Of a DNA stretch of 64,000 nucleotides, positions 1-64,000 are shown one piece after another. How positions within the stretch are numbered: position 1 is the first letter of the stretch; every line of letters begins with the position of its first letter. The notes below the pieces were generated by a model. It saw only the letters and a program-made list of their open reading frames with translations, ran no database searches and was not told the origin of the DNA. The position numbers and the translations under genes were made by a program. This DNA is from Lacrimispora saccharolytica (GTDB lineage: Bacteria; Bacillota; Clostridia; Lachnospirales; Lachnospiraceae): the NCBI GenBank assembly GCA_016899975.1, contig JACJJN010000008.1:48345-112344 (forward strand). The letters are read 5' to 3'.

Positions 1-1
1 A

Positions 2-559
2 GACTGGGTGCTCTGTATCGGGGCGGCGGCGGTGGGTTCGGTGATCAGCGATATCGACGTGACAACCTCCGACTCGCGGGAAACGCTCAATCGGATCACA
101 GCGGTTTCTGTTCTGGCCGTGGCGGCAGTGGGCATTGCCGAGGCATGGTGGGATCTTGGAATTATCCGGAATTTTGACAGGGAGAGCAGCATTTTCCGTC
201 TGATCCTCGGGTTTGCCGCCTTTCTTGCAGTCTGCACCTTTGGAAAGAATCAGCCTCACCGCTCGTTTATGCATTCGTTCCTGGGCTGGATCCTGCTGGG
301 ACAGATCACCGCGTTTATTTATCCCGCTATGACGCCGTATTTTTCCATTGCGATGCTTTCTCATATGGCGATCGATCTGCTGAACCGGCGGAATGTCCGT
401 CTGCTGTACCCGCTGAAGAAAGGATTCAGCTTCGGAATCTGCAGCGCCGACGGGTGGGTGAACCGGAATCTGTTCCTTGCGGGAACTGCGGTCAGCGTGC
501 TCGTTTCGCTGCTTCTGTTCTTTTTCCGGTATCGGAGAGAATTGACCGGAATCTGGTAA
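2..559 (+). CDS. YdjM-type metal-dependent hydrolase-like membrane protein, 5' end cut by window
   Basis: The reading frame is open to the first base, so the true start lies outside the window. What remains is about 185 residues with several hydrophobic segments. Features typical of the YdjM/DUF457 family of membrane-bound putative metal-dependent hydrolases are visible: an Asp pair in SDIDVTTSD near the start, a His-rich HRSFMHS motif in the middle, and a later SHMAIDLLN segment. In this family such His and Asp residues are thought to bind metal. The substrate is unknown. The C-terminus ends in a membrane segment with an Arg-rich tail. No partner gene is apparent; the next gene, trmO, has its own upstream promoter-like sequence. 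The family assignment is fairly secure, the enzymatic role is not. Confidence 0.7.
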   Translation, partial: DWVLCIGAAAVGSVISDIDVTTSDSRETLNRITAVSVLAVAAVGIAEAWWDLGIIRNFDRESSIFRLILGFAAFLAVCTFGKNQPHRSFMHSFLGWILLGQITAFIYPAMTPYFSIAMLSHMAIDLLNRRNVRLLYPLKKGFSFGICSADGWVNRNLFLAGTAVSVLVSLLLFFFRYRRELTGIW

Positions 560-590
560 CAAAAATTATCGGAATCTGGCGGCAGGATAC

Positions 591-621
591 TTGACGATAC
601 AGGGGATACAGGGAGTATAAT
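591..621 (+). promoter_or_regulatory. Probable promoter upstream of trmO
   Basis: TTGACG (591-596) and a perfect TATAAT (616-621) are separated by 19 bp, slightly longer than the 17-bp optimum. It lies about 100 bp before the trmO start and after the stop of the previous gene. Confidence 0.5.
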
Positions 622-723
622 AAAGGGTAAGTTTTGTCCGGATTTTCGTGAAAAAAGGAAGAGTGGAAAGTGATGAAAAAAGAAGCGTAACGAAGCGAAG
701 AGAAAAATCAGGAGGAAAGAGAG

Positions 724-1482
724 ATGCAGGAAGCTGAGGAAACGAAAACAGGAGACAGCAAAGAGGAAAAGAATCTGCTCCCTCCGTTTCACAGGATTGC
801 GCGTATCCGGAATGATTTTCCGGAAAAGTTCGGGATTCCGCGCCAGAGCGGGCTGGTGGAGGAACTGGAAGCGTTGATCATTTTTGAACCGGAATACCGG
901 AATCCCGAGGCGCTGCGCGGGCTGGAGGAATATTCTCATATCTGGCTGATCTGGGAATTTTCCGAATCGGTGTTGGAGAAGTGGTCCCCGACCGTGAGAC
1001 CGCCTCGTCTTGGCGGAAATACAAGGATGGGCGTTTTTGCCACACGTTCCCCGTTCCGGCCGAATCCCATCGGGCTGTCCAGTGTACGTCTGGAAGCCAT
1101 CGAACAGCATCCGGAGTACGGCTATGTGCTCCGTGTCCGGGGCGCGGATTTGATGAACGGAACGCCGATCCTGGATATCAAACCGTACCTGCCCCATGTG
1201 GACAGCCATCCTGATGCCTGCGGCGGATTCTCCCGTCAGTTTGAAGATTATGGGCTTCAGGTGGAAATTCCGGAACAGTGGCTGGAAAAGGTTCCGGAGC
1301 AGAAACGGGCTGCGCTTGCCGGGGTCCTCGCCAATGACCCGCGGCCTGCCTATCAAAAAGATCCGGAACGGGTTTACGGTCTGAGCTTTGCGGGACTTAC
1401 GGTACATTTCCGTGTGTCTGAAAATGTGCTGATGGTGTGTGAGATTCAGCAGGAAGGGAAGAAGGAGAGCTATGAATTATGA
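724..1482 (+). CDS. trmO: tRNA (N6-threonylcarbamoyladenosine(37)-N6)-methyltransferase TrmO
   Basis: TrmO (formerly UPF0066/YaeB/TsaA) uses S-adenosylmethionine to methylate t6A37 of certain tRNAs. The 252-residue protein shows the family core: a start region FHRIARIRNDFPEKFGIPRQ, the EEYSHIWLIWEF segment, and the signature PRLGGNTRMGVFATRSPFRPNPIGLS near residues 95-120, followed by GADLMNGTPILDIKPYLP. The C-terminal extension containing DPRPAY and the YGLSFAGL segment is typical of the long bacterial form. The start follows a strong AGGAGG site. Its stop overlaps the ATG of the AEC transporter by 4 bp (ATGA), so the two are probably co-transcribed, although no functional link is known. Confidence 0.9.
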   Translation: MQEAEETKTGDSKEEKNLLPPFHRIARIRNDFPEKFGIPRQSGLVEELEALIIFEPEYRNPEALRGLEEYSHIWLIWEFSESVLEKWSPTVRPPRLGGNTRMGVFATRSPFRPNPIGLSSVRLEAIEQHPEYGYVLRVRGADLMNGTPILDIKPYLPHVDSHPDACGGFSRQFEDYGLQVEIPEQWLEKVPEQKRAALAGVLANDPRPAYQKDPERVYGLSFAGLTVHFRVSENVLMVCEIQQEGKKESYEL

Positions 1483-2387
1483 GTAACGTATTTACACAGA
1501 CAGTGGTATATCTGGCCCTTTTGTTTCTGGGGTACGGATTCAAAAAGGCAGGGATCTTTAAGGTGGAGGATACAAAATTCCTGAAATCGGTGATCCTGTA
1601 CATAACGATGCCCGCGACGGCAGTCAATGGTCTGAAAGATCTGGAACTGCAGACCTCCTTTCTCTGGTGTTTTCTGATCGGATTTGTGACGTGTACCGTC
1701 CTGCTGGCGGTGGGAATGGCCGCTTCCCGAAAGAGTGACGCCGACGGAAAACTGCAGTATCTGTTCAGTTTTAACAGTTTTAATGTTGGCAATTTTGCGA
1801 TCCCGTTTCTGACAGGCCTGATCTCCACCAACGGATTTGCGGCGCTCTGCCTGTTTGATATTGCGGTCGCAATTTTTCTGTATGGTGTGGATTATTCCCT
1901 GGCAGAGAGCAGAAAAGGAAACGGCGGCGGATTTTCCGCGAAGCTTCTGCTGAAAAAGATCTTCTGTTCTCCGGTCACAGATGCTTATCTGATCATGATC
2001 GTGCTGGCGGCGTTGCAGCTGCGTCTCCCGGAACCTGTGCTGAAGCTTGCAAGTGTGGCAGGCAATGCCAATGCATTTCTGGCAATGCTGAGCATCGGCA
2101 TTCTGTTTGAGTGGAATATGGATAAGAAGAACCGGAAAATGCTGGTGAAATTTTTCAGCCTCCGGTATCTGGTGCTGATCCTGCTGTCTGCCGCAGTGGT
2201 ATTTCTGGTACCGTTCCCCCATGATATCCGCCAGGCAATCTGTGTGCTGCTGATGGCTCCGGTGGCAAGTATTGCCCCGCTTCTGACGGAGAACGCAGGC
2301 GGAGACGGCGCGAAAGCGGCGCAGATCAATTCGGTCAGCATTCTGCTGGGGATAGCAATGATGATGATCATGTACGCGGTTGTATAA
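1479..2387 (+). CDS. AEC (auxin efflux carrier) family transporter
   Basis: A 302-residue, strongly hydrophobic protein with about ten predicted membrane segments in the usual two five-helix halves of the AEC/MdcF family. These are secondary transporters for organic acids such as malate or malonate. Supporting segments are LFLGYGFKKAGIF near the N-terminus, FNSFNVGNFAIPF around residue 100, and the C-terminal half with MAPVASIAPLLTENAGGD. The substrate cannot be told from sequence. The gene starts within the trmO stop (ATGA overlap), implying translational coupling. The length is normal for the family. Confidence 0.85.
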   Translation: MSNVFTQTVVYLALLFLGYGFKKAGIFKVEDTKFLKSVILYITMPATAVNGLKDLELQTSFLWCFLIGFVTCTVLLAVGMAASRKSDADGKLQYLFSFNSFNVGNFAIPFLTGLISTNGFAALCLFDIAVAIFLYGVDYSLAESRKGNGGGFSAKLLLKKIFCSPVTDAYLIMIVLAALQLRLPEPVLKLASVAGNANAFLAMLSIGILFEWNMDKKNRKMLVKFFSLRYLVLILLSAAVVFLVPFPHDIRQAICVLLMAPVASIAPLLTENAGGDGAKAAQINSVSILLGIAMMMIMYAVV

Positions 2388-2401
2388 AGGTAAACCTGGA
2401 A

Positions 2402-2454
2402 TTGTAAACTAATAACAAAAACAGGTTGACATTAGAAAGGCTCTGTGATATTCT
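2402..2454 (+). promoter_or_regulatory. bioY promoter overlapped by probable BirA operator
   Basis: TTGACA (2426-2431) and TATTCT (2449-2454) are spaced by exactly 17 bp. Two inverted half-sites, TTGTAAACT (2402-2410) and GGTTGACAT (2424-2432), match the biotin repressor half-site TTGTAAACC/GGTTTACAA, with the right half covering the -35 box. The 13-bp spacer is a little shorter than the 14-16 bp usually quoted for BirA sites. The position directly ahead of the biotin transporter gene supports biotin-dependent repression. Confidence 0.6.
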
Positions 2455-2557
2455 CATGGAAGATATCGCAGGATTTCAGAGGATGTTTGAAAAGTGAAGG
2501 AAGATTCAAACACGCTCCAGGGAAAGGAATCTGCGGAAAAAAGGAGGGTGTCTGAAG

Positions 2558-3127
2558 ATGCGTACATCAACGATGGAAAAGAACAAGAAACTAACAGCGG
2601 CGGATCTTGTATACATAGCAGTGTTTGCCGGAATCATGGCGGTATGTTCCTGGATATCCATTCCGGCAGCCGTGCCGTTTACCATGCAGACCTTTGCGGT
2701 ATTTTTCGCATTTACCGTGCTTGGCGGGAGACGGGGAACCCTGGCGGTCCTGGTCTATATCCTGATGGGAGTCGTCGGACTTCCGGTGTTTGCCGGATTC
2801 CAGGGCGGGATCGGAGCGCTGGCGGGGGCAAGCGGAGGCTATATTATCGGTTTTCTGGGTTCTGCACTGGTGATGTGGGGCATGGAGAAGCTTGCAGGAA
2901 GAAAACCCTGGATGCAGGTTTTGATCATGATTCTGGGGCTGCTGGTCTGCTATGCGTTCGGGACCGCCTGGTTTATGGTTGTTTATATGGCGTCCACAGG
3001 TCCGGTGGGGCTGCTCACCGTACTGGGATGGTGTGTGTTTCCGTTCCTGCTGCCGGATGTGCTGAAGATTCTTCTGGCTTTGGTTCTTGGCAAAAGGATT
3101 GGAAAGTATGCCGCTATCAGAAGATAG
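2558..3127 (+). CDS. bioY: Biotin transporter BioY (ECF S-component)
   Basis: BioY is the biotin-binding membrane subunit of an energy-coupling-factor importer. It works alone or with the shared EcfA1A2T module, which is not in this window. The 189-residue protein has about six hydrophobic segments and the family signatures PFTMQTFAVFFAFTVLGGRRG (near residues 45-65), a YILMGVVGLPVFAGF segment, and the GGIGALAGASGGYIIGF loop. The start at 2558 follows an AGGAGG-type site. A likely BirA operator overlaps the promoter upstream, so the gene should be shut off when biotin is plentiful. Downstream, the GNAT gene follows after 29 bp. Confidence 0.93.
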   Translation: MRTSTMEKNKKLTAADLVYIAVFAGIMAVCSWISIPAAVPFTMQTFAVFFAFTVLGGRRGTLAVLVYILMGVVGLPVFAGFQGGIGALAGASGGYIIGFLGSALVMWGMEKLAGRKPWMQVLIMILGLLVCYAFGTAWFMVVYMASTGPVGLLTVLGWCVFPFLLPDVLKILLALVLGKRIGKYAAIRR

Positions 3128-3156
3128 CCATCATAGGAAAAGAGGAGTGTTGAGGA

Positions 3157-3630
3157 ATGGTAGAGATAAGAAGAGCACAGGAGTGCGATATGAAAGATAT
3201 CAACCGTTTGCTGGTCCAGGTAAATATGGTGCATCATCAGGGCCGTCCGGATCTGTTCCGGGCGGGAAAGAAAAAATACACGGACAAACAGCTGAGGAAA
3301 TTGATCCATGACGATTCCCGGCCGATCTTTGTGGCGGTGGATGAACAGGAACGGGTGCTCGGGTATGCGTTCTGCATCTTTCAGCAGCACCTCGACGACA
3401 ACATCCTGACGGATATCCGGACGCTGTATATCGATGATCTGTGTGTGGACGAGACCATCCGCGGGCAGCATATCGGAAAGTCCCTGTATGAGGCGGTGCT
3501 CGCCTTTGCCAGGGAGAGCGGATGCTACAATGTGACCCTGAATGTCTGGACTTTGAACGAGGGGGCTATGAAGTTTTATGAGAAATGCGGGCTGAAGCCC
3601 CAGAAAGTGGGAATGGAAACGATTCTCTGA
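3157..3630 (+). CDS. GNAT family N-acetyltransferase
   Basis: A 157-residue protein of the GCN5-related acetyltransferase fold. The acetyl-CoA pyrophosphate-binding element appears as VDETIRGQHIGKSLYEAV (about residues 100-117), preceded by the beta strand TLYIDDLCV and followed by NVTLNVWTLNEGAMKFYEKCGL, which is the usual C-terminal half. The substrate cannot be deduced. It lies close behind bioY, probably in the same transcript, and is followed by a clear terminator. Confidence 0.85.
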   Translation: MVEIRRAQECDMKDINRLLVQVNMVHHQGRPDLFRAGKKKYTDKQLRKLIHDDSRPIFVAVDEQERVLGYAFCIFQQHLDDNILTDIRTLYIDDLCVDETIRGQHIGKSLYEAVLAFARESGCYNVTLNVWTLNEGAMKFYEKCGLKPQKVGMETIL

Positions 3631-3647
3631 GAAACATGCGCTGAAAA

Positions 3648-3699
3648 GAGGTTGTGAAAAAACGGATTTACGTTATTTCACAGCCCCTTTTTCTTTTTT
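3648..3699 (+). terminator. Rho-independent terminator after the bioY-GNAT pair
   Basis: GAGGTTGTGAAA (3648-3659) pairs with TTTCACAGCCCC (3676-3687) with one mismatch and one G-U, followed by a long T-rich tract. Confidence 0.85.
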
Positions 3700-3789
3700 G
3701 GAAGTTTAACATTTTATTCATATTTCTGTGTTAGTATGTTTGAAAATCAAAATACGATCGAAGATAAGAGCAGGTCAGGAGGATATGAG

Positions 3790-4473
3790 ATGGTAAAGAT
3801 ATTAGTAGTGGAGGATGATGTCCGGCTGAATCGCCTGGTATGCCGTCTGCTGTCAGATTATGGCTATCAGCCGATCAGATGCGGCAGCGCCGCAGAGGCT
3901 TTTGAAGCGATGGAACATGAACCTTTTGATATGATCATTACAGATGTAATGATGCCTGGAATGGATGGATTTGAATTTGCCGATGCGGTTCGTCAGCAGG
4001 ACAGGGAGGTTCCGATCCTGTTTGTGACGGCGCTGGATGATATGGCGTCAAAGCGGAAAGGATTCCGGATCGGGATCGACGATTATCTGGTGAAGCCGAT
4101 CGAGCTGGATGAACTGCTGCTGCGCGTGGAGGCGCTGCTCCGCAGAGCGGGCATTGCCAGTTCGAAACGCCTGTGTGTGGGAAATCTGGTGATGGACTCG
4201 GAGGAGCGGACCGCTTATGTGGACGAAGAGGAGGTGCCGCTGACCGTCCGTGAATTTGATATTCTTTACAAGCTGCTTTCCTATCCGAAGAAAACATTTA
4301 CCAGGGCACAGCTGATGGATGAATTCTGGGGCTATGAGACAGAATCCGATTCACGAACCGTGGACGTCTATATTACACGGCTGAGGAATAAATTCAAAGC
4401 CTGCACTGCCTTTGAGATTGTGACGGTGCATGGGCTGGGGTATAAGGCGGTACTGCATGAAAATGGAAAGTAA
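3790..4473 (+). CDS. OmpR/PhoB-family response regulator
   Basis: A 227-residue two-domain regulator. The N-terminal receiver domain has the acidic pair Asp9/Asp10, the phosphoacceptor Asp52 in IITDVMMPGMDG, Thr80 and Lys102 in LVKP. The C-terminal winged helix begins near residue 125 and contains VPLTVREFDILYKLL and SRTVDVYITRLRNKF, typical of the PhoB class. The frame is open further upstream, but ATG 3790 sits 9 bp behind a CAGGAGG site and begins exactly at the canonical MVKILVVEDD. The histidine kinase gene overlaps its end by 17 bp. The target genes are unknown; the small membrane gene at 5561 may be part of the same system. Confidence 0.93.
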   Translation: MVKILVVEDDVRLNRLVCRLLSDYGYQPIRCGSAAEAFEAMEHEPFDMIITDVMMPGMDGFEFADAVRQQDREVPILFVTALDDMASKRKGFRIGIDDYLVKPIELDELLLRVEALLRRAGIASSKRLCVGNLVMDSEERTAYVDEEEVPLTVREFDILYKLLSYPKKTFTRAQLMDEFWGYETESDSRTVDVYITRLRNKFKACTAFEIVTVHGLGYKAVLHENGK

Positions 4474-5542
4474 AAAAGAAATACGGAAGGCAAGAGGGAT
4501 TACTCACAGTATTTTCTCATGGAAAACCTATGGAATGTTCCTGCTGTTGACGGTGTTTGTGTGCAGCTGCTCCCTGCTGTTGTACGGCAGTATCCTCCAT
4601 CGCTATACCGGAGCCCACAGCGAAATCCTGCTTCCGCTTATGAGTATCGGAAATATGCTTCTTCTGGCTTTTCTGATCTGCCTGATCGATGGGATCCGGA
4701 AAAAGATCACGATTGAAAAGCCGGTCCATGAAATTATGGAGGCGGTGGAATGTATCTCCAGAGGAGATTTTTCCTATCGTGCGCCCATCCGGCACCAAGG
4801 AAAGCGGCGGGATGAGTTTGATATGATCCTGGAGGGCATCAATCAGATGGCGGAGGAACTCAGTCATGTGGAGACACTGCAGACGGACTTTATCTCCAAT
4901 GTTTCCCATGAACTGAAAACGCCTCTGGCGGTGATCCAGAACTATGCGTCCATGCTCCAGAGTACCGCCCTTGATGAGGAACAGAGAAGGGAATATCAGA
5001 AGATTATTGCAGATACTGCACGGCGGCTGTCGGGACTGGTCATGAATATCCTGCGTCTGAACCGGTTGGAAAATCAGGAGATTTACCCGAAATCAAAAAG
5101 GTATCCGCTGGGGGAACAGCTTCGGTGCTGCCTGCTGAATTTTGAGGAAAAATGGGAGGAAAAGGATCTGGAACTGGAGATCGATATTGACGATCTGGAT
5201 CTCTTTGGGGACGATGAGCTGCTGGAAATCGTGTGGAACAACCTGATTTCAAATGCGATAAAATTCACCGATCCGGGAGGAACGATCCGCGTATCCCTGC
5301 ACAATGAGGACGGCTTTGCTGTGGTGCAGGTAGCGGATACCGGCTGCGGCATGGATGAAAAAACCGGACAGCATATTTTTGATAAGTTTTATCAGGGGGA
5401 TTCTTCTCATAAACAGGAGGGCAACGGCCTGGGACTTGCGATGGTGCGCCGTGTGATGGATCTTGTCAAAGGGGATATTTCCGTGGAGAGCCGCCGGGGA
5501 CAGGGAACGGTATTTACGGTACGTATCCGGTTATCACAGTGA
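4457..5542 (+). CDS. Sensor histidine kinase
   Basis: A 361-residue membrane kinase, partner of the preceding response regulator. Two N-terminal membrane segments lie at about residues 26-44 and 60-79 with a short external loop of about 15 residues, so it likely senses the membrane or has no large ligand domain. A HAMP-like linker (about 82-138) follows, then the H-box ISNVSHELKTPLAVI with phosphoacceptor His151, an N-box WNNLISNAIKFTD, the G1 box DTGCGM and G2 box GNGLGLAMV. The ATG at 4457 was chosen because it lies behind an AAGGCGG sequence; ATG 4463 is an alternative. The overlap with the regulator gene indicates translational coupling. Confidence 0.92.
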   Translation: MKMESKKEIRKARGITHSIFSWKTYGMFLLLTVFVCSCSLLLYGSILHRYTGAHSEILLPLMSIGNMLLLAFLICLIDGIRKKITIEKPVHEIMEAVECISRGDFSYRAPIRHQGKRRDEFDMILEGINQMAEELSHVETLQTDFISNVSHELKTPLAVIQNYASMLQSTALDEEQRREYQKIIADTARRLSGLVMNILRLNRLENQEIYPKSKRYPLGEQLRCCLLNFEEKWEEKDLELEIDIDDLDLFGDDELLEIVWNNLISNAIKFTDPGGTIRVSLHNEDGFAVVQVADTGCGMDEKTGQHIFDKFYQGDSSHKQEGNGLGLAMVRRVMDLVKGDISVESRRGQGTVFTVRIRLSQ

Positions 5543-5560
5543 CAGAAGGAGAGAACATAG

Positions 5561-5962
5561 ATGGAAGAAAGACAGAAGGCGGAGGAGGGTTTTTCCTATA
5601 CTTACTCCGCAGAAGAAAATCAAAAGTTTCGCCGGGAAGTGGAGGCAATCCGCACCCGGTATGAGGAGAAAGATTCCCGCGAGACAAAACTGGAGCAGCT
5701 TCGGAAACTGGACAGAAAAGCCAGATCGGTCAGCATGACGGCGGCACTGGTGCTGGGAATCGGAGGAATGCTGATCTTTGGCACAGGGATGAGCCTGGTT
5801 CTCGTATGGAACTTTCAGGTTTCGGGGATTCTGGTAGGAATTCTTGGATTGGCTCTGATGGCTGCGGCTTACCCGGTTATGAAATATCTGGAAAAGAAGT
5901 GCAGGAAAAAATACGGTCCTGCGATCCTGGAACTCAGCAAAGAGCTGCTGGAGCGTGTTTGA
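5561..5962 (+). CDS. Small membrane protein downstream of the two-component system, function unknown
   Basis: I do not recognise a named family. The 133 residues consist of a charged N-terminal half that is probably helical (EENQKFRREVEAIRTRYEEK, about residues 16-35), then two hydrophobic segments at about 62-80 and 86-104, and a basic C-terminal tail. It starts 18 bp after the kinase stop behind GGAGAG and so is probably the third gene of that operon, perhaps an accessory membrane protein of the signalling pair. Its stop codon lies in a GCGTGTTTGAA word that recurs elsewhere in the window as part of an intergenic repeat, so the C-terminal end may have been set by that repeat. Confidence 0.65.
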   Translation: MEERQKAEEGFSYTYSAEENQKFRREVEAIRTRYEEKDSRETKLEQLRKLDRKARSVSMTAALVLGIGGMLIFGTGMSLVLVWNFQVSGILVGILGLALMAAAYPVMKYLEKKCRKKYGPAILELSKELLERV

Positions 5963-5986
5963 AAAGAGAAGGGATAACAAAAAAAC

Positions 5987-6037
5987 TTTACAAATCAGAA
6001 TCCTCTGTTATAATCATAAGAGTTAGTCTTAAATAAC
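5987..6037 (+). promoter_or_regulatory. Promoter with GTTAGT/ATAAC imperfect palindrome
   Basis: TTTACA (5987-5992) and a perfect TATAAT (6009-6014) are 16 bp apart. Just downstream, GTTAGT (6022-6027) and ATAAC (6033-6037) form an imperfect inverted repeat in the operator position. A longer palindrome of the same sequence type lies ahead of the next transcription unit at 6493-6512. Confidence 0.55.
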
Positions 6038-6067
6038 CTATGAGAAAAACGGAGGATTTTTAATTTG

Positions 6068-6427
6068 ATGATTCTGGAAAGACTGTTGGCCGCTGTATCC
6101 GTATTGCTGTTGATCGGCTGTATGATTGCACCGTTGAAAAAGACAGCCTTTGCCCAAAGAAATCCATGGGTGAAAAAAATTGTTGGATGCCACACACTGT
6201 ATGGAGTGGTTCTTCTGGCTGCGGCTTTTGTCCATGGAATCCTGGCGGGGAATAAGCCGGGAATGGTGACAGGAAAGCTGGCGTGGATGGTTCTTTTGAT
6301 CCTGATCCTGCTGACCCTGTTCCGCAAAAAGATGAAAACAAGATCCTGGAACCGGATACACAGCGGTCTTGCCGCAGTGGTATGCCTTCTGGTGGTCATT
6401 CATATCGTTTACGCGATTGTCGTTTGA
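6068..6427 (+). CDS. Four-helix membrane protein with conserved-looking histidines, b-type heme or reductase-like
   Basis: A 119-residue integral membrane protein with four hydrophobic segments (about residues 4-24, 41-60, 73-90 and 100-118). Histidines occur at CHTLYG and FVHGI in helix two, NRIHSG before helix four and VIHIVY inside it. This spacing of His in adjacent helices resembles small cytochrome b561 / ferric-reductase-like membrane domains, but that is inference only. A GGAGG site at 6051-6055 is 12 bp from ATG 6068 and 9 bp from an in-frame TTG at 6065, so either may be used. The promoter and the palindromes shared with the following block suggest common regulation with the YgbA-like/ABC genes. 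Confidence 0.6.
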   Translation: MILERLLAAVSVLLLIGCMIAPLKKTAFAQRNPWVKKIVGCHTLYGVVLLAAAFVHGILAGNKPGMVTGKLAWMVLLILILLTLFRKKMKTRSWNRIHSGLAAVVCLLVVIHIVYAIVV

Positions 6428-6454
6428 TCGTATAGTTTTTGCAGTTCCTTTTTG

Positions 6455-6512
6455 TTGACAGAAAGAGAAAAATATGATAAAAAATACGATGAGTTAGTTC
6501 ATAGAAACTAAC
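6455..6512 (+). promoter_or_regulatory. Promoter plus perfect GTTAGTT-N6-AACTAAC operator-like palindrome
   Basis: TTGACA (6455-6460), a 17-bp spacer and a weak TAAAAA -10 are followed by GTTAGTT (6493-6499) and AACTAAC (6506-6512). The perfect 7-bp inverted repeat is placed where a repressor would block early transcription. Sequences of this kind are seen for DtxR/MntR-type metal repressors, but the regulator here is not identified. Confidence 0.55.
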
Positions 6513-6603
6513 TTGCTGTATGTATAGCTGCAAAAAAAGTACCGATACAGCGGCTACAACGGCATATTGCCGTGGGACTTCAGAAGGAAGGAAATTCAGG
6601 GAA

Positions 6604-6951
6604 ATGAAAACGCAGGATCTGGAAAGAAAAAGGAAAAAAGAGCAGGAAGCGGTGGAACAGATGATCCATCTGTACTGCAGAGGAAATCACAGACAGCCGG
6701 CGAAAGGCGTTCTGTGTTCCGAATGCCAGGAACTGCTGGAATACGCAAAGGCGCGCAGCGCCCAGTGTCCCTTTATGGAAAAGAAGACCTTCTGCAGCAA
6801 TTGTAAGGTACATTGCTACAAGCCTGAAATGCGGGAAAACATCCGCAGAGTTATGCGGTATTCCGGGCCGAGGATGCTCCTGCACCGGCCGGGACTGGCG
6901 CTTTGGCATGTAATATGCAGCAAAAGAGAACAAAAGAAGAACGGAGATTGA
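6604..6951 (+). CDS. YgbA-like 'nitrous oxide-stimulated promoter' family protein
   Basis: A 115-residue Cys-rich basic protein of the YgbA_NO family (named for NO-responsive expression in enterobacteria; the molecular function is unknown). The characteristic layout is present: MIHLYCRGNH near residue 22, CSECQELLEYAKAR with a CxxC pair, a second cluster CPFMEKKTFCSNCKVHCY, and RRVMRYSGPRMLLHRP toward the end. The cysteines could bind a metal or Fe-S cluster. The frame is open upstream to 6520, but ATG 6604 begins the conserved region. The stop lies only 1 bp before the ABC transporter start, so these genes form one operon controlled from the palindrome-bearing promoter. Confidence 0.8.
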   Translation: MKTQDLERKRKKEQEAVEQMIHLYCRGNHRQPAKGVLCSECQELLEYAKARSAQCPFMEKKTFCSNCKVHCYKPEMRENIRRVMRYSGPRMLLHRPGLALWHVICSKREQKKNGD

Positions 6952-6952
6952 C

Positions 6953-8689
6953 ATGATAAAGACAAGATTGATCCAACTGCTTTCTCATGCAGGAAAGTAT
7001 ATTGTGTACAATGTCCTGTGGCAGTGGTTCGCGCTGCTGTGTCAGATCGCAGTTGTGTTTTCCATCACGGCTCTGCTGGAAGGAGCGGTGACAGGGAACC
7101 TTCAGACACAGGATATGGTCCGGACAGCGGCTGTGTTTGCCGCTGCGGCACTGATTCGATTTGGCTGTGACAGGGGGGCGGCACATGCGTCCTTTGCGGC
7201 CAGCGTAGATGTGAAGAGAATACTGAGAGAAAAGATTTATGACAAGCTGCTGCGCCTCGGGGCGTCCTACAGGGAACAGACAGCGACTTCTGAGGTGGTG
7301 CAGATGGCTGCCGAGGGAGTGGAACAGCTGGAAACGTATTTCGGGCGTTATCTGCCTCAGCTGTTTTACAGCCTGCTGGCTCCTGTGACACTGTTTGCGG
7401 TTCTGAGCTTTGTGAGCCTGAAGGCAAGCGTGGTACTGCTGATCTGTGTGCCGCTGATCCCGATTTCGATTGTTGCGGTGCAGAAGTTTGCAAAAAGATT
7501 GCTGAGCAGGTACTGGGGCGTTTATACAGGACTGGGTGACAGTTTTCTGGAAAATCTTCAGGGGCTGACTACCCTGAAAATTTATCAGGCGGATGGTCAG
7601 AAAGCTGAGGAGATGGACCAAAAGGCGGAACGGTTCCGAAATATCACGATGAAGGTGCTGACCATGCAGCTGAATTCCACCAGTGTCATGGACATTGTGG
7701 CGTATGGGGGAGCGGCGGCAGGAATGATCGTAGCGGTGAGTGAATATCTGTCCGGAACGCTGAGCTTTGCGGGAGCGCTGACGATCATCCTGCTGGCTTC
7801 GGAATTTTTCATCCCGCTGCGTCTGCTTGGCTCTTTCTTCCATATTGCCATGAACGGAATGGCGGCAAGCGACAAAATTTTCTGCCTTCTGGATTTGCCG
7901 GAACCGGAGAAAGGGACGAAGGAGTCGGGTGGAAGCAGTCTGGATGTAGATTTTGAGAATGTATCGTTCTCCTATGAGGAAGACCGGCAGATCCTGAAAG
8001 AGATCAGTTTCCGGATCCCGGCAGGGTCTATGGTTTCTCTGGTAGGAGAATCCGGATGCGGAAAAAGTACGGCTGCAGCGGTGCTGATGGGAAGAAACAG
8101 GGGCTATCAGGGGAGTGTGCGCCTGGGAGGTGTGGAGCTTTCTGAGGTGTCCGAGGAGAGCCTGATGAAATCAGTGACCCGTGTGGCTCATAACAGTTAT
8201 CTGTTTAAAGGAACGGTGGAAGAAAATCTGCGGATGGGCAAGCCGGACGCAAACCGGCAGGAAATGATCGCAGTGCTGAGAAAAGTGAATCTCTGGGGAT
8301 TCCTTGAGGCACAGGAGGGACTGGATACCAAGATCCAGGAAAAGGGAAGCAATTTCTCTGGCGGCCAGTGTCAGAGGCTCGCGCTTGCCAGAGCGCTCCT
8401 GCATGATACTCCGGTTTATATTTTTGACGAGGCAACCTCCAATATCGATGTGGAGAGTGAGGAGATGATCATGGAGGTGATCCGTGAGCTGGCGAAGACC
8501 CGCACGGTTCTGCTGATCTCCCACCGCCTTGCCAATGTGGTGACATCTGACTGCATCTATATGATGGTTCAGGGCGAAATCCGGGAAGCCGGCACACACC
8601 AGGAACTGATGCAGAAGGACGGAAGCTATCAGAAGCTGTTTGAGAGCCAGCAGAAGCTGGAAAATTACAGAAGGAGGGCGTCAAGATGA
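6953..8689 (+). CDS. CydD-like ABC exporter half (fused permease/ATPase)
   Basis: A 578-residue half-transporter: a six-helix type IV permease domain (about 1-310) followed by a nucleotide-binding domain. The permease segments GRYLPQLFYSLLAPVTLF, FLENLQGLTTLKIYQ and ASEFFIPLRLLGSFFHIAMNG follow the CydD pattern. The ATPase has Walker A GESGCGKST, signature SGGQCQRLALARA, Walker B VYIFDEATSNID and the switch His in ISHRLANV. CydDC of E. coli exports cysteine/glutathione and supports heme protein assembly; whether this pair does so is unknown because no cytochrome bd genes are visible. It overlaps the next ABC gene by 4 bp, so the two halves surely form a heterodimer. Confidence 0.85.
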   Translation: MIKTRLIQLLSHAGKYIVYNVLWQWFALLCQIAVVFSITALLEGAVTGNLQTQDMVRTAAVFAAAALIRFGCDRGAAHASFAASVDVKRILREKIYDKLLRLGASYREQTATSEVVQMAAEGVEQLETYFGRYLPQLFYSLLAPVTLFAVLSFVSLKASVVLLICVPLIPISIVAVQKFAKRLLSRYWGVYTGLGDSFLENLQGLTTLKIYQADGQKAEEMDQKAERFRNITMKVLTMQLNSTSVMDIVAYGGAAAGMIVAVSEYLSGTLSFAGALTIILLASEFFIPLRLLGSFFHIAMNGMAASDKIFCLLDLPEPEKGTKESGGSSLDVDFENVSFSYEEDRQILKEISFRIPAGSMVSLVGESGCGKSTAAAVLMGRNRGYQGSVRLGGVELSEVSEESLMKSVTRVAHNSYLFKGTVEENLRMGKPDANRQEMIAVLRKVNLWGFLEAQEGLDTKIQEKGSNFSGGQCQRLALARALLHDTPVYIFDEATSNIDVESEEMIMEVIRELAKTRTVLLISHRLANVVTSDCIYMMVQGEIREAGTHQELMQKDGSYQKLFESQQKLENYRRRASR

Positions 8690-10377
8690 AGAAAAGAAGA
8701 AACGGAATCCAGATCATGGGAAGCCTGATTGGTCTTGTGAAACCGCTGATCCATATCATGCTGGCGGCGATCGTGCTGGGCGTGATCGGCTACCTTTGCG
8801 CCATTTTTCTGACGATCCTTGCCGGAAGCGCCATGGTGCGCGGCCTGGTGTCACAGATGCCTGTGCAGCTGCAGGGCGGTCTGTTTGACGGAATTTCTTT
8901 TACGGGAATCTTTGTCCTTCTGGTTGTCCTTGCGGTTCTTCGAGGTGTGTTTCATTATATGGAACAATACTGCAATCACTTTATCGCGTTTAAGCTGCTG
9001 GCAATCATCCGCCATAAGGTGTTTGCCGCTCTGCGTACCCTCTGTCCGGCGAAGCTGGAAGGAAGAGATAAGGGAAACCTGATCTCCATCATCACAACAG
9101 ATATTGAGCTGCTGGAAGTCTTTTATGCCCATACGATCTCACCGATCGCCATCGCGATCCTCACCTCCCTGGTGATGACCTTGTTTATCGGAAGCTGGCA
9201 TCCTCTGGCAGGCGTGCTGGCGCTGGCGGCTTATGGGGTTGTCGGAGCAGTCCTTCCTATTTGGAATGGAAAGCGTGGAGGAACGAAGGGAATGGAATTC
9301 CGGACAGAATTCGGAAATCTGAACAGCTTTGTGCTGGATTCCCTGCGCGGTCTCGATGAGACGATCCAGTATGGACAGGGAGAAACACGTAAGGAACAGA
9401 TGAGCGAGCGCTCCCGGAAACTGGGGGAGATGCAGAGGGATCTGAGCAAAATGGAGGCGTCCCAGCGAGGGGTCACCAACCTGATGATCCTGGTCTTTTC
9501 CTTTGCGATGCTGTTTCTGACGATGTATCTGTATCAGAACGGTCAGGTGGGATTTGACGCGGTGGTGATCTGTACGATCGCGATGATGGGCTCTTTCGGT
9601 CCGGTGGTGGCGTTGTCCAGCCTTTCCAACAATCTGAATCAGACTCTCGCCAGCGGGGAGCGTGTCCTTTCCATTCTGGAAGAGGAATCGCAGGTGAAGG
9701 AGATCACGGACGGATGCCAGGTGGAATTTTCCGGCGCGTCCTGTGAACATGTGGATTTCTCTTATGAGGACGAGCAGATCCTGAAAGATTATTCCATCGA
9801 TTTCCGGCCGGGCCAGATCGTGGGCATTCATGGAAGCAGCGGTTCCGGAAAATCTACACTTCTGAAACTTCTGATGCGGTTCTGGGATGTACAGAGCGGT
9901 ACGGTGAAGATTTCCGATGAAAATATCCGGAAGATCAACACGGCAAATCTGAGGAATATGGAATCCTACGTGACACAGGAGACTTACCTGTTCCATGATT
10001 CGATTGCCAACAACATTGCGGTGGGAAAACCGGGTGCTTCCCGGGAGGAGATCATGGAGGCGGCGAAAAAGGCTTCGATCCATGAGTTTATTCTTTCTCT
10101 GCCGAACGGTTATGATACGGAGGTCGGAGAACTGGGAGATACGCTTTCCGGAGGCGAACGCCAGCGGATCGGGATTGCCCGCGCCTTTCTCCATGATGCG
10201 CCGTTCCTTCTGCTGGACGAGCCGACCAGTAATCTGGATTCTCTGAACGAAGGAATTATCCTGCACTCTCTGAATGAGACGTGCCGGGAAAAAACGGTTG
10301 TTCTGGTCTCTCACCGGAAATCCACGATGGGCATTGCCGATGTAGTCTATGAGATGGAAAACGGGAGAGTTTCCTGA
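8686..10377 (+). CDS. CydC-like ABC exporter half (fused permease/ATPase)
   Basis: A 563-residue partner of the preceding half-transporter. The permease domain spans about residues 1-310 and includes the FFAHTISPIAIAIL-like loop (here FYAHTISPIAIAILTS) seen in CydC-type subunits. The ATPase has Walker A GSSGSGKST, signature LSGGERQRIGIARAF, Walker B FLLLDEPTSNLD and the switch His in VSHRKST. Both ATP sites look intact, so nothing suggests a degenerate site. The start ATG overlaps the previous stop (ATGA). A strong bidirectional hairpin ends the operon. The substrate is unproven; the shared operon with the YgbA-like protein hints at redox, heme or NO-related stress. Confidence 0.85.
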   Translation: MKKRRNGIQIMGSLIGLVKPLIHIMLAAIVLGVIGYLCAIFLTILAGSAMVRGLVSQMPVQLQGGLFDGISFTGIFVLLVVLAVLRGVFHYMEQYCNHFIAFKLLAIIRHKVFAALRTLCPAKLEGRDKGNLISIITTDIELLEVFYAHTISPIAIAILTSLVMTLFIGSWHPLAGVLALAAYGVVGAVLPIWNGKRGGTKGMEFRTEFGNLNSFVLDSLRGLDETIQYGQGETRKEQMSERSRKLGEMQRDLSKMEASQRGVTNLMILVFSFAMLFLTMYLYQNGQVGFDAVVICTIAMMGSFGPVVALSSLSNNLNQTLASGERVLSILEEESQVKEITDGCQVEFSGASCEHVDFSYEDEQILKDYSIDFRPGQIVGIHGSSGSGKSTLLKLLMRFWDVQSGTVKISDENIRKINTANLRNMESYVTQETYLFHDSIANNIAVGKPGASREEIMEAAKKASIHEFILSLPNGYDTEVGELGDTLSGGERQRIGIARAFLHDAPFLLLDEPTSNLDSLNEGIILHSLNETCREKTVVLVSHRKSTMGIADVVYEMENGRVS

Positions 10378-10410
10378 AAAAACGTGGGAAACAATTTGAC
10401 ATGATAGCGA

Positions 10411-10455
10411 AAGGCGTATGCCTGCAGGAGAAACTTGCAGCATACGCCTTTTGTT
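10411..10455. terminator. Bidirectional terminator between convergent genes
   Basis: AAGGCGTATG (10411-10420) pairs perfectly with CATACGCCTT (10441-10450), with inner GCAG/CTGC pairing. The T-run on the + side and the A/T-rich side on the minus strand let it serve both the ABC operon and the AI-2E gene. Confidence 0.85.
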
Positions 10456-11665
10456 ATGAAAAGTTATTTTTTTCCTGAATGGGTTCCTGTTGCTCTTTCG
10501 GAGTGTCGGAATCGTTTCTGATCTGGGGTGCCCGAACCACTTTCTTTTTCCGTTCTGCCCGATGTACGTCATCGCGGATCAGCTGGTAAACAGAAGCGGC
10601 AAGCGGAACGCCAAGGAGCATGCCCGGGATTCCGGCAAATCCTCCGCCGACAGTGACAGCGGCGATCACCCAGATGCCGGGGAGTCCGATGGAGGAACCG
10701 ACGGTTCTTGGGTAGATCACATTGCCTTCTATCTGCTGAAGCACTACAATAAAAACGATAAATCCAAGTGCCTGAAGCGGATTGACCGTAAAAATCATAA
10801 AAGCGCCGATGGCTGCGCCCAGATATGCACCCAGGATTGGAATCAGGGCGGTGGCCGCGATCGTTGCGCCGACCATCAGAGCGTACGGGAAACGGAAAAG
10901 TGTCATGCCAATCGTACAGAGCACGCCGAGAATGATCGCTTCAAGAAACTGACCGATAATGAAGTTCTGGAATTTCGTGTTTAAGATGTTGAGGATATAT
11001 CCCAAACGGATGGTAAAACTGCGTCCAAGATAACGGCTGCAGAGTCTGCGGAACTGGCTGATCAGCTTTTCCTTTCCAAACAGCAGATAAAGAGCAAAGA
11101 TGACAGCAAAGACAGAGTCCATCACAATGCCCGCTACAGAACCGAAGACATTGAAGGCAGATCCCAGAATTCCGCTGACACCCTGGATGATAAAGTTCAT
11201 CACTTTCTGAACCGTATCCTGGATGTTCACTTCTTTCCTGACGAATTGATTGAGGTAAGAAGGAAAATCTTCGGAGTTTTCCATCAGCCATTCCTGTCCA
11301 ATCTGAAGATATGCAATCACTTCCTTGATGATCAGAGAGAATGCATTGATCAGTTCAGGGATCACCATCCGAATAATAAATGCTGCCGCAAGGAGAATAA
11401 AAATGATGGAAAGAAAAATACAGACAGGTCTGCGGCTTTTTATGATATATTTATTCGTACTCTGTGGAAAATAACGTTTTTCCAGAGCTTTCATAGGGAT
11501 GTTTAACGTAAAGGCGATAGCGGCGCCGACAATCAGGGGAAGGATGATGCCCCAGAGTCTTCCGATTATACTCAGAAGCACGTCGAAATATTTGATGCCA
11601 AGAATGAAAAGCGCTGCGAGAATAAAGATCTGGATCAGACGGAGATCCTTTTTGTTTGGTTTCAT
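10454..11665 (-). CDS. AI-2E family (PerM/TqsA-type) transporter
   Basis: A 403-residue membrane protein of the AI-2E/DUF20 family, whose members include the AI-2 exporter TqsA and Na+/H+ antiporter-like proteins. Eight or so hydrophobic segments are visible, with family motifs near GAAIAFTLNIPMKALEK in the first third and PILGAYLGAAIGAFMIF plus QQIEGNVIYPRTVGSSIGLPGIWV in the last third. The start was placed at 11665 because the ATG is preceded by GGAGGC at proper spacing; the frame is open further upstream without a ribosome site. The charged tail (EQQEPIQEKNN) is cytoplasmic. The substrate is uncertain. Confidence 0.85.
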   Translation of the reverse strand: MKPNKKDLRLIQIFILAALFILGIKYFDVLLSIIGRLWGIILPLIVGAAIAFTLNIPMKALEKRYFPQSTNKYIIKSRRPVCIFLSIIFILLAAAFIIRMVIPELINAFSLIIKEVIAYLQIGQEWLMENSEDFPSYLNQFVRKEVNIQDTVQKVMNFIIQGVSGILGSAFNVFGSVAGIVMDSVFAVIFALYLLFGKEKLISQFRRLCSRYLGRSFTIRLGYILNILNTKFQNFIIGQFLEAIILGVLCTIGMTLFRFPYALMVGATIAATALIPILGAYLGAAIGAFMIFTVNPLQALGFIVFIVVLQQIEGNVIYPRTVGSSIGLPGIWVIAAVTVGGGFAGIPGMLLGVPLAASVYQLIRDDVHRAERKKKVVRAPQIRNDSDTPKEQQEPIQEKNNFS

Positions 11666-11760
11666 GAAATGCCTCCTGTAAAATATGGGTGAATAACTTT
11701 TATTATAGCCTATCAGGAAGAGAAAGACAAGGCGTATCGCCACTAACAGGATGAAAACAC

Positions 11761-11894
11761 GTAACAGTTCAGCCTTGCTGAACCGTTACATGCAAAATCC
11801 ATTGAAAATCGCCGTCGGCGATGGGATTTTGCACTCCTGAATCACGTTCTTACGGTCTGCGCAGTATGTGCGCAGACCTGGGCGGAACTATTAC
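11761..11894 (-). mobile_element. 134-bp MITE, copy A
   Basis: The element runs from GTAACAGTTCAGCC to GGCGGAACTATTAC, which are imperfect terminal inverted repeats. It is flanked by the perfect 8-bp direct repeat GAAAACAC (11753-11760 and 11895-11902), the hallmark of transposition. Inside are three successive hairpins, the middle one with the TGCAAAATCC/GGATTTTGCA stem and the last with GGTCTGCGCA/TGCGCAGACC. The reverse complement of copy B (24340-24473) has the same length and differs at about 8 of 134 positions. There is no coding capacity. GTAA ends with 8-bp duplications resemble IS66-family ends, so mobilisation in trans by such an element is plausible. It lies just upstream of a perfect promoter. 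Confidence 0.88.
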
Positions 11895-11910
11895 GAAAAC
11901 ACATCCGTCA

Positions 11911-11939
11911 TTGACAAGATGAAAACACAGAAGTATAAT
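11911..11939 (+). promoter_or_regulatory. Consensus sigma-A promoter of the cobalamin-type leader
   Basis: A perfect TTGACA (11911-11916), a 17-bp spacer and a perfect TATAAT (11934-11939) lie 9 bp beyond the right target repeat of MITE copy A. Confidence 0.85.
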
Positions 11940-11945
11940 GAATAA

Positions 11946-12217
11946 GGTTCATTCAAAGGGCGGTAGTGTGCATTGCGGGGCAATTGCCGTACCAGAGGAT
12001 GAGCAGAAGGATAATAGAATAAAAAACAGATGCGATGAGGAATGTAAAAGCGGTACAGTAACTCTTAATCATAAGTCCGGTGAAAGTCCGGCACAGATGC
12101 CGTGAGTGGTGGCACAAGTCGGTGAGATGGTCGTATTAATCATGCAGGAAATTCCCAGGTGGCAGTCTGTTTTTTACAATTTTGCAGATACCTGTTCCGG
12201 AAGGAATGGGTTTTTTT
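11946..12217 (+). promoter_or_regulatory. Probable cobalamin riboswitch leader with terminator
   Basis: The leader after the perfect promoter contains AAGTCCGGTGAAAGTCCGG followed by CACAG, then GCCGTGAGTGG (about 12072-12112). This resembles the GGUGAAA-UCCGG-CACAG-CCGC core of cobalamin riboswitches. A diverged B12-box-like AAGTCGGTGAGATGGTC follows at about 12116-12132. A hairpin ACC-TTCC/GGAA-GGT (12189-12210) with seven Ts makes an expression platform. Downstream genes encode a Fe3+/B12-type ABC importer, which fits. The B12 box is weak, so the ligand is not certain. Confidence 0.5.
12189..12217 (+). terminator. Terminator hairpin of the leader
   Basis: ACC..TTCC pairs with GGAA..GGT around a short loop, with a TG/TG internal mismatch, and runs directly into T7. 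Repeat copy R1 begins in this T-tract. Confidence 0.6.
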
Positions 12218-12340
12218 CTTTCATAGGAAGTACTTTCCTATGAAAGAAAAAGGCTCCGCGAGGATCACACTGCGGCGGAGTGGAAGAGGTCGCTTATGCG
12301 ATCCGCCGAAGGCGGAGAATCCTGAAAGCAGGATTCTTTC
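12211..12340 (+). repeat. Five-hairpin post-terminator repeat, copy R1
   Basis: T7 is followed by CTTTCATAGGAA/TTCCTATGAAAG, CTCCGC/GCGGAG, GTCGC/GCGAT, CCGCC/GGCGG and AATCCTG/CAGGATT stems in tandem. It closely matches copies at 29924 and 41421. It sits between the leader terminator and the coding sequence at 12384, so read-through mRNA carries it. Confidence 0.85.
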
Positions 12341-12383
12341 TTAAATTTTGATAACACAGCAGATGCGTCAGATGGAGGAAATC

Positions 12384-13397
12384 ATGAAAGTTGAAAAAAA
12401 CAAGGAGTCCGGGCAGAGAGAAAAACTTCGGAAACTGCAGGAAATTGCTGCGTCTGCCAGAGATATGGAGGAAAACAGTCAGAATGTTTCCGGTATCCTG
12501 TATCAGGAGTATTCTCTGGAGTCGCGAAAGGGCAGGCAGTTTTATGAGAGCCTGGAAGATGAATGCCTTTTGAGGCTGCTGCGGGAAAGGGCGAAGGAAC
12601 TGGATCATTCTCCGTCTCAGAAAGAGGTGTTCTGGGTGTTGAGAGAATACCTTCGGAAAAGGTTCGGAAAGTGGCCCTACGCCCTGGAGGCAGCGGGGTT
12701 AAAGCGCTCTTCCGGTTCCGGCGGCAGTTCCTGGAACCAGATGGAGGAGGAAAGAAGAAGATATCACCGTCTGCTGGGAGAATTGCGCCAGGAGGCGAAG
12801 AAATTATGCCGGATTCCTCATCCCTCCGACGTTCCGGAATTGTGCGCAGAATTGAAAAAATACCAGAAAAACTGGAGCATTGTCGTACAGGATGCCGGTC
12901 TTTCTGGGGAGTTTTTTGAAAAATACGCGGTATATCAGGTGGAAGATCTGGATGAAAGATCCAGAAACTATCTGATGGAAATTCGAAGGAAGGCGGAAGA
13001 GACGGGAAGACCTCCGAGAAAAAGCGAGGTTCCGAGAGAGGTACAGGAAATACTTACGGCAAGCTGTAAAAGCTGGAGAAATGCGCTCTATCAAGTGGGG
13101 CTGGAACCGGTGGTACGGATCCATCCGTTTTCCTCTACTTATATTGATTACCGGAAAACGTCCCGTTCCCGGCAGCATAGCCGGGCTCTTTACGACTGCT
13201 GTTATCTTCTGGTAAATCCCGACGAAAGGACAGTAAGCGATCTGGAGAAGCTTCGGGAGATCCGCGAAAAACTTGGGAGAGATCCTGAAAAAAAGGAAGT
13301 CCCGAAGGAACTGTGGAAACGGCTGCAGAAAGTCTGCGGTTCCTGGACAAATGTGCTGTATCAGTTAAGGCACGGCGGAGGGTGCGGGACCCCGTGA
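12384..13397 (+). CDS. Protein with four homing-endonuclease-associated repeats
   Basis: A 337-residue basic protein without a recognisable nuclease motif. It carries four copies of a roughly 45-residue helical repeat of the kind found beside HNH homing endonucleases and thought to bind DNA. They are near residues 62-105 (SPSQKEVFWVL...FGKWPYALEAAGL), 115-165 (PHPSDVPELC...KNWSIVVQDAGL), 190-235 (RPPRKSEVPREV...KSWRNALYQVGL) and 285-330 (RDPEKKEVPKEL...GSWTNVLYQL). ATG 12384 was chosen because GGAGGA lies 5 bp upstream; in-frame starts exist back to TTG 12348. It lies between the riboswitch-like leader and the ABC importer, an unexpected place. Its role is unknown; a DNA-binding regulator is possible. 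Confidence 0.7.
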   Translation: MKVEKNKESGQREKLRKLQEIAASARDMEENSQNVSGILYQEYSLESRKGRQFYESLEDECLLRLLRERAKELDHSPSQKEVFWVLREYLRKRFGKWPYALEAAGLKRSSGSGGSSWNQMEEERRRYHRLLGELRQEAKKLCRIPHPSDVPELCAELKKYQKNWSIVVQDAGLSGEFFEKYAVYQVEDLDERSRNYLMEIRRKAEETGRPPRKSEVPREVQEILTASCKSWRNALYQVGLEPVVRIHPFSSTYIDYRKTSRSRQHSRALYDCCYLLVNPDERTVSDLEKLREIREKLGRDPEKKEVPKELWKRLQKVCGSWTNVLYQLRHGGGCGTP

Positions 13398-13461
13398 GAT
13401 TCACGGTTTCGACGATACAGTGATTCCAAAAAGGAAATACTGAAAAGGAGAAACGAAGAAA

Positions 13462-14625
13462 ATGAAACATGGAAAACTGACGAAAAGACTGACGGCAGTC
13501 GTTCTGGCTGCCGGAATGGTGATGAGCCTTGGCGCCTGCCGGAGCGGCGGCAATAACAGCGGAGACGCTGAGCGAAAAGATGCGTCCCAGATTGTACAGG
13601 AAAATCAGGTATCTGACAACAGCGCAGCGCCGTCCGACTCTTCCGGCTCTGACAGCAGCGGGGCATCGTCCGCTTCCTCTGAGACGGACCAGACGGCTGA
13701 GGGAGAGAAAACCCAGTATCCCCTCACGATCACAACTTACGGCTCAGACGGACAGGAACTGACAACGACCTATGAAAAAGCACCGGAGAAAGTTCTGGCT
13801 GTCTACCAGGGAAGTATCGAAACGATGCTGGCACTGGGGCTGGAGGATCATATTGCCGGAGCGGCAGGACTGGACAACGAAGTGCCGGACGATCAGAAGA
13901 GCGCGTTCTCCACGATCAATTATCTGGATGAATTCACCCCATCCCTTGAGACGATCACGATGATGGAACCGGATATGATCTTTTCCTGGGGCTCTCTGTT
14001 CGGAGAGAAGACACTTGGAGACGCCCAGGGATGGGTGGACAAGGGAACGAACATTTACATGAACAGCAACACCCGCCCCAGTGATGAAGCTTACAGCCGT
14101 ACGCTGGAAAATGAATATACGGACATCCTGAATATCGGTAAGATTTTTGACGTACAGGACAGAGCCAACGCGATCGTCCAGGAGATGCGGGATACGATCG
14201 AGAGCGTAAAGGAAAAGACGGCGGATATGGAAGAAAAGCCGACGACTCTGATCCTTGAAGCAGGGGACGGCAGCTTCCGCAACTATGGAGCGGCCAGCCT
14301 GGGAGGAGACATGGTGACACAGCTTGGCGGCGTTCTGGCGAATCCGGACGGCAGTTCCCTGGGAAAAGAAGATCTGATCGCGGCAGATCCCGATGTGATT
14401 TTTGTTGTTTACATGCCTTATACGGGAGATGATCCGGAAGAGGTAAAGAATGAGAACCTGAATACGATTATCGGAGACGAGTCTTTGCAGAGTCTGCAGG
14501 CGGTTCAGAATGACCGGGTGGTTCCGATCATGCTGAGTGAGATGTATGCCAGCGCAACGCGCACACAGGATGGAATCGAGACATTTGCAAAAGGATTGTA
14601 TCCGAAGCTTGATCTGGGAGAGTAA
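13462..14625 (+). CDS. Fe3+-siderophore/cobalamin-type ABC transporter, substrate-binding lipoprotein
   Basis: A 387-residue lipoprotein with a basic N-terminus, a hydrophobic core and lipobox MSLGAC (Cys27 would be lipidated). A Ser/Asp-rich linker (about residues 30-75) precedes a class III binding-protein domain (BtuF/FhuD fold): EKAPEKVLAVYQGSIETMLALGL, a PSLETITMMEPDMIFSW segment, and AADPDVIFVVYMPYTG in the C-terminal lobe. It captures the ligand outside the membrane and delivers it to the permease encoded next. The ligand could be cobalamin or an iron chelate; the upstream leader favours cobalamin. The AGGAGA site is well placed. Confidence 0.87.
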   Translation: MKHGKLTKRLTAVVLAAGMVMSLGACRSGGNNSGDAERKDASQIVQENQVSDNSAAPSDSSGSDSSGASSASSETDQTAEGEKTQYPLTITTYGSDGQELTTTYEKAPEKVLAVYQGSIETMLALGLEDHIAGAAGLDNEVPDDQKSAFSTINYLDEFTPSLETITMMEPDMIFSWGSLFGEKTLGDAQGWVDKGTNIYMNSNTRPSDEAYSRTLENEYTDILNIGKIFDVQDRANAIVQEMRDTIESVKEKTADMEEKPTTLILEAGDGSFRNYGAASLGGDMVTQLGGVLANPDGSSLGKEDLIAADPDVIFVVYMPYTGDDPEEVKNENLNTIIGDESLQSLQAVQNDRVVPIMLSEMYASATRTQDGIETFAKGLYPKLDLGE

Positions 14626-14628
14626 ACG

Positions 14629-15714
14629 GTGAGAAAGAAGAAAAACGTCAATGAAAAAAAGTGGATGGAGCACGCGTCATGGTATCTGCTGGTGACGGCG
14701 GCACTGCTGGCGCTTCTGGTCTTCTCCGTACTGATATCCATCACCTTTGGCAATGCGGATATCTCCGTGCGGGAAGTCTATCAGGTGGTCCTCTATGAGG
14801 TGTTCCATATACAGAGCCTGGAGGAATATGGAACAGGCGCGATCCATGACGTTGTCTGGCTGATCCGTTTTCCGCGGGCGGTTCTGGCGGTGGCTGTGGG
14901 AATGGGTCTGGCTGTATGCGGCGCAGTGATGCAGGCAGTGGTGAAAAATTCCCTGGCGGATCCCTATGTGCTTGGAATTTCTTCCGGCGCCACCCTGGGC
15001 GCTACCCTTGCCATCATGCTGGGGATCGGAACGGTGTTCGGGAGCAACTCTGTGGGGATCATGGCGTTTTTCGGCGCGCTGGCGGCTTCCTTTCTGGTAT
15101 TGTTTATTTCCAATATCGGAGGGAGGCCGGGAGCGGCAAAACTGATTCTTGCCGGCATGGCGGTCAGTGCGGTCTTTTCCGCGTTTTCCAGCTTTGTGCT
15201 GTATATCGCCAACGACAAGGGCGCGTCCCAGTCAGTGACTTACTGGGCGATGGGCAGTCTTGCCGGCGCCAAGTGGGAAAATGTGAAGGTGATCTTTCCT
15301 GTGATCATGATCGGATGCCTTCTGTTCTGGACTCAGTACAGGAATCTGAATCTGATGCTGTACGGAGATGAGACAGCGATCACGTTGGGAACGAATCTGC
15401 AGAACGTGCGGATGTGTTATATGATCCTGGTGTCGGTGATCGTGGGATTTGCGGTGTATGCGGCAGGAATGATTGGGTTTGTGGGATTGATCATCCCCCA
15501 TGCGGTGCGCCTGTTGTTCGGTACGGATCACCGGAAGCTAATCCCTCTCTGTGCGCTTTGCGGAGCGATCTTCCTGATCTGGTGCGACGTGCTGTGCCGG
15601 GTCATTCTGGAAAATTCTGAGATGCCTATCGGCATTTTGGTCTCCCTGGTGGGCGCTCCCTGCTTTATTTATCTGATGATACGGAAATCTCATGGATTTG
15701 GAGGAGCAGAATAA
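14629..15714 (+). CDS. FecCD-family ABC transporter permease
   Basis: A 361-residue permease of the BtuC/FecCD family with about nine to ten membrane segments. Diagnostic stretches are RFPRAVLAVAVGMGLAVCGAVMQAVVKNSLADPYVLGISSGA (about residues 83-124, in the conserved R-LPR-A and NPLA/P-LG-SGA positions), GQ-like YWAMGSLAGAKW, and the coupling region GFVGLIIPHAVRLLFGTDHR near residue 290. It begins with GTG 3 bp after the binding-protein stop, and its stop overlaps the ATPase start (TAATG). It forms the membrane channel of the importer. Confidence 0.9.
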   Translation: MRKKKNVNEKKWMEHASWYLLVTAALLALLVFSVLISITFGNADISVREVYQVVLYEVFHIQSLEEYGTGAIHDVVWLIRFPRAVLAVAVGMGLAVCGAVMQAVVKNSLADPYVLGISSGATLGATLAIMLGIGTVFGSNSVGIMAFFGALAASFLVLFISNIGGRPGAAKLILAGMAVSAVFSAFSSFVLYIANDKGASQSVTYWAMGSLAGAKWENVKVIFPVIMIGCLLFWTQYRNLNLMLYGDETAITLGTNLQNVRMCYMILVSVIVGFAVYAAGMIGFVGLIIPHAVRLLFGTDHRKLIPLCALCGAIFLIWCDVLCRVILENSEMPIGILVSLVGAPCFIYLMIRKSHGFGGAE

Positions 15715-16487
15715 TGGAAATACGCACAGAGGACACGACTCTGTCCTACGGAGCGGCAAGGATACTGAAAGGAATCTCCCTGGAGACCCACACCGGAGAG
15801 TTCGTGGGGATCATCGGTCCAAACGGGAGCGGAAAATCCACGCTGCTCAAATGTATTTACCGGGTATTGAAGCCTGATGGCGGCTGCATCTGGCTGGGCG
15901 ATCAGGAGCTGCATGAAATGAAGATCAGGAATTCTGCCCGAAAGGTGGCGGTCGTCGCCCAGCATAATTATTATAATTTTGAATTTTCCGTCCGCGAAGT
16001 GGTGATGATGGGGCGGGCGCCTCATAAAAAGATGCTGGAGAAGGACGGGGCGAAAGATTTCGAGATTGTGGATCAGGCGCTGAAAACAGTTGGAATGTAC
16101 GAATTTGCCGACCGGAATTTTTCCACGCTGTCCGGCGGCGAGCAGCAGAGGGTGATCCTGGCGCGGGCGCTGGCGCAGCAGACGCCCTGCCTGATCCTGG
16201 ATGAACCGACCAATCATCTGGATATCACCCACCAGCTGCAGTTGATGGAACTGGTTCGGGGGCTGAATGTGACTGTTTTGTCAGCAATTCATGATTTGAA
16301 TATTGCCGCTATGTACTGCGACCGTCTGTACATTCTGAAGGATGGCGAGATCGTGGGCAGCGGCACGCCGGAGGAACTTCTGACGCCGGAGACAATCCGA
16401 CGGGTCTACCAGGTGGAGTCAGAAATTGTCCGGGATCGAAACGGGAAAATGCATATTTTGTTTACGGAAGGGAAAAAATTTTCATGA
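15714..16487 (+). CDS. Fe3+/cobalamin-type ABC transporter ATP-binding protein
   Basis: A 257-residue ATPase of the FepC/BtuD class. Walker A GPNGSGKST (about residues 36-44), Q-loop VVAQHNYYNF, signature LSGGEQQRVILARAL, Walker B LILDEPTNHLD and the switch His in AIHDLN are all intact. It powers the importer formed with the two upstream genes. The next gene starts inside its stop (ATGA), so the CGGC protein is translated with the transporter. Confidence 0.92.
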   Translation: MEIRTEDTTLSYGAARILKGISLETHTGEFVGIIGPNGSGKSTLLKCIYRVLKPDGGCIWLGDQELHEMKIRNSARKVAVVAQHNYYNFEFSVREVVMMGRAPHKKMLEKDGAKDFEIVDQALKTVGMYEFADRNFSTLSGGEQQRVILARALAQQTPCLILDEPTNHLDITHQLQLMELVRGLNVTVLSAIHDLNIAAMYCDRLYILKDGEIVGSGTPEELLTPETIRRVYQVESEIVRDRNGKMHILFTEGKKFS

Positions 16488-16849
16488 AGAATATAGGAAT
16501 CCTGACCTGTCTGCGCGCCGGACAGGTCTGTGCCGGTGTTTCCTGCCTGCGGGCTTTTGCGGAGCGCCGGTATTTTTTTGAAAAATACGGAGCAGATGTT
16601 CGGCTGCTTGCTTTTATGAAATGTAATGGATGCCCGAAAGACGGGGCGGCGGAACCCCGTCAGGATCCGGGCATATTGGAAAAAGTAGAGCGGCTGAGCC
16701 AGGAAGGGATTGAAGCGGTGCATGTGGGTGTCTGCCGTTTTCAGAAGACCGAAAACGGAGAGCGGAAAGAGTGCGAACGGCTGATGGAAATCTGTCAGAT
16801 GATAGAAGAGAAGGGGATTCCGGTGATCCGCGGTACGCACAGGGAATAA
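16484..16849 (+). CDS. CGGC-domain protein
   Basis: A 121-residue protein matching the CGGC domain family, small Cys-rich proteins of unknown, possibly metal-binding, function. Cysteines appear at LTCLRAGQVCAGVSCLRAF near the N-terminus, at MKCNGCPKDG around residue 45, and at HVGVCRFQK and ERKECERL later. The family core is usually C-G-G-C; here it reads CNGC. It is translationally coupled to the ABC ATPase, which suggests a role linked to handling the imported iron or corrinoid, but this is inference from position. Confidence 0.75.
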   Translation: MKNIGILTCLRAGQVCAGVSCLRAFAERRYFFEKYGADVRLLAFMKCNGCPKDGAAEPRQDPGILEKVERLSQEGIEAVHVGVCRFQKTENGERKECERLMEICQMIEEKGIPVIRGTHRE

Positions 16850-16864
16850 AGCTGAAACTTTCTC

Positions 16865-16893
16865 TTGACAAAGCCCATTCTATTGACTAATAT
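16865..16893 (+). promoter_or_regulatory. Probable glyA promoter
   Basis: TTGACA (16865-16870), 17 bp, then TAATAT (16888-16893), about 55 bp before the glyA start. Confidence 0.6.
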
Positions 16894-16947
16894 GTACTCA
16901 TAATGTGCGTGTCACAAAAACAAAAGTATTTCCAGGAGGAACAGATT

Positions 16948-18183
<1,236 letters not shown>

Positions 18184-18189
<6 letters not shown>

Positions 18190-18227
18190 AAAGAAAAGGA
18201 GGGCAGCGCCTCAGCAGCGCTGCCCTC
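18184..18227. terminator. Terminator shared by glyA and the minus-strand GNAT
   Basis: GAGGGCAGCGC (18199-18209) pairs perfectly with GCGCTGCCCTC (18217-18227). On the minus strand it runs into CCTTTTCTTTTC, a good terminator tail; the + side has only a weak T content. Confidence 0.75.
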
Positions 18228-18236
18228 TCCCTATGT

Positions 18237-18650
18237 TCAGAGTTCTTTGATCATCTGAATATGCGGACAAAATTCGTCAAGATAGGACTCCCCGACACAG
18301 TGATAACCGTTTTTCTGATAAAAGGGAACTGCCTGTTCCTGAGCGGAGAGCAGAATTTTCCGTCCGCCTCTTTTGCGGATCTCCTGATCCAAAGTATCCA
18401 TAAGAAAACTTCCTAGATGACATCCCCGGAATTCTCTGCGCACAGCAATTCTTCCGGCGACAAATACGCCCTCTTCATGATCCGGATAAAAACGGCATAC
18501 GGCAGCCGGAGTTCCATTTTCATAAAATACGATATGTTCTGCTATGCAGTCTGTCTCGTCAAATTCATTAGAAAACCCCTGTTCCTCGATAAAAACTTCT
18601 GTGCGGATGCTCTCCGCATCCTTGCTGAGAGCTGAAACCGTGTATTCCAT
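18237..18650 (-). CDS. ElaA/GNAT-type N-acetyltransferase
   Basis: A 137-residue GNAT protein. The N-terminal region IRTEVFIEEQGFSNEFDETD resembles the ElaA-type acetyltransferases, followed by HIVFYENGTPAAVCRFYP, the acetyl-CoA loop RREFRGCHLGSFLMDTL (about residues 80-96) and FYQKNGYHCVGESYLDEFCPHIQMIKEL at the end. The start at 18650 lies behind GGAGG on the minus strand; the frame is open further upstream into a structured repeat but without a ribosome site. The substrate is unknown. It converges with glyA onto a shared hairpin. Confidence 0.85.
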   Translation of the reverse strand: MEYTVSALSKDAESIRTEVFIEEQGFSNEFDETDCIAEHIVFYENGTPAAVCRFYPDHEEGVFVAGRIAVRREFRGCHLGSFLMDTLDQEIRKRGGRKILLSAQEQAVPFYQKNGYHCVGESYLDEFCPHIQMIKEL

Positions 18651-18681
18651 ATAAAAACCTCCTGCTGCACGTTTTTTCATT

Positions 18682-18803
18682 CCCGCTGGCAACGAGCCAA
18701 GCGGACATGCTTGCATGTCCATTTGGCGACTGCCGCGAGGGTCAGATACCCCGCAGCTCTGCTGCGCTGCATGTTTGATGCCCCGTAGCTTGCTGCGGGG
18801 TAT
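18682..18803. repeat. Two large consecutive hairpins, intergenic
   Basis: The first palindrome (18682-18741) nests CCCGC/GCGaGGG, GCCAA/TTGGC and GGACATG/CATGTCC. The second (18746-18803) pairs ATACCCCGCAGC with GCTGCGGGGTAT around inner GCTGCG/CCCCGTAGC elements. This looks like an intergenic palindromic repeat; only one copy is in the window. It lies upstream of both the minus-strand GNAT and the next + strand promoter. Confidence 0.6.
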
Positions 18804-18812
18804 TTGACTTGT

Positions 18813-19056
18813 TTGACAGAAAAAAAGATATCATAAAATAGGAGAAAAGACAATGTAGAAAACAATTTTCATACATGTTCCGAAAAGCCCATAACATGGA
18901 GGAAGGGCCGATGCGGAACATCGACCCCTGTGAAAAAGAAGATTTATAAAAAAGTTAGGTGTTTGTTAGGCGAGGACCAACAACAATGCATCCGAAGATG
19001 AATCATTGCCGTCCTCTTGTTTACAATACCAAGTATAAAGGGAAAATGTGTGCAAA
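18813..19056 (+). promoter_or_regulatory. Promoter-like element followed by a possible structured RNA, unidentified
   Basis: TTGACA (18813-18818) and TAAAAT (18834-18839) with a 15-bp spacer precede two strong stem-loops. The first is ATGTTCCG/CGGAACAT (18875-18921) with inner GCCC/GGGC. The second is GAGGAC/GTCCTC (18972-19016) with inner CAATG/CATTG. No coding frame fits. I could not match it to SRP RNA, 6S RNA, tmRNA or RNase P RNA. It could be an sRNA or a long leader of the VanZ-like gene. Confidence 0.4.
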
Positions 19057-19221
19057 GTGTGTACAGAACTTAAAGGTTTTATAAAGAGAATCTGAAACTT
19101 TTCAAAATCTCTCCGTGAAAAAATCATGAACTTTTAAGAAAAACGCGTATATGAATTTAAGAAATTTCTTTTATCCTAGAATGTGTTTGAACAGAGAAAA
19201 GAAAAAGGAGACAAAACACGT

Positions 19222-19818
19222 ATGTATTTACTGAAATCTGTACTCAGTGTATTCCCTTTCTGTATTTTATTTCATATTCTCATGGTGTATCAGGGACGAA
19301 AAGCAAAGGAGTCTTTTAGGACGTTCCACTTTGTATGGGCGTATCTGCTGATCCTGTATACTTCTCTGGTATTTTCTGTCACCGGGTCCGTGACGTTGGA
19401 GGAAGCTGTCCGGGCGGTGGGAAAACTTCCGGTGATGGCGGACATTTCCTGGATTCCATTTGCGTCGGGGCTTACTTTTCCGATGGTTCTCAATTTGGTG
19501 ATGTTTCTTCCTCTTGGCTTTCTGCTTCCTGTACTTTGGGACAGGTTCCGCAGTTTCGGCCGCGTACTGACTGCCGGGTTCCTATGTTCGCTTGTTCTTG
19601 AACTTGGGCAGCTTTTCAACTTCCGCGCCACAGACTTGGAAGATCTGTTGATGAATACCGCAGGAGCAGCCGCCGGTTTTCTGCTCTGGCTGCTTTTGAT
19701 GAAGCTGCTGCGGATCAAAATCCGCTGGAAAGGTCTTCGGAGCGGGTCGTTTCTGGTGCGCCATGAGATGGAGTTTCTGATGATTTTCGCGTTTCTTGGA
19801 CACTTTTTTCTGTCGTAA
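19222..19818 (+). CDS. VanZ family membrane protein
   Basis: A 198-residue protein with about five hydrophobic segments and the VanZ-like layout: WIPFASGLTFPMVLNLVMFLPLGFLLP in the middle, then a LVLELGQLFNFRATDLEDLLMNTAGAAAGFLLW segment, the family's most conserved part (about residues 128-160). VanZ of enterococci gives low-level teicoplanin resistance; most clostridial homologues have no known role. ATG 19222 is 11 bp behind GGAG; an upstream GTG at 19183 is in frame but lies before that site. The stop codon lies inside the palindrome CTGTCGTAACGACAG. Confidence 0.85.
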   Translation: MYLLKSVLSVFPFCILFHILMVYQGRKAKESFRTFHFVWAYLLILYTSLVFSVTGSVTLEEAVRAVGKLPVMADISWIPFASGLTFPMVLNLVMFLPLGFLLPVLWDRFRSFGRVLTAGFLCSLVLELGQLFNFRATDLEDLLMNTAGAAAGFLLWLLLMKLLRIKIRWKGLRSGSFLVRHEMEFLMIFAFLGHFFLS

Positions 19819-19830
19819 CGACAGAAGTGC

Positions 19831-19859
19831 TTGCAAAGAAATAGAAAAAAAGATACAAT
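19831..19859 (+). promoter_or_regulatory. xpt promoter
   Basis: TTGCAA (19831-19836), 17 bp, TACAAT (19854-19859). The leader to the ATG is only about 30 nt, too short for a purine riboswitch. Confidence 0.7.
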
Positions 19860-19897
19860 AGTAGGAAATCAAAAAGAAAGCACGGAGGTTTCTATTC

Positions 19898-20479
19898 ATG
19901 GAGCTGTTGAAAGAGAGAATCAGAAAGGACGGAAAAGTCAAGGAAGGAAATGTGCTGAAGGTGGACAGTTTCCTCAATCACCAGATGGACATCCATCTGT
20001 TCCAGGAGATCGGAAAAGAATTTCAGAAGCGTTTTCAGGGGGAGGAGATCAATAAGATCCTTACCATTGAAGCGTCTGGAATCGGTATCGCCTGTATTGT
20101 CGCACAGTCCTTTGACGTACCGGTGGTATTCGCAAAGAAGACGCAGACCAAAAACATTGCCGGTGATACCTGGACAACGAAAGTAGAATCTTTTACTCAT
20201 GGACGGATCTACGACATCATTGTAGCGAAGGAATTCCTTGGAAAAGGCGACAAGGTGCTGATCATCGACGATTTTATGGCGAACGGAAAAGCGCTGGAAG
20301 GACTTGCTGAACTGGTAACCATGTCCGGCGCAGAACTGGTAGGCGCTGGTATTGTAATTGAAAAAGGATTCCAGCCGGGAGGAGACGAACTGCGCCGCAA
20401 AGGAATCCGTGTGGAATCTCTTGCAATCATCGAATCCATGAATGACAAGACCGGAGAGATTGTTTTCCGGGATGAATGA
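19898..20479 (+). CDS. xpt: Xanthine phosphoribosyltransferase
   Basis: Xpt salvages xanthine to XMP using PRPP. The 193-residue protein has the family length and motifs: [15 protein letters not shown] near residue 20, [11 protein letters not shown] (about 57-67), the [13 protein letters not shown] loop, and the PRPP-binding motif [14 protein letters not shown] (about 119-132). The start follows a GGAGG site. In many Firmicutes xpt is controlled by a guanine riboswitch; here the 5' leader is too short, so regulation must differ. It is a single-gene unit ending in a weak hairpin with a T6 tail. Confidence 0.94.
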
Positions 20480-20515
20480 TCGGAACCCATAAAAATAGAA
20501 GATTTTCGCAGAAGC

Positions 20516-20557
20516 TGCCGCAGCAACAGACAGAACCTCTGAGCCGCGGCATTTTTT
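20516..20557 (+). terminator. Probable terminator of xpt
   Basis: TGCCGC (20516-20521) pairs with GCGGCA (20546-20551), followed by T6. The stem is short with a large loop. Confidence 0.45.
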
Positions 20558-20602
20558 GGTTGAAAAATGTCAATTCTGCAGCTGCGTAATATGCGTAATC
20601 GT

Positions 20603-21226
20603 TCAGATGTCTGAACGGTTGATCAGATTCAGCGCCGTATAAGGCGCAAGTTCAAGGCGGACGAAGTATCCACGGTCATGATGACAGTTCGGACATTTCT
20701 CCGGAACGGTTGTTCCCTGGTAGATATGGCCGCAGGACAGACACATCCAGGAGGTTTCCACATCGGAGACAAACAGTTTGTTCTGTTCCAGAAGATCCGC
20801 GAACAGTCCGAAGCGTTCCCCGTGGAGCTTTTCCACAGCGCCGATCATATGGAAAGAGGAAGCAACGGATAAAAATCCTTCTTCCCGCGCGGTCTTTTCG
20901 AAAGCTTTGTACACATCGTCATGTTCTTCAAATTCGTTGTGCTGTGCAAAGCGAAGAAGCTGTGCCACATCTTCCGACAGATCCACCGGATATGTGCCGT
21001 CAATGGTGATGGAGGTTCCCGCAAGGGAGGAAAGATGATTGTAGAAAATTTCCGCATGTTCTTCTTCCTGGCTGGCAGTGAAGCGGAAGACGGCTTCCAT
21101 AACGGCAAGCCCGTTCTTTTTGGCGCAGGAGGCGGCAAAAGTATAGCGGTTTCTCGCCTGGCTTTCTCCCGCGAAGGCGCGCATCAGGTTTTTTCTGGTT
21201 TTGCTGGAATTGAAATCAGTTGTCAT
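20603..21226 (-). CDS. Rubrerythrin
   Basis: A 207-residue non-heme iron peroxidase protecting anaerobes from hydrogen peroxide. The N-terminal ferritin-like domain carries the di-iron ligands in AFAGESQARNRY (Glu near residue 21), ASQEEEHAEIF (about 51-61) and the later VEKLHGERF helix. The C-terminal rubredoxin-like knuckles are CLSCG and CPNC (about residues 160-180). The start is followed by MTTDFNSSKTRKNLM, usual for the family. It is a single-gene unit on the minus strand, convergent with xpt, and fits the strictly anaerobic lifestyle suggested by neighbouring genes. Confidence 0.93.
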   Translation of the reverse strand: MTTDFNSSKTRKNLMRAFAGESQARNRYTFAASCAKKNGLAVMEAVFRFTASQEEEHAEIFYNHLSSLAGTSITIDGTYPVDLSEDVAQLLRFAQHNEFEEHDDVYKAFEKTAREEGFLSVASSFHMIGAVEKLHGERFGLFADLLEQNKLFVSDVETSWMCLSCGHIYQGTTVPEKCPNCHHDRGYFVRLELAPYTALNLINRSDI

Positions 21227-21373
21227 ATGGAATCCCTTTCTTTTTTCTTTTACTATAACCAGAACTCTTTGCGGTTATACTTTTGATGTGGTAAAATAAA
21301 GACATCCATTTTGAATCTTGCGAGGAAATGGAAAGGGACAGATAAGAATTTCAAAGGAAGAGAGGGAAAACAA

Positions 21374-22396
21374 ATGACAGAAGTAACGCTTGGAAAAACC
21401 GGGATCACAGTCAACAAGAATGGTTTTGGCGCTCTCCCGATCCAGAGGATCAGCAAAGAGGATGCTGTAAAACTTCTGCGGAGAGCCTATGACGGCGGGA
21501 TGCACTTTTTTGACACGGCAAGAGCTTACACGGACAGTGAGGAAAAGCTGGGTGCTGCGTTCTCGCATATGAGGGACAAGGTATACATTTCTTCCAAGAC
21601 GATGGCGCAGAATGCGGATCAGTTCTGGAAAGATCTGGAAACCAGCCTGAAAATGCTCAATACAGATTATATCGACCTGTATCAGTTCCACAATCCTGCA
21701 TTCTGCCCGAAACCAGGAGATGGAACCGGTCTGTATGAGGCAATGCTGGAGGCGAAGGCGCAGGGAAAAATCCGCCATATCGGCATTACCAACCACCGTC
21801 TGAAAGTGGCGGATGAGATCCTGGAGTCCGGTCTTTACGAGACGCTGCAGTTTCCATTCTGTTATCTTGCCACGGAGCAGGATCTGAAGATTGTGGAAAA
21901 ATGTAAGGAAAAACAGATGGGATTTCTGGCAATGAAAGCGCTTTCCGGAGGACTGATCAACAATTCCGCGGCTGCTTATGCGTATCTGGCACAGTTTGAC
22001 CACGTACTTCCGATCTGGGGTGTACAGAGAGAGAAGGAACTGGATGAATTTCTGGAATATGTAGACTGTCCGCCGCAGATGACGCCGGAACTGGAAGCGC
22101 AGATTGAAAAAGACCGCAAAGAACTTTCCGGAAACTTCTGCAGAGCCTGTGGATATTGTATGCCATGCCCGGCTGGAATTGAGATCAATACCTGTGCCCG
22201 TATGAGTCTGTTGATCCGCCGTGCTCCGTCCGCTGCACAGCTCACCCCTCAGGCGCAGGAGATGATGAAGAAGATTGAAGGATGTCTGCACTGCGGAGCC
22301 TGTATGAAGAAATGTCCTTACGGACTGAATACACCGCAGCTGCTGGAGGAAAATTATAAAGATTATAAAGAGATCCTGGCGGGAAAAGAAATCTGA
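21374..22396 (+). CDS. Aldo/keto reductase with C-terminal 4Fe-4S region
   Basis: A 340-residue protein with an N-terminal (beta/alpha)8 aldo/keto reductase domain and a C-terminal Fe-S extension. In the reductase part, FDTARAYTDSEEKLG gives the catalytic Asp and Tyr, YIDLYQFHNPAF the conserved strand, and IRHIGITNHRL the following one. The tail has CRACGYCMPCPAGI (about residues 256-269) and CLHCGACMKKCPYGL (about 308-322), together forming ferredoxin-like cluster sites. Such proteins are common in Clostridia; the electron donor may be ferredoxin rather than NADPH, but the substrate is unknown. ATG 21374 was chosen as the start of the conserved MTEVTLGKTG region. Confidence 0.88.
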   Translation: MTEVTLGKTGITVNKNGFGALPIQRISKEDAVKLLRRAYDGGMHFFDTARAYTDSEEKLGAAFSHMRDKVYISSKTMAQNADQFWKDLETSLKMLNTDYIDLYQFHNPAFCPKPGDGTGLYEAMLEAKAQGKIRHIGITNHRLKVADEILESGLYETLQFPFCYLATEQDLKIVEKCKEKQMGFLAMKALSGGLINNSAAAYAYLAQFDHVLPIWGVQREKELDEFLEYVDCPPQMTPELEAQIEKDRKELSGNFCRACGYCMPCPAGIEINTCARMSLLIRRAPSAAQLTPQAQEMMKKIEGCLHCGACMKKCPYGLNTPQLLEENYKDYKEILAGKEI

Positions 22397-22539
22397 GCGC
22401 CCTCTGAAAGGGAAGACAAATTTTTTCGGTCATTTTCGTGTTTTTCGAAAATGTATTTCAGCGAATTGTACAGAATTTATGTAAATTTTTATACATCGTG
22501 CCAAAAAAAACGGGATGGATGAAAATACTGGGAAAAGAA

Positions 22540-22568
22540 TTGACAGAAATTTATAAAATGTTTATAAT
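22540..22568 (+). promoter_or_regulatory. Consensus promoter of the oadB unit
   Basis: A perfect TTGACA (22540-22545), 17 bp, and a perfect TATAAT (22563-22568). Confidence 0.85.
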
Positions 22569-22575
22569 TAGAAAA

Positions 22576-22761
22576 GATAAAGGGGAGTAGCTGCCATTTA
22601 AGATGGATTTTCCTGCGCCATACCGGTTGAGGGAGGAATGTATTTGAAACTTGCAGGAAGAAGTTTTCAAATAAATTCCGGACTGCAATCCGCGGAAGAT
22701 TGAAATAGCAAGACTTTTATTGCAGTTGAATTCAAAATCGCTGTAATAAGAGTCTCTTTTT
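22576..22761 (+). promoter_or_regulatory. Structured leader, candidate riboswitch upstream of oadB
   Basis: The transcript would begin near ATAAAGGGGAGTAGC, the type of 5' motif seen in yybP-ykoY (Mn2+) riboswitches. ATAAAG (22577-22582) can pair with CTTTTAT (22714-22720) as a closing P1 stem. The same 3' strand is instead captured by a strong terminator (22712-22754) with a TCTTTTT tail, giving a classic two-state switch. The gene controlled encodes a Na+-pumping decarboxylase subunit, so Na+ or another ion are alternatives to Mn2+. The class is not settled. Confidence 0.55.
22711..22761 (+). terminator. Leader terminator of the oadB unit
   Basis: GACTTTTATTGCAG (22712-22725) pairs with CTGTAATAAGAGTC (22741-22754), followed by TCTTTTT. 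Confidence 0.8.
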
Positions 22762-22826
22762 GTAGGAAATTCCGCTTTTTGACGGCTATGATTCTTTTAT
22801 AATTTCATAAAGAAGGAGAAACGTAT

Positions 22827-23963
22827 ATGGAGTTTTTGATTGAAGGCATTATGGCCCTGACCTGGAAACAGGTAGTCATGTATGCAGTGGGAATTCTGTT
22901 GATCTGGCTGGCGATCAAGAAGGAGTACGAGCCTTCACTGCTGCTGCCGATGGGATTTGGAGCAATCATGGTCAATCTGCCGTTTTCCGGCGTGCTTGAC
23001 CAGGTGCTGCAGGGAGGCATCGAGTCTCATGGTATTATCGAGTGGCTGTTCAATGTCGGTATTGATGCTTCCGAGGCAATGCCGATCCTGCTGTTTATCG
23101 GTATCGGAGCAATGATCGACTTTGGTCCGCTGTTGTCCAATCCGGTCATGTTCCTGTTTGGCGCGGGCGCTCAGTTCGGTATTTTCGCAGCGGTTCTGCT
23201 TGCGGCACTGCTGGGATTCGACCTGAAAGACGCGGCATCCATCGGTATCATCGGTGCTGCAGACGGTCCGACTTCCATCCTGGTATCACAGATCATGAAT
23301 TCAAACTACATTGGGCCGATCGCGGTGGCGGCCTATTCTTACATGGCTCTGGTTCCGATCATTCAGCCGGCAGCCATCAAACTGGTTACCACAAAGAAAG
23401 AGCGCCGCATTCATATGGATTACAATCCGCAGAATGTCAGCCGTCAGATGCGTATCGCATTCCCAATCGTTGTTACGATCGTTGTTGGCATGATCGCACC
23501 GACCTCTGTTGCTCTTGTTGGCTTCCTGATGTTTGGTAACCTGATTCGTGAGTGTGGTGTTCTGGGAACCATGTCCGATACCGCACAGAACAATCTCGCA
23601 AACTTGATCACACTGCTTCTGGGAATCACTATTTCTTTCAGTATGCAGGCTGAGAATTTCGTAACCTTCCAGACGATCATGATCATGGTAATCGGTCTGT
23701 TCGCATTCGTTATGGATACCATCGGTGGTGTTCTGCTGGCGAAATTCATCAATCTGTTCCTGAAAAAGAAGATCAATCCTATGATCGGCGGCGCAGGTAT
23801 CTCTGCATTCCCGATGTCTTCCCGTGTTGTTCAGAAAATTGCAATGCAGGAAGATCCGAGCAACGTTATCCTGATGCATGCAGCCGGTGCAAACGTATCC
23901 GGACAGATTGCGTCCGTTATCGCCGGAGGTATGATCATTAACCTGGTAACAAGTATGCTGTAA
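22827..23963 (+). CDS. Na+-translocating decarboxylase beta subunit (OadB/MmdB/GcdB)
   Basis: A 378-residue multi-pass membrane protein that couples decarboxylation of a biotin-bound carboxyl group to Na+ export. Family signatures are present: IGAMIDFGPLLSNP near residue 92, the GAADGPTSI segment (about 139-147) holding the functional Asp, YSYMALVPIIQPAAIKL around residue 170, and GAGISAFPMSSRVVQK plus HAAGANVSGQIASVIAGG near the end. The beta subunit alone does not show whether the substrate is oxaloacetate, methylmalonyl-CoA or glutaconyl-CoA; the alpha subunit and biotin carrier are not adjacent. It follows a structured leader with terminator and is co-transcribed with a tiny membrane subunit. 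Confidence 0.92.
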   Translation: MEFLIEGIMALTWKQVVMYAVGILLIWLAIKKEYEPSLLLPMGFGAIMVNLPFSGVLDQVLQGGIESHGIIEWLFNVGIDASEAMPILLFIGIGAMIDFGPLLSNPVMFLFGAGAQFGIFAAVLLAALLGFDLKDAASIGIIGAADGPTSILVSQIMNSNYIGPIAVAAYSYMALVPIIQPAAIKLVTTKKERRIHMDYNPQNVSRQMRIAFPIVVTIVVGMIAPTSVALVGFLMFGNLIRECGVLGTMSDTAQNNLANLITLLLGITISFSMQAENFVTFQTIMIMVIGLFAFVMDTIGGVLLAKFINLFLKKKINPMIGGAGISAFPMSSRVVQKIAMQEDPSNVILMHAAGANVSGQIASVIAGGMIINLVTSML

Positions 23964-23976
23964 GGAGGAATAGATA

Positions 23977-24141
23977 ATGAATGGTTTTGATTTGGGAACC
24001 GTAATAGCAGCTCTTGAAATTATGGGTAAGGGTATGCTTGGAATTTTTGTGACGATCCTGATCATCATGCTCTGCGTAATGGTTATGGGCAAGATCGGTG
24101 GAAAAGACAGCAGCCAGAAGGATGATAATACGCAGAATTGA
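23977..24141 (+). CDS. 54-residue single-span membrane protein, OadG-like small subunit
   Basis: A very small gene starting with ATG 23977 right behind TAAGGAGGAATAG, 13 bp after oadB. The 54 residues have one hydrophobic span (about 19-39, GMLGIFVTILIIMLCVMVMG) and a polar tail GGKDSSQKDDNTQN. A short one-helix subunit beside the beta subunit is the expected form of the gamma/delta (OadG-type) subunit of Na+-pumping decarboxylases, which anchors the complex. No zinc-binding tail is seen. The good ribosome site and operon position support a real gene. Confidence 0.75.
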   Translation: MNGFDLGTVIAALEIMGKGMLGIFVTILIIMLCVMVMGKIGGKDSSQKDDNTQN

Positions 24142-24205
24142 TGTAATGGTTCCATTGGCTGAATTGTTACAGATTGACAAAAGCACTGTGAAATTTCTTT
24201 AAAAG

Positions 24206-24290
24206 AAGACAGACAGAAATACGAAAAATCGGCAAAGGATTCAGAAATCTGCTGAATAGAAATCCGTTTTCGTGTTTTTGTCTGTCTTTT
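24206..24290 (+). terminator. Terminator after the oadB operon
   Basis: AAGACAGACA (24206-24215) pairs perfectly with TGTCTGTCTT (24279-24288), with inner ACGAAAA/TTTTCGT, followed by a T-rich stretch. Confidence 0.8.
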
Positions 24291-24291
24291 C

Positions 24292-24320
24292 TTGCTTTTT
24301 AGGAAATGCGCCTATATAAT
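24292..24320 (+). promoter_or_regulatory. Promoter of the hydrogenase operon
   Basis: TTGCTT (24292-24297), 17 bp, perfect TATAAT (24315-24320). MITE copy B lies between this promoter and the ribosome site. Confidence 0.65.
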
Positions 24321-24339
24321 AAAAAGAAAGTAAAAGATT

Positions 24340-24473
24340 GTATCAGTTCAGCCCAGGTCTGCGCACATGCTGCGCAGACCGTAAGAACATGATTCAGGAG
24401 TGCAAAATCCCATCGCCGAAGGCGATTTTAAATGGATTTTGCATGTAACGGTTCAGCAGGGCTGAACTGTTAC
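24340..24473 (+). mobile_element. 134-bp MITE, copy B, in the hydrogenase 5' leader
   Basis: The element runs from GTATCAGTTCAGCC to GGCTGAACTGTTAC and is flanked by the perfect 8-bp duplication AAAAGATT (24332-24339 and 24474-24481). It is the reverse complement of copy A (11761-11894), equal in length and about 94% identical. The three hairpins are intact. It sits downstream of a good promoter and ends 32 bp before the first start codon, so its RNA hairpins would be in the mRNA leader. Confidence 0.9.
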
Positions 24474-24505
24474 AAAAGATTTGAAGAAGGAGGCACAGAG
24501 CAACT

Positions 24506-26341
24506 ATGAGCAGACTAAGTATTATTACTGAAAATCGGGCTCAGATGACGATTGAAGGTCTTTATAAAGATCTGGAACGAAGAATTACAGCCAGCCCTCC
24601 GGGATTGTGCCCGGTGGATCTTGCCAGTTCTTTTCTCAAGATGTGTCATGCCCAGTCCTGTGGAAAATGTGTACCATGCAGAGTCGGGTTGGGGCAGCTG
24701 GAAAAGCTGTTGGATTCTGTTCTGGATCATCATGCGGATATGGATACGATCCAGGTGATTGAAAAAACGGCACAGAGCATTTTTTATTCTGCTGATTGTG
24801 CCATCGGGTATGAGGCAGCCCGTATGGTACTGAAAGCGGTCCGTGGGTTCCGCAGCGATTTTGAGAGCCATATTCAGACCGGACGTTGTTCCATGTCTCT
24901 GGACCAGCCGGTTCCTTGTGTGGCGCAGTGCCCGGCAGGTGTGGATATCCCAGGTTATGTGGCGTTGGTGAAAGAAGGGAGGTACGCAGATGCGGTCCGT
25001 CTGATCCGTAAGGATAACCCGCTTCCGGCAGTCTGCGGATTGATCTGTGAACATCCCTGTGAAACCCGGTGCCGCAGGACAATGATGGATGATCCGATCA
25101 ATATCCGCGGGTTGAAGCGGTTTGCCGTGGAGCATGCGGGGGAAGTTCCTGTACCGAAGCCGGCGGCTTCCACCGGAAAGCGGGTGGCGGTGATCGGAGG
25201 AGGCCCTGGAGGATTGAGCGCGGCCTATTATCTGGCGCTGATGGGGCACCATGTGGTGATCTATGAGCAGAGGAAACAATTGGGAGGAATGCTGCGGTAC
25301 GGAATCCCCAATTATCGTCTTCCGAGAGACATCCTGGATCGTGAAATCAGACAGATCCTGAGTCTGGGCATCGAGGTACATACGGAGACCTGCGTGGGTG
25401 AAAATCCATCCATTGCCAAAATACGGGAAGAGTTCGACGCGGTGTATCTGGCAATCGGCGCACATATTGACCGGAAAATCGGAATCGAGGGAGAGGAAGC
25501 CGAAGGGGTTGTTTCTGCAGTGGAAATGCTCCGCGGCATCGGTGACGGAGAAATGCCGGATTACACCGGCAGGAAAGTCGCGGTGATCGGAGGCGGAAAT
25601 GTGGCGATGGATGTGGCTCGTTCTGCGGTCCGGCTGGGGGCAGACCGTGTCCAGATCGTATACCGGAGGAGAAAGACTGATATGACTGCCATCCCGGAGG
25701 AAGTGGAGGGCGCCATGGAGGAAGGATGCGAACTTCTGGAACTGCATGCGCCGCTCAGGATCGAGCAGGATACACAGGGAAAAGTCTGTGCACTCTGGGT
25801 ACAGCCCCAGGTAATCGGACAGATCTCCCGCGGACGTCCGGCGCCGTACAGCGCTGCGACAGAACCTCTCCGGCTGCCCTGTGACCTCGTGCTGGTAGCG
25901 ATCGGCCAGGGAATTGAGAGCCGGGAGTTTGAAAAATACGGAATCCCGATCCGGCGCGGCGGAGCGATCGAGGCGATGGATTGGAGCGGCGTGCGGGACA
26001 GTGAAGGTGTATTTGCCGGCGGAGACTGCGTTACAGGTCCTGCCACGGTAATCCGTGCAATTGCTGCCGGTAAAGTGGCGGCGGCAAATATCGATGAATA
26101 TCTGGGCGGCCACCATGTGATCTCGGCGGATGTGGAGATCCCGAGCGTAAGACTGGACGACCGGCCGGGCTGCGGACGAGTCAATATGAAAGAGCGCAGC
26201 GCTGCGGAACGAGTCAAAGATTTTGAACTGATGGAATGTCCGATGACCTTAGAAGAGGCACAGCAGGAAGCCGGCAGATGTCTGCGCTGCGATCATTTCG
26301 GATTCGGAATTTTCAAAGGAGGCAGAGTAGAGAAATGGTAA
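24506..26341 (+). CDS. NuoF/GltD-like Fe-S flavoprotein partner of the [FeFe] hydrogenase
   Basis: A 611-residue three-part protein. The N-terminal part (about 1-130) is the NuoF-type 4Fe-4S domain with CGKCVPCRVG and a later DCAIG Cys. The middle part (about 135-215) is the Cys-rich domain of GltD/NfnB, with PCVAQCPAGVDIPGYV and CGLICEHPCETRCRR. The rest is a double Rossmann FAD/NAD(P) domain with AVIGGGPGGLSAAYYLAL (about 230-247) and VAVIGGGNVAMDVARSA (about 357-373). A last Cys pair, RCLRCDHF, lies near the C-terminus. It likely passes electrons between NAD(P)H and the hydrogenase encoded next, possibly with ferredoxin as third partner. The next gene begins inside its end. Confidence 0.85.
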   Translation: MSRLSIITENRAQMTIEGLYKDLERRITASPPGLCPVDLASSFLKMCHAQSCGKCVPCRVGLGQLEKLLDSVLDHHADMDTIQVIEKTAQSIFYSADCAIGYEAARMVLKAVRGFRSDFESHIQTGRCSMSLDQPVPCVAQCPAGVDIPGYVALVKEGRYADAVRLIRKDNPLPAVCGLICEHPCETRCRRTMMDDPINIRGLKRFAVEHAGEVPVPKPAASTGKRVAVIGGGPGGLSAAYYLALMGHHVVIYEQRKQLGGMLRYGIPNYRLPRDILDREIRQILSLGIEVHTETCVGENPSIAKIREEFDAVYLAIGAHIDRKIGIEGEEAEGVVSAVEMLRGIGDGEMPDYTGRKVAVIGGGNVAMDVARSAVRLGADRVQIVYRRRKTDMTAIPEEVEGAMEEGCELLELHAPLRIEQDTQGKVCALWVQPQVIGQISRGRPAPYSAATEPLRLPCDLVLVAIGQGIESREFEKYGIPIRRGGAIEAMDWSGVRDSEGVFAGGDCVTGPATVIRAIAAGKVAAANIDEYLGGHHVISADVEIPSVRLDDRPGCGRVNMKERSAAERVKDFELMECPMTLEEAQQEAGRCLRCDHFGFGIFKGGRVEKW

Positions 26342-28068
26342 AGATTACGATCAATGGACAATGCATTGAGACACAGGAAAACAATACAATTCTTCAGGCT
26401 GCCGTATCCGCGGGAATCCGGATTCCGACGCTGTGCTATCTGAAGGATATCAATGAGATCGGCGCCTGCCGCGTCTGTGCGGTGGAGGTGGAAGGATACG
26501 CAAAGCTTGTCACTGCCTGCAACAACCGGGTACAGGAAGGGATGGTGATCCATACCAACAGTCCGAAAGCCATGGAGGCACGAAGAACCAATGTCAAACT
26601 GATCCTTTCCCAGCATGACAGCAACTGTGCAGTCTGCATCCGCAGCGGAAACTGTTCCCTTCAGCGTCTGGCGAACGATCTCGGGATCCTGGAGGTTCCC
26701 TTTGAAAAAGAGATACCGGAAAATAACTGGGATAGAAAATTTCCCCTTCAGAGAAATGCTGCAAAATGTATTAAATGTATGCGCTGTATTCAGGTGTGCG
26801 ATAAAATCCAGGATCTTCATATCTGGGATGTGGCGAGCACCGGATCCCGTACAACGGTGGATGTGTCGGGAAACCGGGTGATTTCCGAAGCGGACTGTTC
26901 GCTGTGCGGGCAGTGTGTGACCCATTGTCCGGTAGGCGCGCTGCATGAAAGGGATGATATCGGTCAGGTGGTACATGCGCTGGCGGACGAAAATAAGATC
27001 ACGGTCGTACAGATCGCTCCTTCTGTGCGCGCGGCATGGGGCGAGGGACTTGGAATTTCGCCGGAGAAAGCCACGGTGAAACGGCTGGTGGCTGGATTGC
27101 GGCAGATGGGATTCGATTATATTTTTGATACGGATTTTTCCGCGGACCTGACGATTATGGAAGAAGGAAGCGAATTCGTTCAGAGACTTTCTGAGGAGAA
27201 AGAGAGTAAACTTCCGATGTTCACTTCCTGCTGTCCTGGCTGGGTACGTTTCCTGAAATCCCAATATCCGGATATGGTGGACCAGCTTTCCAGTGCGAAA
27301 TCACCTCAGCAGATGTTTGGCGCGATAGCAAAAAGCTATTATGCGGAGCTGCTCGGGGTGGATCCCGCTTCCATTTTCTGTGTCTCCATCATGCCTTGTC
27401 TTGCAAAAAAGCAGGAATGCGCGTATCCGTCCATGAACGATGCCGGCGCCGGTCAGGATGTGGATGTGGTGCTGACGACCAGAGAGGTGGCACGCCTGTT
27501 CCGGGCAGAGCAGATCCTGCCGGAGCTGCTTCCGGAGGAAGAATTTGACCAGCCGCTGGGAACGGCATCGGGAGCCGGTGTGATCTTTGGAGCTACCGGC
27601 GGAGTGATGGAAGCTGCACTGCGGACGGCGAGCTGGCTGGTAACCGGAAAGAATCCGGATCCGGACGCGTTTGCTGCGGTGCGCGGAATGCAGGGATGGA
27701 AAGAGGCTTCCTTTGAGCTCGCCGGAAAGACGCTGCATGTAGCGGTGGTCCATGGGTTCGGCAACGCGAGAAAGCTGATGGAGGCGCTCCGGAAAGGAGA
27801 GGTATCCTATGATTTCGTGGAGGTTATGGCATGCCCGGGAGGATGTGCCGGCGGAGGCGGGCAGCCGATTCATGACGGTGTGGAACTGGCAGATGTGCGG
27901 GGAGAAGTGCTCTATTGGCTGGATCAGCAGAATCCACTGAGGTTCTCTCATGAGAACCCTTCCATCCAGGAGTGTTATCAGAAGTACCTCGGCGCGCCGC
28001 TCTCGGAAAAGGCGCACAGACTGCTTCACACGGATCATCATGCATGGAAGATGCCCGGAGAAAATTGA
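26335..28068 (+). CDS. [FeFe] hydrogenase, group A type catalytic subunit
   Basis: A 577-residue modular hydrogenase. Domains in order: 2Fe-2S ferredoxin (Cys34, 45, 48, 62), His-ligated 4Fe-4S (His94 with Cys98, 101, 107), two 4Fe-4S clusters (Cys145-155 and Cys188-198), then the H-cluster domain. All three H-cluster signatures are intact: TSCCPGW (298-304), MPCLAKKQE (353-361) and MACPGGCAGGGGQP near residue 500. It reduces protons or oxidises H2 in the cytoplasm. ATG 26335 overlaps the upstream stop and starts a perfect ferredoxin fold; the frame is open further upstream but that is coding for the partner. Co-transcription with the NuoF/GltD-like gene suggests an NAD(P)-linked, perhaps bifurcating, complex. 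Confidence 0.94.
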   Translation: MVKITINGQCIETQENNTILQAAVSAGIRIPTLCYLKDINEIGACRVCAVEVEGYAKLVTACNNRVQEGMVIHTNSPKAMEARRTNVKLILSQHDSNCAVCIRSGNCSLQRLANDLGILEVPFEKEIPENNWDRKFPLQRNAAKCIKCMRCIQVCDKIQDLHIWDVASTGSRTTVDVSGNRVISEADCSLCGQCVTHCPVGALHERDDIGQVVHALADENKITVVQIAPSVRAAWGEGLGISPEKATVKRLVAGLRQMGFDYIFDTDFSADLTIMEEGSEFVQRLSEEKESKLPMFTSCCPGWVRFLKSQYPDMVDQLSSAKSPQQMFGAIAKSYYAELLGVDPASIFCVSIMPCLAKKQECAYPSMNDAGAGQDVDVVLTTREVARLFRAEQILPELLPEEEFDQPLGTASGAGVIFGATGGVMEAALRTASWLVTGKNPDPDAFAAVRGMQGWKEASFELAGKTLHVAVVHGFGNARKLMEALRKGEVSYDFVEVMACPGGCAGGGGQPIHDGVELADVRGEVLYWLDQQNPLRFSHENPSIQECYQKYLGAPLSEKAHRLLHTDHHAWKMPGEN

Positions 28069-28152
28069 ATTTAAACAGCATAAATTAGCATAAAATCCCG
28101 GCGGAAACATAATATTTTCTGCCGAGGATTGTATTTACTTTGCAATTTTCAT

Positions 28153-28180
28153 TGACAAAGGAGATTGAAGTTGCTAATAT
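28153..28180 (+). promoter_or_regulatory. ilvN promoter
   Basis: TTGACA (28153-28158), 16 bp, TAATAT (28175-28180), about 35 bp before the ATG. No attenuator or T-box is visible in the short leader. Confidence 0.65.
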
Positions 28181-28215
28181 AGTGCATAAGATATTGAGGA
28201 AAGTAGGTTTGACAG

Positions 28216-28716
28216 ATGGAACAGCAGAGAATTTTATCGTTATTAGTTGATAACACGTCCGGTGTACTCAGCCGTGTGTCCGGGCTGTTCAGCCGAAGAG
28301 GCTACAATATCGACAGCCTCACTGTAGGCACGACGGCAGATCCCGCCTATTCCCGTATGACGGTTGTCTATCACGGGGATGAACTGATTCTGGAACAGAT
28401 CACCAAACAGCTGGAAAAACTGGTGGATGTGATCGATATCAAGATGTTGAAACCAAATGAAAGCGTTCACAGAGAACTGATGCTGATCAAAGTTCGCGCA
28501 AACAAAGAGGAACGTCAGAATCTTATCATGATTTCCGATGTATTCCGCGCAAAGATTGTTGATGTGGGAACGGAAAGCCTGATCATCGAACTGACGGGAT
28601 CCAAATCCAAATTGGAAGGCTTTATGGAACTGCTGGAGGATTATGAGATCCTTGAACTGGCTCGTACGGGTATTACCGGACTTTCCAGAGGTACCCATGA
28701 CGTACGGTATCTGTAA
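28216..28716 (+). CDS. ilvN: Acetolactate synthase small (regulatory) subunit
   Basis: The regulatory subunit of acetohydroxyacid synthase, which confers valine feedback inhibition on the catalytic subunit IlvB (not in this window). The 166 residues contain an N-terminal ACT domain with LSLLVDNTSGVLSRVSGLFSRRGYNIDSLTVG (about residues 6-38) and the C-terminal ALS_ss_C domain with ELMLIKVRANKEER and SLIIELTGSKSKLEGFMELL, ending in the typical ELARTGITGLSRG. The length is normal. It lies 134 bp ahead of ilvC and is probably co-transcribed with it. Confidence 0.95.
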   Translation: MEQQRILSLLVDNTSGVLSRVSGLFSRRGYNIDSLTVGTTADPAYSRMTVVYHGDELILEQITKQLEKLVDVIDIKMLKPNESVHRELMLIKVRANKEERQNLIMISDVFRAKIVDVGTESLIIELTGSKSKLEGFMELLEDYEILELARTGITGLSRGTHDVRYL

Positions 28717-28832
28717 AAATCTTATCGTTTGCTGGAGGGCATGTTGCAAAAGGAATACCGGCCGGAGGATCCGCTGGCGGATCGCTATGGAACGGCAGTT
28801 CTGCCATGCCCCTGACAATATAATTTATCTAA

Positions 28833-29867
<1,035 letters not shown>

Positions 29868-29893
29868 TTGGAAAATCTTCCGATCGGTTTTCA

Positions 29894-29930
29894 AAAAAAT
29901 CTCCGCATGGTGTCATGCGGAGATTTTTTT
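29894..29930 (+). terminator. ilvC terminator
   Basis: AATCTCCGCATG pairs perfectly with CATGCGGAGATT around a GTGT loop, followed by T7. Repeat copy R2 begins in this T-tract. Confidence 0.93.
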
Positions 29931-30053
29931 CTTTCATGGGAAATTGCTTTCCATGAAAGAAAAACGCTCCGCGGGCATCGCACTGCGGCGGAGTGGAAGA
30001 TGTCGCTTGTGCGACCCGCCGCAGGCGGAGAATCCTGCAAAGCAGGATTCTTT
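29924..30053 (+). repeat. Five-hairpin post-terminator repeat, copy R2
   Basis: Same five-stem layout as R1 and R3, starting at the T7 of the ilvC terminator. The first stem reads CTTTCATGGGAA with TTTCCATGAAAG, so the lower part of the stem is kept despite base changes. It ends at GGATTCTTT, 27 bp before the stop of the minus-strand MATE remnant. Confidence 0.87.
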
Positions 30054-30079
30054 AAATAAAAAAACAAGAAATATGTATT

Positions 30080-30538
30080 TCAGGAATCTTTTTCTTCCCT
30101 TGTCAGGTTTTTCAGCCACAGATATTTCCGGTACCGTGGATACAGCCAGGGCAGTTTTATAATTTCGTCGGAGCACATCAAAATGTATACGATGATCACC
30201 GGCCAGTGAAATACGAAAGTGCCTAAAAGCGCCAGCGGCAGGGCGAAGCACCATGACGCAAAGAAAACGCTCTTTGCATCGTATACCGAATCACCGCCTA
30301 CAGGGAAAATGCCGCAGACAATGTTTCCGACCATGATTCCGGCACCGGAGGAAAATCCTTTGCAGACACAGGTGATCAGTTCCTGGGCAACGGATGTGAT
30401 GGAAGCTGCGGCGGTGGCATCCGATCCGAGATGCCCCATGATCAGGGAATGCATGGAAAAACCGATGATTGAAAAATCATGGAACAGCGGAAGGAGGAGC
30501 TGCTTTTGCGGTTTCCGCATCGAGATCCGTGGGTTCAT
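30080..30538 (-). pseudogene. Internally deleted MATE efflux transporter remnant
   Basis: The 152-residue frame joins two parts of a MATE-type transporter that are normally hundreds of residues apart. The first part, with FSMHSLIMGHLGSDATAAASITSVAQELITCVCKG..GAGIMVGNIVCG, matches an internal MATE half. The end, VIIVYILMCSDEIIKLPWLYPRYRKYLWLKNLTREE, is the family's C-terminal tail. MATE proteins are normally about 450 residues, so most helices are missing. The start is not at a convincing ribosome site and overlaps the LysR stop by 4 bp. It is best read as a decayed gene. It was once transcribed with or behind the LysR gene. Confidence 0.7.
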
Positions 30539-31446
30539 GGCGTGCGGGCAAGTACAGGGAACATGTGCAGGAAAGCCTGAATTGCGGGAATCTCCTGTTC
30601 CGTTCTGCGGCAGATAAAGCCGATTTCACGCGTTGGAATTCTGGGACCAAGGGTGATTTCCGTGAGAAGTCCGGTGTCCAGTTCTTTCTGTACGGCTTCC
30701 CGTATGACGCAGGCGATGCCAAGCCCGATCTTTGCAAACTCGATGAGCATGTCCATGGTACTGACTTCCAGGAAGGAGTTCAGTTCGATCCCGCCGTTTT
30801 TCAGAGCGGCGTCGATATGCTGGCGGGTTATGTTGGCATCGTCAGGGAGCATAAAGGTGGCGTTTGCTTTCAGGGTTTCGGTCAGGTTTTTGCTGCCTTC
30901 GCGGATCTGGAGGTTTTCAAGATAGGTATGGGTGCAGACGAAGGTGTCCTGGATACTCTGCAGCGGTTGGTAGTGGCAGGCGAGTTTTCCGGCGGGACGC
31001 CCGATCAGCCCCAGATCGATCTGGCGGTTTTCCAGAAGTTCTATGGTCTGATAGGAGGACTGGCAGTGGATGGTGACCTTTACGTGCGGGTACTCCTGGA
31101 TAAATCGTTGGAGATAGGGAAGCAGGATGTACCGGCACAGGGTTGTACTGACGCCGATGCGAAGCTGAGAGATTCCCAGGGCATGACGGTGGCGCAGTGT
31201 CTCCTCGGCGAGATCGATGGAGCGGAAAGCTTCCTGAACCTGTTCATAGAGAAGTTTTCCATCCTCGGTCAGCGCGACGCCGCGGGAACTGCGGGTGAAC
31301 AGTGGAACCTGCAGGGCTTCCTCCAGTTTTCGTATGGATTTGCTGATCGCCGGCTGGCTGATAAAAAGTTCTTTTGCCGCATGGGAAATATTTCCATGGC
31401 GGGCGGTGACATAGAAAATCTGATAAAGAGAAAGATTCTGATTCAT
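30535..31446 (-). CDS. LysR-family regulator divergent from leuCD
   Basis: A 303-residue LysR-type regulator. The N-terminal winged helix-turn-helix includes LYQIFYVTARHGNISHAAKELFISQPAISKSIRKLEEALQVPLF (about residues 6-49), followed by the linker helix and a periplasmic-binding-like effector domain with LRIGVSTTLCRYILLPYLQ and IDLGLIGRP. ATG 31446 lies behind GGAGC at correct spacing on the minus strand. It is divergently placed against leuC, with a near-palindrome just upstream of the leuC -35 region, so it most likely controls leuCD. The effector may be a leucine-pathway intermediate, but this is inferred from position. Confidence 0.88.
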   Translation of the reverse strand: MNQNLSLYQIFYVTARHGNISHAAKELFISQPAISKSIRKLEEALQVPLFTRSSRGVALTEDGKLLYEQVQEAFRSIDLAEETLRHRHALGISQLRIGVSTTLCRYILLPYLQRFIQEYPHVKVTIHCQSSYQTIELLENRQIDLGLIGRPAGKLACHYQPLQSIQDTFVCTHTYLENLQIREGSKNLTETLKANATFMLPDDANITRQHIDAALKNGGIELNSFLEVSTMDMLIEFAKIGLGIACVIREAVQKELDTGLLTEITLGPRIPTREIGFICRRTEQEIPAIQAFLHMFPVLARTP

Positions 31447-31568
31447 AAGATGCTCCTTTTGCAAGAAATAATTATTTTAAAGCGTGTTTGAAAATTCAGG
31501 AAGAACTTTCCGTCATGCTCCAGCCTGCAGCAGGGCAGACAGAAGATAAAATAATATGACTTATAGTT

Positions 31569-31621
31569 ATATTAAGTATTCTCAATATATATTTCAATTA
31601 TAGCAGAAAGCGTGTTATAAT
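31569..31621 (+). promoter_or_regulatory. leuC promoter with LysR-box-like palindrome
   Basis: ATATT (31569-31573) and AATAT (31584-31588) frame a near-palindromic 20-bp site of T-N11-A type. It lies just ahead of a weak -35 (TTTCAA, 31592-31597) and a perfect -10 TATAAT (31616-31621) 18 bp away. A weak -35 with an upstream site is typical of activation by a LysR protein, encoded divergently. Confidence 0.55.
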
Positions 31622-31652
31622 AGCAATAACAATCAAAGGAGGTCATCGGGTT

Positions 31653-32921
31653 ATGGGAATGACAATGACACAGAAAATTCTGGCGGCGGCAGCCGGGCTG
31701 GAAAAAGTAGAGGCGGGCCAGCTGATCGAAGCAAAGCTGGATCTGGTGCTGGGCAATGATATTACCTCTCCGGTAGCGATTCATGAGATGGATAAATTCA
31801 ACCAGCAGGAAGTGTTTGACAAAGATAAAATCGCTCTGGTTATGGATCACTTTATTCCGAACAAGGACATCAAATCCGCGGAGCACTGCAAATGTGTCCG
31901 TGAATTTGCCTGTCGTCACGAGATCACCAATTATTTCGATGTGGGAGAGATGGGAATCGAACATGCGCTGCTTCCGGAAAAAGGACTGACGGTTGCAGGT
32001 GACGTGATCATTGGCGCGGATTCCCATACCTGTACTTACGGTGCGCTGGGGGCATTTTCCACCGGTGTCGGAAGTACAGATATGGCAGCGGGCATGGTGA
32101 CCGGAAAGGCATGGTTCAAGGTTCCTTCTGCGATCAAATGCAATCTGATCGGAAAGCCATCCAAATGGGTCAGCGGAAAGGATGTGATCTTGCATATCAT
32201 CGGTATGATCGGCGTGGACGGCGCGCTGTATCAGTCTATGGAATTTGTGGGTGAAGGTGTGAAGCATCTGTCCATGGACGACCGCTTTACCATCGCCAAT
32301 ATGGCGATCGAGGCGGGCGGAAAGAATGGAATCTTCCCGGTAGATGAAAAAACCATCGAATACATGAACGAGCATTCCAAACGTCCGTACAAGATTTTTG
32401 AGGCAGATCCGGATGCGGTATACGAAAGAGAAATCACCGTCGACCTCAGCGAACTGAGACCGACCATCGCGTTCCCGCACCTGCCGGAGAACACAAAGAC
32501 CATCGATGAGATCACAGAGGACGTGAAAGTGGATCAAGCGGTGATCGGTTCCTGTACCAATGGAAGGATCCAGGATCTGAGAGAAGCTGCGGAAATCCTG
32601 AAGGGAAGAAAAGTAAAGAAGGGGCTGCGCTGTATCGTGATCCCGGCAACCCAGGCGATTTATCTGCAGGCGCTGGAGGAAGGACTGCTGAAGATCTTTA
32701 TTGAGGCGGGAGCGGTTGTGTCCACGCCGACCTGCGGTCCGTGCCTTGGCGGATATATGGGTATTCTGGCGGAAGGTGAGAGATGTATCTCCACCACCAA
32801 CCGAAACTTTGTAGGCCGTATGGGCCATGTGGATTCTGAGGTGTATCTGGCGAGCCCGGCGGTAGCGGCGGCGAGCGCCGTGACCGGAAAGATTTCCGCA
32901 CCGGAAGAACTGGGATTATAA
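31653..32921 (+). CDS. leuC: 3-isopropylmalate dehydratase large subunit
   Basis: LeuC with LeuD isomerises 2- to 3-isopropylmalate in leucine synthesis using a 4Fe-4S cluster. The 422-residue form is the clostridial/archaeal-type subunit. Signatures: [14 protein letters not shown] near residue 63, [28 protein letters not shown] (about 119-146), the cluster Cys in [12 protein letters not shown] (about 299-310) and [13 protein letters not shown] (about 361-373). The start follows AAAGGAGG. leuD follows after 13 bp. Control by the divergent LysR protein is likely. Confidence 0.96.
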
Positions 32922-32934
32922 GGAGGAAGAGAAG

Positions 32935-33429
32935 ATGAAGGTTCAGGGAAATGTATTCAAATATGGAGATAATGTAGATACCGATGTGATCATTCCTGCC
33001 CGCTATCTGAATTCCTCAGATCCGGCGGAGCTGGCAACACACTGCATGGAGGATATCGATAAAGAGTTTGTCAAAAAGGTTCAGAAAGGCGATCTGATCG
33101 TGGCAAACAAAAACTTTGGCTGCGGTTCCTCCAGAGAGCATGCGCCCATTGCGATCAAGGCTTCCGGTGTTTCCTGTGTGATCGCGGAGACATTTGCGCG
33201 GATCTTCTACCGCAATGCCATCAACATCGGACTTCCGATCATTGAATGTCCGGAGGCGGCGAAAGCCATTGAGGCAGGAGACGATGTGGAAGTGGATTTC
33301 GACACGGGCATCATCTATGACCATACGAAAGGAACCAAGTATCAGGGTCAGGCGTTTCCGGAGTTTATGCAGAAGATCATCCGCGCCGAGGGACTGATCA
33401 ACTATATCAACAGCCAGAGCAGCAAATAA
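32935..33429 (+). CDS. leuD: 3-isopropylmalate dehydratase small subunit
   Basis: The swivelling small subunit partnering LeuC. The 164-residue length fits the short type that goes with this LeuC class. Motifs: [14 protein letters not shown] (about residues 13-26), [18 protein letters not shown] (about 58-75), [18 protein letters not shown] (about 84-101). A strong AGGAGG precedes the ATG. A long hairpin terminator follows about 75 bp downstream. Confidence 0.96.
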
Positions 33430-33502
33430 GGAATCTATTATATATAGAAGAAATACATTTCAGTAAGCAGCTTATGAGATAGCTGTGAGATAACCATGAG
33501 AT

Positions 33503-33576
33503 AGCGTGTTTGAACATACATTTCTGCAATTTGTGACACACATCCTGCAGAAAATGGTGTTCAAACACGCTTTTAT
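33503..33576 (+). terminator. leuCD terminator
   Basis: AGCGTGTTTGAACA (33503-33516) pairs perfectly with TGTTCAAACACGCT (33558-33571), with inner TTTCTGCA/TGCAGAAA, followed by TTTAT. The outer arm carries the GCGTGTTTGAA word found at other intergenic sites. Confidence 0.85.
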
Positions 33577-33661
33577 CTACAATTTTTATCTGTTTTAGAA
33601 AGATTTTCAGGGAGAAATTGTTATTTAATAAACAATGGTGGCGGTACCTGACGGCACATGC

Positions 33662-33888
33662 TATAATATTTTTATATAAGCGGTGTCAGGCGCAAAATCG
33701 TGTGATTTTGTGAAAAGCACAGGAGAACAGCGCTGGGACGGTGGGATTCCGGAAAGGCGCAGGTGTGTGAAGTAGCCGCTGACATCTTCCAAAGGAAAAA
33801 GACGGTCAGAGGATATCTGGAGATGCGGATATTTTCTGACCGTGTGTTCCTTAGAGGAAAAGGAAAAGGAAAAGGAGGGCTTTTGAGT
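33662..33888 (+). promoter_or_regulatory. rnf promoter and long structured leader
   Basis: An extended -10 (TGC-TATAAT, 33659-33667) without a clear -35 starts a leader of about 215 nt. GGTGTCAG (33682-33689) can pair with CTGACATC (33779-33786), enclosing AAAATC/GATTTT and GCGC/GGCGC-type stems. A separate hairpin, ACGGTCAGA/TCTGACCGT, follows (about 33801-33843). No known riboswitch core (FMN, TPP, cobalamin, lysine) could be recognised. It may be a cis-regulatory RNA controlling the rnf operon. Confidence 0.45.
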
Positions 33889-35205
33889 ATGGGATTTTTG
33901 ACATTCCGGGGCGGAATCCATCCGGATGACGGAAAGGCACTGTCCAAGGAAAAACCGATCACGGCCATTCAGGCAGGTCCGGTGTTGTATTATTCAACAT
34001 CCCAGCACATCGGCGCACCGGCAAAACCGGTAGTTTCCAAGGGGGACCATGTCCGCCGCGGACAGATGATCGCAGAGGCGGGCGGATTTGTATCTGCGCC
34101 GGTGCATGCGACCGTATCGGGAACCGTAAAGGGAATTGAAAAAATGCGTATGCCAGGCGGCAACCTGGCGGACTGTATCGTTGTCGAGAACGACGGACAG
34201 ATGGAGGAAGTAAGTTATGAGGAGGCGTCGCTGGACAGCCTGACGAAAGAGGAGATCCTGAAACGGATCACTCAGGCAGGTATTGTCGGAATGGGCGGAG
34301 CAGGCTTCCCGACCCACGTAAAACTGGCGCCGAAGAATCCGGAAGCCATTGATTACATATTGGTAAACGGTGCGGAGTGTGAACCGTATCTGACCAGTGA
34401 TTACCGCCGTATGCTGGAGGAGCCGGAAAAATTGGTGGCAGGACTTCAGGTGATTTTGAAAATTTTCCCGAAAGCCAAAGGATGTATCTGTATCGAGGAC
34501 AACAAACCGGATTGTATCCGCAAAATGGAAGAGTGTACGAAAGGTGATTCCCGGATTGAGGTCAAGACGCTGAAGACCAAATATCCTCAGGGTGCTGAGC
34601 GTATGCTGATCTACGCGGTTACCGGAAGAAAGATCAACTCTTCGATGCTTCCGGCGGACGCCGGATGTATTGTGGACAACGTGGATACCGTTGTCGCGAT
34701 TTCCCAGGCTGTCCTGAAAGGAAAACCGCTGATGGAGCGCATCATGACAATAACTGGAGATGCAGTGAAAAATCCGCAGAACTTCCTGGTTCCGATCGGA
34801 ATGCTGCATCAGGAAGTGGCGGATGCGGCCGGCGGATTCAAAAATGAGCCGGAAAAGATCATTTCCGGAGGTCCGATGATGGGGAAAGCACTGTTCACAA
34901 TGAATGTTCCTGTGATCAAGACTTCGTCCGCGATCCTTGCCATGACCGAAGATGAGGTGGCGAAGAATCAGCCTACCGCCTGCATCAACTGCGGAAGATG
35001 TGCAAAGGTATGTCCGGGTCAGATTCTTCCGGTACGTCTTGCGGAATTTGCGGAGCATGGAAATGAAGAGCAGTTCCTGGCTTATCATGGAATGGAATGC
35101 TGCGAGTGCGGATGCTGCAGTTTTGTCTGTCCGGCAAAACGCCAGCTGACACAGTCCATCAGTTCCATGAGAAAGATCATGCTCGCAAAGAGAAAGAAAG
35201 GTTAA
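33889..35205 (+). CDS. rnfC: Rnf complex subunit C (RnfC)
   Basis: RnfC is the NADH-interacting cytoplasmic subunit of the ferredoxin:NAD+ oxidoreductase that pumps Na+ or H+. The 438 residues start with FRGGIHPDDGKALSKEKPI, typical of RnfC, followed by the NuoF-like FMN/NADH domain with GIVGMGGAGFPTHVKL (about residues 136-151) and LVNGAECEPYLTSDYR. Two 4Fe-4S motifs lie at the end: CINCGRCAKVCP (about 365-376) and CCECGCCSFVCPAKRQL. ATG 33889 is preceded by AAAGGAGGG. A TTG two codons earlier is possible. It heads the rnfCDGEAB operon. Confidence 0.95.
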   Translation: MGFLTFRGGIHPDDGKALSKEKPITAIQAGPVLYYSTSQHIGAPAKPVVSKGDHVRRGQMIAEAGGFVSAPVHATVSGTVKGIEKMRMPGGNLADCIVVENDGQMEEVSYEEASLDSLTKEEILKRITQAGIVGMGGAGFPTHVKLAPKNPEAIDYILVNGAECEPYLTSDYRRMLEEPEKLVAGLQVILKIFPKAKGCICIEDNKPDCIRKMEECTKGDSRIEVKTLKTKYPQGAERMLIYAVTGRKINSSMLPADAGCIVDNVDTVVAISQAVLKGKPLMERIMTITGDAVKNPQNFLVPIGMLHQEVADAAGGFKNEPEKIISGGPMMGKALFTMNVPVIKTSSAILAMTEDEVAKNQPTACINCGRCAKVCPGQILPVRLAEFAEHGNEEQFLAYHGMECCECGCCSFVCPAKRQLTQSISSMRKIMLAKRKKG

Positions 35206-35217
35206 GGAGGGTGAATG

Positions 35218-36189
35218 ATGAGCAATCTGTTACATGTTTCTTCTTCCCCGCACATCCGTTCCAAGATAACGACAGACTGGATCATGTACATGGTACTGAT
35301 CGCGCTTCTGCCTGCGACCTGCATGGGCGTTTATCTGTTCGGAGTTCCGGCTCTGATCCTGATCGTCTGTTCTGTGGTAACCTGTGTGGCAACAGAATAT
35401 ATTTATGAACGTCTGATGCACAAACCGATCACCATCAAGGATGGCAGTGCCATGGTAACCGGCCTTCTGCTGGCTCTGAACCTGCCGTCCGGTGCTACAT
35501 GGTGGATGGCTGTGCTGGGTGGCGTATTTGCAATCCTTGTAGTAAAACAGCTGTTCGGCGGTCTGGGTCAGAATATTATGAACCCGGCGCTGGCGGCAAG
35601 ATGTTTCCTGATGATTTCTTTTGCGGCAAGAATGACCGATTTCAGCACCAGCGACTCGGTAACCGCGAAACTGGTGGACACGGTTTCCGGTGCGACGCCT
35701 CTGGCTGAGATCAAAGCAGGCGGTTCCTGGGACCTGATGAGCATGTTCCTTGGAAATACCCGCGGAACCATCGGTGAGACTTCCGCCCTGCTCCTTCTGA
35801 TCGGCGGTATTATTCTGGTTGTCATGAAGATCATCGATCTTCGGATCCCGCTGACCTATATCGGAACCTTTGCGGTATTCGCGCTTCTGTTCGGCGGCCA
35901 TGGTTTCGACCTCAGCTATGTGGCTGCAGAGCTTTGCGGCGGAGGTCTGATGCTTGGCGCATGGTTTATGGCGACAGATTATGTAACCCGTCCGGTGACC
36001 GGCAAAGGACAGTATGTCTATGGGGTGATCCTGGGTATCCTGACCGGCGTGTTCCGTATTTTCGGCGGTTCCGCGGAAGGAGTTTCCTATGCGATCATCT
36101 TTACCAACCTTCTGGTGCCGATCATCGAACGTCTGACACTTCCGGGAGGTTTTGGCATCGTTAAGCAGAAAGGAGGTAAGAAGTCATGA
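35218..36189 (+). CDS. rnfD: Rnf complex subunit D (RnfD)
   Basis: A 323-residue membrane subunit with about nine to ten spans, homologous to NqrB. It carries a covalently bound FMN; the attachment motif DTVSGATPL is visible, with the acceptor Thr at residue 160. Other conserved stretches are PHIRSKITTDWIMYMVLIALLPA near the N-terminus, QNIMNPALAARCFLM (about 118-132) and MATDYVTRPVTGKGQ late. GGAGG is 7 bp ahead of ATG 35218; the adjoining ATG 35215 is also possible. It overlaps rnfG by 4 bp. ApbE, which would attach the FMN, is encoded in the same operon. Confidence 0.95.
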   Translation: MSNLLHVSSSPHIRSKITTDWIMYMVLIALLPATCMGVYLFGVPALILIVCSVVTCVATEYIYERLMHKPITIKDGSAMVTGLLLALNLPSGATWWMAVLGGVFAILVVKQLFGGLGQNIMNPALAARCFLMISFAARMTDFSTSDSVTAKLVDTVSGATPLAEIKAGGSWDLMSMFLGNTRGTIGETSALLLLIGGIILVVMKIIDLRIPLTYIGTFAVFALLFGGHGFDLSYVAAELCGGGLMLGAWFMATDYVTRPVTGKGQYVYGVILGILTGVFRIFGGSAEGVSYAIIFTNLLVPIIERLTLPGGFGIVKQKGGKKS

Positions 36190-36800
36190 GTAAGATTATC
36201 AAGAATGCGCTGGCTCTTACCGCCATCACTGTAGTCATCGGTCTGCTTCTTGGCGTTGTCTACGAAGTGACAAAAGAGCCGATCGCACAGCAGCAGCTGA
36301 AGGAGAAACAGGAAGCATGCGTGGAAGTTTTCCCGGATGCGGATTCCTTTGAGGCGATGGACATCACAGGAAACACGGAAGACTTCCGTGCAGCCCTGGA
36401 TGAGGCTGGCTATACGGCACAGACCGTTGATGAAGTATATGAAGCGCTGGATGCGTCCGGTGAAACTGCCGGTTACGTTATTACTGTGACAAGCGCTGAG
36501 GGATACGGCGGAGATATCCAGTTTTCCATGGGCGTTGCTCTGGATGGAACCACCCTTGGCATCTCTTTCCTGAGCATCAGTGAGACTGCTGGCCTTGGAA
36601 TGAACGCGGATACTGACAGCTTCAAAGACCAGTTCAAGGATCAGAATGTTCCTGAGTTCAGTTACTCCAAAACGGGAGCAACCCAGGAAGGAGAGATCGA
36701 TGCGCTGAGCGGCGCTACCATCACGACCAATGCGGTAACCAACGGTGTCAACGCAGGTCTCTGTGTGTTTCAGTTATTAAGTGAAGGAGGGATTGGCTGA
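36186..36800 (+). CDS. rnfG: Rnf complex subunit G (RnfG)
   Basis: A 204-residue protein with one N-terminal membrane anchor (about residues 8-27) and an extracytoplasmic FMN-binding domain. The flavinylation motif DALSGATITTNAV is present; Thr178 is the expected site of phosphoester-linked FMN. Electrons pass between RnfD and RnfG. The start overlaps the rnfD stop (ATGA), and its own stop overlaps rnfE by 1 bp, consistent with tight translational coupling. Confidence 0.95.
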   Translation: MSKIIKNALALTAITVVIGLLLGVVYEVTKEPIAQQQLKEKQEACVEVFPDADSFEAMDITGNTEDFRAALDEAGYTAQTVDEVYEALDASGETAGYVITVTSAEGYGGDIQFSMGVALDGTTLGISFLSISETAGLGMNADTDSFKDQFKDQNVPEFSYSKTGATQEGEIDALSGATITTNAVTNGVNAGLCVFQLLSEGGIG

Positions 36801-37486
36801 TGAAAACAAATTCACCGGTTGAACGGTTATATAATGGTATCATAAAAGAAAATCCTACCTTTGTTATGATGATCGGTATGTGTCCGACTCTGGCGGTAAC
36901 AACCTCCGCGACCAACGGTATCGGTATGGGACTTACCACTCTTGTGATTCTGACATTGTCCAATATGATGATCTCTCTTCTCCGGAAGATGATTCCCGAC
37001 GGAGTGCGTATGCCGGCTTACATCGGTGTCGTGGCTTCTTTCGTAACAATCGTTCAGCTTCTGCTGGAAGGCTATATTCCGGAACTGTATGACGCTCTTG
37101 GAATTTATATTCCGCTGATCGTTGTAAACTGTATTATCCTGGGACGTGCGGAAGCATTCGCAGGCAAGAACAAAGTGATCCCATCCATCTTTGACGGCCT
37201 TGGAATGGGTATCGGATTTACCATCGGACTGACAAGTATCGGCGCGGTCCGTGAACTGATCGGCGCCGGACAGCTGTTTGGTTTCCAGATCCTTCCGGCT
37301 TCCTATGAGCCGGTGACCATTTTTATCATGGCTCCGGGAGCATTCCTGGTTCTGGCGCTTCTGGTAGCGGTACAGAACTATGTGAAGAATAAAAAAGCAG
37401 CCAAAGGACAGCCAGTACAGCAGTCTTCCTGCGGTCAGGGCTGCGGAAGCTGCGGAAATACTGTCTGCGGCGGCAAGAAATTATAA
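36800..37486 (+). CDS. rnfE: Rnf complex subunit E (RnfE)
   Basis: A 228-residue six-span membrane subunit of the RnfE/NqrD family. Conserved stretches: NPTFVMMIGMCPTLAVTTSATNGIGMG (about residues 15-41), IPLIVVNCIILGRAEAFA (about 103-120) and DGLGMGIGFTIGLTSIGAVRELIGAG. A membrane-embedded 2Fe-2S shared with RnfA is expected from the paired Cys residues. The C-terminal tail, CGQGCGSCGNTVCGG, is unusually Cys-rich and lies beyond the last span; it may bind metal. Confidence 0.95.
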   Translation: MKTNSPVERLYNGIIKENPTFVMMIGMCPTLAVTTSATNGIGMGLTTLVILTLSNMMISLLRKMIPDGVRMPAYIGVVASFVTIVQLLLEGYIPELYDALGIYIPLIVVNCIILGRAEAFAGKNKVIPSIFDGLGMGIGFTIGLTSIGAVRELIGAGQLFGFQILPASYEPVTIFIMAPGAFLVLALLVAVQNYVKNKKAAKGQPVQQSSCGQGCGSCGNTVCGGKKL

Positions 37487-37498
37487 GGAGGGGCTGGA

Positions 37499-38074
37499 AT
37501 GAGAGAATTATTGATGATAGCGATTGGCTCCGCCATTGTAAACAACGTGGTACTGAGCCAGTTCCTGGGACTTTGTCCTTTCCTTGGTGTATCCAAGAAG
37601 ATCAATACGGCAGCCGGAATGGGCGGCGCGGTTATCTTCGTACTTACCATTTCATCCCTGATCACCAGCCTGATTTATAAATTTGTCCTGGTTGCTACAG
37701 GAACGGAATACCTGCAGACCATCGTATTCATTCTGGTGATCGCTGCTCTGGTGCAGCTGGTTGAAATGTTCATGAAGAAAGTGCTCCCGCCGCTGTATCA
37801 GGCGCTGGGTGTTTATCTTCCTCTGATCACCACCAACTGTGCAGTGCTGGGTGTCGCGATCACGAACGTACAGGAAAATTACAGCATTCTGGAAGGTGTG
37901 GTCAACGGATTCGCAACGGCGGTCGGTTTTACTATCGCGATCGTTCTGATGGCAGGTCTTCGTGAGAAAATGGAGTACAACGATGTCCCGAAAGCTTTCC
38001 AGGGAATGCCGATCGTGCTTCTGACAGCGATGCTGATGTCCATTGCATTCACAGGCTTTGCTGGAATCATCTAG
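37499..38074 (+). CDS. rnfA: Rnf complex subunit A (RnfA)
   Basis: A 191-residue six-span subunit, homologous to NqrE and to RnfE in inverted topology. Motifs: NNVVLSQFLGLCPFLGVSKKINTAAGMGGAV (about residues 14-44), YLPLITTNCAVLGVAI (about 107-122). The paired Cys residues near residues 25 and 115 would hold the intramembrane cluster with RnfE. A GGAGG site lies just before the ATG. The gene is in its usual place between rnfE and rnfB. Confidence 0.96.
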   Translation: MRELLMIAIGSAIVNNVVLSQFLGLCPFLGVSKKINTAAGMGGAVIFVLTISSLITSLIYKFVLVATGTEYLQTIVFILVIAALVQLVEMFMKKVLPPLYQALGVYLPLITTNCAVLGVAITNVQENYSILEGVVNGFATAVGFTIAIVLMAGLREKMEYNDVPKAFQGMPIVLLTAMLMSIAFTGFAGII

Positions 38075-38089
38075 GAAAGGAGCAGCGAA

Positions 38090-38887
38090 ATGAGTATGCA
38101 GATTGTGTTGATTTCTGTTCTGGTCGTAGGCGGAGCCGGTCTGATCATCGGACTTCTGCTTGGAGTTGCCGGAAAGAAATTTGCGGTAGAGGTAGATGAG
38201 CGGGAGGAACGTGTAAGAGAAGTCCTTCCGGGAAATAACTGCGGCGGCTGCGGATATCCGGGCTGTGATGGCGCGGCGGCTGCGGTCGTAAAAGGAGAGG
38301 CTCCGGTCACTGTCTGTCCGGTGGGCGGCGCGGCATGTGCCAAAGCCATCGGAGAGATCATGGGACAGGAAGTCGGAGATACTGTCAGGATGACCGCGTT
38401 TGTAAAATGCGGTGGTGACTGTGAAAAGTCAAAAACAGATTATGCTTATACCGGTGTGGAAGACTGTACCATGGTGCCGTTTGTTCCGGGCGGCGGTCCG
38501 AAACGCTGTAATTATGGATGTATGGGCTATGGCTCCTGTGTGAAGGCATGTGCGTTTGACGCGATCCATATCGTGAACGGTGTGGCAGTCGTGGACAAAG
38601 AGGCATGTAAGGCCTGCGGCGCCTGCATCAATGTGTGTCCGAAACATCTGATCGAACTGGTTCCTTATGCCGGCGCGGATTATCATGTAAAATGTATGTC
38701 CAGCGATAAGGGCAAGACAGTGATGGATGCCTGCGAGATTGGCTGTATCGGATGTAAGAAATGTGAAAAGAACTGCCCGTCCGATGCGATTAAAGTGGAG
38801 AACGGAGTAGCGCATATTGACTACAGTAAATGTACAAACTGTGGAACATGTATGGAAGTCTGCCCAAGAGGAACGATTCAGAAATGA
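38090..38887 (+). CDS. rnfB: Rnf complex subunit B (RnfB), polyferredoxin
   Basis: A 265-residue subunit that takes electrons from ferredoxin. It has one N-terminal membrane span, then the 4Fe-4S domain [18 protein letters not shown] (about residues 47-64), a Cys-rich middle with [12 protein letters not shown], and three further ferredoxin motifs: [24 protein letters not shown] and [12 protein letters not shown]. The extra ferredoxin clusters are usual for clostridial RnfB. Its stop overlaps the apbE start (ATGA). Confidence 0.95.
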
Positions 38888-39825
38888 GACGGATAAGTTT
38901 CATGGCGGTTTTTCTGTGTATCCTGTCACTTCTGACAGGATGCACGGAGGAAGAGCCCAGTCAGAATACGGTTTCGAAGGAAGGCTTCTATTTTAATACC
39001 ATCATTGAGATTTCTGTCCCGGAGGAACACGAAGAGCTTTTGGACGGGGCCTTCGAGGTGTGTGAGAAGATTGAGGAAACCTTCAGCAGGACAAGAACGG
39101 ACAGCGAGCTGTACCGGATCAATCACAGGACAGAATCGGAAGTGACGGTATCGGACTGGATGCTGGAAGTGCTGGAGACAGGCCTTACATTCTATGAGCT
39201 GACCGATGGAGCCCTTGATATTACCATTGCTCCGGTTCTGGATCTCTGGAATTTCACCGGGGATGATCCTCATGTTCCGGATGAGGCAGCGCTGGCGGCA
39301 GCCGTTGAGAAAGTGGATGGGAGTTCTCTTTCCCTTGAGGGAAATGTTCTTCATTTTGAGAGAGAGGATACCCAGATTGATCTGGGGGCGCTGGCAAAAG
39401 GATACGCTGCGGATAAGCTGAAGGAATATCTGGTTGAGAACGGTGTGGACAATGCGCTGATCAATCTCGGCGGAAATGTGATGGCGGTAGGAACGAGACT
39501 GGATGGAAATCCCTGGCGAGTGGGAATCCAGGATCCCCACCAGGAGCGGGGCGTGATTCTGCGGACCATCGAGGTGGCGGACAAGTCGGTGGTTTCGTCC
39601 GGGACTTATGAAAGAAATTTTGAACAGGACGGAATCCTGTACCATCATCTGCTGGATCCATCCACCGGATATCCGAAGGATGTGGAAGCGGCACAGGTGA
39701 CGATCATCAGCGACAGTTCTCTGCTGGGAGACGCACTGAGCACTTCCTGTCTGCTGATCGGCGAGGAAGCTGGGGAAGAACTGGCGTCACAGTTTGAGGA
39801 CGTTGAGATTCAGTATGCGGAGTGA
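38884..39825 (+). CDS. apbE: FAD:protein FMN transferase ApbE (lipoprotein)
   Basis: ApbE transfers FMN from FAD to Thr in S(T)GAT motifs; its natural targets RnfD and RnfG, both with SGAT, are in the same operon. The 313-residue protein has a signal sequence ending in the lipobox LLTGC (Cys19), so it is anchored outside the membrane, where RnfG's flavin site lies. Family motifs: a [13 protein letters not shown] region ([14 protein letters not shown]), [18 protein letters not shown] (about residues 160-177), [14 protein letters not shown] and the [11 protein letters not shown] metal/catalytic segment near residue 258. ATG 38884 overlaps the rnfB stop. Confidence 0.94.
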
Positions 39826-39877
39826 AAGGTACTCGAAAACAGAAGCACATGCCGGAAAGGATGGAAGAGGATAGCAT

Positions 39878-40306
39878 ATGAACAGGAGAGACGCAGCGCT
39901 GGTGGTTCTGGTGCTGATTGCGGCGCTGGCGGGTTTTGCGTTGATGCTGACTCAGACCGGGCAGGGCGCCCAGGTGGAAATTGCCGTAAACGGAGAGGTC
40001 TATGGGATTTATGATCTGGACACGGACCAGACCATAGAAATCGGTGAAAAAAACATCTGCCGGATCGAAAACGGAGCCGCGTGGATGGAATGGGCGGACT
40101 GCCCGGATCAACTGTGCGTACACCACAGCAAGATCAGCAGAAACAATGAGACTGTCGTATGTCTTCCGAACCGTGTAACCTTGACCATTCTTGGCGGTGA
40201 GGACGAAGGGCAGCCCGATACGATCGTGTCCGATGCTTCTTTGGAGAATTCGTTCCTTCCAGGATACGGTGAGACGACCAGTTTTTTGTCGACAGCAAAC
40301 AAATGA
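39878..40306 (+). CDS. NusG domain II-containing exported protein
   Basis: A 142-residue protein with an N-terminal membrane span (about residues 6-24) and an extracytoplasmic domain of the NusG_II family: EIAVNGEVYGIYDLDTDQTIEI, then NICRIENGAAWMEWADCPDQLCVHH (about 63-87) with two Cys, and VCLPNRVTLTI. Despite the name it is not a transcription factor. Proteins of this type often accompany rnf operons and Gx transporters in Clostridia, which suggests a role in assembling or supporting the complex. The last 30 residues are polar. Confidence 0.85.
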   Translation: MNRRDAALVVLVLIAALAGFALMLTQTGQGAQVEIAVNGEVYGIYDLDTDQTIEIGEKNICRIENGAAWMEWADCPDQLCVHHSKISRNNETVVCLPNRVTLTILGGEDEGQPDTIVSDASLENSFLPGYGETTSFLSTANK

Positions 40307-40332
40307 TCAGGATGGAGTGGAGGTAACTGGCA

Positions 40333-40830
40333 ATGGGAAAGAAAGTCGCGCTTCTTGGAATGTGCTCGGCAGGGGCAATCCTGCTTGGGTATGTGGAGTC
40401 CCTGATCCCGGTATTTTTCTTTGTGCCCGGAATGAAGCTGGGACTGGCAAATCTGGCGGTCGTCCTGACTCTGTATTTTTTTAGCCCCAGGGATGCGTTG
40501 ATCGTACAGCTGGTCCGGATCGTCGTGGTGGGATTTCTGTTTGGAAATCTTTTCAGCATTGCCTTTTCCCTGGCAGGGGGCCTGCTCAGTCTTGGATTCA
40601 TGTGTCTGGCAAAAAGATACGGCGGCTTCACCGTATATGGCGTCAGTGTCGCCGGAGGAGTGACACACAATATCGGGCAGATCTGTGTGGCGGCAGTTCT
40701 GGTGGAAAATGTAAGGATCATTTACTACCTGCCGTTTCTTCTGCTCTCCGGTCTTGTCACCGGCCTGCTGATCGGGCTTCTCAGCCACGAGATGATGAAA
40801 CGTCTGGGCGGGTATCTGAAGACCATGTAA
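40333..40830 (+). CDS. Gx transporter family / heptaprenyl diphosphate synthase component I-like membrane protein
   Basis: A 165-residue membrane protein with about five spans, in the family once annotated as heptaprenyl diphosphate synthase component I and now as Gx transporters related to ECF S-components. Typical segments: LGYVESLIPVFFFVPGMKLGLANLAVVLTLYFFS (about residues 18-51), LVRIVVVGFLFGNLFS and SVAGGVTHNIGQI. The ligand is unknown. Its constant position after rnf-apbE-NusG_II suggests supply of a cofactor or precursor needed by that system, but this is inference. Confidence 0.82.
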   Translation: MGKKVALLGMCSAGAILLGYVESLIPVFFFVPGMKLGLANLAVVLTLYFFSPRDALIVQLVRIVVVGFLFGNLFSIAFSLAGGLLSLGFMCLAKRYGGFTVYGVSVAGGVTHNIGQICVAAVLVENVRIIYYLPFLLLSGLVTGLLIGLLSHEMMKRLGGYLKTM

Positions 40831-40976
40831 TGTGTTTTCTGTTTTGCCGTTCCGCTGACTGCTTCCCAAAACGCTCTGGTTAAGGAAAAAGTGAAAGTGC
40901 TGACCCTGATTGCAGAAAACAAAAAACTACAGTATTGCTTTTTTGCATTTCTTCTGTTATAATAAACAGGTCGTTA

Positions 40977-41050
40977 CGGGGTATGGCGTAGCTTGGTAGC
41001 GCGCACGGCTGGGGGCCGTGAGGTCGCAGGTTCAAATCCTGTTGCCCCGA
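40977..41050 (+). tRNA. tRNA-Pro (anticodon GGG)
   Basis: The 74-nt cloverleaf folds fully: acceptor CGGGGTA/TGCCCCG with one G-T, D arm GCGT/GCGC, anticodon arm CACGG/CCGTG with loop CTGGGGG (anticodon GGG), variable loop of 5 nt, T arm GCAGG/CCTGT with loop TTCAAAT. The discriminator is A; CCA is not encoded. A TATAAT box at 40958-40963 lies 13 bp upstream. Confidence 0.95.
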
Positions 41051-41078
41051 TTGTTCAGAATCCATTGGAAAAAAGCAG

Positions 41079-41426
41079 TTGACAGCCGGTGGATAAAATG
41101 ATACTATTTTAGCAAGTCATAACACAAAGCGAAGAAGAGGAGTATTACACCGGATACCGGTTTTCAGAAAGCTGTTGGGTGATGCGAAGCAGCAGAAGGA
41201 TCCGTTGGAACTGACCTTGGAGCAGCTGCCTGAAATCCTGAATGCAGGGAGAGTAAACGCAGACGGAGTCCCACCGTTACAGGGGAAGGATATAAGATTT
41301 CAGGGAAATCCGTATCTGCAGAGTGTACAGCACAGGCTGTGAAAAAAGAGTGGTACCGCGTGAGAATGGTAGTCTTTCGTCTCTTAAATACATTTCGATG
41401 AATGTATGAGAGCGAAGGACTTTTTT
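41079..41426 (+). promoter_or_regulatory. Leucine T-box leader of leuA
   Basis: TTGACA (41079-41084), 17 bp, TACTAT (41102-41107) start a leader of about 480 nt to leuA. GAGGAGTA lies in stem I, a GGTGATGCGAAGC element fits the AG bulge/distal loop region, and the T-box sequence AGAGTGGTACCGCG is at about 41350-41363. The likely specifier codon is CTG (Leu, 41211-41213) in GGAACTGACC. The terminator hairpin (about 41372-41420) ends in T7. Uncharged leucyl-tRNA would permit read-through into leuA. Confidence 0.9.
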
Positions 41427-41427
41427 T
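41372..41427 (+). terminator. T-box terminator
   Basis: AGTCTTTCGTCTC and ATACATT pair with AATGTAT and GAGCGAAGGACT around a TCGATG loop, followed by T7. Repeat R3 starts in this T-tract. Confidence 0.88.
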
Positions 41428-41551
41428 ATTTCATAGGAAACTGTTTTCCTATGAAATAAAAACGCTCCTCGAGGATCGCACTGCGGATGAGTGGAAGATG
41501 TCGCTTGAGCGACCCGCCGCAGGCGGAGAATCCTGCAAAGCAGGATTCTTT
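41421..41551 (+). repeat. Five-hairpin post-terminator repeat, copy R3
   Basis: Third copy of the R1/R2 element. The first stem reads ATTTCATAGGAAA/TTTCCTATGAAAT, showing a C-G to A-T exchange on both arms relative to R1. The second stem has TC/GA where R1 has GC/GC. It lies between the T-box terminator and the leuA ribosome site, so only read-through transcripts carry it. Confidence 0.87.
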
Positions 41552-41592
41552 CTTGATATCTCAAAATAGCTGGAAAACAGGAGGAAAGAAAA

Positions 41593-43254
41593 ATGATGAA
41601 TCCAAAGAAGTATCAGAGACAGTATTACATGCCGCCGGTTCCGTGTATGGACTGGGCATCCAAAGAGTATGTGGAAAAAGCGCCGGTCTGGTGCAGCGTG
41701 GATCTGCGTGATGGAAATCAGGCGCTTGTGATTCCGATGAGCCTGGAGCAGAAGATTGAATTTTTCAAAATGCTGGTAGAAATCGGATTCAAGGAGATTG
41801 AAGTTGGTTTCCCGGCGGCTTCTGAGACGGAGTACGAATTCCTGCGTACATTGATCGAGAAAGACCTGATTCCGGATGATGTGACGGTCCAGGTTCTGAC
41901 CCAGGCAAGAGAGCATATCATCCGCAAAACCTTCGATGCACTGCGCGGATGCAAAAATGCCATCGTTCACGTTTACAATTCTACCTCCTATGCACAGCGT
42001 CAGCAGGTATTTAAAAAATCCAAGGAGGATATCCTGAAGATTGCGGTGGAGGGTGCAAAACTTCTGAAAGAGCTGACAGAGGAAGCCGGAGAGAATTACC
42101 GGTTTGAGTACAGTCCGGAAAGTTTTACCGGAACAGAGCCGGAATATGCACTGGAAGTATGCAACGCTGTCCTGGACGTATGGCAGCCGACGGCAGACCG
42201 CAAAGCGATCATCAACCTTCCGAGCACCGTACAGCTGTCCATGCCTCACGTTTATGCAAGCCAGGTGGAATACATGAGCAAAAACCTGAAATACCGTGAA
42301 AACGTTGTGCTTTCCCTGCATCCGCACAATGACAGGGGAAGCGGTGTCTCGGATGCGGAGATGGGAATCCTGGCAGGTGCGGACCGTATCGAGGGAACCC
42401 TCTTCGGAAACGGCGAACGTACCGGAAATGTGGATGTGGTGACCCTGGGCATGAACATGTATATGCAAGGTGTGGATCCGGAACTTGATTTTTCCAATAT
42501 GCCGGCAATCTGTGAAAAGTACGAAGAATATACCGGAATGAAAATTGATGCGAGAAGCCCTTACTGCGGCGCTCTGGTGTTTGCGGCATTTTCCGGTTCC
42601 CACCAGGATGCGATCGCAAAAGGTATGCATTGGATCGACGAGAAACATCCGGATACCTGGACCGTTCCGTATCTTCCAATCGACCCGACGGATATTGGAA
42701 GAAACTATGACGCGGACGTGATCCGTATCAACAGCCAGTCCGGTAAGGGCGGTGTCGGATATATTCTGGAGACGAAATATGGACTGAACCTTCCGGCAAA
42801 GATGCGCGAGGCGATGAGCTACACAGCAAAGGCAGTGTCCGATCACCTTCACAAGGAACTGGTTCCGGAAGAAATCTTCCAGCTGTTCAAGGATACCTTC
42901 GAAAATGTGACAACACCGTACAATATCAACGGCGTACATTTCAAACAGCTTCCGGAAGGCAACATTTCCACACAGGTGACTTCCAATTATGAGGGCGGCG
43001 AGTACATAACGACGGAAGCGGAAGGAAACGGCCGTCTGAACGCAGTGAGCAATGCGCTGAAGAAGGCATACCATCTGGAATATGATCTGATTTCCTATAC
43101 AGAGCACGCGCTGGAGCAGAGTTCCAGTTCCAAGGCAATCGCTTATGTCGGAGTCAGAAAACCGGACGGTTCTCTGTCCTGGGGCGCAGGTGTTGATCCG
43201 GATATTATCCGGGCAAGTATCGATGCTCTTGTGACTGCGATCAACAATATGTAA
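41593..43254 (+). CDS. leuA: 2-isopropylmalate synthase
   Basis: LeuA makes 2-isopropylmalate from acetyl-CoA and 2-ketoisovalerate, the first committed step of leucine synthesis. The 553-residue protein is the long (LeuA2) type. The catalytic TIM barrel has WCSVDLRDGNQAL (about residues 33-45) with the metal-binding Asp, FKEIEVGFPAASETEYEF, and LSLHPHNDRGSG plus EGTLFGNGERTGNVD (about 264-278) with His and Asn metal ligands. The C-terminal regulatory domain for leucine inhibition occupies the last about 120 residues. AGGAGG is 8 bp ahead of the ATG. It is controlled by the upstream T-box. Confidence 0.96.
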   Translation: MMNPKKYQRQYYMPPVPCMDWASKEYVEKAPVWCSVDLRDGNQALVIPMSLEQKIEFFKMLVEIGFKEIEVGFPAASETEYEFLRTLIEKDLIPDDVTVQVLTQAREHIIRKTFDALRGCKNAIVHVYNSTSYAQRQQVFKKSKEDILKIAVEGAKLLKELTEEAGENYRFEYSPESFTGTEPEYALEVCNAVLDVWQPTADRKAIINLPSTVQLSMPHVYASQVEYMSKNLKYRENVVLSLHPHNDRGSGVSDAEMGILAGADRIEGTLFGNGERTGNVDVVTLGMNMYMQGVDPELDFSNMPAICEKYEEYTGMKIDARSPYCGALVFAAFSGSHQDAIAKGMHWIDEKHPDTWTVPYLPIDPTDIGRNYDADVIRINSQSGKGGVGYILETKYGLNLPAKMREAMSYTAKAVSDHLHKELVPEEIFQLFKDTFENVTTPYNINGVHFKQLPEGNISTQVTSNYEGGEYITTEAEGNGRLNAVSNALKKAYHLEYDLISYTEHALEQSSSSKAIAYVGVRKPDGSLSWGAGVDPDIIRASIDALVTAINNM

Positions 43255-43260
43255 TAGAGA

Positions 43261-43307
43261 AAGGGAGCGCGAAGAACTTTTATTTGAAAGTGTTCGCGCT
43301 CTCTTTT
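43261..43307 (+). terminator. leuA terminator
   Basis: GAGCGCGAA..ACTTT pairs with AAAGT..TTCGCGCTC, followed by TCTTTTT. Confidence 0.85.
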
Positions 43308-43489
43308 TCCTGTCCTGTGAGAGTTTCGCGCGTTTCCGAAAAGATTAAACAGATCATGAAATTCTGAAAAAAATTTTCTGTCAGATTTTCCTCTTTGATT
43401 TAGCAGTTGTTTTTTTTGAAGTGATTCAGTATAATGAGATTAATGTTGCCGGAGACGGCAGCCAAAATGAAAGAAGGAGACGAGATAGT

Positions 43490-44977
43490 ATGGAAATCTT
43501 ATACAAAAGCACCCGCGGTGGAGAGAACGGTGTGACTGCGTCACAGGCGATCCTGAAAGGTCTGGCACAGGACGGAGGGCTGTTTGTGCCTGACCGGATT
43601 CCAGCCCTGGATATTCCGATGGAAACTCTGGCGCAAATGAGCTATCAGGAAGTGGCGTATGAAGTTATGAGCCGTTTCTTTACAGACTTTACAGAGGAAG
43701 AACTGAAAGACTGTATCGCCAGAGCATATGATGAAAAGTTCGACACAGAAGAAATTGCTCCCCTGACAAAAGCGGAAGGAATTTATTTTCTGGAACTGTT
43801 CCATGGCGCGACGATTGCGTTCAAGGATATGGCTCTTTCCATTCTGCCTCACCTTCTGACGACGGCTGCCAGAAAGAACAATGCAAAAAATGAGATTGTA
43901 ATCCTCACTGCGACCTCCGGAGATACCGGAAAAGCCGCGATGGCAGGATTTGCCGATGTTCCGGGAACCAGGATCATCGTCTTTTACCCGAAGGACGGAG
44001 TCAGCCCGGTTCAGGAGAAACAGATGGTGACGCAGAAAGGGGAAAATACCCATGTTGTGGCGATACACGGAAACTTTGACGATGCGCAGACGGGAGTCAA
44101 GAACATCTTTAATGACAAGGCGTTTGCCGGAGAACTGGCTGCGTCCGGTTTTCAGTTCAGCTCCGCCAATTCCATCAATATCGGAAGATTGATCCCGCAG
44201 GTGGTTTACTATGTCTATGCCTATGCTTCCCTGGTGAAAAACGGAGAGATCAAAGATGGAGAAAAAGTCAATGTGACGGTTCCTACCGGAAACTTTGGAA
44301 ATATTCTCGCGGCATTTTACGCAAAACAGATGGGACTTTCGATCGGAAAGCTGATCTGTGCTTCCAACGAGAATAAGGTCCTGGTAGATTTCTTCCGGAC
44401 AGGGGTCTATGACAGAAACCGGGAATTTATCCTGACCTCTTCCCCGTCCATGGATATCCTGATCTCCAGTAATCTTGAGCGTTTGCTCTACTGGATTGCC
44501 GGACAGTCTCCGGAAAAGACGCGCGCATGTATGGAACAGCTTCAGAAAAGCGGAACCTATGAGATCGATGAAGCGATGAAGGAGCAGCTGAAAGATTTCT
44601 ACGGCGATTATGCCGATGAGGCAGAGACTGCGGAAACGATCGCTTCCCTGTATCAGGATACCGGTTATGTCATCGATACTCACACAGCGGTTGCGGCTTC
44701 TGTGTACAATAAGTATCGGAAAGAAAGCGGTGATACGACACCGGTCATTCTGGCATCCACCGCAAGTCCTTATAAATTTACCCGCAGTGTTCTGCATGCG
44801 ATAGATTCTGCCTATGACAGCCTCGGAGATTTTGAGCAGATGGATGTCCTCTCTCAGATTTCCAACACGGAGATTCCAAGGGCGATCGAGGAAATCCGCA
44901 CGGCTCCGGTACGCCATCAGACGGTCTGCGAAGCGGATGAAATGCCGGAAATCGTGAAAAAAATTCTTGGAATCTGA
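43490..44977 (+). CDS. thrC: Threonine synthase
   Basis: ThrC converts O-phosphohomoserine to threonine using PLP. The 495 residues match the long bacterial type. N-terminal YKSTRGGENGVTASQAILKGLAQDGGLFVP, the PLP-lysine motif FHGATIAFKDMAL (Lys near residue 112), TATSGDTGKAAMAGF (about 144-158) and TVPTGNFGNILAAFYAKQMG (about 265-284) are all visible. ATG 43490 lies 8 bp after AAGGAG; the frame is open upstream to 43421 but without a ribosome site. A TATAAT at 43431 could be its promoter. It is a single-gene unit. Confidence 0.95.
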   Translation: MEILYKSTRGGENGVTASQAILKGLAQDGGLFVPDRIPALDIPMETLAQMSYQEVAYEVMSRFFTDFTEEELKDCIARAYDEKFDTEEIAPLTKAEGIYFLELFHGATIAFKDMALSILPHLLTTAARKNNAKNEIVILTATSGDTGKAAMAGFADVPGTRIIVFYPKDGVSPVQEKQMVTQKGENTHVVAIHGNFDDAQTGVKNIFNDKAFAGELAASGFQFSSANSINIGRLIPQVVYYVYAYASLVKNGEIKDGEKVNVTVPTGNFGNILAAFYAKQMGLSIGKLICASNENKVLVDFFRTGVYDRNREFILTSSPSMDILISSNLERLLYWIAGQSPEKTRACMEQLQKSGTYEIDEAMKEQLKDFYGDYADEAETAETIASLYQDTGYVIDTHTAVAASVYNKYRKESGDTTPVILASTASPYKFTRSVLHAIDSAYDSLGDFEQMDVLSQISNTEIPRAIEEIRTAPVRHQTVCEADEMPEIVKKILGI

Positions 44978-44982
44978 TGATT

Positions 44983-45073
44983 TGACACATATAAGGGACT
45001 GTGTTATTCTTTATGAGAAACTTTTTGACCGTTCAGTCCGAAAATTCGCCGGAAGGCGGAGGACTGGGCGGTT
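44983..45073 (+). promoter_or_regulatory. Promoter and leader hairpin of the wall-hydrolase gene
   Basis: TTGACA (44983-44988), 17 bp, TATTCT (45006-45011). Downstream ACCGTTCAGTCC (45029-45040) pairs with GGACTGGGCGGT (45062-45073) with two G-U pairs. It lacks a proper T-tract, so it is a leader stem rather than a clear terminator. Confidence 0.6.
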
Positions 45074-45122
45074 ATAGCTTTTGACTGAAATTATATGCAG
45101 ACTTAAGGGAGTAGAGTACATA

Positions 45123-47441
45123 ATGAAAAGAAAAATCGTAAGTGCCCTGATCGCTGCTGCCATTACCGTTTCCATGGGAGCTTCCGCTATCGCCGCTGCA
45201 TCGGCATCGGAAAGTCCTCAGCCGGCAGTGACAGAGTCAGCGCCGACGGGGACACCGGAAGCAGCGCAGCCGGCAGCGACCCCGGAACCGACGGGGGCAG
45301 CACAGCCGACAGCAGCTCCGGAACCGACGGAGGCGGCACAGCCGACAGTGACCCCTGAGCCATCGGAAGCAGCGCAGCCGACAGCGACCCCGGAACCGAC
45401 GGATGCGGCACAGCCGACACCGACCCCTGAGCCAACGGAAGCGGCGCAGCCGACAGTGACTCCGGAACCGACGGAGGCAGAGCAGCCGACAGCAACTCCG
45501 GAATCGACGGGGCCGGCAGAGACACCGGAAGCAGAGCAGACAATAGATCCTGCCCAGATTCCGCAGGTAATGACCCTGTATCAGCAGTGGCAGCAGGAAA
45601 ACGGCGTCTGGTATTATTACGATGCCAATGGCAACCGTGTGACCGGATGGTTGGAAGAAGGCGGACATCTCTATTATCTGAATCCGGACGGCTCCATGGC
45701 GACAGGTTGGAAGCAGATCGACGGAAAGTGGTATTATTTCCGTAGCTGGGGAGCTGCTTTCCGCAACGAGATCTTCACAGATCCGGCAGATGGGAATATC
45801 TATTACGGTCTGGCCGACGGTTCCATGGCGAAGAATGTCTGGATAAAATCAGACGGAAAAGACTATTATTTCCGCGGCTGGGGAGCTGCCTTCCGCAATG
45901 AGAAGTTTACGGATCCGGCGGATGGAAATATTTATTACGGACTGGCCGACGGTTCCATTGCCAAGAACGCATGGATTCAGATTGATGGGAAATATTACTA
46001 TTTTCGCGGCTGGGGAGCCGCCTTCCGCAACGAGAAGTTTACAGATCCGGCGGATGGAAATATCTATTACGGTCTGGCCGACGGTTCCATGGCGAAGAAT
46101 GCCTGGATCAAGATCAATGGAAAAGACTATTATTTTCGCGGCTGGGGAGCTGCCTTCCGCAATGAAAAGTTCACAGATCCGGCAGATGGAAATATTTATT
46201 ACGGCACTGAGGATGGTTCCATCGTAAAAAGTGAATGGGTGATGATTAACGGAAAGTGGTATTATTTCCGTGGTTGGGGAGCCGGTTTCCGCAATGAGAA
46301 ATTTACGGATCCGGCAGACGGAAATGTCTATTACGGTCTGGAAGACGGTTCCATGGCGAAGAACGTCTGGATCAAAATCAATGGAAAGTGGTATTATTTC
46401 CGCGGCTGGGGAGCCGCTTTCCGCAATGAGATTTTTCGGGATCCGGCAGACGGGAATATTTATTACGGCCTGGAAGACGGTTCCATGGCAACCAATGTAT
46501 GGATCGAGAAAGGCGGGAAGCGATATTATTTCCGTGGCTGGGGAGCCGCTTTCCACAATGAAAAATTCACCGATCCATCCGATGGGAATATTTATTACGG
46601 AACATCCGACGGTTCTGTGCTCACCGGACAGTGGTTCCAGATCGGCAGTGACTGGTACAGCTTTGACGGGCAGGGAAGGGCTTACCGCAATCAGTGGTTT
46701 GATACGTCCAAAAAGCCTTCCAGCCAGGAACCTGCCATTGGTTTCTATTATGCGGGAAGCAACGGAGCCATGCTGACGGATACCTATTATAAGACACAGA
46801 AAGACGGCAGCGATTACTATTACAGCTTTTCCGGCACCGGAGCCTGCAACTACGCGAGTCCGAGGTATGTGCGGGCAAAAGATTCAGTCAATGGCATTTA
46901 CTATGTCATGGAGCATCAGTATTTTACCGATCCGCAGGTCAGCGACCGGGATCTGATGGCGGCAATCTGCGAGGCGGAAGCGGGAAATCAGAGAACAACG
47001 GGAATGACCGCTGTGGCGATGGTAATCCGCAACCGTATGGATGAATACGGCTATTCTCTGAAAACTGCGATTTACAGACAACAGCAGTTTGAGCCGGCCC
47101 GGAACGGTTCTCTGACCAGATACCTGGAAGGGATCAGCAGCGGCAGCACGAGCATTCTGCAGGAACTGAACAGTACAGGCGCTTATACGGCGGTGGATGA
47201 ATCCGACCGGATCATGACGGCATATAAGACCAATGGTACCAATCGAGTGGTTCCGAATTTCGGGGATACAAGAGCAGATTTTGATTATCTGTATTTTATG
47301 ACACCTGCAGCTTTTGAACAGTTAAATCTGGATCCGGTAAAATGCCAGTCCTATGTATACACCTATGAATGGACGACTTCCACCGGTCAGAAACGCTCCA
47401 GTTCTCATATTTTCTTTGTGGACTGGGTGAGAAAATCATAA
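45123..47441 (+). CDS. Exported wall-binding repeat protein with C-terminal SleB-type cell-wall hydrolase domain
   Basis: A 772-residue secreted protein. A signal peptide (about 1-27) is followed by a Pro/Thr/Glu linker made of 12-residue TPEPTEAAQPTA-like units (about 42-130). Then come choline-binding-type wall repeats: two short ones and seven near-identical 44-residue units (about 203-510) with the core WYYFRGWGAAFRNE and DGNIYYGLADGSMAKN. The C-terminus (about 605-772) is a Hydrolase_2/SleB-like domain: AAICEAEAGNQRTTGMTAVAMVIRNRMDEYG with the catalytic Glu and YRQQQFEP. It probably binds teichoic acid or glycan in the wall and cuts peptidoglycan. ATG 45123 starts the signal peptide. A terminator follows. 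Confidence 0.85.
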   Translation: MKRKIVSALIAAAITVSMGASAIAAASASESPQPAVTESAPTGTPEAAQPAATPEPTGAAQPTAAPEPTEAAQPTVTPEPSEAAQPTATPEPTDAAQPTPTPEPTEAAQPTVTPEPTEAEQPTATPESTGPAETPEAEQTIDPAQIPQVMTLYQQWQQENGVWYYYDANGNRVTGWLEEGGHLYYLNPDGSMATGWKQIDGKWYYFRSWGAAFRNEIFTDPADGNIYYGLADGSMAKNVWIKSDGKDYYFRGWGAAFRNEKFTDPADGNIYYGLADGSIAKNAWIQIDGKYYYFRGWGAAFRNEKFTDPADGNIYYGLADGSMAKNAWIKINGKDYYFRGWGAAFRNEKFTDPADGNIYYGTEDGSIVKSEWVMINGKWYYFRGWGAGFRNEKFTDPADGNVYYGLEDGSMAKNVWIKINGKWYYFRGWGAAFRNEIFRDPADGNIYYGLEDGSMATNVWIEKGGKRYYFRGWGAAFHNEKFTDPSDGNIYYGTSDGSVLTGQWFQIGSDWYSFDGQGRAYRNQWFDTSKKPSSQEPAIGFYYAGSNGAMLTDTYYKTQKDGSDYYYSFSGTGACNYASPRYVRAKDSVNGIYYVMEHQYFTDPQVSDRDLMAAICEAEAGNQRTTGMTAVAMVIRNRMDEYGYSLKTAIYRQQQFEPARNGSLTRYLEGISSGSTSILQELNSTGAYTAVDESDRIMTAYKTNGTNRVVPNFGDTRADFDYLYFMTPAAFEQLNLDPVKCQSYVYTYEWTTSTGQKRSSSHIFFVDWVRKS
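45246..45512 (+). repeat. 36-bp coding tandem repeats (Pro/Thr linker)
   Basis: About seven diverged copies of a 36-bp unit coding TPEPTEAAQPTA-like peptides form a flexible linker in the wall hydrolase. They are in frame and inside the gene. Confidence 0.85.
45729..46652 (+). repeat. 132-bp coding tandem repeats (wall-binding modules)
   Basis: Seven 132-bp units code 44-residue modules with the YYFRGWGAAFRNE core. Synonymous differences are few, so recombination or recent amplification is likely. Confidence 0.88.
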
Positions 47442-47447
47442 ATAATG

Positions 47448-47483
47448 AAGGGTGTCTCAAATTACTGAGGCACCCTTATTTTT
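47448..47483 (+). terminator. Terminator between the wall hydrolase and cobT
   Basis: AAGGGTGTCTCA (47448-47459) pairs with TGAGGCACCCTT (47466-47477), followed by ATTTTT. The cobT ribosome site lies immediately after. Confidence 0.85.
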
Positions 47484-47499
47484 ACGGGAGGATGGAACA

Positions 47500-48549
47500 A
47501 TGACCTTAGAACAGACGATTGCGGCGATCGAGCCGCTGGATGAAAAAGCGATGGAACAGGCATGGCAGCATTGGGACAGTATCGCAAAACCTCTTCGCAG
47601 TCTTGGAAAACTGGAGGAGACCATCGTGCAGATTGCCGGGATCACCGGAAACCCCAGAGTTTCTCTGGACCGGAAAGCTCTGATGATCTTTTGTGCGGAC
47701 AACGGCGTTGTGGAAGAAGGGGTAACTCAGTGCGGACAGGAGGTAACGAAAGCCGTAGCGGAAAACTTCCTTCAGGTACGGGCAACGGCGGGCGTTCTCT
47801 GCCGCCACGCGGGAGCGGATATTTTCCCTTACGACATCGGAGTGGCGCAGGATACCTGTATCCCCAGCTGTAAGATCGCATACGGGACCAAAAATATGGC
47901 GAAAGAACCTGCAATGTCCCGGGAAGAGGCGGTCCGCGCTCTGGAAGCGGGAATCCATGCCGCGGAGGAAAAGATTAAGGATGGATATCAGATCCTTGCT
48001 ACCGGAGAGATGGGCATCGGAAATACGACCAGCAGCAGCGCCATTGCGTCTGTGCTTCTTGGAAAAGATCCGGAAACGGTAACCGGACGGGGCGCGGGGC
48101 TTTCCAGCGCAGGACTGCAGAAAAAAATCCAGGTGATCCGTCAGGCGATCGACCTTCATCATCCGGATCCGTCAGACCCTGTGGATGTGCTGTCCAAGGT
48201 CGGAGGTTTTGACATCGCCGGAATGGCAGGTGTATTTCTGGCGGGAGCCGCTCACCATGTACCGGTTGTGATCGATGGATTTATCTCGGCGGTCGCTGCC
48301 CTGATCGCTGTGCGCCTTGCGCCGCTCGCCTCCGGTTATATCCTGGCGTCCCATGTTTCCAAAGAGCCGGCTGCCGGAATGCTGCTGAAAGAACTGGACA
48401 AAGAAGCGCTTCTGCACTGTGAGATGTGCCTGGGAGAAGGAACCGGCGCGGTGATGCTTTTCCCGGTTCTGGATATGGCGCTGGCGGTTTACCGTGAGAT
48501 GGCGACGTTTGAGAGTACGCACATCGAGGCGTATGTCCCGCTGAGTTAA
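47500..48549 (+). CDS. cobT: Nicotinate-nucleotide:dimethylbenzimidazole phosphoribosyltransferase
   Basis: CobT activates the lower-ligand base to alpha-ribazole phosphate for cobalamin. The 349-residue protein has the standard length. Motifs: WDSIAKPLRSLGKLE (about residues 24-38), MIFCADNGVVEEGVTQCGQEVT (about 66-87), GEMGIGNTTSSSAI (about 170-183), GGFDIAGMAGVFLAGA (about 231-246) and the C-terminal EGTGAVMLFP with catalytic Glu. ATG 47500 was chosen because GGGAGGATGG precedes it and because the frame upstream belongs to the terminator hairpin. It heads a cob operon; no promoter or riboswitch fits in the gap, so it may depend on read-through or an internal promoter. Confidence 0.95.
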   Translation: MTLEQTIAAIEPLDEKAMEQAWQHWDSIAKPLRSLGKLEETIVQIAGITGNPRVSLDRKALMIFCADNGVVEEGVTQCGQEVTKAVAENFLQVRATAGVLCRHAGADIFPYDIGVAQDTCIPSCKIAYGTKNMAKEPAMSREEAVRALEAGIHAAEEKIKDGYQILATGEMGIGNTTSSSAIASVLLGKDPETVTGRGAGLSSAGLQKKIQVIRQAIDLHHPDPSDPVDVLSKVGGFDIAGMAGVFLAGAAHHVPVVIDGFISAVAALIAVRLAPLASGYILASHVSKEPAAGMLLKELDKEALLHCEMCLGEGTGAVMLFPVLDMALAVYREMATFESTHIEAYVPLS

Positions 48550-48574
48550 GAGACCGGAGAAAGGATACACGAAC

Positions 48575-49090
48575 ATGATGCATTTGATTACAGGCGGAAG
48601 CGGGAGCGGGAAGTCGGCATATGCGGAGGAACAGATCCTGGCGATGCAGGGGGACTGCAGGATCTATATCGCCACGATGGATCCCTATGATGAGGAGAGC
48701 CATCGCAGGATCCAGCGCCACCGCAGGATGCGGGCGGAAAAAAACTTTACGACCATAGAATGTTACCGTGATCTGGAGACGGTGGAACTTCCGGAAGGCG
48801 CGGATGTCCTTCTGGAATGTATGTCCAACCTGACGGCGAACGAAATGTTCCGGCAGGATCCGCCGGAAGGAGATGTGGCGGACAGGATCATCCAGGGTGT
48901 GGAGCGGCTGCGGAGACAGGCGCGGAATCTGGTGATCGTTTCCAATGAGATTTTCTCTGACGGCTGTGAATACGCCAGTGAGACCAGAGAATACCAGCGG
49001 GTGCTGGGAACGGTGAACTGCCGTCTGGCGAAAATGGCGGAACAGGTGACGGAGGTTGTGTACGGAATTCCGCTGGAGGTAAAGAGATAA
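48575..49090 (+). CDS. cobU: Adenosylcobinamide kinase / adenosylcobinamide-phosphate guanylyltransferase
   Basis: CobU phosphorylates adenosylcobinamide and forms the GDP-activated intermediate for CobS. The 171-residue protein has the P-loop TGGSGSGKSAYAE (about residues 6-18), IATMDPYDEESHRRIQRHRRMR with the guanylylated His region (about 33-55), a switch LLECMSN, and the C-terminal VSNEIFSDGCEYASETREYQRVLGTVNCRLAK with PLEVK. The start ATG is doubled (48575/48578). The stop overlaps cobS by 1 bp. A second, P-loop-poor CobU-like gene lies two genes on. Confidence 0.93.
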   Translation: MMHLITGGSGSGKSAYAEEQILAMQGDCRIYIATMDPYDEESHRRIQRHRRMRAEKNFTTIECYRDLETVELPEGADVLLECMSNLTANEMFRQDPPEGDVADRIIQGVERLRRQARNLVIVSNEIFSDGCEYASETREYQRVLGTVNCRLAKMAEQVTEVVYGIPLEVKR

Positions 49091-49863
49091 TGAAAATGCT
49101 GTGGAATAACTTTAAGGTTGCATTTGCCATGTACTCAAAAATTCCGATGCCTGCTGCCGACTGGGACAAAGAAAGTATGAAATACGCCATGTGCTTTTTT
49201 CCATGGATCGGTCTGGTGATCGGGCTGCTGGAATTTGTCTGCTGGAAGGCATTGGAATTTTTGTCTGCGGGAGAATTGTTCCAGGCTGCGGTGATGGTGC
49301 TGATTCCGGTGGTGATCACCGGAGGGATTCATCTGGATGGATTCCTGGATACGATGGACGCCCTCAGTTCCTGGAGAGAGAAGGAACGGCGTCTGGAAAT
49401 CCTCAAGGATCCCCATGCGGGAGCATTTGCGATTATCATGGGTGGTTTCTGGTTTGTGGCATGTCTGGGAGCCGCCGGGGAAATCTCAGCACGGGTGCTT
49501 CCGGCATTCTGCTGTCTGTTCTGGATCTCCCGGTGTTTCAGTGCGCTGTCCGTCCTTTGGTTTCCCAATGCGAACCCCAAGGGAACGGCTGCGGCTTTCG
49601 GAAAACAGGCGCAGCGGCGGACGGTGACGGCAGTGATGATCATCTATCTGGCGGCGGCATGCCTGTTTCTTATTCTGCTGGATCCGGTTTTCGTGACGGC
49701 GGCTGTTGTGGAAGCGCTGGTATGGATGTATTACCGGCGGATGAGCGAAAAATATTTTGGAGGGATCACCGGCGATCTGGCAGGCTGGTTTGTGTCGGTG
49801 GGTGAGGCGGCCGGAATGATCTGGCTGGCATTGTGCGGCCTGGGAATGGAGAAATTTTTATGA
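49090..49863 (+). CDS. cobS: Adenosylcobinamide-GDP ribazoletransferase (cobalamin synthase)
   Basis: CobS is the integral membrane enzyme joining GDP-cobinamide and alpha-ribazole(-phosphate) in the last step of cobalamin synthesis. The 257-residue protein has about six to seven spans and the family signatures FAMYSKIPMPAADW (about residues 11-24), the acidic metal-binding segment GGIHLDGFLDTMDALSSWREKERRLEILKDPHAGAFAI (about 78-115) and FGGITGDLAGWFVSVGEAAGM near the end. It overlaps the preceding and following genes, so the whole operon is translationally linked. Confidence 0.94.
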   Translation: MKMLWNNFKVAFAMYSKIPMPAADWDKESMKYAMCFFPWIGLVIGLLEFVCWKALEFLSAGELFQAAVMVLIPVVITGGIHLDGFLDTMDALSSWREKERRLEILKDPHAGAFAIIMGGFWFVACLGAAGEISARVLPAFCCLFWISRCFSALSVLWFPNANPKGTAAAFGKQAQRRTVTAVMIIYLAAACLFLILLDPVFVTAAVVEALVWMYYRRMSEKYFGGITGDLAGWFVSVGEAAGMIWLALCGLGMEKFL

Positions 49864-50240
49864 ATATGGTGATAGGAGGCGCATATCAGGGAAAACTGAA
49901 CTATGCGAAAGAGACGTTTCAGATTCCGGACGGATGGGTGGACGGAGCATTCTGTACGCTGGAAGATCTGGCGCAGTGCCGGGGAGTCTATGATTTTCAT
50001 CTGCTGATCCGGCGGCTGCTGGAGGAAGGACAGGAGGCGGACCGCCTGGTGCTGGAAGCAGCGGAAAAAAATCCGGAAATCTGTATTGTGACAAATGAAC
50101 TGGGATACGGTGTGGTCCCGGTGGATGCCTTCGACCGTCTGTGGAGAGAAAAAACAGGCAGGATCTGCACGGAGCTTGCAGGGAAGGCAGAGGAAGTACA
50201 CCGCGTAGTCTGCGGAATCGGGATGGTGATAAAAAAGTGA
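49860..50240 (+). CDS. Second CobU-like protein with degenerate P-loop
   Basis: A 126-residue protein with a CobU fold but shortened. The N-terminus, MVIGGAYQGKLNYAK, keeps the Gly-rich start but has GKL instead of GK(S/T), and the region that normally holds the guanylylated His is largely missing. The C-terminal part, ICIVTNELGYGVVPVDAFDRLWREKTGRICTELAGKAEEVHRVVCGIGMVIK (about residues 75-126), matches CobU well, including the conserved TNELGYGVVP. It overlaps cobS by 4 bp and the phosphatase gene by 4 bp. It may be a kinase-dead partner of CobU or have a modified activity; the sequence alone does not decide. Confidence 0.75.
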   Translation: MNMVIGGAYQGKLNYAKETFQIPDGWVDGAFCTLEDLAQCRGVYDFHLLIRRLLEEGQEADRLVLEAAEKNPEICIVTNELGYGVVPVDAFDRLWREKTGRICTELAGKAEEVHRVVCGIGMVIKK

Positions 50241-50842
50241 TAAAGATAGCATTGATCCGACATGGGAAAACCTACGGAAATACGTTTGGAAGATATATTG
50301 GTGTGACGGATGAGCCTCTCTGTGAAGAGGGGATACGGCAGATGTCCGACCGGGTGATGGATACGGTGGATCTGGTGTTTGTCAGCCCCATGACTCGCTG
50401 CATCCAGTCTGCCGAATTGCTTTATCCTTACGCGCGGAGGGTACAGATTCCGGAGTTCCGGGAATGTAATTTCGGGGATTTTGAGAACAAAAATTATCAG
50501 GAACTGCAGTCCAATCCGGAATATCAGAAATGGGTGGATTCCATGGCAACCCTGGCATTCCCCAATGGGGAGAGCCCGGACCAGTTTCAGAAAAGATGTG
50601 TGAAAGGTTTTGACAATATGGTGGACACCTGTATCCGCAGGCATTATAAAAACGTTGCCTGTGTGGTACACGGAGGCACGATCATGAGTATCATGAGTAC
50701 CTATGGCATTCCCGCAAGAGACTACTTTGGATGGCAGGTACCCAACGGATGCGGATACCATATCTGCATTTCCGAGCGGAACTGGAAACTGGGCCGCAGG
50801 GAAGCGTTTATGGAATCCGAGATCAATGTGGAGTACGCCTGA
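50237..50842 (+). CDS. Histidine phosphatase family protein, probable alpha-ribazole phosphatase
   Basis: A 201-residue phosphoglycerate-mutase-like phosphatase. The catalytic LIRHGKTYGN (about residues 6-15, His9), LVFVSPMTRCIQSAELL, the acid EFRECNFGDFENKNYQEL and the second His in CVVHGGTIMSIM (about 140-151) are intact. In a cob operon this is most likely the CobC phosphatase that dephosphorylates alpha-ribazole-5'-phosphate or cobalamin-5'-phosphate. GTG 50237 is taken as start because it overlaps the upstream stop (GTGA) and starts exactly at the canonical beta strand. Confidence 0.85.
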   Translation: MIKIALIRHGKTYGNTFGRYIGVTDEPLCEEGIRQMSDRVMDTVDLVFVSPMTRCIQSAELLYPYARRVQIPEFRECNFGDFENKNYQELQSNPEYQKWVDSMATLAFPNGESPDQFQKRCVKGFDNMVDTCIRRHYKNVACVVHGGTIMSIMSTYGIPARDYFGWQVPNGCGYHICISERNWKLGRREAFMESEINVEYA

Positions 50843-50891
50843 AGGAATGTTCTTGTTGAAAAAGGCGGAGAAAGAGAAGGAAGAAAGAGCA

Positions 50892-51755
50892 ATGTCGGCA
50901 GAGTGTCATGCACATATTTTTATGGATGGTAAAAATTATAAAGAGGCGGCTGAAGCCCACAGGAACGGTCCGGATGAGAGATTGATCAGGGAACATCTGG
51001 AAGCGTATCAGAGAGAACAGGTGAACTTTGTGAGAGATGGAGGCGATCCCTACGGCGCCGGACTGCTGGCAAGAGAGCTGGCGCCGGAATACGGGATCAC
51101 CTACCGGACGCCGGGGTTTGCGATCCACCGGGAGGGGCGCTATGGAAAAATCGTCGGCCGCGGATACGGCAGCCGGGAAGAATACCGGGAACTGCTGCGG
51201 GAACTTCGAAGAAATGGAGGGAATTTCGTCAAGATCATGACCACAGGGATCATGGATTTTTCCGCGGACGGAAGCGTGACCGGAGAGCCGCTGCCCAGGG
51301 AAGAGGTGTTCTGGATGGTCGCCATGGCTCACGATGCGGGGTATTCCGTGATGGCTCACACCAACGGCGCACAGGCGGTGATCGACGCTGTGGAGGCTGG
51401 CGTGGATTCGGTGGAGCATGGGAATTTTCAGAACGAGGAAAGCCTTCAGTGTATGGCGGAACACCATGCTGTCTGGGTGCCGACGACGGTTACCGTAAAG
51501 AACCTGATCGGAAATGGAAGGTACAATGACCGTGTCCTGGAGCGGATTTATAAAACGCAGACGGACAACATCCGGAAAGCCCGGGCGCTGGGCGTTCTTA
51601 TGGCCGCCGGCAGTGACGCTGGGGCTTACTGCGTCCTTCACGGACAGGGAATCCGTCAGGAATACCAGGTGTTTCTGGAAACGCTGGGAGATACCCCGGA
51701 AGTGCGGCAGGCGTTGCTGGAAGGGGAGACGGAGATCCGGCGTCGTTTCGATTAG
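50892..51755 (+). CDS. Amidohydrolase family protein
   Basis: A 287-residue metal-dependent hydrolase with the amidohydrolase TIM-barrel ligands: a short HAH motif at the very start (AECHAHIFMDG, His6/His8), FVKIMTTGIMDFS in the middle (possible bridging Lys), HTNG and VEHGN for two metal His (about 162 and 182), and the final Asp in MAAGSDAGAYC (about 243-248). Unlike many relatives, it lacks the N-terminal beta-sandwich half. ATG 50892 lies behind AAGGAAG; an upstream in-frame ATG at 50847 is a weaker option. The substrate is unknown. It follows the cob operon by 49 bp and may be co-transcribed. Confidence 0.8.
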   Translation: MSAECHAHIFMDGKNYKEAAEAHRNGPDERLIREHLEAYQREQVNFVRDGGDPYGAGLLARELAPEYGITYRTPGFAIHREGRYGKIVGRGYGSREEYRELLRELRRNGGNFVKIMTTGIMDFSADGSVTGEPLPREEVFWMVAMAHDAGYSVMAHTNGAQAVIDAVEAGVDSVEHGNFQNEESLQCMAEHHAVWVPTTVTVKNLIGNGRYNDRVLERIYKTQTDNIRKARALGVLMAAGSDAGAYCVLHGQGIRQEYQVFLETLGDTPEVRQALLEGETEIRRRFD

Positions 51756-51760
51756 CTTAG

Positions 51761-51791
51761 CTGCCTGCAGGTGTTTTGCCTGCAGGTTTTG
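51761..51791 (+). terminator. Probable terminator after the amidohydrolase
   Basis: CCTGCAGG (51764-51771) pairs with CCTGCAGG (51779-51786), both self-complementary, followed by TTTT. The rest of the gap to 52113 is A/T-rich and holds a diverged copy of the GTTTGAA repeat (52001-52044) but no gene. Confidence 0.6.
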
Positions 51792-52113
51792 CTGCGGACG
51801 TTTTTGTTTCAATCTTTGTGGATTTGTTTCAATCTTTTGCTTGCTTTTCAGAGGCAAGTGTGATAGGCTTAAATTACATTTTACATTCTATCATTCTATA
51901 TGCCAACAGGCATTCTTTGCCGGAATTTCCCGGTTGTTTATCAGAGTATCAGAAAAGAATAGAAATTCACCTGAAATTCTTTCGGGTTTTTACGCTTCCG
52001 GGCATATTTGAAACATACAGGAATGGATGTTCATACATGCTCCGGGTGTTGTGAGTGATTCGTTCAAGTTATCAGCAGTTTTCACTGCGCCGTAAAATCC
52101 AAAAATTTAAAAA

Positions 52114-52617
52114 ATGAAGAAGAAAATCAAAGAAGACAAAAGGCGGAAGCAGGGAAAAAGCAGACACATAATTCTTTTTTATCTGTTTTCGATACTCCTG
52201 TTGTCCATCCTTCTGGTATGCGGTTTTTTCAGATTTCGTTTTTATGTCGTTCTGTCCGGTTCTATGGAACCGAAGCTTCCGGTGGGAAGCCTGGTTGTGG
52301 CAGATACGGAGAGAACGAATGTGAAAATTGGAGAAATTGTTACGTTTCAGAAAAGTGGAAGGACAGTTACGCATCGTGTCACGGGGTTGAAGGAACATGG
52401 GTATCAGACGAAAGGAGATGCCAATCAGGAAGCGGATTATGATCTGCTGCAGCAGGAGCAGATTGTCGGAACGGTTGTTTTCTGTATCCCTTATCTGGGA
52501 TACGGGGTGCTTTGGATGCAGAAATACCGAATCCTTATTATCAGTGGAGGAATCACCGTTCTGATCCTTCTTTTCCTGTTTTCGTCCGAACAGAAAGAGA
52601 GAAAAAGGTTCGCCTGA
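52114..52617 (+). CDS. SipW-type (ER-type) signal peptidase I
   Basis: A 167-residue membrane protease with a basic N-terminus, a span at about residues 19-38, and a second span near the C-terminus. The catalytic motif VLSGSMEPKLPVGSLVVAD (about 46-64) holds the nucleophile Ser. The second motif is THRVTGL (about 85-91), with His in place of the Lys of ordinary signal peptidases, the mark of the ER/archaeal/SipW type. KGDANQEADYD follows. In Bacillus, SipW processes TasA and YqxM. Three genes just downstream encode proteins with SipW-style signals. There is no good Shine-Dalgarno before ATG 52114, so expression may be low or the start may be used inefficiently. Confidence 0.88.
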   Translation: MKKKIKEDKRRKQGKSRHIILFYLFSILLLSILLVCGFFRFRFYVVLSGSMEPKLPVGSLVVADTERTNVKIGEIVTFQKSGRTVTHRVTGLKEHGYQTKGDANQEADYDLLQQEQIVGTVVFCIPYLGYGVLWMQKYRILIISGGITVLILLFLFSSEQKERKRFA

Positions 52618-52638
52618 ATTATGAAGGGAGAAAATGAT

Positions 52639-53460
52639 ATGAAGAAAAACAGAAAAGCAGCGTTGATCGGAGCGGTAGCGCTCTGTGGATTATTGGCAGC
52701 GGGAAGTACCGTGGCTTATCTTACGGACAAAGACGAGATTTCCAATCAGTTTACCGTCGGAAGAGTGGAGATTGAGGGGAAAGAACCGAATTATACGCCG
52801 GATCCAGGAGGAAAAACGGAGGACATTATACCGACGGAAGAGATTGCGAAGGATCCGCAGATCACCAATACCGGGAAAAATGACGCCTACGTCTATATGG
52901 ATGTGTCCATTCCGATCGCAAAGGTCATCACTGTGGATGAGCAGGGAAAACGCCAGAACGGAGGGGTAGCAAAGGAAACGGAATTGTTTGCGATGAACCA
53001 GCTTTCGAACCGGTGGACGTTGATGTATCAGAAAAGGGTGGATAACAGCATGGTATATACTTACAGCTACAATGAGATCCTTGCTCCGGAAAAGACGACG
53101 GTGCCGTTGTTTGAAAGTGTAACTTTTGCGAATGTGGTGGAAGGACAGCTGGAGGAAAAGCAGCTGGATATTCCGGTGAATTTCTACGCGATCCAGGCAC
53201 TGAATACCGGGGAAGGCGCCAGCGTCCCGGAGCAGGCGGCAGATGCATGGGAGAAATACGTCAACCAGAACGAAGGCCAGGACGGAGAGGTGACGGCGCC
53301 GCAGTCCGATGAGGCAGAAGAAGAACAGGCGGCGCAGCCGGGGGAAACCAAAGAAGAGCAGGTGCAGCAGTCCGGCGAAGCAAAAGAAGAGCAGACCCTG
53401 CAGTCCAATGAAGCGAAGGAGGATGCGGAATCTCAGCCGGACAAAGCACAGGAGGAATAA
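52639..53460 (+). CDS. TasA/CalY-like exported protein with SipW-type signal
   Basis: A 273-residue protein. The N-terminal signal (RKAALIGAVALCGLLAAGSTVAYLTDKDEISNQFTVG, about residues 5-41) is the SipW type: a hydrophobic stretch followed by TVAYLTD and an N-x-FT-G segment. The mature part has a TasA/camelysin-like beta-sandwich with PQITNTGKNDAYVYMDVSIP (about 78-97) and a WEKYVNQ element. The last about 65 residues are an acidic low-complexity tail made of EAKEEQ/QSGE-like units. ATG 52639 was chosen because AAGGGAG is 8 bp upstream. In Bacillus such proteins form matrix fibres; here a similar role is likely. Confidence 0.82.
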   Translation: MKKNRKAALIGAVALCGLLAAGSTVAYLTDKDEISNQFTVGRVEIEGKEPNYTPDPGGKTEDIIPTEEIAKDPQITNTGKNDAYVYMDVSIPIAKVITVDEQGKRQNGGVAKETELFAMNQLSNRWTLMYQKRVDNSMVYTYSYNEILAPEKTTVPLFESVTFANVVEGQLEEKQLDIPVNFYAIQALNTGEGASVPEQAADAWEKYVNQNEGQDGEVTAPQSDEAEEEQAAQPGETKEEQVQQSGEAKEEQTLQSNEAKEDAESQPDKAQEE

Positions 53461-53523
53461 GGTGTATTTGGAGATGATGGGCGGACCGGCGTTATGCCGG
53501 CCTGCCGGAAAGGCAGGATGCAT

Positions 53524-54060
53524 ATGAGAAAAAAGAAAAAAAGGAGAACAGCCGGAATCACTGTGGGCTGTGGAATCTGTGTTCTGACCCTTTTTTGTGC
53601 GGTATCCGGGACTTCTGCGTATCTGACGGATCACGAGGAAAGAATCAATCAGATAACCGCAGGATACAATGAGACCGGAATAGAAGAAGAATTTCCGACA
53701 CCTACTCCGGCGGCGCCGGGAGAGACGATCGTAAAAAAAGTACGTGTTAAGAATTATGGAGCAGTGCCCTGTTATATCCGGATTTCCGTGGCTGTCAGTG
53801 AAGGAAGCGTCACACTGAAAGGATTGAATACTACAGGCTGGACGGATGGAAAGGACGGATATTATTACTACAGGAATGTTGTGGAACCGGGCAGCAGCAC
53901 GGAAGATCTGTTTGCCGGTGTCAGGATCGAAGGAAATCCGGAGGCAGACAGCGTGACGGTTACGGTTTATGAAGAATCGGTGCAGGCTTTTGATGGAACT
54001 GTGCTTTATGAGGATTACCAGAAGGCATGGGAGTATTACCGGGGAGGTGGCAGCGCATGA
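53524..54060 (+). CDS. Small SipW-type exported protein
   Basis: A 178-residue protein with a SipW-type signal (GITVGCGICVLTLFCAVSGTSAYLTDHEERINQITAGYNET, about residues 10-50) and a short beta-rich mature domain: IVKKVRVKNYGAVPCYIRISVAVSEG, TGWTDGKDGYYYYRNVVEPGSSTEDLF and ADSVTVTVYEESVQAF. The pattern resembles the mature domains of the neighbouring proteins, so these are likely paralogues. ATG 53524 has AGGCAGGA upstream; ATG 53518 is the alternative. Its stop overlaps the next start (ATGA). The last residues are Gly-rich (YRGGGSA). Confidence 0.8.
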   Translation: MRKKKKRRTAGITVGCGICVLTLFCAVSGTSAYLTDHEERINQITAGYNETGIEEEFPTPTPAAPGETIVKKVRVKNYGAVPCYIRISVAVSEGSVTLKGLNTTGWTDGKDGYYYYRNVVEPGSSTEDLFAGVRIEGNPEADSVTVTVYEESVQAFDGTVLYEDYQKAWEYYRGGGSA

Positions 54061-55247
54061 AAAGAAAAAGATGGATCGCGGCAGGGATTATCAGCACCTG
54101 TTTGTTTGGCGTTTCAGGGACGTATGCCTATTATCAGGATACGGTTTCCGTCCGGAACCATATTTCCACCGGAGATATCAATATCGGGATTCAGGAGTAT
54201 GAGGTGAAGGATGGAAAGGAAAGTCTTTATGCGGACCCTGACGGAAGGCTGGTTCTTCCGTCTCAGAAGATATCGAAAATACCGAGGATCACAAATTATG
54301 CACAGCCCTGTTATGTCCGTGTGAAGATTGTATGTACCGGTGAAACGCTGGTCCTGTCGGAGCAGGATATCTCCGGCATGCCAGAAGCATGGATCCGGGC
54401 AGGTGAGTATTACTATTTGACGGATCCTCTGGACACGGGAGAATCCGCGGATGTTTTTCAGACCGTGACGATTCCGGAGGAATGGACAGAAACGTCCTCC
54501 GATCAGCGTTTGGGTATCACCATATCGGCGGAGGCAATCCAGTCGGACAATTTCACTCCGGATTTTCAGTCGGAACAGCCCTGGGGTGACCAGGAAACGG
54601 AACTCTGTGTTCATGAGCAGGACGGAACGGTGATGGAGGTACAGAAAAGTTACCAGACCATGATGGTTTCTTATGAAGGCACCGCAAGGAATCTGGTTGC
54701 GGTTCCGGAAGACTTCTTTACGAATCTCGGCACCGCGATGCCGGGCGATTCCCTGAGCGATACGGCAGCGATCCGAAATACCACGGATACGGAGGCGGAA
54801 TTTTTCTTTCGTACGGAAATTCCCGGGGAGCTGACGGAAGAGGAGAGAGAATTACTTGAACAGTTCCAGCTGGTGATCCAGAAGGAAGGAACAATGCTGT
54901 ACTCTGGTACGCTGGGAGCGGAAACTCTGCAGCATCCGGTCAGCCTCGGACGGTATCAGCCGGGAGAAGAGGGAAGCATTCATTTCACTTTAACGCTTCC
55001 GGCAAAACTGGATAATGCATATGCCCGGAGGGAAACTTCTGTCAACTGGGTATTTTCCGTGCGGGGTGAGGAGGAAGAGATACAGGAACCGGGACCTGCC
55101 ATTCAGCAGCTGACCGCGCCAAAGACAGGACTTAGCGATCCATTTGTCGCGGTACCGCTTCTTCTGGCTGGGCTGGCAGCTGTCAGTACATGGATACTGG
55201 AGAGAAGGGAGGAAAAGTTTGGAAGTAAACTTCCAAATCTACCTTGA
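54057..55247 (+). CDS. Large SipW-type surface protein with sortase-like C-terminal signal
   Basis: A 396-residue protein with a SipW-type signal (GIISTCLFGVSGTYAYYQDTVSVRNHISTGDINIG, about residues 9-43) and two beta-rich domains: the first with IPRITNYAQPCYVRVKIVCTG, the second, from about 190, with LVAVPEDFFTNLGTAMPGDSLSDTAAIRNTTDTEAEFFFRTE. The C-terminus has the sortase-type arrangement APKTG, then about 20 hydrophobic residues and RREEKFGS. APKTG deviates from LPxTG at the first position. It is therefore both a SipW substrate and a possible target of the class B sortase encoded at 57935. It is translationally coupled to the preceding gene. Confidence 0.82.
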   Translation: MKRKRWIAAGIISTCLFGVSGTYAYYQDTVSVRNHISTGDINIGIQEYEVKDGKESLYADPDGRLVLPSQKISKIPRITNYAQPCYVRVKIVCTGETLVLSEQDISGMPEAWIRAGEYYYLTDPLDTGESADVFQTVTIPEEWTETSSDQRLGITISAEAIQSDNFTPDFQSEQPWGDQETELCVHEQDGTVMEVQKSYQTMMVSYEGTARNLVAVPEDFFTNLGTAMPGDSLSDTAAIRNTTDTEAEFFFRTEIPGELTEEERELLEQFQLVIQKEGTMLYSGTLGAETLQHPVSLGRYQPGEEGSIHFTLTLPAKLDNAYARRETSVNWVFSVRGEEEEIQEPGPAIQQLTAPKTGLSDPFVAVPLLLAGLAAVSTWILERREEKFGSKLPNLP

Positions 55248-55280
55248 TGACGCAGCAAGTGCGTCAGGAAGGAGGAAAAC

Positions 55281-57923
55281 ATGAAAAGAAATTGGAAACA
55301 TCATGCAGGTTACTATCTGCGCGTCATGGTCTTTATAGGAATTCTTCTCTTTGCGGATCTATTCTTTGCGGATTCCGTTAATGCGGCGGCAGGTTATGCG
55401 GATCTTTCAAGTATGGGGAACGGTCATGAAATAACTTCCGGATATACGGTGGACGGTGATTATAAATTCGTTCCTACGGTATCCGATCAGACGCAGATCC
55501 GCTTCGTCGGTGAATGGGACAATCTGTACTGCAGGAATTCCGAGGCGGATGTAAGGTATATCAGCAGGTATTATCCTTATGCAGACACGACAAACTGGAC
55601 GAACACCAGAAGCGCCGTCCTTACCAATGACAAGAAGGGCAAGCTGTATGTGGAATTGAAGAATGTCGGTGAATATGGCGGGGAAACGGTGAACCTGAGG
55701 GTCACACTGACGGACTGGACCAATTTTACCAATCTTCCGTATCCTGATTATGCAAATGCCTACATTACAATGGGCGGCGACACCCGGCTCCCGCAGATCA
55801 ATATTATCTGTGTGCAGAATATTTCGGTAAAATTTTCCTATTATAACGATCAGGGGAACCCCATCTCTCTGAAAGGCCATTATACTCTGAACGATCTTGA
55901 TTTCTGCCAGGGATTCAGAATCCGGGAAAACGGAGGAGAAATTTACTATACGAAAGAGGCCGCGGCAAGAATGGGATACGACACAGCTACGCAGATTATC
56001 TGGGCGGACAGCTCAGAGACACAGCCAAATCAGGCACACGGATGGATAACATATACGTTTGAAGGATCGGAAACCAATATGCAGTTTTTTGTAGATGTGG
56101 TAAATCCCAAGTCCAAAGATTATCCGTATCGGAAATGGGATGTGTCGAAATGGGCGGGTCTGCCGAATGCGGCCAAAGGGTATCTCCATGAGTATTATAA
56201 AGGCGCCGGCCGTACAGACGCCACAGAAGAAAGCTTTACCGCCTGGGTATCGTCGGAGTTCGGCTATACCGCCGAAACGGTCATACAATTCGAAAAAAAA
56301 GGAAACGTTATCGTGGAAAAACTGGACGGACAGACACGGGAAGCATTGGAAGGGGCAGCGTTTACCTGTTACGAATGGACGGGAAACGGGTGGCAAAGTG
56401 TCGGCAGCCTGAACTGGGATCGTGCGGAGAAAGATTACCGTCTGTTTGGACTGAAGTATTCCGAGAAAAATCAGGGAAGGTTCAAAGTGCAGGAGGTGCA
56501 GAATCCGTCCGGCTATACGGGAAGCTGGGAGCAGGCATTCACTCTGACAGAACCTGGAACTGTCACCTGGAAATATCAGGCGGAAAATACCAGAGTCAAG
56601 GGACGGATCACGATCAATAAAACCGATGCGGGGACCGGTCAGCCAATTACAGGAGCTGTTTTTCAGATCGTAGCAAAGGCGGATATCCGTACTGTGGGAG
56701 GAACAATCCTGGTAAAAGGAGGAACTGTCGTAGATACGGTGACGGTAAAGGATGGAAGCGCGGTTTCCAAAGAACTGGAACTTGGAACCTATCTGATCCG
56801 GGAAAAACAGCCTGCACCCGGGTATGTTCTGAATGGAAAACAGCAGGAAGTGATCCTGAGCAGCGGAAATAAGGACGTGTCCGTAAAGGTACAGAATATC
56901 CGGAATCAAATGATTATCCAGAAAATAAGCAAAGGAGACGGCACCGTACTTCCGGGAGTCGTGTTTAAAGTTTGGAACAAGGCGGCGCAGGAAGCTACGG
57001 GAAAAACATATACGACTGACAAAGACGGCAAAATTTTCCTGCAGGGGCTGGCGCCGGGAACTTACTGTGTCCGCGAAACGGAAACACTGGAAGGCTATCT
57101 GATCAATGAAACTGTTCTGGAATTTACAGTCCAGGGAGATGGAACCATAGATGGAAAAGCTTCTGTGACACGAACCGTCGAAAACGATTATATTCGTCTG
57201 GAAGTGGCAAAAGCAGATGCATCCACCGGAGCGCTGATCGCCGGAGCGCAGCTGGTTCTGTACGATTCGGAAAACAGAGAAGTGGCCAGATGGAAATCCG
57301 GCAGGGAAGCTCATGGAATCAATAAACTGAAGGAAGGAACTTACCGGCTGACAGAAGTACAGGCACCGGATGGATACCAGCTTGCGGAACCCCTTACTTT
57401 TACCCTGGAAAAGAAAGCGGGTGTGCAGAAGATCGTGATGAAGGATTTGAAGTATACGGAAATGGAAATCGTCAAGAAAATCCGGGCAGATGAAATCACC
57501 TGGGCGCACGGAGAACCGACGTTCTTTTTTACCGTGAAGGGAACGGATCTTTTTGGAAAAGAGCATCAGTACCAGCAAATGGCAAAGTTCACAAAGGAAT
57601 ACGTAACCGCCCATACGGACGGGCAGGGGATGGTGGAAGTGTCTGTACGCCTGACAAAAATTCCCATGGGAAACGCTTATCAGGTGACAGAGCAGGAAGT
57701 GCTGCGCTATGGGCTGGTGCAGGCAACGGGAACAGAAAATGTGACCATAGAAAAACTGCAGGAGCCTGGGGAAGGGAAACGACCTTCGGAGATTTTCCGT
57801 GTGACAGCCAACCTGGAGAAGAAACCGTCGGGTACCAGGATTGTATTTGAAAACGAAAAGTACCGGTGGGATGATTATTCTCATAATGACGCGGTGGAAA
57901 ATGTGATACCGCTGAAACCGTGA
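55281..57923 (+). CDS. SpaA-domain surface protein (pilin/adhesin-like), 880 residues
   Basis: A large secreted protein. An ordinary signal peptide ends near VNAAAG (about residue 36). Residues about 37-335 form a unique N-terminal region (GEWDNLYCRNSEADVRYI, WAGLPNAAKGYLHEYYKGAG) without a recognised family. Then come repeated SpaA/Cna-B prealbumin-like domains, each with an internal KxD start: VIVEKLDGQTREALEGAAFTCYEW (about 345), ITINKTDAGTGQPITGAVFQIV (about 447), MIIQKISKGDGTVLPGVVFKVW (about 545), LEVAKADASTGALIAGAQLVLYD (about 636), and a further domain from MEIVKKIRADEITWAHGEPTFFFTVKG. Such Lys/Asn pairs often form isopeptide bonds. No C-terminal sorting signal is seen. It overlaps the sortase region by position and is probably its partner. 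Confidence 0.82.
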   Translation: MKRNWKHHAGYYLRVMVFIGILLFADLFFADSVNAAAGYADLSSMGNGHEITSGYTVDGDYKFVPTVSDQTQIRFVGEWDNLYCRNSEADVRYISRYYPYADTTNWTNTRSAVLTNDKKGKLYVELKNVGEYGGETVNLRVTLTDWTNFTNLPYPDYANAYITMGGDTRLPQINIICVQNISVKFSYYNDQGNPISLKGHYTLNDLDFCQGFRIRENGGEIYYTKEAAARMGYDTATQIIWADSSETQPNQAHGWITYTFEGSETNMQFFVDVVNPKSKDYPYRKWDVSKWAGLPNAAKGYLHEYYKGAGRTDATEESFTAWVSSEFGYTAETVIQFEKKGNVIVEKLDGQTREALEGAAFTCYEWTGNGWQSVGSLNWDRAEKDYRLFGLKYSEKNQGRFKVQEVQNPSGYTGSWEQAFTLTEPGTVTWKYQAENTRVKGRITINKTDAGTGQPITGAVFQIVAKADIRTVGGTILVKGGTVVDTVTVKDGSAVSKELELGTYLIREKQPAPGYVLNGKQQEVILSSGNKDVSVKVQNIRNQMIIQKISKGDGTVLPGVVFKVWNKAAQEATGKTYTTDKDGKIFLQGLAPGTYCVRETETLEGYLINETVLEFTVQGDGTIDGKASVTRTVENDYIRLEVAKADASTGALIAGAQLVLYDSENREVARWKSGREAHGINKLKEGTYRLTEVQAPDGYQLAEPLTFTLEKKAGVQKIVMKDLKYTEMEIVKKIRADEITWAHGEPTFFFTVKGTDLFGKEHQYQQMAKFTKEYVTAHTDGQGMVEVSVRLTKIPMGNAYQVTEQEVLRYGLVQATGTENVTIEKLQEPGEGKRPSEIFRVTANLEKKPSGTRIVFENEKYRWDDYSHNDAVENVIPLKP

Positions 57924-57934
57924 GAGGATGTGTA

Positions 57935-58741
57935 ATGAAAAAGAGACGCAAAAGAAAACGCTGGATGATTCCGGCGGCTGCAGGGATTCTGGCGGCGGGG
58001 ATGATGTATCTTCCTGTGTGGTGGCAGAACCTGCAGGCAGAGCAGGAAAAGGAGAGATGGATCGATTCTTATATGAAACGAGAAGATCCGGCAGGACCGG
58101 AAGAAACAGGCTTGGAACCGGAAGCAGATCCGGAGCAGCAAGAACGGATGGAACCGGACGGCGATCCGCTGCAGCGCCAGTTTGATTTTGAGGGACTGCA
58201 GCGGGTCAATCCGGATATTGTGGGGTGGATCTATCTTCCGGGAACACAGATCGATGAGCCTGTCTGCCGGGGAACGGACAATCATTATTATCTGACACAT
58301 ACTGCCGGAAAAACGGAAAATTCTCTGGGAGCTATCTTTGTTCCGCCGGAAACAGGGGAGGATCTTACGGATGCCCATGTCCTTTTTTTCGGTCATAATA
58401 TGCGGTCAGGGCAAAGGTTCGGGGAGTTATCTTCTTACTGCCAGGAGACGTTTGCAAGGAAGTATCCGCACGTCTACGTTTATACGCCGAAAGGATCCCG
58501 ATGCGGAACCGTGTACAGTGTGTACCAGACAAACAGTGACAGTGACGCATATACCATCGGATATCAGTTAGAGACAGACGCGTATACCGAGTGGCAGGAG
58601 AGAACTGCGAAGCAGTCCATGTATGACTGCGGACGGATACCGGACCGCGGAAAGCAGGTTTTTACCCTTTCCACCTGCACGGGCTCAGGGGCTGCGAAAG
58701 AACGCCTGGTTGTACATTTTTTGGTAACAGCGGAAAAATAA
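57935..58741 (+). CDS. Class B sortase
   Basis: A 268-residue transpeptidase with a basic N-terminus and one membrane span (about residues 10-28), then a Pro/Glu-rich linker. The catalytic domain has the SrtB-type layout: GWIYLPGTQIDEPVC, NSLGAIFVPPET, the catalytic His in VLFFGHNMRSGQRFGEL (about 147), the nucleophile in FTLSTCTGSGAAKERLVV with Cys near residue 248 and Arg just after. It would attach proteins to the wall or polymerise pilin. ATG 57935 has GAGAGG 7 bp upstream, so GTG 57920 was not used. It ends the SipW-sortase locus. Confidence 0.9.
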   Translation: MKKRRKRKRWMIPAAAGILAAGMMYLPVWWQNLQAEQEKERWIDSYMKREDPAGPEETGLEPEADPEQQERMEPDGDPLQRQFDFEGLQRVNPDIVGWIYLPGTQIDEPVCRGTDNHYYLTHTAGKTENSLGAIFVPPETGEDLTDAHVLFFGHNMRSGQRFGELSSYCQETFARKYPHVYVYTPKGSRCGTVYSVYQTNSDSDAYTIGYQLETDAYTEWQERTAKQSMYDCGRIPDRGKQVFTLSTCTGSGAAKERLVVHFLVTAEK

Positions 58742-58886
58742 ATTGCCCTGCCGGGATGTGCGTGATAGAATGACGATAGTTACCATTCTACCATTCGCGA
58801 ATTCTGAACGGGATGAATCGAAAAAAGAAAAAATGTTCGGAAGTTCATGAGCGGGAAATCAGCACATACAGGCAGGAGGAAGAAAG

Positions 58887-60575
58887 ATGGACGAACAGTA
58901 TTTATGGGCATGGATGTTTGCGCTGCTGGCAGTGGTTCTAGTGGTCGCCGCGGTCCGTGAGAGAATGCGGGCAAAGCAGCGTCAGGTGGAACAGCTCCGT
59001 CAGAACTGGGGACAGGTGCCGGAGCGGGAATATACATCGGAAGAACTGGAGAGCATTTCTCATTACGCAAGAAATCATCAGAATGGGCGTTTTATGATCG
59101 ACGATATCACATGGAATGATCTGGATATGGAGCGGGTGTATATGCTTCTGAACAACACGTGCTCCGCCTGCGGTGAGGAATATCTCTATGCGATGCTCCG
59201 GCTTCCGGAATTTCAGCCGGAGACGCTGGAGGAGCGGGAACGTGTCATTGAGTTCTTCAGAAACCATGCGAAGGAACGGGAAAATGTACAGAAAGGCCTG
59301 CTGCAGGCAGGAAAAGTCAGCGGGCGTTCTGTTTCGGACCATTTACAGGCATTGACAGAAATCCCAATCCGCAGCAGAGCCAGATACTTTGCGTGCTTTC
59401 TGCTTGCCGTAGCCAGCATTGTATGCCTGCTGGTGAAGCCGGCGGCAGGAGTTGGGCTTTTTGTCGCGGCGGTGATCGTCAATATTTCCGTGCATACCGT
59501 CGAAGGAAACAAGGTCGAGATCTATCTGAAATGTCTGGGATGCATGCTGCGGATCCTGAAGTCATCGGAGGCACTGGGAAAAGAAAAGATTCCGGAACTG
59601 GAGCAGTATCTGAAATGTCTGAGAGAAAACGAGAAAAAACTGCACGGCATCCGAAAGAAATGCGTTACCCTGGTGACGACGAAGGGGACGGAAGGGGATT
59701 TTATGAGCGTTCTGTACTCCTATATCAATTCCTTTTTTATGCTGGATCTGATTCAGTTTTATTCGGTTCTGAAGGAGATGCAGCGGAAACGGGAGGAATT
59801 GGAGAAACTCACAGAGACGCTGGGAATCCTGGATGCAATGATTGCGGCGGCGTCCTACCGGGAATATCTTCCCTATTACTGCATTCCTCAATTTACAGAC
59901 GGCAGGCATGCGGCGTCAATGGACGTGACAGACCTGTATCATCCGCTGATCGCCAACCCTGTGGCAAACAGCATCTATGCGGACGGAGGGATTCTGGTGA
60001 CGGGTTCCAATGCGTCCGGAAAGTCCACGTTCCTGAAAAACGTCGCGATCAACATGATCCTGGCGCAGTCCATCCATACCAGCCTTTCGCACAGTTACCG
60101 GGCAAGTATGTGCAAGGTTATGACATCCATGGCGCTGCACGATGATCTGCAGAGCGGAGAAAGCTATTACATTGTAGAGATCAAATCGCTGAAACGGATC
60201 CTGGAGGAAAGCCGGAAGGAGGTTTCGGTTCTCTGTATTGTTGATGAGGTGCTTCGGGGAACCAATACCATCGAGCGGATCGCGGCATCTTCCCAGGTAC
60301 TTGCTTATCTGAGAAATCCAAGGGTCATATGCTTTGCCGCAACCCATGATATCGAGCTTTCCTATATCCTGGACCGGCTGTATACCAATTATCATTTTGA
60401 AGAGGAGATTACCGAACATGACGTCCGGTTCAACTATCTCCTGAAAGAGGGCAGAGCCACCAGCCGCAATGCCATCGCGCTGCTGGAAATGATAGGATAC
60501 GACCAGAATATTGTCCGGGCGGCGCGGGCTTCGGCGGCAGAGTTTGAAACCCAGGGCATCTGGAGAGAGATTTGA
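58887..60575 (+). CDS. MutS-family ATPase with N-terminal membrane anchor
   Basis: A 562-residue protein of the MutS superfamily lacking the mismatch-recognition domain. There is a short N-terminal hydrophobic segment (about residues 5-22) and another pair in the 170-205 region, so it is probably membrane-linked. The C-terminal MutS domain V starts near residue 365: ILVTGSNASGKSTFLKNVAINMILAQ (Walker A), SLSHSYRASMCKVMTSM, VLCIVDEVLRGTNTIERIAASSQVL (Walker B and dimer-interface), and FAATHDIELSYIL with the conserved His. This subfamily is frequent in Firmicutes; its role is unknown and not mismatch repair by itself. A strong GGAGG precedes the start. Confidence 0.85.
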   Translation: MDEQYLWAWMFALLAVVLVVAAVRERMRAKQRQVEQLRQNWGQVPEREYTSEELESISHYARNHQNGRFMIDDITWNDLDMERVYMLLNNTCSACGEEYLYAMLRLPEFQPETLEERERVIEFFRNHAKERENVQKGLLQAGKVSGRSVSDHLQALTEIPIRSRARYFACFLLAVASIVCLLVKPAAGVGLFVAAVIVNISVHTVEGNKVEIYLKCLGCMLRILKSSEALGKEKIPELEQYLKCLRENEKKLHGIRKKCVTLVTTKGTEGDFMSVLYSYINSFFMLDLIQFYSVLKEMQRKREELEKLTETLGILDAMIAAASYREYLPYYCIPQFTDGRHAASMDVTDLYHPLIANPVANSIYADGGILVTGSNASGKSTFLKNVAINMILAQSIHTSLSHSYRASMCKVMTSMALHDDLQSGESYYIVEIKSLKRILEESRKEVSVLCIVDEVLRGTNTIERIAASSQVLAYLRNPRVICFAATHDIELSYILDRLYTNYHFEEEITEHDVRFNYLLKEGRATSRNAIALLEMIGYDQNIVRAARASAAEFETQGIWREI

Positions 60576-60743
60576 AAACTGCTCGAATACACCCTGGCAT
60601 GCTGCAGATTCCGGAAACTGGAAAGACGAGTTAGTTAGATTTTTAACATTTTTTTGAAAAAATTAGACGATTTTTATTGATTTAATTGATTTATTATGTA
60701 TAATTAGTATTAGGAAAAACAGTAGGTTTCGTTTTCCTGCGAG

Positions 60744-60773
60744 ATAATAAAGTCTGTATCCAAGACTTATTAT
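60744..60773 (+). promoter_or_regulatory. Leader hairpin ahead of pckA
   Basis: ATAATAAAGTC (60744-60754) pairs with GACTTATTAT (60764-60773) with one bulged A. It lies between a TATAAT-like box near 60699-60704 and the AAGAGG ribosome site. It has no T-tract, so it may protect the mRNA 5' end rather than terminate. Confidence 0.45.
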
Positions 60774-60806
60774 TTACTAATTTTAAGAAAAGAGGTTAAA
60801 CGCAAG

Positions 60807-62417
60807 ATGGCAGAAATCAATTTAAGCAAGTATGGCATCACAGGCACTACAGAGATTGTACACAATCCGTCCTATGAACTGTTATTTGAAGAAGAAACCA
60901 GAACCGATCTGGAAGGATTCGAAAAAGGACAGGTAAGCGAACTGGGTGCAGTGAACGTTATGACAGGCGAGTATACCGGACGTTCCCCGAAAGACAAGTT
61001 CATCGTAATGGATGAAAATTCCAAAGACACTGTATGGTGGACTTCTGACGAATACAAGAACGACAACCATCCGGCTACCGAGGAAGCTTGGAACACAGTA
61101 AAAGATATCGCGCTGAAAGAGCTGTCCAACAAGAAACTGTATGTTGTAGACGCATTCTGCGGTGCAAACAAAGATACCCGTATGGCAATCCGTTTCATCG
61201 TTGAAGTTGCTTGGCAGGCACATTTCGTAACAAATATGTTCATCCAGCCGACAGCAGAAGAGCTGGAGAACTTCGAGCCTGACTTTATCGTATACAACGC
61301 TTCCAAAGCAAAAGTAGAAAACTACAAAGAGCTGGGACTGAACTCCGAGACAGCTGTAATGTTCAACATTACAAGCCGTGAGCAGGTTATCGTTAATACA
61401 TGGTACGGCGGAGAGATGAAGAAAGGTATGTTCTCTATGATGAACTACTACCTGCCGCTGAAGGGCATCGCTTCCATGCACTGCTCCGCAAACACCGATA
61501 TGAACGGTGAAAACACAGCAATCTTCTTCGGCCTTTCCGGAACAGGTAAAACAACTCTGTCCACAGACCCGAAACGTCTTCTGATCGGTGATGACGAGCA
61601 CGGCTGGGATGACAACGGAGTATTCAACTTCGAAGGCGGATGCTACGCAAAAGTTATCAACCTGGACAAAGAGTCCGAGCCGGACATCTACAATGCAATC
61701 AAGAGAAATGCTCTGCTTGAAAACGTAACTCTGGATGCTGAAGGAAAGATTGATTTCAACGATAAGAGCGTGACAGAGAATACCCGTGTATCTTATCCGA
61801 TCGATCACATCGAAAATATCGTTCGTCCGGTATCTTCCGCACCGGCTGCTAAGGAAGTAATCTTCCTGTCCGCAGACGCATTCGGCGTACTGCCTCCAGT
61901 ATCTATCCTGACTCCGGAGCAGACACAGTACTACTTCCTGTCCGGATTCACAGCAAAACTGGCTGGTACCGAGCGTGGAATCACTGAGCCAACTCCTACC
62001 TTCTCTGCATGCTTCGGACAGGCGTTCCTGGAACTGCATCCGACCAAATATGCTGAGGAACTGGTTAAGAGAATGGAGCAGAGCGGCGCGAAAGCTTACC
62101 TGGTTAATACCGGATGGAACGGAACCGGAAAACGTATCTCCATTCGTGATACCCGTGGTATCATCGATGCAATCCTGAACGGCGATATCCTGAAAGCTCC
62201 GACCAAGAAGATCCCGTACTTCAACATTGAAGTTCCGACCGAACTGCCGGGCGTAGCTACTGAGATCCTGGATCCGCGCGATACTTACGCTGATGCTTCC
62301 GAGTGGGAGACAAAAGCAAAAGATCTTGCACAGAGATTCATCAACAACTTCAAGAAATATGAAGGAAATGAAGCAGGAAAAGCTCTGGTATCTGCAGGTC
62401 CGCAGGTAGAAGAGTAA
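60807..62417 (+). CDS. pckA: Phosphoenolpyruvate carboxykinase (ATP)
   Basis: PckA interconverts oxaloacetate plus ATP and PEP plus CO2 plus ADP. In fermentative anaerobes it often runs toward oxaloacetate. The 536-residue protein has [15 protein letters not shown] (about residues 53-67), the [21 protein letters not shown] segment (about 197-217), the kinase-1 P-loop GLSGTGKTT (242-250), kinase-2 [24 protein letters not shown], and the [15 protein letters not shown] adenine-binding region. All active-site motifs look intact. It links to oxaloacetate metabolism suggested by the Na+-pumping decarboxylase subunit. Terminator downstream. Confidence 0.97.
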
Positions 62418-62451
62418 TTGAATCTTCACATTTGATATGAAGTAAAAAATG

Positions 62452-62497
62452 ACAGCCTTTCCGTCGACAGATAATTGTCGGCGGGAAGGCTGTTTTT
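62452..62497 (+). terminator. pckA terminator
   Basis: ACAGCCTTTCCGTCGAC pairs with GTCGGCGGGAAGGCTGT with G-U pairs, followed by T5. It also lies close to the stop of the minus-strand phosphatase. Confidence 0.9.
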
Positions 62498-62525
62498 CTG
62501 TGAGATTGTCTGAAGACAGGTCGTC

Positions 62526-62981
62526 TCAAAAACCAAGATGCGTCAAGAGACCTTCCAATCCTTCCATAATATCATTATAAGTGGTCTCAAAATCCCCGGT
62601 ATACCATGGATCGGCGATATCCCTGGGATGGTCGGAAAAATCCAGAAGGCGGGAAATTTTCTTCTCGTCTTCTGCGTTTCTGGCAAAGCGTTTCATATTG
62701 CGGATGTTCCAGCTGTCCATTCCCAGCAGATAATCGTAATCGTCAAAATCCCTGGAAGTCATCCTGCGCGCCTGCTTTCCGCAGCAGGAAATGCCAAGGC
62801 TGGAAAGTTTCTGACGGGTACCGTAATGGGGTGGATTGCCGATTTCTTCATTGCTGGTTGCAGCGGAAGCAATCAGGAATTGGTTGGAAATTCCTTTTTT
62901 CTGAACCAGATCTTTCATTAAGAATTCTGCCATGGGGGAGCGGCAGATGTTGCCGTGGCACACGAAAAGTATTTTTATCAT
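62526..62981 (-). CDS. Low-molecular-weight protein-tyrosine phosphatase
   Basis: A 151-residue LMW-PTP. The P-loop FVCHGNICRSPMAEF (Cys8 to Arg14) is at the N-terminus. RMTSRDFDDYDYLLGMDSWNIRNMKRF (about 75-101) follows, and the general-acid loop is IADPWYTGDFETTY (about 124-137). These enzymes remove phosphate from protein Tyr residues, sometimes of capsule kinases or of other targets. No partner kinase is near. It is convergent with pckA. Confidence 0.92.
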   Translation of the reverse strand: MIKILFVCHGNICRSPMAEFLMKDLVQKKGISNQFLIASAATSNEEIGNPPHYGTRQKLSSLGISCCGKQARRMTSRDFDDYDYLLGMDSWNIRNMKRFARNAEDEKKISRLLDFSDHPRDIADPWYTGDFETTYNDIMEGLEGLLTHLGF

Positions 62982-63065
62982 GTTTGCATTTCTCCTTATA
63001 TGTTGGTTTTTCCTCTGAAAAGTTGTAAAACAACCATATCAATTACAAGAAATTGTAAGATATCT

Positions 63066-63652
63066 TTAAGTTATTTTCAAAATACTTTGAGATGATTCTG
63101 CATTGTATTCACCTACTTTCACCTTAAAGCCGCCTCTGCTCCACAGCCAAAGAGGAGTATGAATATCTATTGGATATCTCTCCGTGTTCCTAAATACTTC
63201 TTCCCATAGTGAGCTTACTTTCTCTCGTATATTAGGATTTTTTGCCTCATCATGAGTAATCAATCCTAATTTTTCACTTGCCTGTATAACATGTGTGTCT
63301 GGTGCGACTGTAATGTACTGCCTGTCTTCCAACTTTGCATCTGTATATTGGATCATCACATATAGCCAATAATTCAAAATCTTAGTACCAGATAAATATG
63401 GGAACCCCTTTTTGTTTTTTAGAATATACTCTTTGATCTTTTTTACGGAATTATCATTATCCCAAAACAGTTTCCTGACATCACCCTGAAATTTATCCAT
63501 AAATGTGTTACACAATCGCCCCCATATCTCTATATGTTTATTAGGTTGAAATGCCAGCTTATACCTTAACAGTTTAGTGCGCAACTCCTGGTCACTTGTT
63601 CTTGCATATCTCCATAGCAACTCTGAAAAGGTCTGGATTCTACTTTCAATGT
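63066..63652 (-). pseudogene. 5'-truncated gene, possibly an OGG/HhH-type DNA glycosylase relative
   Basis: On the minus strand the frame continues without a stop from an upstream TGA at about 63665 down to 63066, but no ATG with a ribosome site is present at the start, and the reading begins mid-protein (IQTFSELLWRYARTSDQELR). Visible later: KEYILKNKKGFPYLSGTKILNYWLYVM and YITVAPDTHVIQASEKLGLI, which suggest a helix-hairpin-helix-type domain followed by the Asp-containing APDTHV of base-excision glycosylases; this family call is tentative. The end, WLWSRGGFKVKVGEYNAESS, looks intact. The 5' end was probably lost by the rearrangement whose debris fills 63660-64000. A/T content is higher than in neighbouring genes, which hints at foreign origin. 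Confidence 0.55.
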
Positions 63653-63660
63653 AATGTTGC

Positions 63661-64000
63661 TGATTTCATGAGCTGTCACCAGACTGCTCTCATGAGTTGT
63701 CTTTAAACTGCTAAGTTTACTGTCACCGTGATAGTTGATGTATGGGCCGTCCGGATTCCGGACGGCACCTTCTCTATCCGGTTACGGTCCCAAGCATTTC
63801 GTGTTCCACTACATACTTGATCATGTAATCATCGATCAGCCGTTTTTGCTGTTGGAACGCATACATAAGCGATTTTTCGCACACCCGGTTGACCTGATAT
63901 TGTCAAGATTAGTTGACACATTTTTCTCAAGGATATCACTGACTATGCCACCAGCTCCAAAGTCTCATAATACTGCCTACGTTTTACCATGGGAGGAACC
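63661..64000 (-). mobile_element. Probable insertion-sequence debris, runs off the window
   Basis: No intact gene. On the minus strand two coding-like tails can be read: one ending near 63945 with VKRRQYYETLELVA then TAG, and one ending near 63780 with YAFQQQKRLIDDYMIKYVVEHEMLGTVTG. Between them TGTCAA-CTAATC-TTGACA forms an inverted repeat (about 63902-63920). Two direct units beginning TCATGAG.TGTC (about 63668 and 63692) and a perfect GCCGTCC/GGACGGC hairpin (63746-63766) resemble the ends of transposable elements. The family cannot be fixed from this stretch. Confidence 0.4.

Follow-up and report, generated by a model that had tools for sequence, protein, structure and literature searches.

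In the 64,000-nucleotide stretch of Lacrimispora saccharolytica DNA analysed here (the window; contig JACJJN010000008.1, positions 48,345 to 112,344), two copies of a short element, A and B, were located together with their internal hairpins, their flanking duplications and a probable decayed relative (Table 1). The right duplication of copy A ends 8 bp before a perfect consensus promoter (11911-11939, 12/12), which points towards uptake genes (PF01497, PF01032). The spacer of this promoter contains, at 11918-11928, a third GATGAAAACAC, identical to positions 11750-11760, which hold the left duplication of copy A. Downstream of copy A, a conserved leader (12040-12340), also present in the same-genus genome G005, resembles a cobalamin riboswitch by eye; the model RF01482 reached 20 of 50 bits in the G005 orthologue, and no cobalamin riboswitch match was obtained in the window at E ≤ 0.1. 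Between this leader and the FecCD-type uptake genes lies an open reading frame (12348-13397) with three HNH_repeat stretches, of the kind associated with homing endonucleases. Copy B is situated between a TATAAT (24315-24320) and the start codon of a predicted operon encoding an NADH-linked flavoprotein and an [FeFe] hydrogenase. A promoter scan at copy B gave no consensus match, and a promoter is presumed there from similar sequence in relatives. Further along the window, a tRNA gene (40977-41050) is followed by a T-box leader (41123-41387).

Table 1. Features of copies A and B and of a related palindrome in the window
Feature	Position	Strand	Basis or remark
Copy A, 134-bp MITE	11761..11894	+	sequence reading; genome-wide matches
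Copy A, left 8-bp target duplication GAAAACAC	11753..11760	+	sequence reading
Copy A, right 8-bp target duplication GAAAACAC	11895..11902	+	sequence reading
Copy A, hairpin 1 (left terminal repeat and inverted inner copy of the same)	11761..11789	+	
Copy A, hairpin 2 (TGCAAAATC...GATTTTGCA, with inner stem)	11791..11833	+	
Copy A, hairpin 3 (GGTCTGCGCA...TGCGCAGACC)	11854..11878	+	
Copy A, right terminal repeat (minus-strand reading GTAATAGTTCCGCC)	11881..11894	-	
Copy B, inverted 134-bp MITE, directly upstream of the predicted [FeFe]-hydrogenase operon	24340..24473	-	
Copy B, left 8-bp target duplication AAAAGATT	24332..24339	+	
Copy B, right 8-bp target duplication AAAAGATT	24474..24481	+	
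Copy B, hairpin 3	24356..24380	-	
Copy B, hairpin 2	24401..24443	-	
Copy B, hairpin 1 (left terminal repeat and inverted inner copy)	24445..24473	-	
Probable decayed 28-bp solo palindrome of the same family	24143..24170	+	flanking 8-mers 5/8 equal

The original prediction held that A and B are of exactly the same length, lie in opposite orientation and have different but perfect 8-bp duplications. Indeed, both measure 134 bp and align without gaps at 126 of 134 positions (94%), with GAAAACAC duplicated around copy A and AAAAGATT around copy B. The inverted ends that had also been claimed are present (13–14 bp), although they are imperfect in both copies (A ends in ...GGAACTATTAC and B begins with GTATC); perfect terminal inverted repeats occur in other copies, such as L002 and L005. 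The end sequence is present three times per element, at both termini and in the inner arm of hairpin 1, this arm being a direct repeat of the element's right end. Within the window, the 14-base end (with up to three mismatches) was found 14 times, compared with 3.7 expected, and none of 100 shuffles reached 14. No open reading frame of 80 or more amino acids overlaps either copy, so the MITE is both short and gene-less. On folding, both strands of A and B (taken as stretches shifted rightwards by one base) proved far more stable than shuffled sequences, with z values of −5.7 to −8.5.

The genome to which the window belongs (G000) is a draft of 3.25 Mb in 201 contigs. The search of this genome with the 134-bp unit, which had been proposed as a check, revealed many dispersed copies. 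At E ≤ 0.001 there were 41 matches, a figure that counts A and B, many of them partial and one of them a second match inside the site of another; the query was shifted rightwards by one base relative to the element. With one mismatch allowed, the 13-base end has 260 occurrences in the genome and the reversed control pattern has none. For the exact double end GTAACNGTTCAGC-N0-10-GCTGAACNGTTAC there are 38, a number that takes in hairpin 1 of the long copies. To judge from simple ORF calls, the short palindromes are mostly intergenic. At least four other dispersed repeats, from this genome or the genus, were noticed in L254 (1-266, 2648-2813, 4134-4441 and 15247-15385), examples being one of about 260 bp at 79–90% identity and one of 166 bp at 94–98%; the genus looks rich in small repeats.

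The 8-bp duplications were surveyed at 96 loci of this genome, some of them overlapping, after removal of duplicates and with the ends paired blind to the flanks; this census is a sample, drawn in part from 100 of the 260 end places. Among the 36 long copies, the flanking direct repeats agree at 8/8 positions in 17, at 7/8 in 12, at 6/8 in 3 and at fewer in 4, so that a duplication of at least 7/8 is present at 29 of these sampled copies and absent at 7. (Three of an initial 39 long rows, of 144–146 bp in L197, L025 and L010, were alternative pairings of elements already counted and were dropped.) Short copies were defined as being of 27–30 bp with no long-copy core within 75 bp, a definition under which some truncated remains (L185, L173) were counted as well; repeats of at least 7/8 flank 20 of the 40 (10 perfect and 10 with 7/8) and are absent at the other 20. 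Such repeats were found at none of 44 inner hairpins of long or truncated copies and in none of 79 pair rows when the next 8 bases outward were compared (0/39 and 0/40). Mispaired flanks reached 7/8 in 3 of 1260 combinations for the long copies (6 of 1482 if the three dropped rows are kept) and in 7 of 1560 for the short ones. Set against these controls, the duplications uphold the earlier claim that a non-coding element has been mobile, as do the sites without the element in relatives (see below). Copies lacking 8-bp duplications, which had been named in advance as evidence to the contrary, do exist, but as a minority (7 of 36 long copies below 7/8). The A+T content of the duplications is 66% (49 copies with at least 7/8), and the 17 perfect duplications among the long copies suggest that the family was active fairly recently. 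Two palindromes, L204 585-641 (57 bp; flanks AAATTCGT/ACGAATTT) and L022 82-110 (flanks CGCAAGAA/TTCTTGCG), have 8-bp flanks that are inverted rather than direct repeats.

At E ≤ 1e-5, the 134-bp unit was found in 9 of 61 genomes, the own genome included. Within the genus, G001, G003 and G005 have at least 13–15 matches each (14 candidates per genome being scored), and G002, G004 and G006 gave no match to the unit at this threshold. Copies in other genera, the hairpin stems of which differ, are also flanked by 8-bp repeats in the cases listed, which comprise pairs of at least 6/8 and hence give no rate. Nor do the relatives all carry the element at the same loci, as would be expected of an immobile sequence according to the original prediction, which had called for a search for empty sites. 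Copy B is absent from G001, G003 and G005, which have the same flanking genes; in G005, copy A is likewise absent from between the same genes. The decayed copy that G001 has near site A is a different one. The intergenic regions of these relatives have diverged, and the empty sites are clear by gene order, not base by base. In the leaders compared, sister genomes have their own copies, whether solo, truncated or full, at positions that differ, which shows that insertion has been repeated and independent. A further MITE subfamily (74–75% identity) is carried by three unverified fecal scaffolds labelled 'Bacteriophage sp.' (L395, L396 and L397), the duplication being 8/8 exactly at the ends in L395 and 8/8, one base off in the automatic call, in L396; the palindrome pattern had no match in the viral contigs, in which the bare 14-mer matched at least 120 stretches.

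From the GTAA termini and the 8-bp duplications, it had been proposed that the element was mobilised by the IS66 family. Most IS66 loci of other genera, when scanned for the MITE ends, proved to lack them, which directed attention to a divergent single-gene group. Tracing divergent IS66 genes of the family turned up contigs where 44 bp lie between the end of a PF03050-type gene and the element end GGCTGAACTGTTAC. A scan of named genomes then gave 32 loci, 20 of which have both ends, 1.7–1.95 kb apart. These partner elements, found in Sporofaciens musculi, Lachnospiraceae bacterium 3-2 and others, are insertion sequences of about 1.8 kb with a single gene: L139, for example (element 2296-4112), has one open reading frame of 494 aa (2584-4068), and its remaining ones do not exceed 84 aa. 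The criterion of a single gene without separate tnpA and tnpB was taken from the available portion of PMC12898284. The first 18 bases of the MITE are identical to both ends of L139, L144, L157 and L159 (Sporofaciens musculi) and of L143, and in the other partner copies the ends match its first 12–18 bases. A perfect 8-bp duplication flanks 14 of the 20 copies with both ends, namely all six in Sporofaciens musculi WCA-9-b2, five of six in Lachnospiraceae bacterium 3-2, and L142, L146 and L152; as for the six copies without a readable perfect duplication, one lacks its left flank and one, the sixth of Lachnospiraceae bacterium 3-2, adjoins an N gap.

The partner transposase matches PF03050 (DDE_Tnp_IS66) with an E value of 4e-19 and 69.5 bits, compared with a Pfam cut-off of 23.1. 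With the NCBIfam IS66 equivalog NF033517, it obtains 137 of 180 bits and thus falls under the cut-off, which is a naming threshold and not a defining feature; the partner transposase is a divergent IS66 member. It is 28% identical over 468 positions to the transposase of ISGka4, a named IS66-like element with one 1458-nt gene, the ends GTAACTATTCAGCC/GTATCTATTCAGCC and the 8-bp duplication AACTCGTC. By its plan, ISGka4 (from Geobacillus kaustophilus pHTA426) may be placed in the ISBst12 group. To this group also belongs ISDge4 of Deinococcus geothermalis, a single-gene element with the ends GTGACTACTCAGCA/GTAACTGCTCAGCA and a duplication of 8 bp; according to the available portion of PMC12898284, it was caught transposing. 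The L139-type partner IS has the ISBst12-group plan, and it possesses both the GTAA ends and the 8-bp duplication. The comparison with IS66-family ends that had been recommended at the outset thus shows ends shared by the MITE and the partner IS and close to those of ISGka4 and ISDge4. The proposed IS66 mobilisation gains from the existence, in related genera, of IS66-family elements with the same ends (up to 18/18 at both) and 8-bp duplications; the step in trans is one that we infer.

The interior of the MITE has at most 12 bases in common with the partner IS (E 0.22) and 14 with the more distant L079 (E 0.014). Since so little is shared beyond the ends, the MITE is not a simple internally deleted IS. 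At several partner ends (L146, L156), a hairpin such as GTTCAGCC-TTCC-GGCTGAAC resembles hairpin 1. In the mechanism that we propose, an ISBst12-type transposase would recognise the GTAACAGTTCAGCC ends, make 8-bp staggered cuts and insert the MITE in trans; the mobiliser would then have been lost from the lineage or would only have passed through it.

Where, then, is the mobiliser? In the own draft genome, neither a PF03050 IS66 transposase (E ≤ 0.001) nor a relative of the partner transposase (E ≤ 1e-10) was detected; the search for the latter was negative in six same-genus genomes as well. Such a relative is present in 3 of 61 genomes. PF03050 itself occurs in 16 of 61 relatives; those within the genus are G002, G005 (a fragment) and G006, where the IS66 genes or fragments are mostly canonical. 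Among plasmids, relatives of the partner transposase are found in 63 records, all at less than 60% identity. A pattern describing the 3'-end hairpin of the partner IS had no match in the own genome and matched in 2 of 61 genomes, six times in G035 and once, as a relic, in G005. The six in G035 all lie within about 20 bases of a contig end, which indicates that such ends can be detected in drafts whose assembly stops at a repeated IS. The G005 relic (L258; G005:C46:2399-2451) is located in the leader of a typA-like gene, beside an open reading frame resembling an Rpn-type nuclease (both named by eye). In G005 (L075, 640-790 and 1501-1686), a broken IS66-gene fragment lies within about 700 bases of MITE ends. 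Since the searches for such relatives were negative in the own genome and in the six others of the genus, the mobiliser has likely been lost from this lineage or only passed through it.

Conversely, MITE matches were found in 5 of nine IS-bearing genomes, several of them partial, and none was found at E ≤ 0.001 in G426 (Sporofaciens musculi), G428 (Lachnospiraceae bacterium 3-2), G427 or G433. The best-matching IS and the MITE were not seen in one genome, except in G429, where the IS copy L142 (end matches of 18 and 14 bases) is accompanied by the MITE copies L217, L221 and L224 (7/8 or 8/8 duplications). Several IS families besides IS66 make 8-bp duplications, including IS256, ISL3, IS1595 and IS6, and mobilisation by one of these would fit the lack of a detectable IS66 transposase in the own genome. 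However, the identity over up to 18 bases with the ends of an intact-looking IS66-family element, which makes duplications of equal length, renders this highly improbable.

A and B belong to a genuine MITE family, the ends of which are of the IS66/ISBst12 type and the anatomy of which is unusual. The reading that we favour, with a probability of about 86%, is that they are multi-copy, non-coding MITEs which have the ends of a single-gene IS66-family (ISBst12-type) element, are mostly flanked by 8-bp duplications and were likely copied in trans by such a transposase. Short palindromes in high copy number that lie mostly between genes (by simple ORF calls) also recall REP sequences spread by a Y1 (RAYT) transposase; the 28-29-bp forms would then be REPs and the 134-bp forms REP doublets, similar to REPINs. 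To our knowledge, however, REP/RAYT elements make no target duplications, whereas direct 8-bp duplications are present at 29 of 36 long and 20 of 40 short copies, and the ends are identical to those of an IS66-family element. A REP origin is therefore hardly credible.

The original prediction also saw in the three internal hairpins a sign of constraint beyond the ends. An alignment (A1) was made of 41 of 54 candidates from several genera, the ones omitted being L039 (142 bp) and 12 further copies of these subfamilies from the own genome. In these 41 copies, 95.1% of the base-pair cells are paired, and two-sided changes across genera affect 13 of 32 pairs. The covariation score is 0.191 compared with 0.061 in shuffles, none of 500 shuffles reaches 0.191, and sliding the partners abolishes the signal; these values come from a structure derived in part from the alignment used to test it, and from related copies that are not independent. 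When the best 9-bp outer stem of hairpin 2 was sought in each sequence, with G-U pairs allowed and a register that varies, 26 distinct stems were obtained, and 34 of the 41 were fully paired. Conservation extends to several positions beyond the arms, among them an A-rich bulge before AATCG and the TACGG leading into hairpin 3. The three hairpins are thus kept across genera by compensatory changes, and the suspected constraint is borne out, with the proviso that template switching could yield part of it. The hairpins may serve the element itself, for example by binding the transposase or a host factor on the DNA or by making a transcribed copy harmless, and their upkeep may be aided by template-switch correction between the arms.

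Template switching might also account for the covariation without any selection, if during replication one arm were rewritten from the other so as to give two-sided changes in one step. The two palindromes with inverted flanks, L204 (57 bp) and L022:82-110, look as if fold-back copying ran on into the flank, an extension that such copying would give. The conserved positions outside the arms (such as the A-rich bulge and the TACGG) are, however, unexplained by arm correction alone, and we consider covariation without selection possible while leaning against it.

Strong covariation across genera is equally what might be expected of a structured RNA or cis-regulatory element (a leader, terminator or sRNA) kept by the host, its mobility long past, and the location of copy B between TATAAT and a downstream start codon, like that of copy A just upstream of a perfect consensus promoter, could be taken in the same sense. 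Yet A and B adjoin unrelated genes on opposite strands, and at the loci compared the copies of sister species are missing or lie at other places beside the same genes. Moreover, copy A has no Rfam match at E ≤ 1, the sole Rfam match in L057 is a chance-level miRNA outside the element, and there is no terminator-like site near copy A or B. We judge a host-kept RNA or regulatory element to be very unlikely, and retain the reading of A and B as MITEs with ISBst12-type ends.

The 28-29-bp palindromic forms amount to two IS66-type ends placed back to back, and an important question is how they arise. At a diagnostic base, the long copies have C in 18 of 21 inner arms and T in 19 of 21 outer ends, while in four of five 29-bp solos the hairpin-1 loop occurs together with the T of the outer right end (P = 0.010 for the comparison with the 29-bp solos, a small sample of n = 5). 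Recombination between the inner arm and the right end, with loss of hairpins 2 and 3, would be expected to leave just such a junction. One explanation is recombination or slippage between the inner arm of hairpin 1 and the 13-bp direct repeat of this arm at the right end; such an event would remove hairpins 2 and 3 and leave the original duplication in place around a copy of 28-29 bp. To judge from these sequences, the 28-29-bp palindromic copies are probably deletion products, that is, shrunken long copies. Another possibility, which we regard as unlikely, is that the 28-29-bp palindrome transposes by itself and that the 134-bp copies consist of this unit with a captured cargo of three hairpins; if so, no smaller target-duplicating mobile element would be known to us. 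In the leader of a typA-like gene (so named by eye), a solo of the own genome and a full copy of G003 are separate insertions about 8 bp apart. At the site of the L189 solo, G005 has palindromes of its own, and no alignment spans the site in G001 or G003.

These results add to the first observation a partner IS, sites without the element, covariation, and 28-29-bp palindromes flanked by target duplications. They connect a defined transposase family with a hairpin repeat of which some gut Lachnospiraceae have many copies in their genomes; since the exact ends are established and partner elements are at hand, mobilisation in trans by an ISBst12-type enzyme is directly testable. The covarying hairpins suggest that the interior of a MITE can be under structural constraint across genera. 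As to the 28-29-bp palindromes flanked by target duplications, they would represent either a visible route from a transposon to a REP-like repeat or a new lower size limit for a transposable unit.

In the portions available from one open-access library, the literature yielded no IS66- or ISBst12-derived MITE, no Lachnospiraceae MITE with IS66 ends and no instance of the 13-mer; among the titles listed on MITEs in gut Clostridia and on REP sequences in Lachnospiraceae, none was relevant. The available portions of publications on MITEs and IS66, a Paracoccus paper included, describe no IS66-derived MITE, and IS66 is absent from the main text of a MITE review.

The elements of the ISBst12 group resemble the MITE in having ends near GTAAC-N3-TCAGC (with GTGAC at one ISDge4 end and GTATC at one ISGka4 end) and 8-bp duplications. 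They differ from it in that ISGka4, ISDge4 and the Sporofaciens musculi-type IS have a single transposase gene each, whereas the MITE has no gene in its 134 bp and an interior unrelated to the IS interiors compared. The short copies resemble REP/REPIN palindromes (see PMC2817692) in having one hairpin, tens of copies and a mostly intergenic location, but half of the short copies have direct 8-bp duplications (20 of 40 with at least 7/8), and their arms are IS66-type ends. Bacterial MITEs, such as MITEPsy1 and MITEPsy2 (PMC3189936) and those treated in PMC10969869 and PMC2229807, share with the present family, in the sections available, a short non-coding body, inverted ends, a target duplication, several copies and ends shared with an IS. 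Unlike the MITEs in those sections, the family found here combines 8-bp duplications and IS66-type ends with three covarying hairpins, a third, internal copy of the end and 28-29-bp forms.
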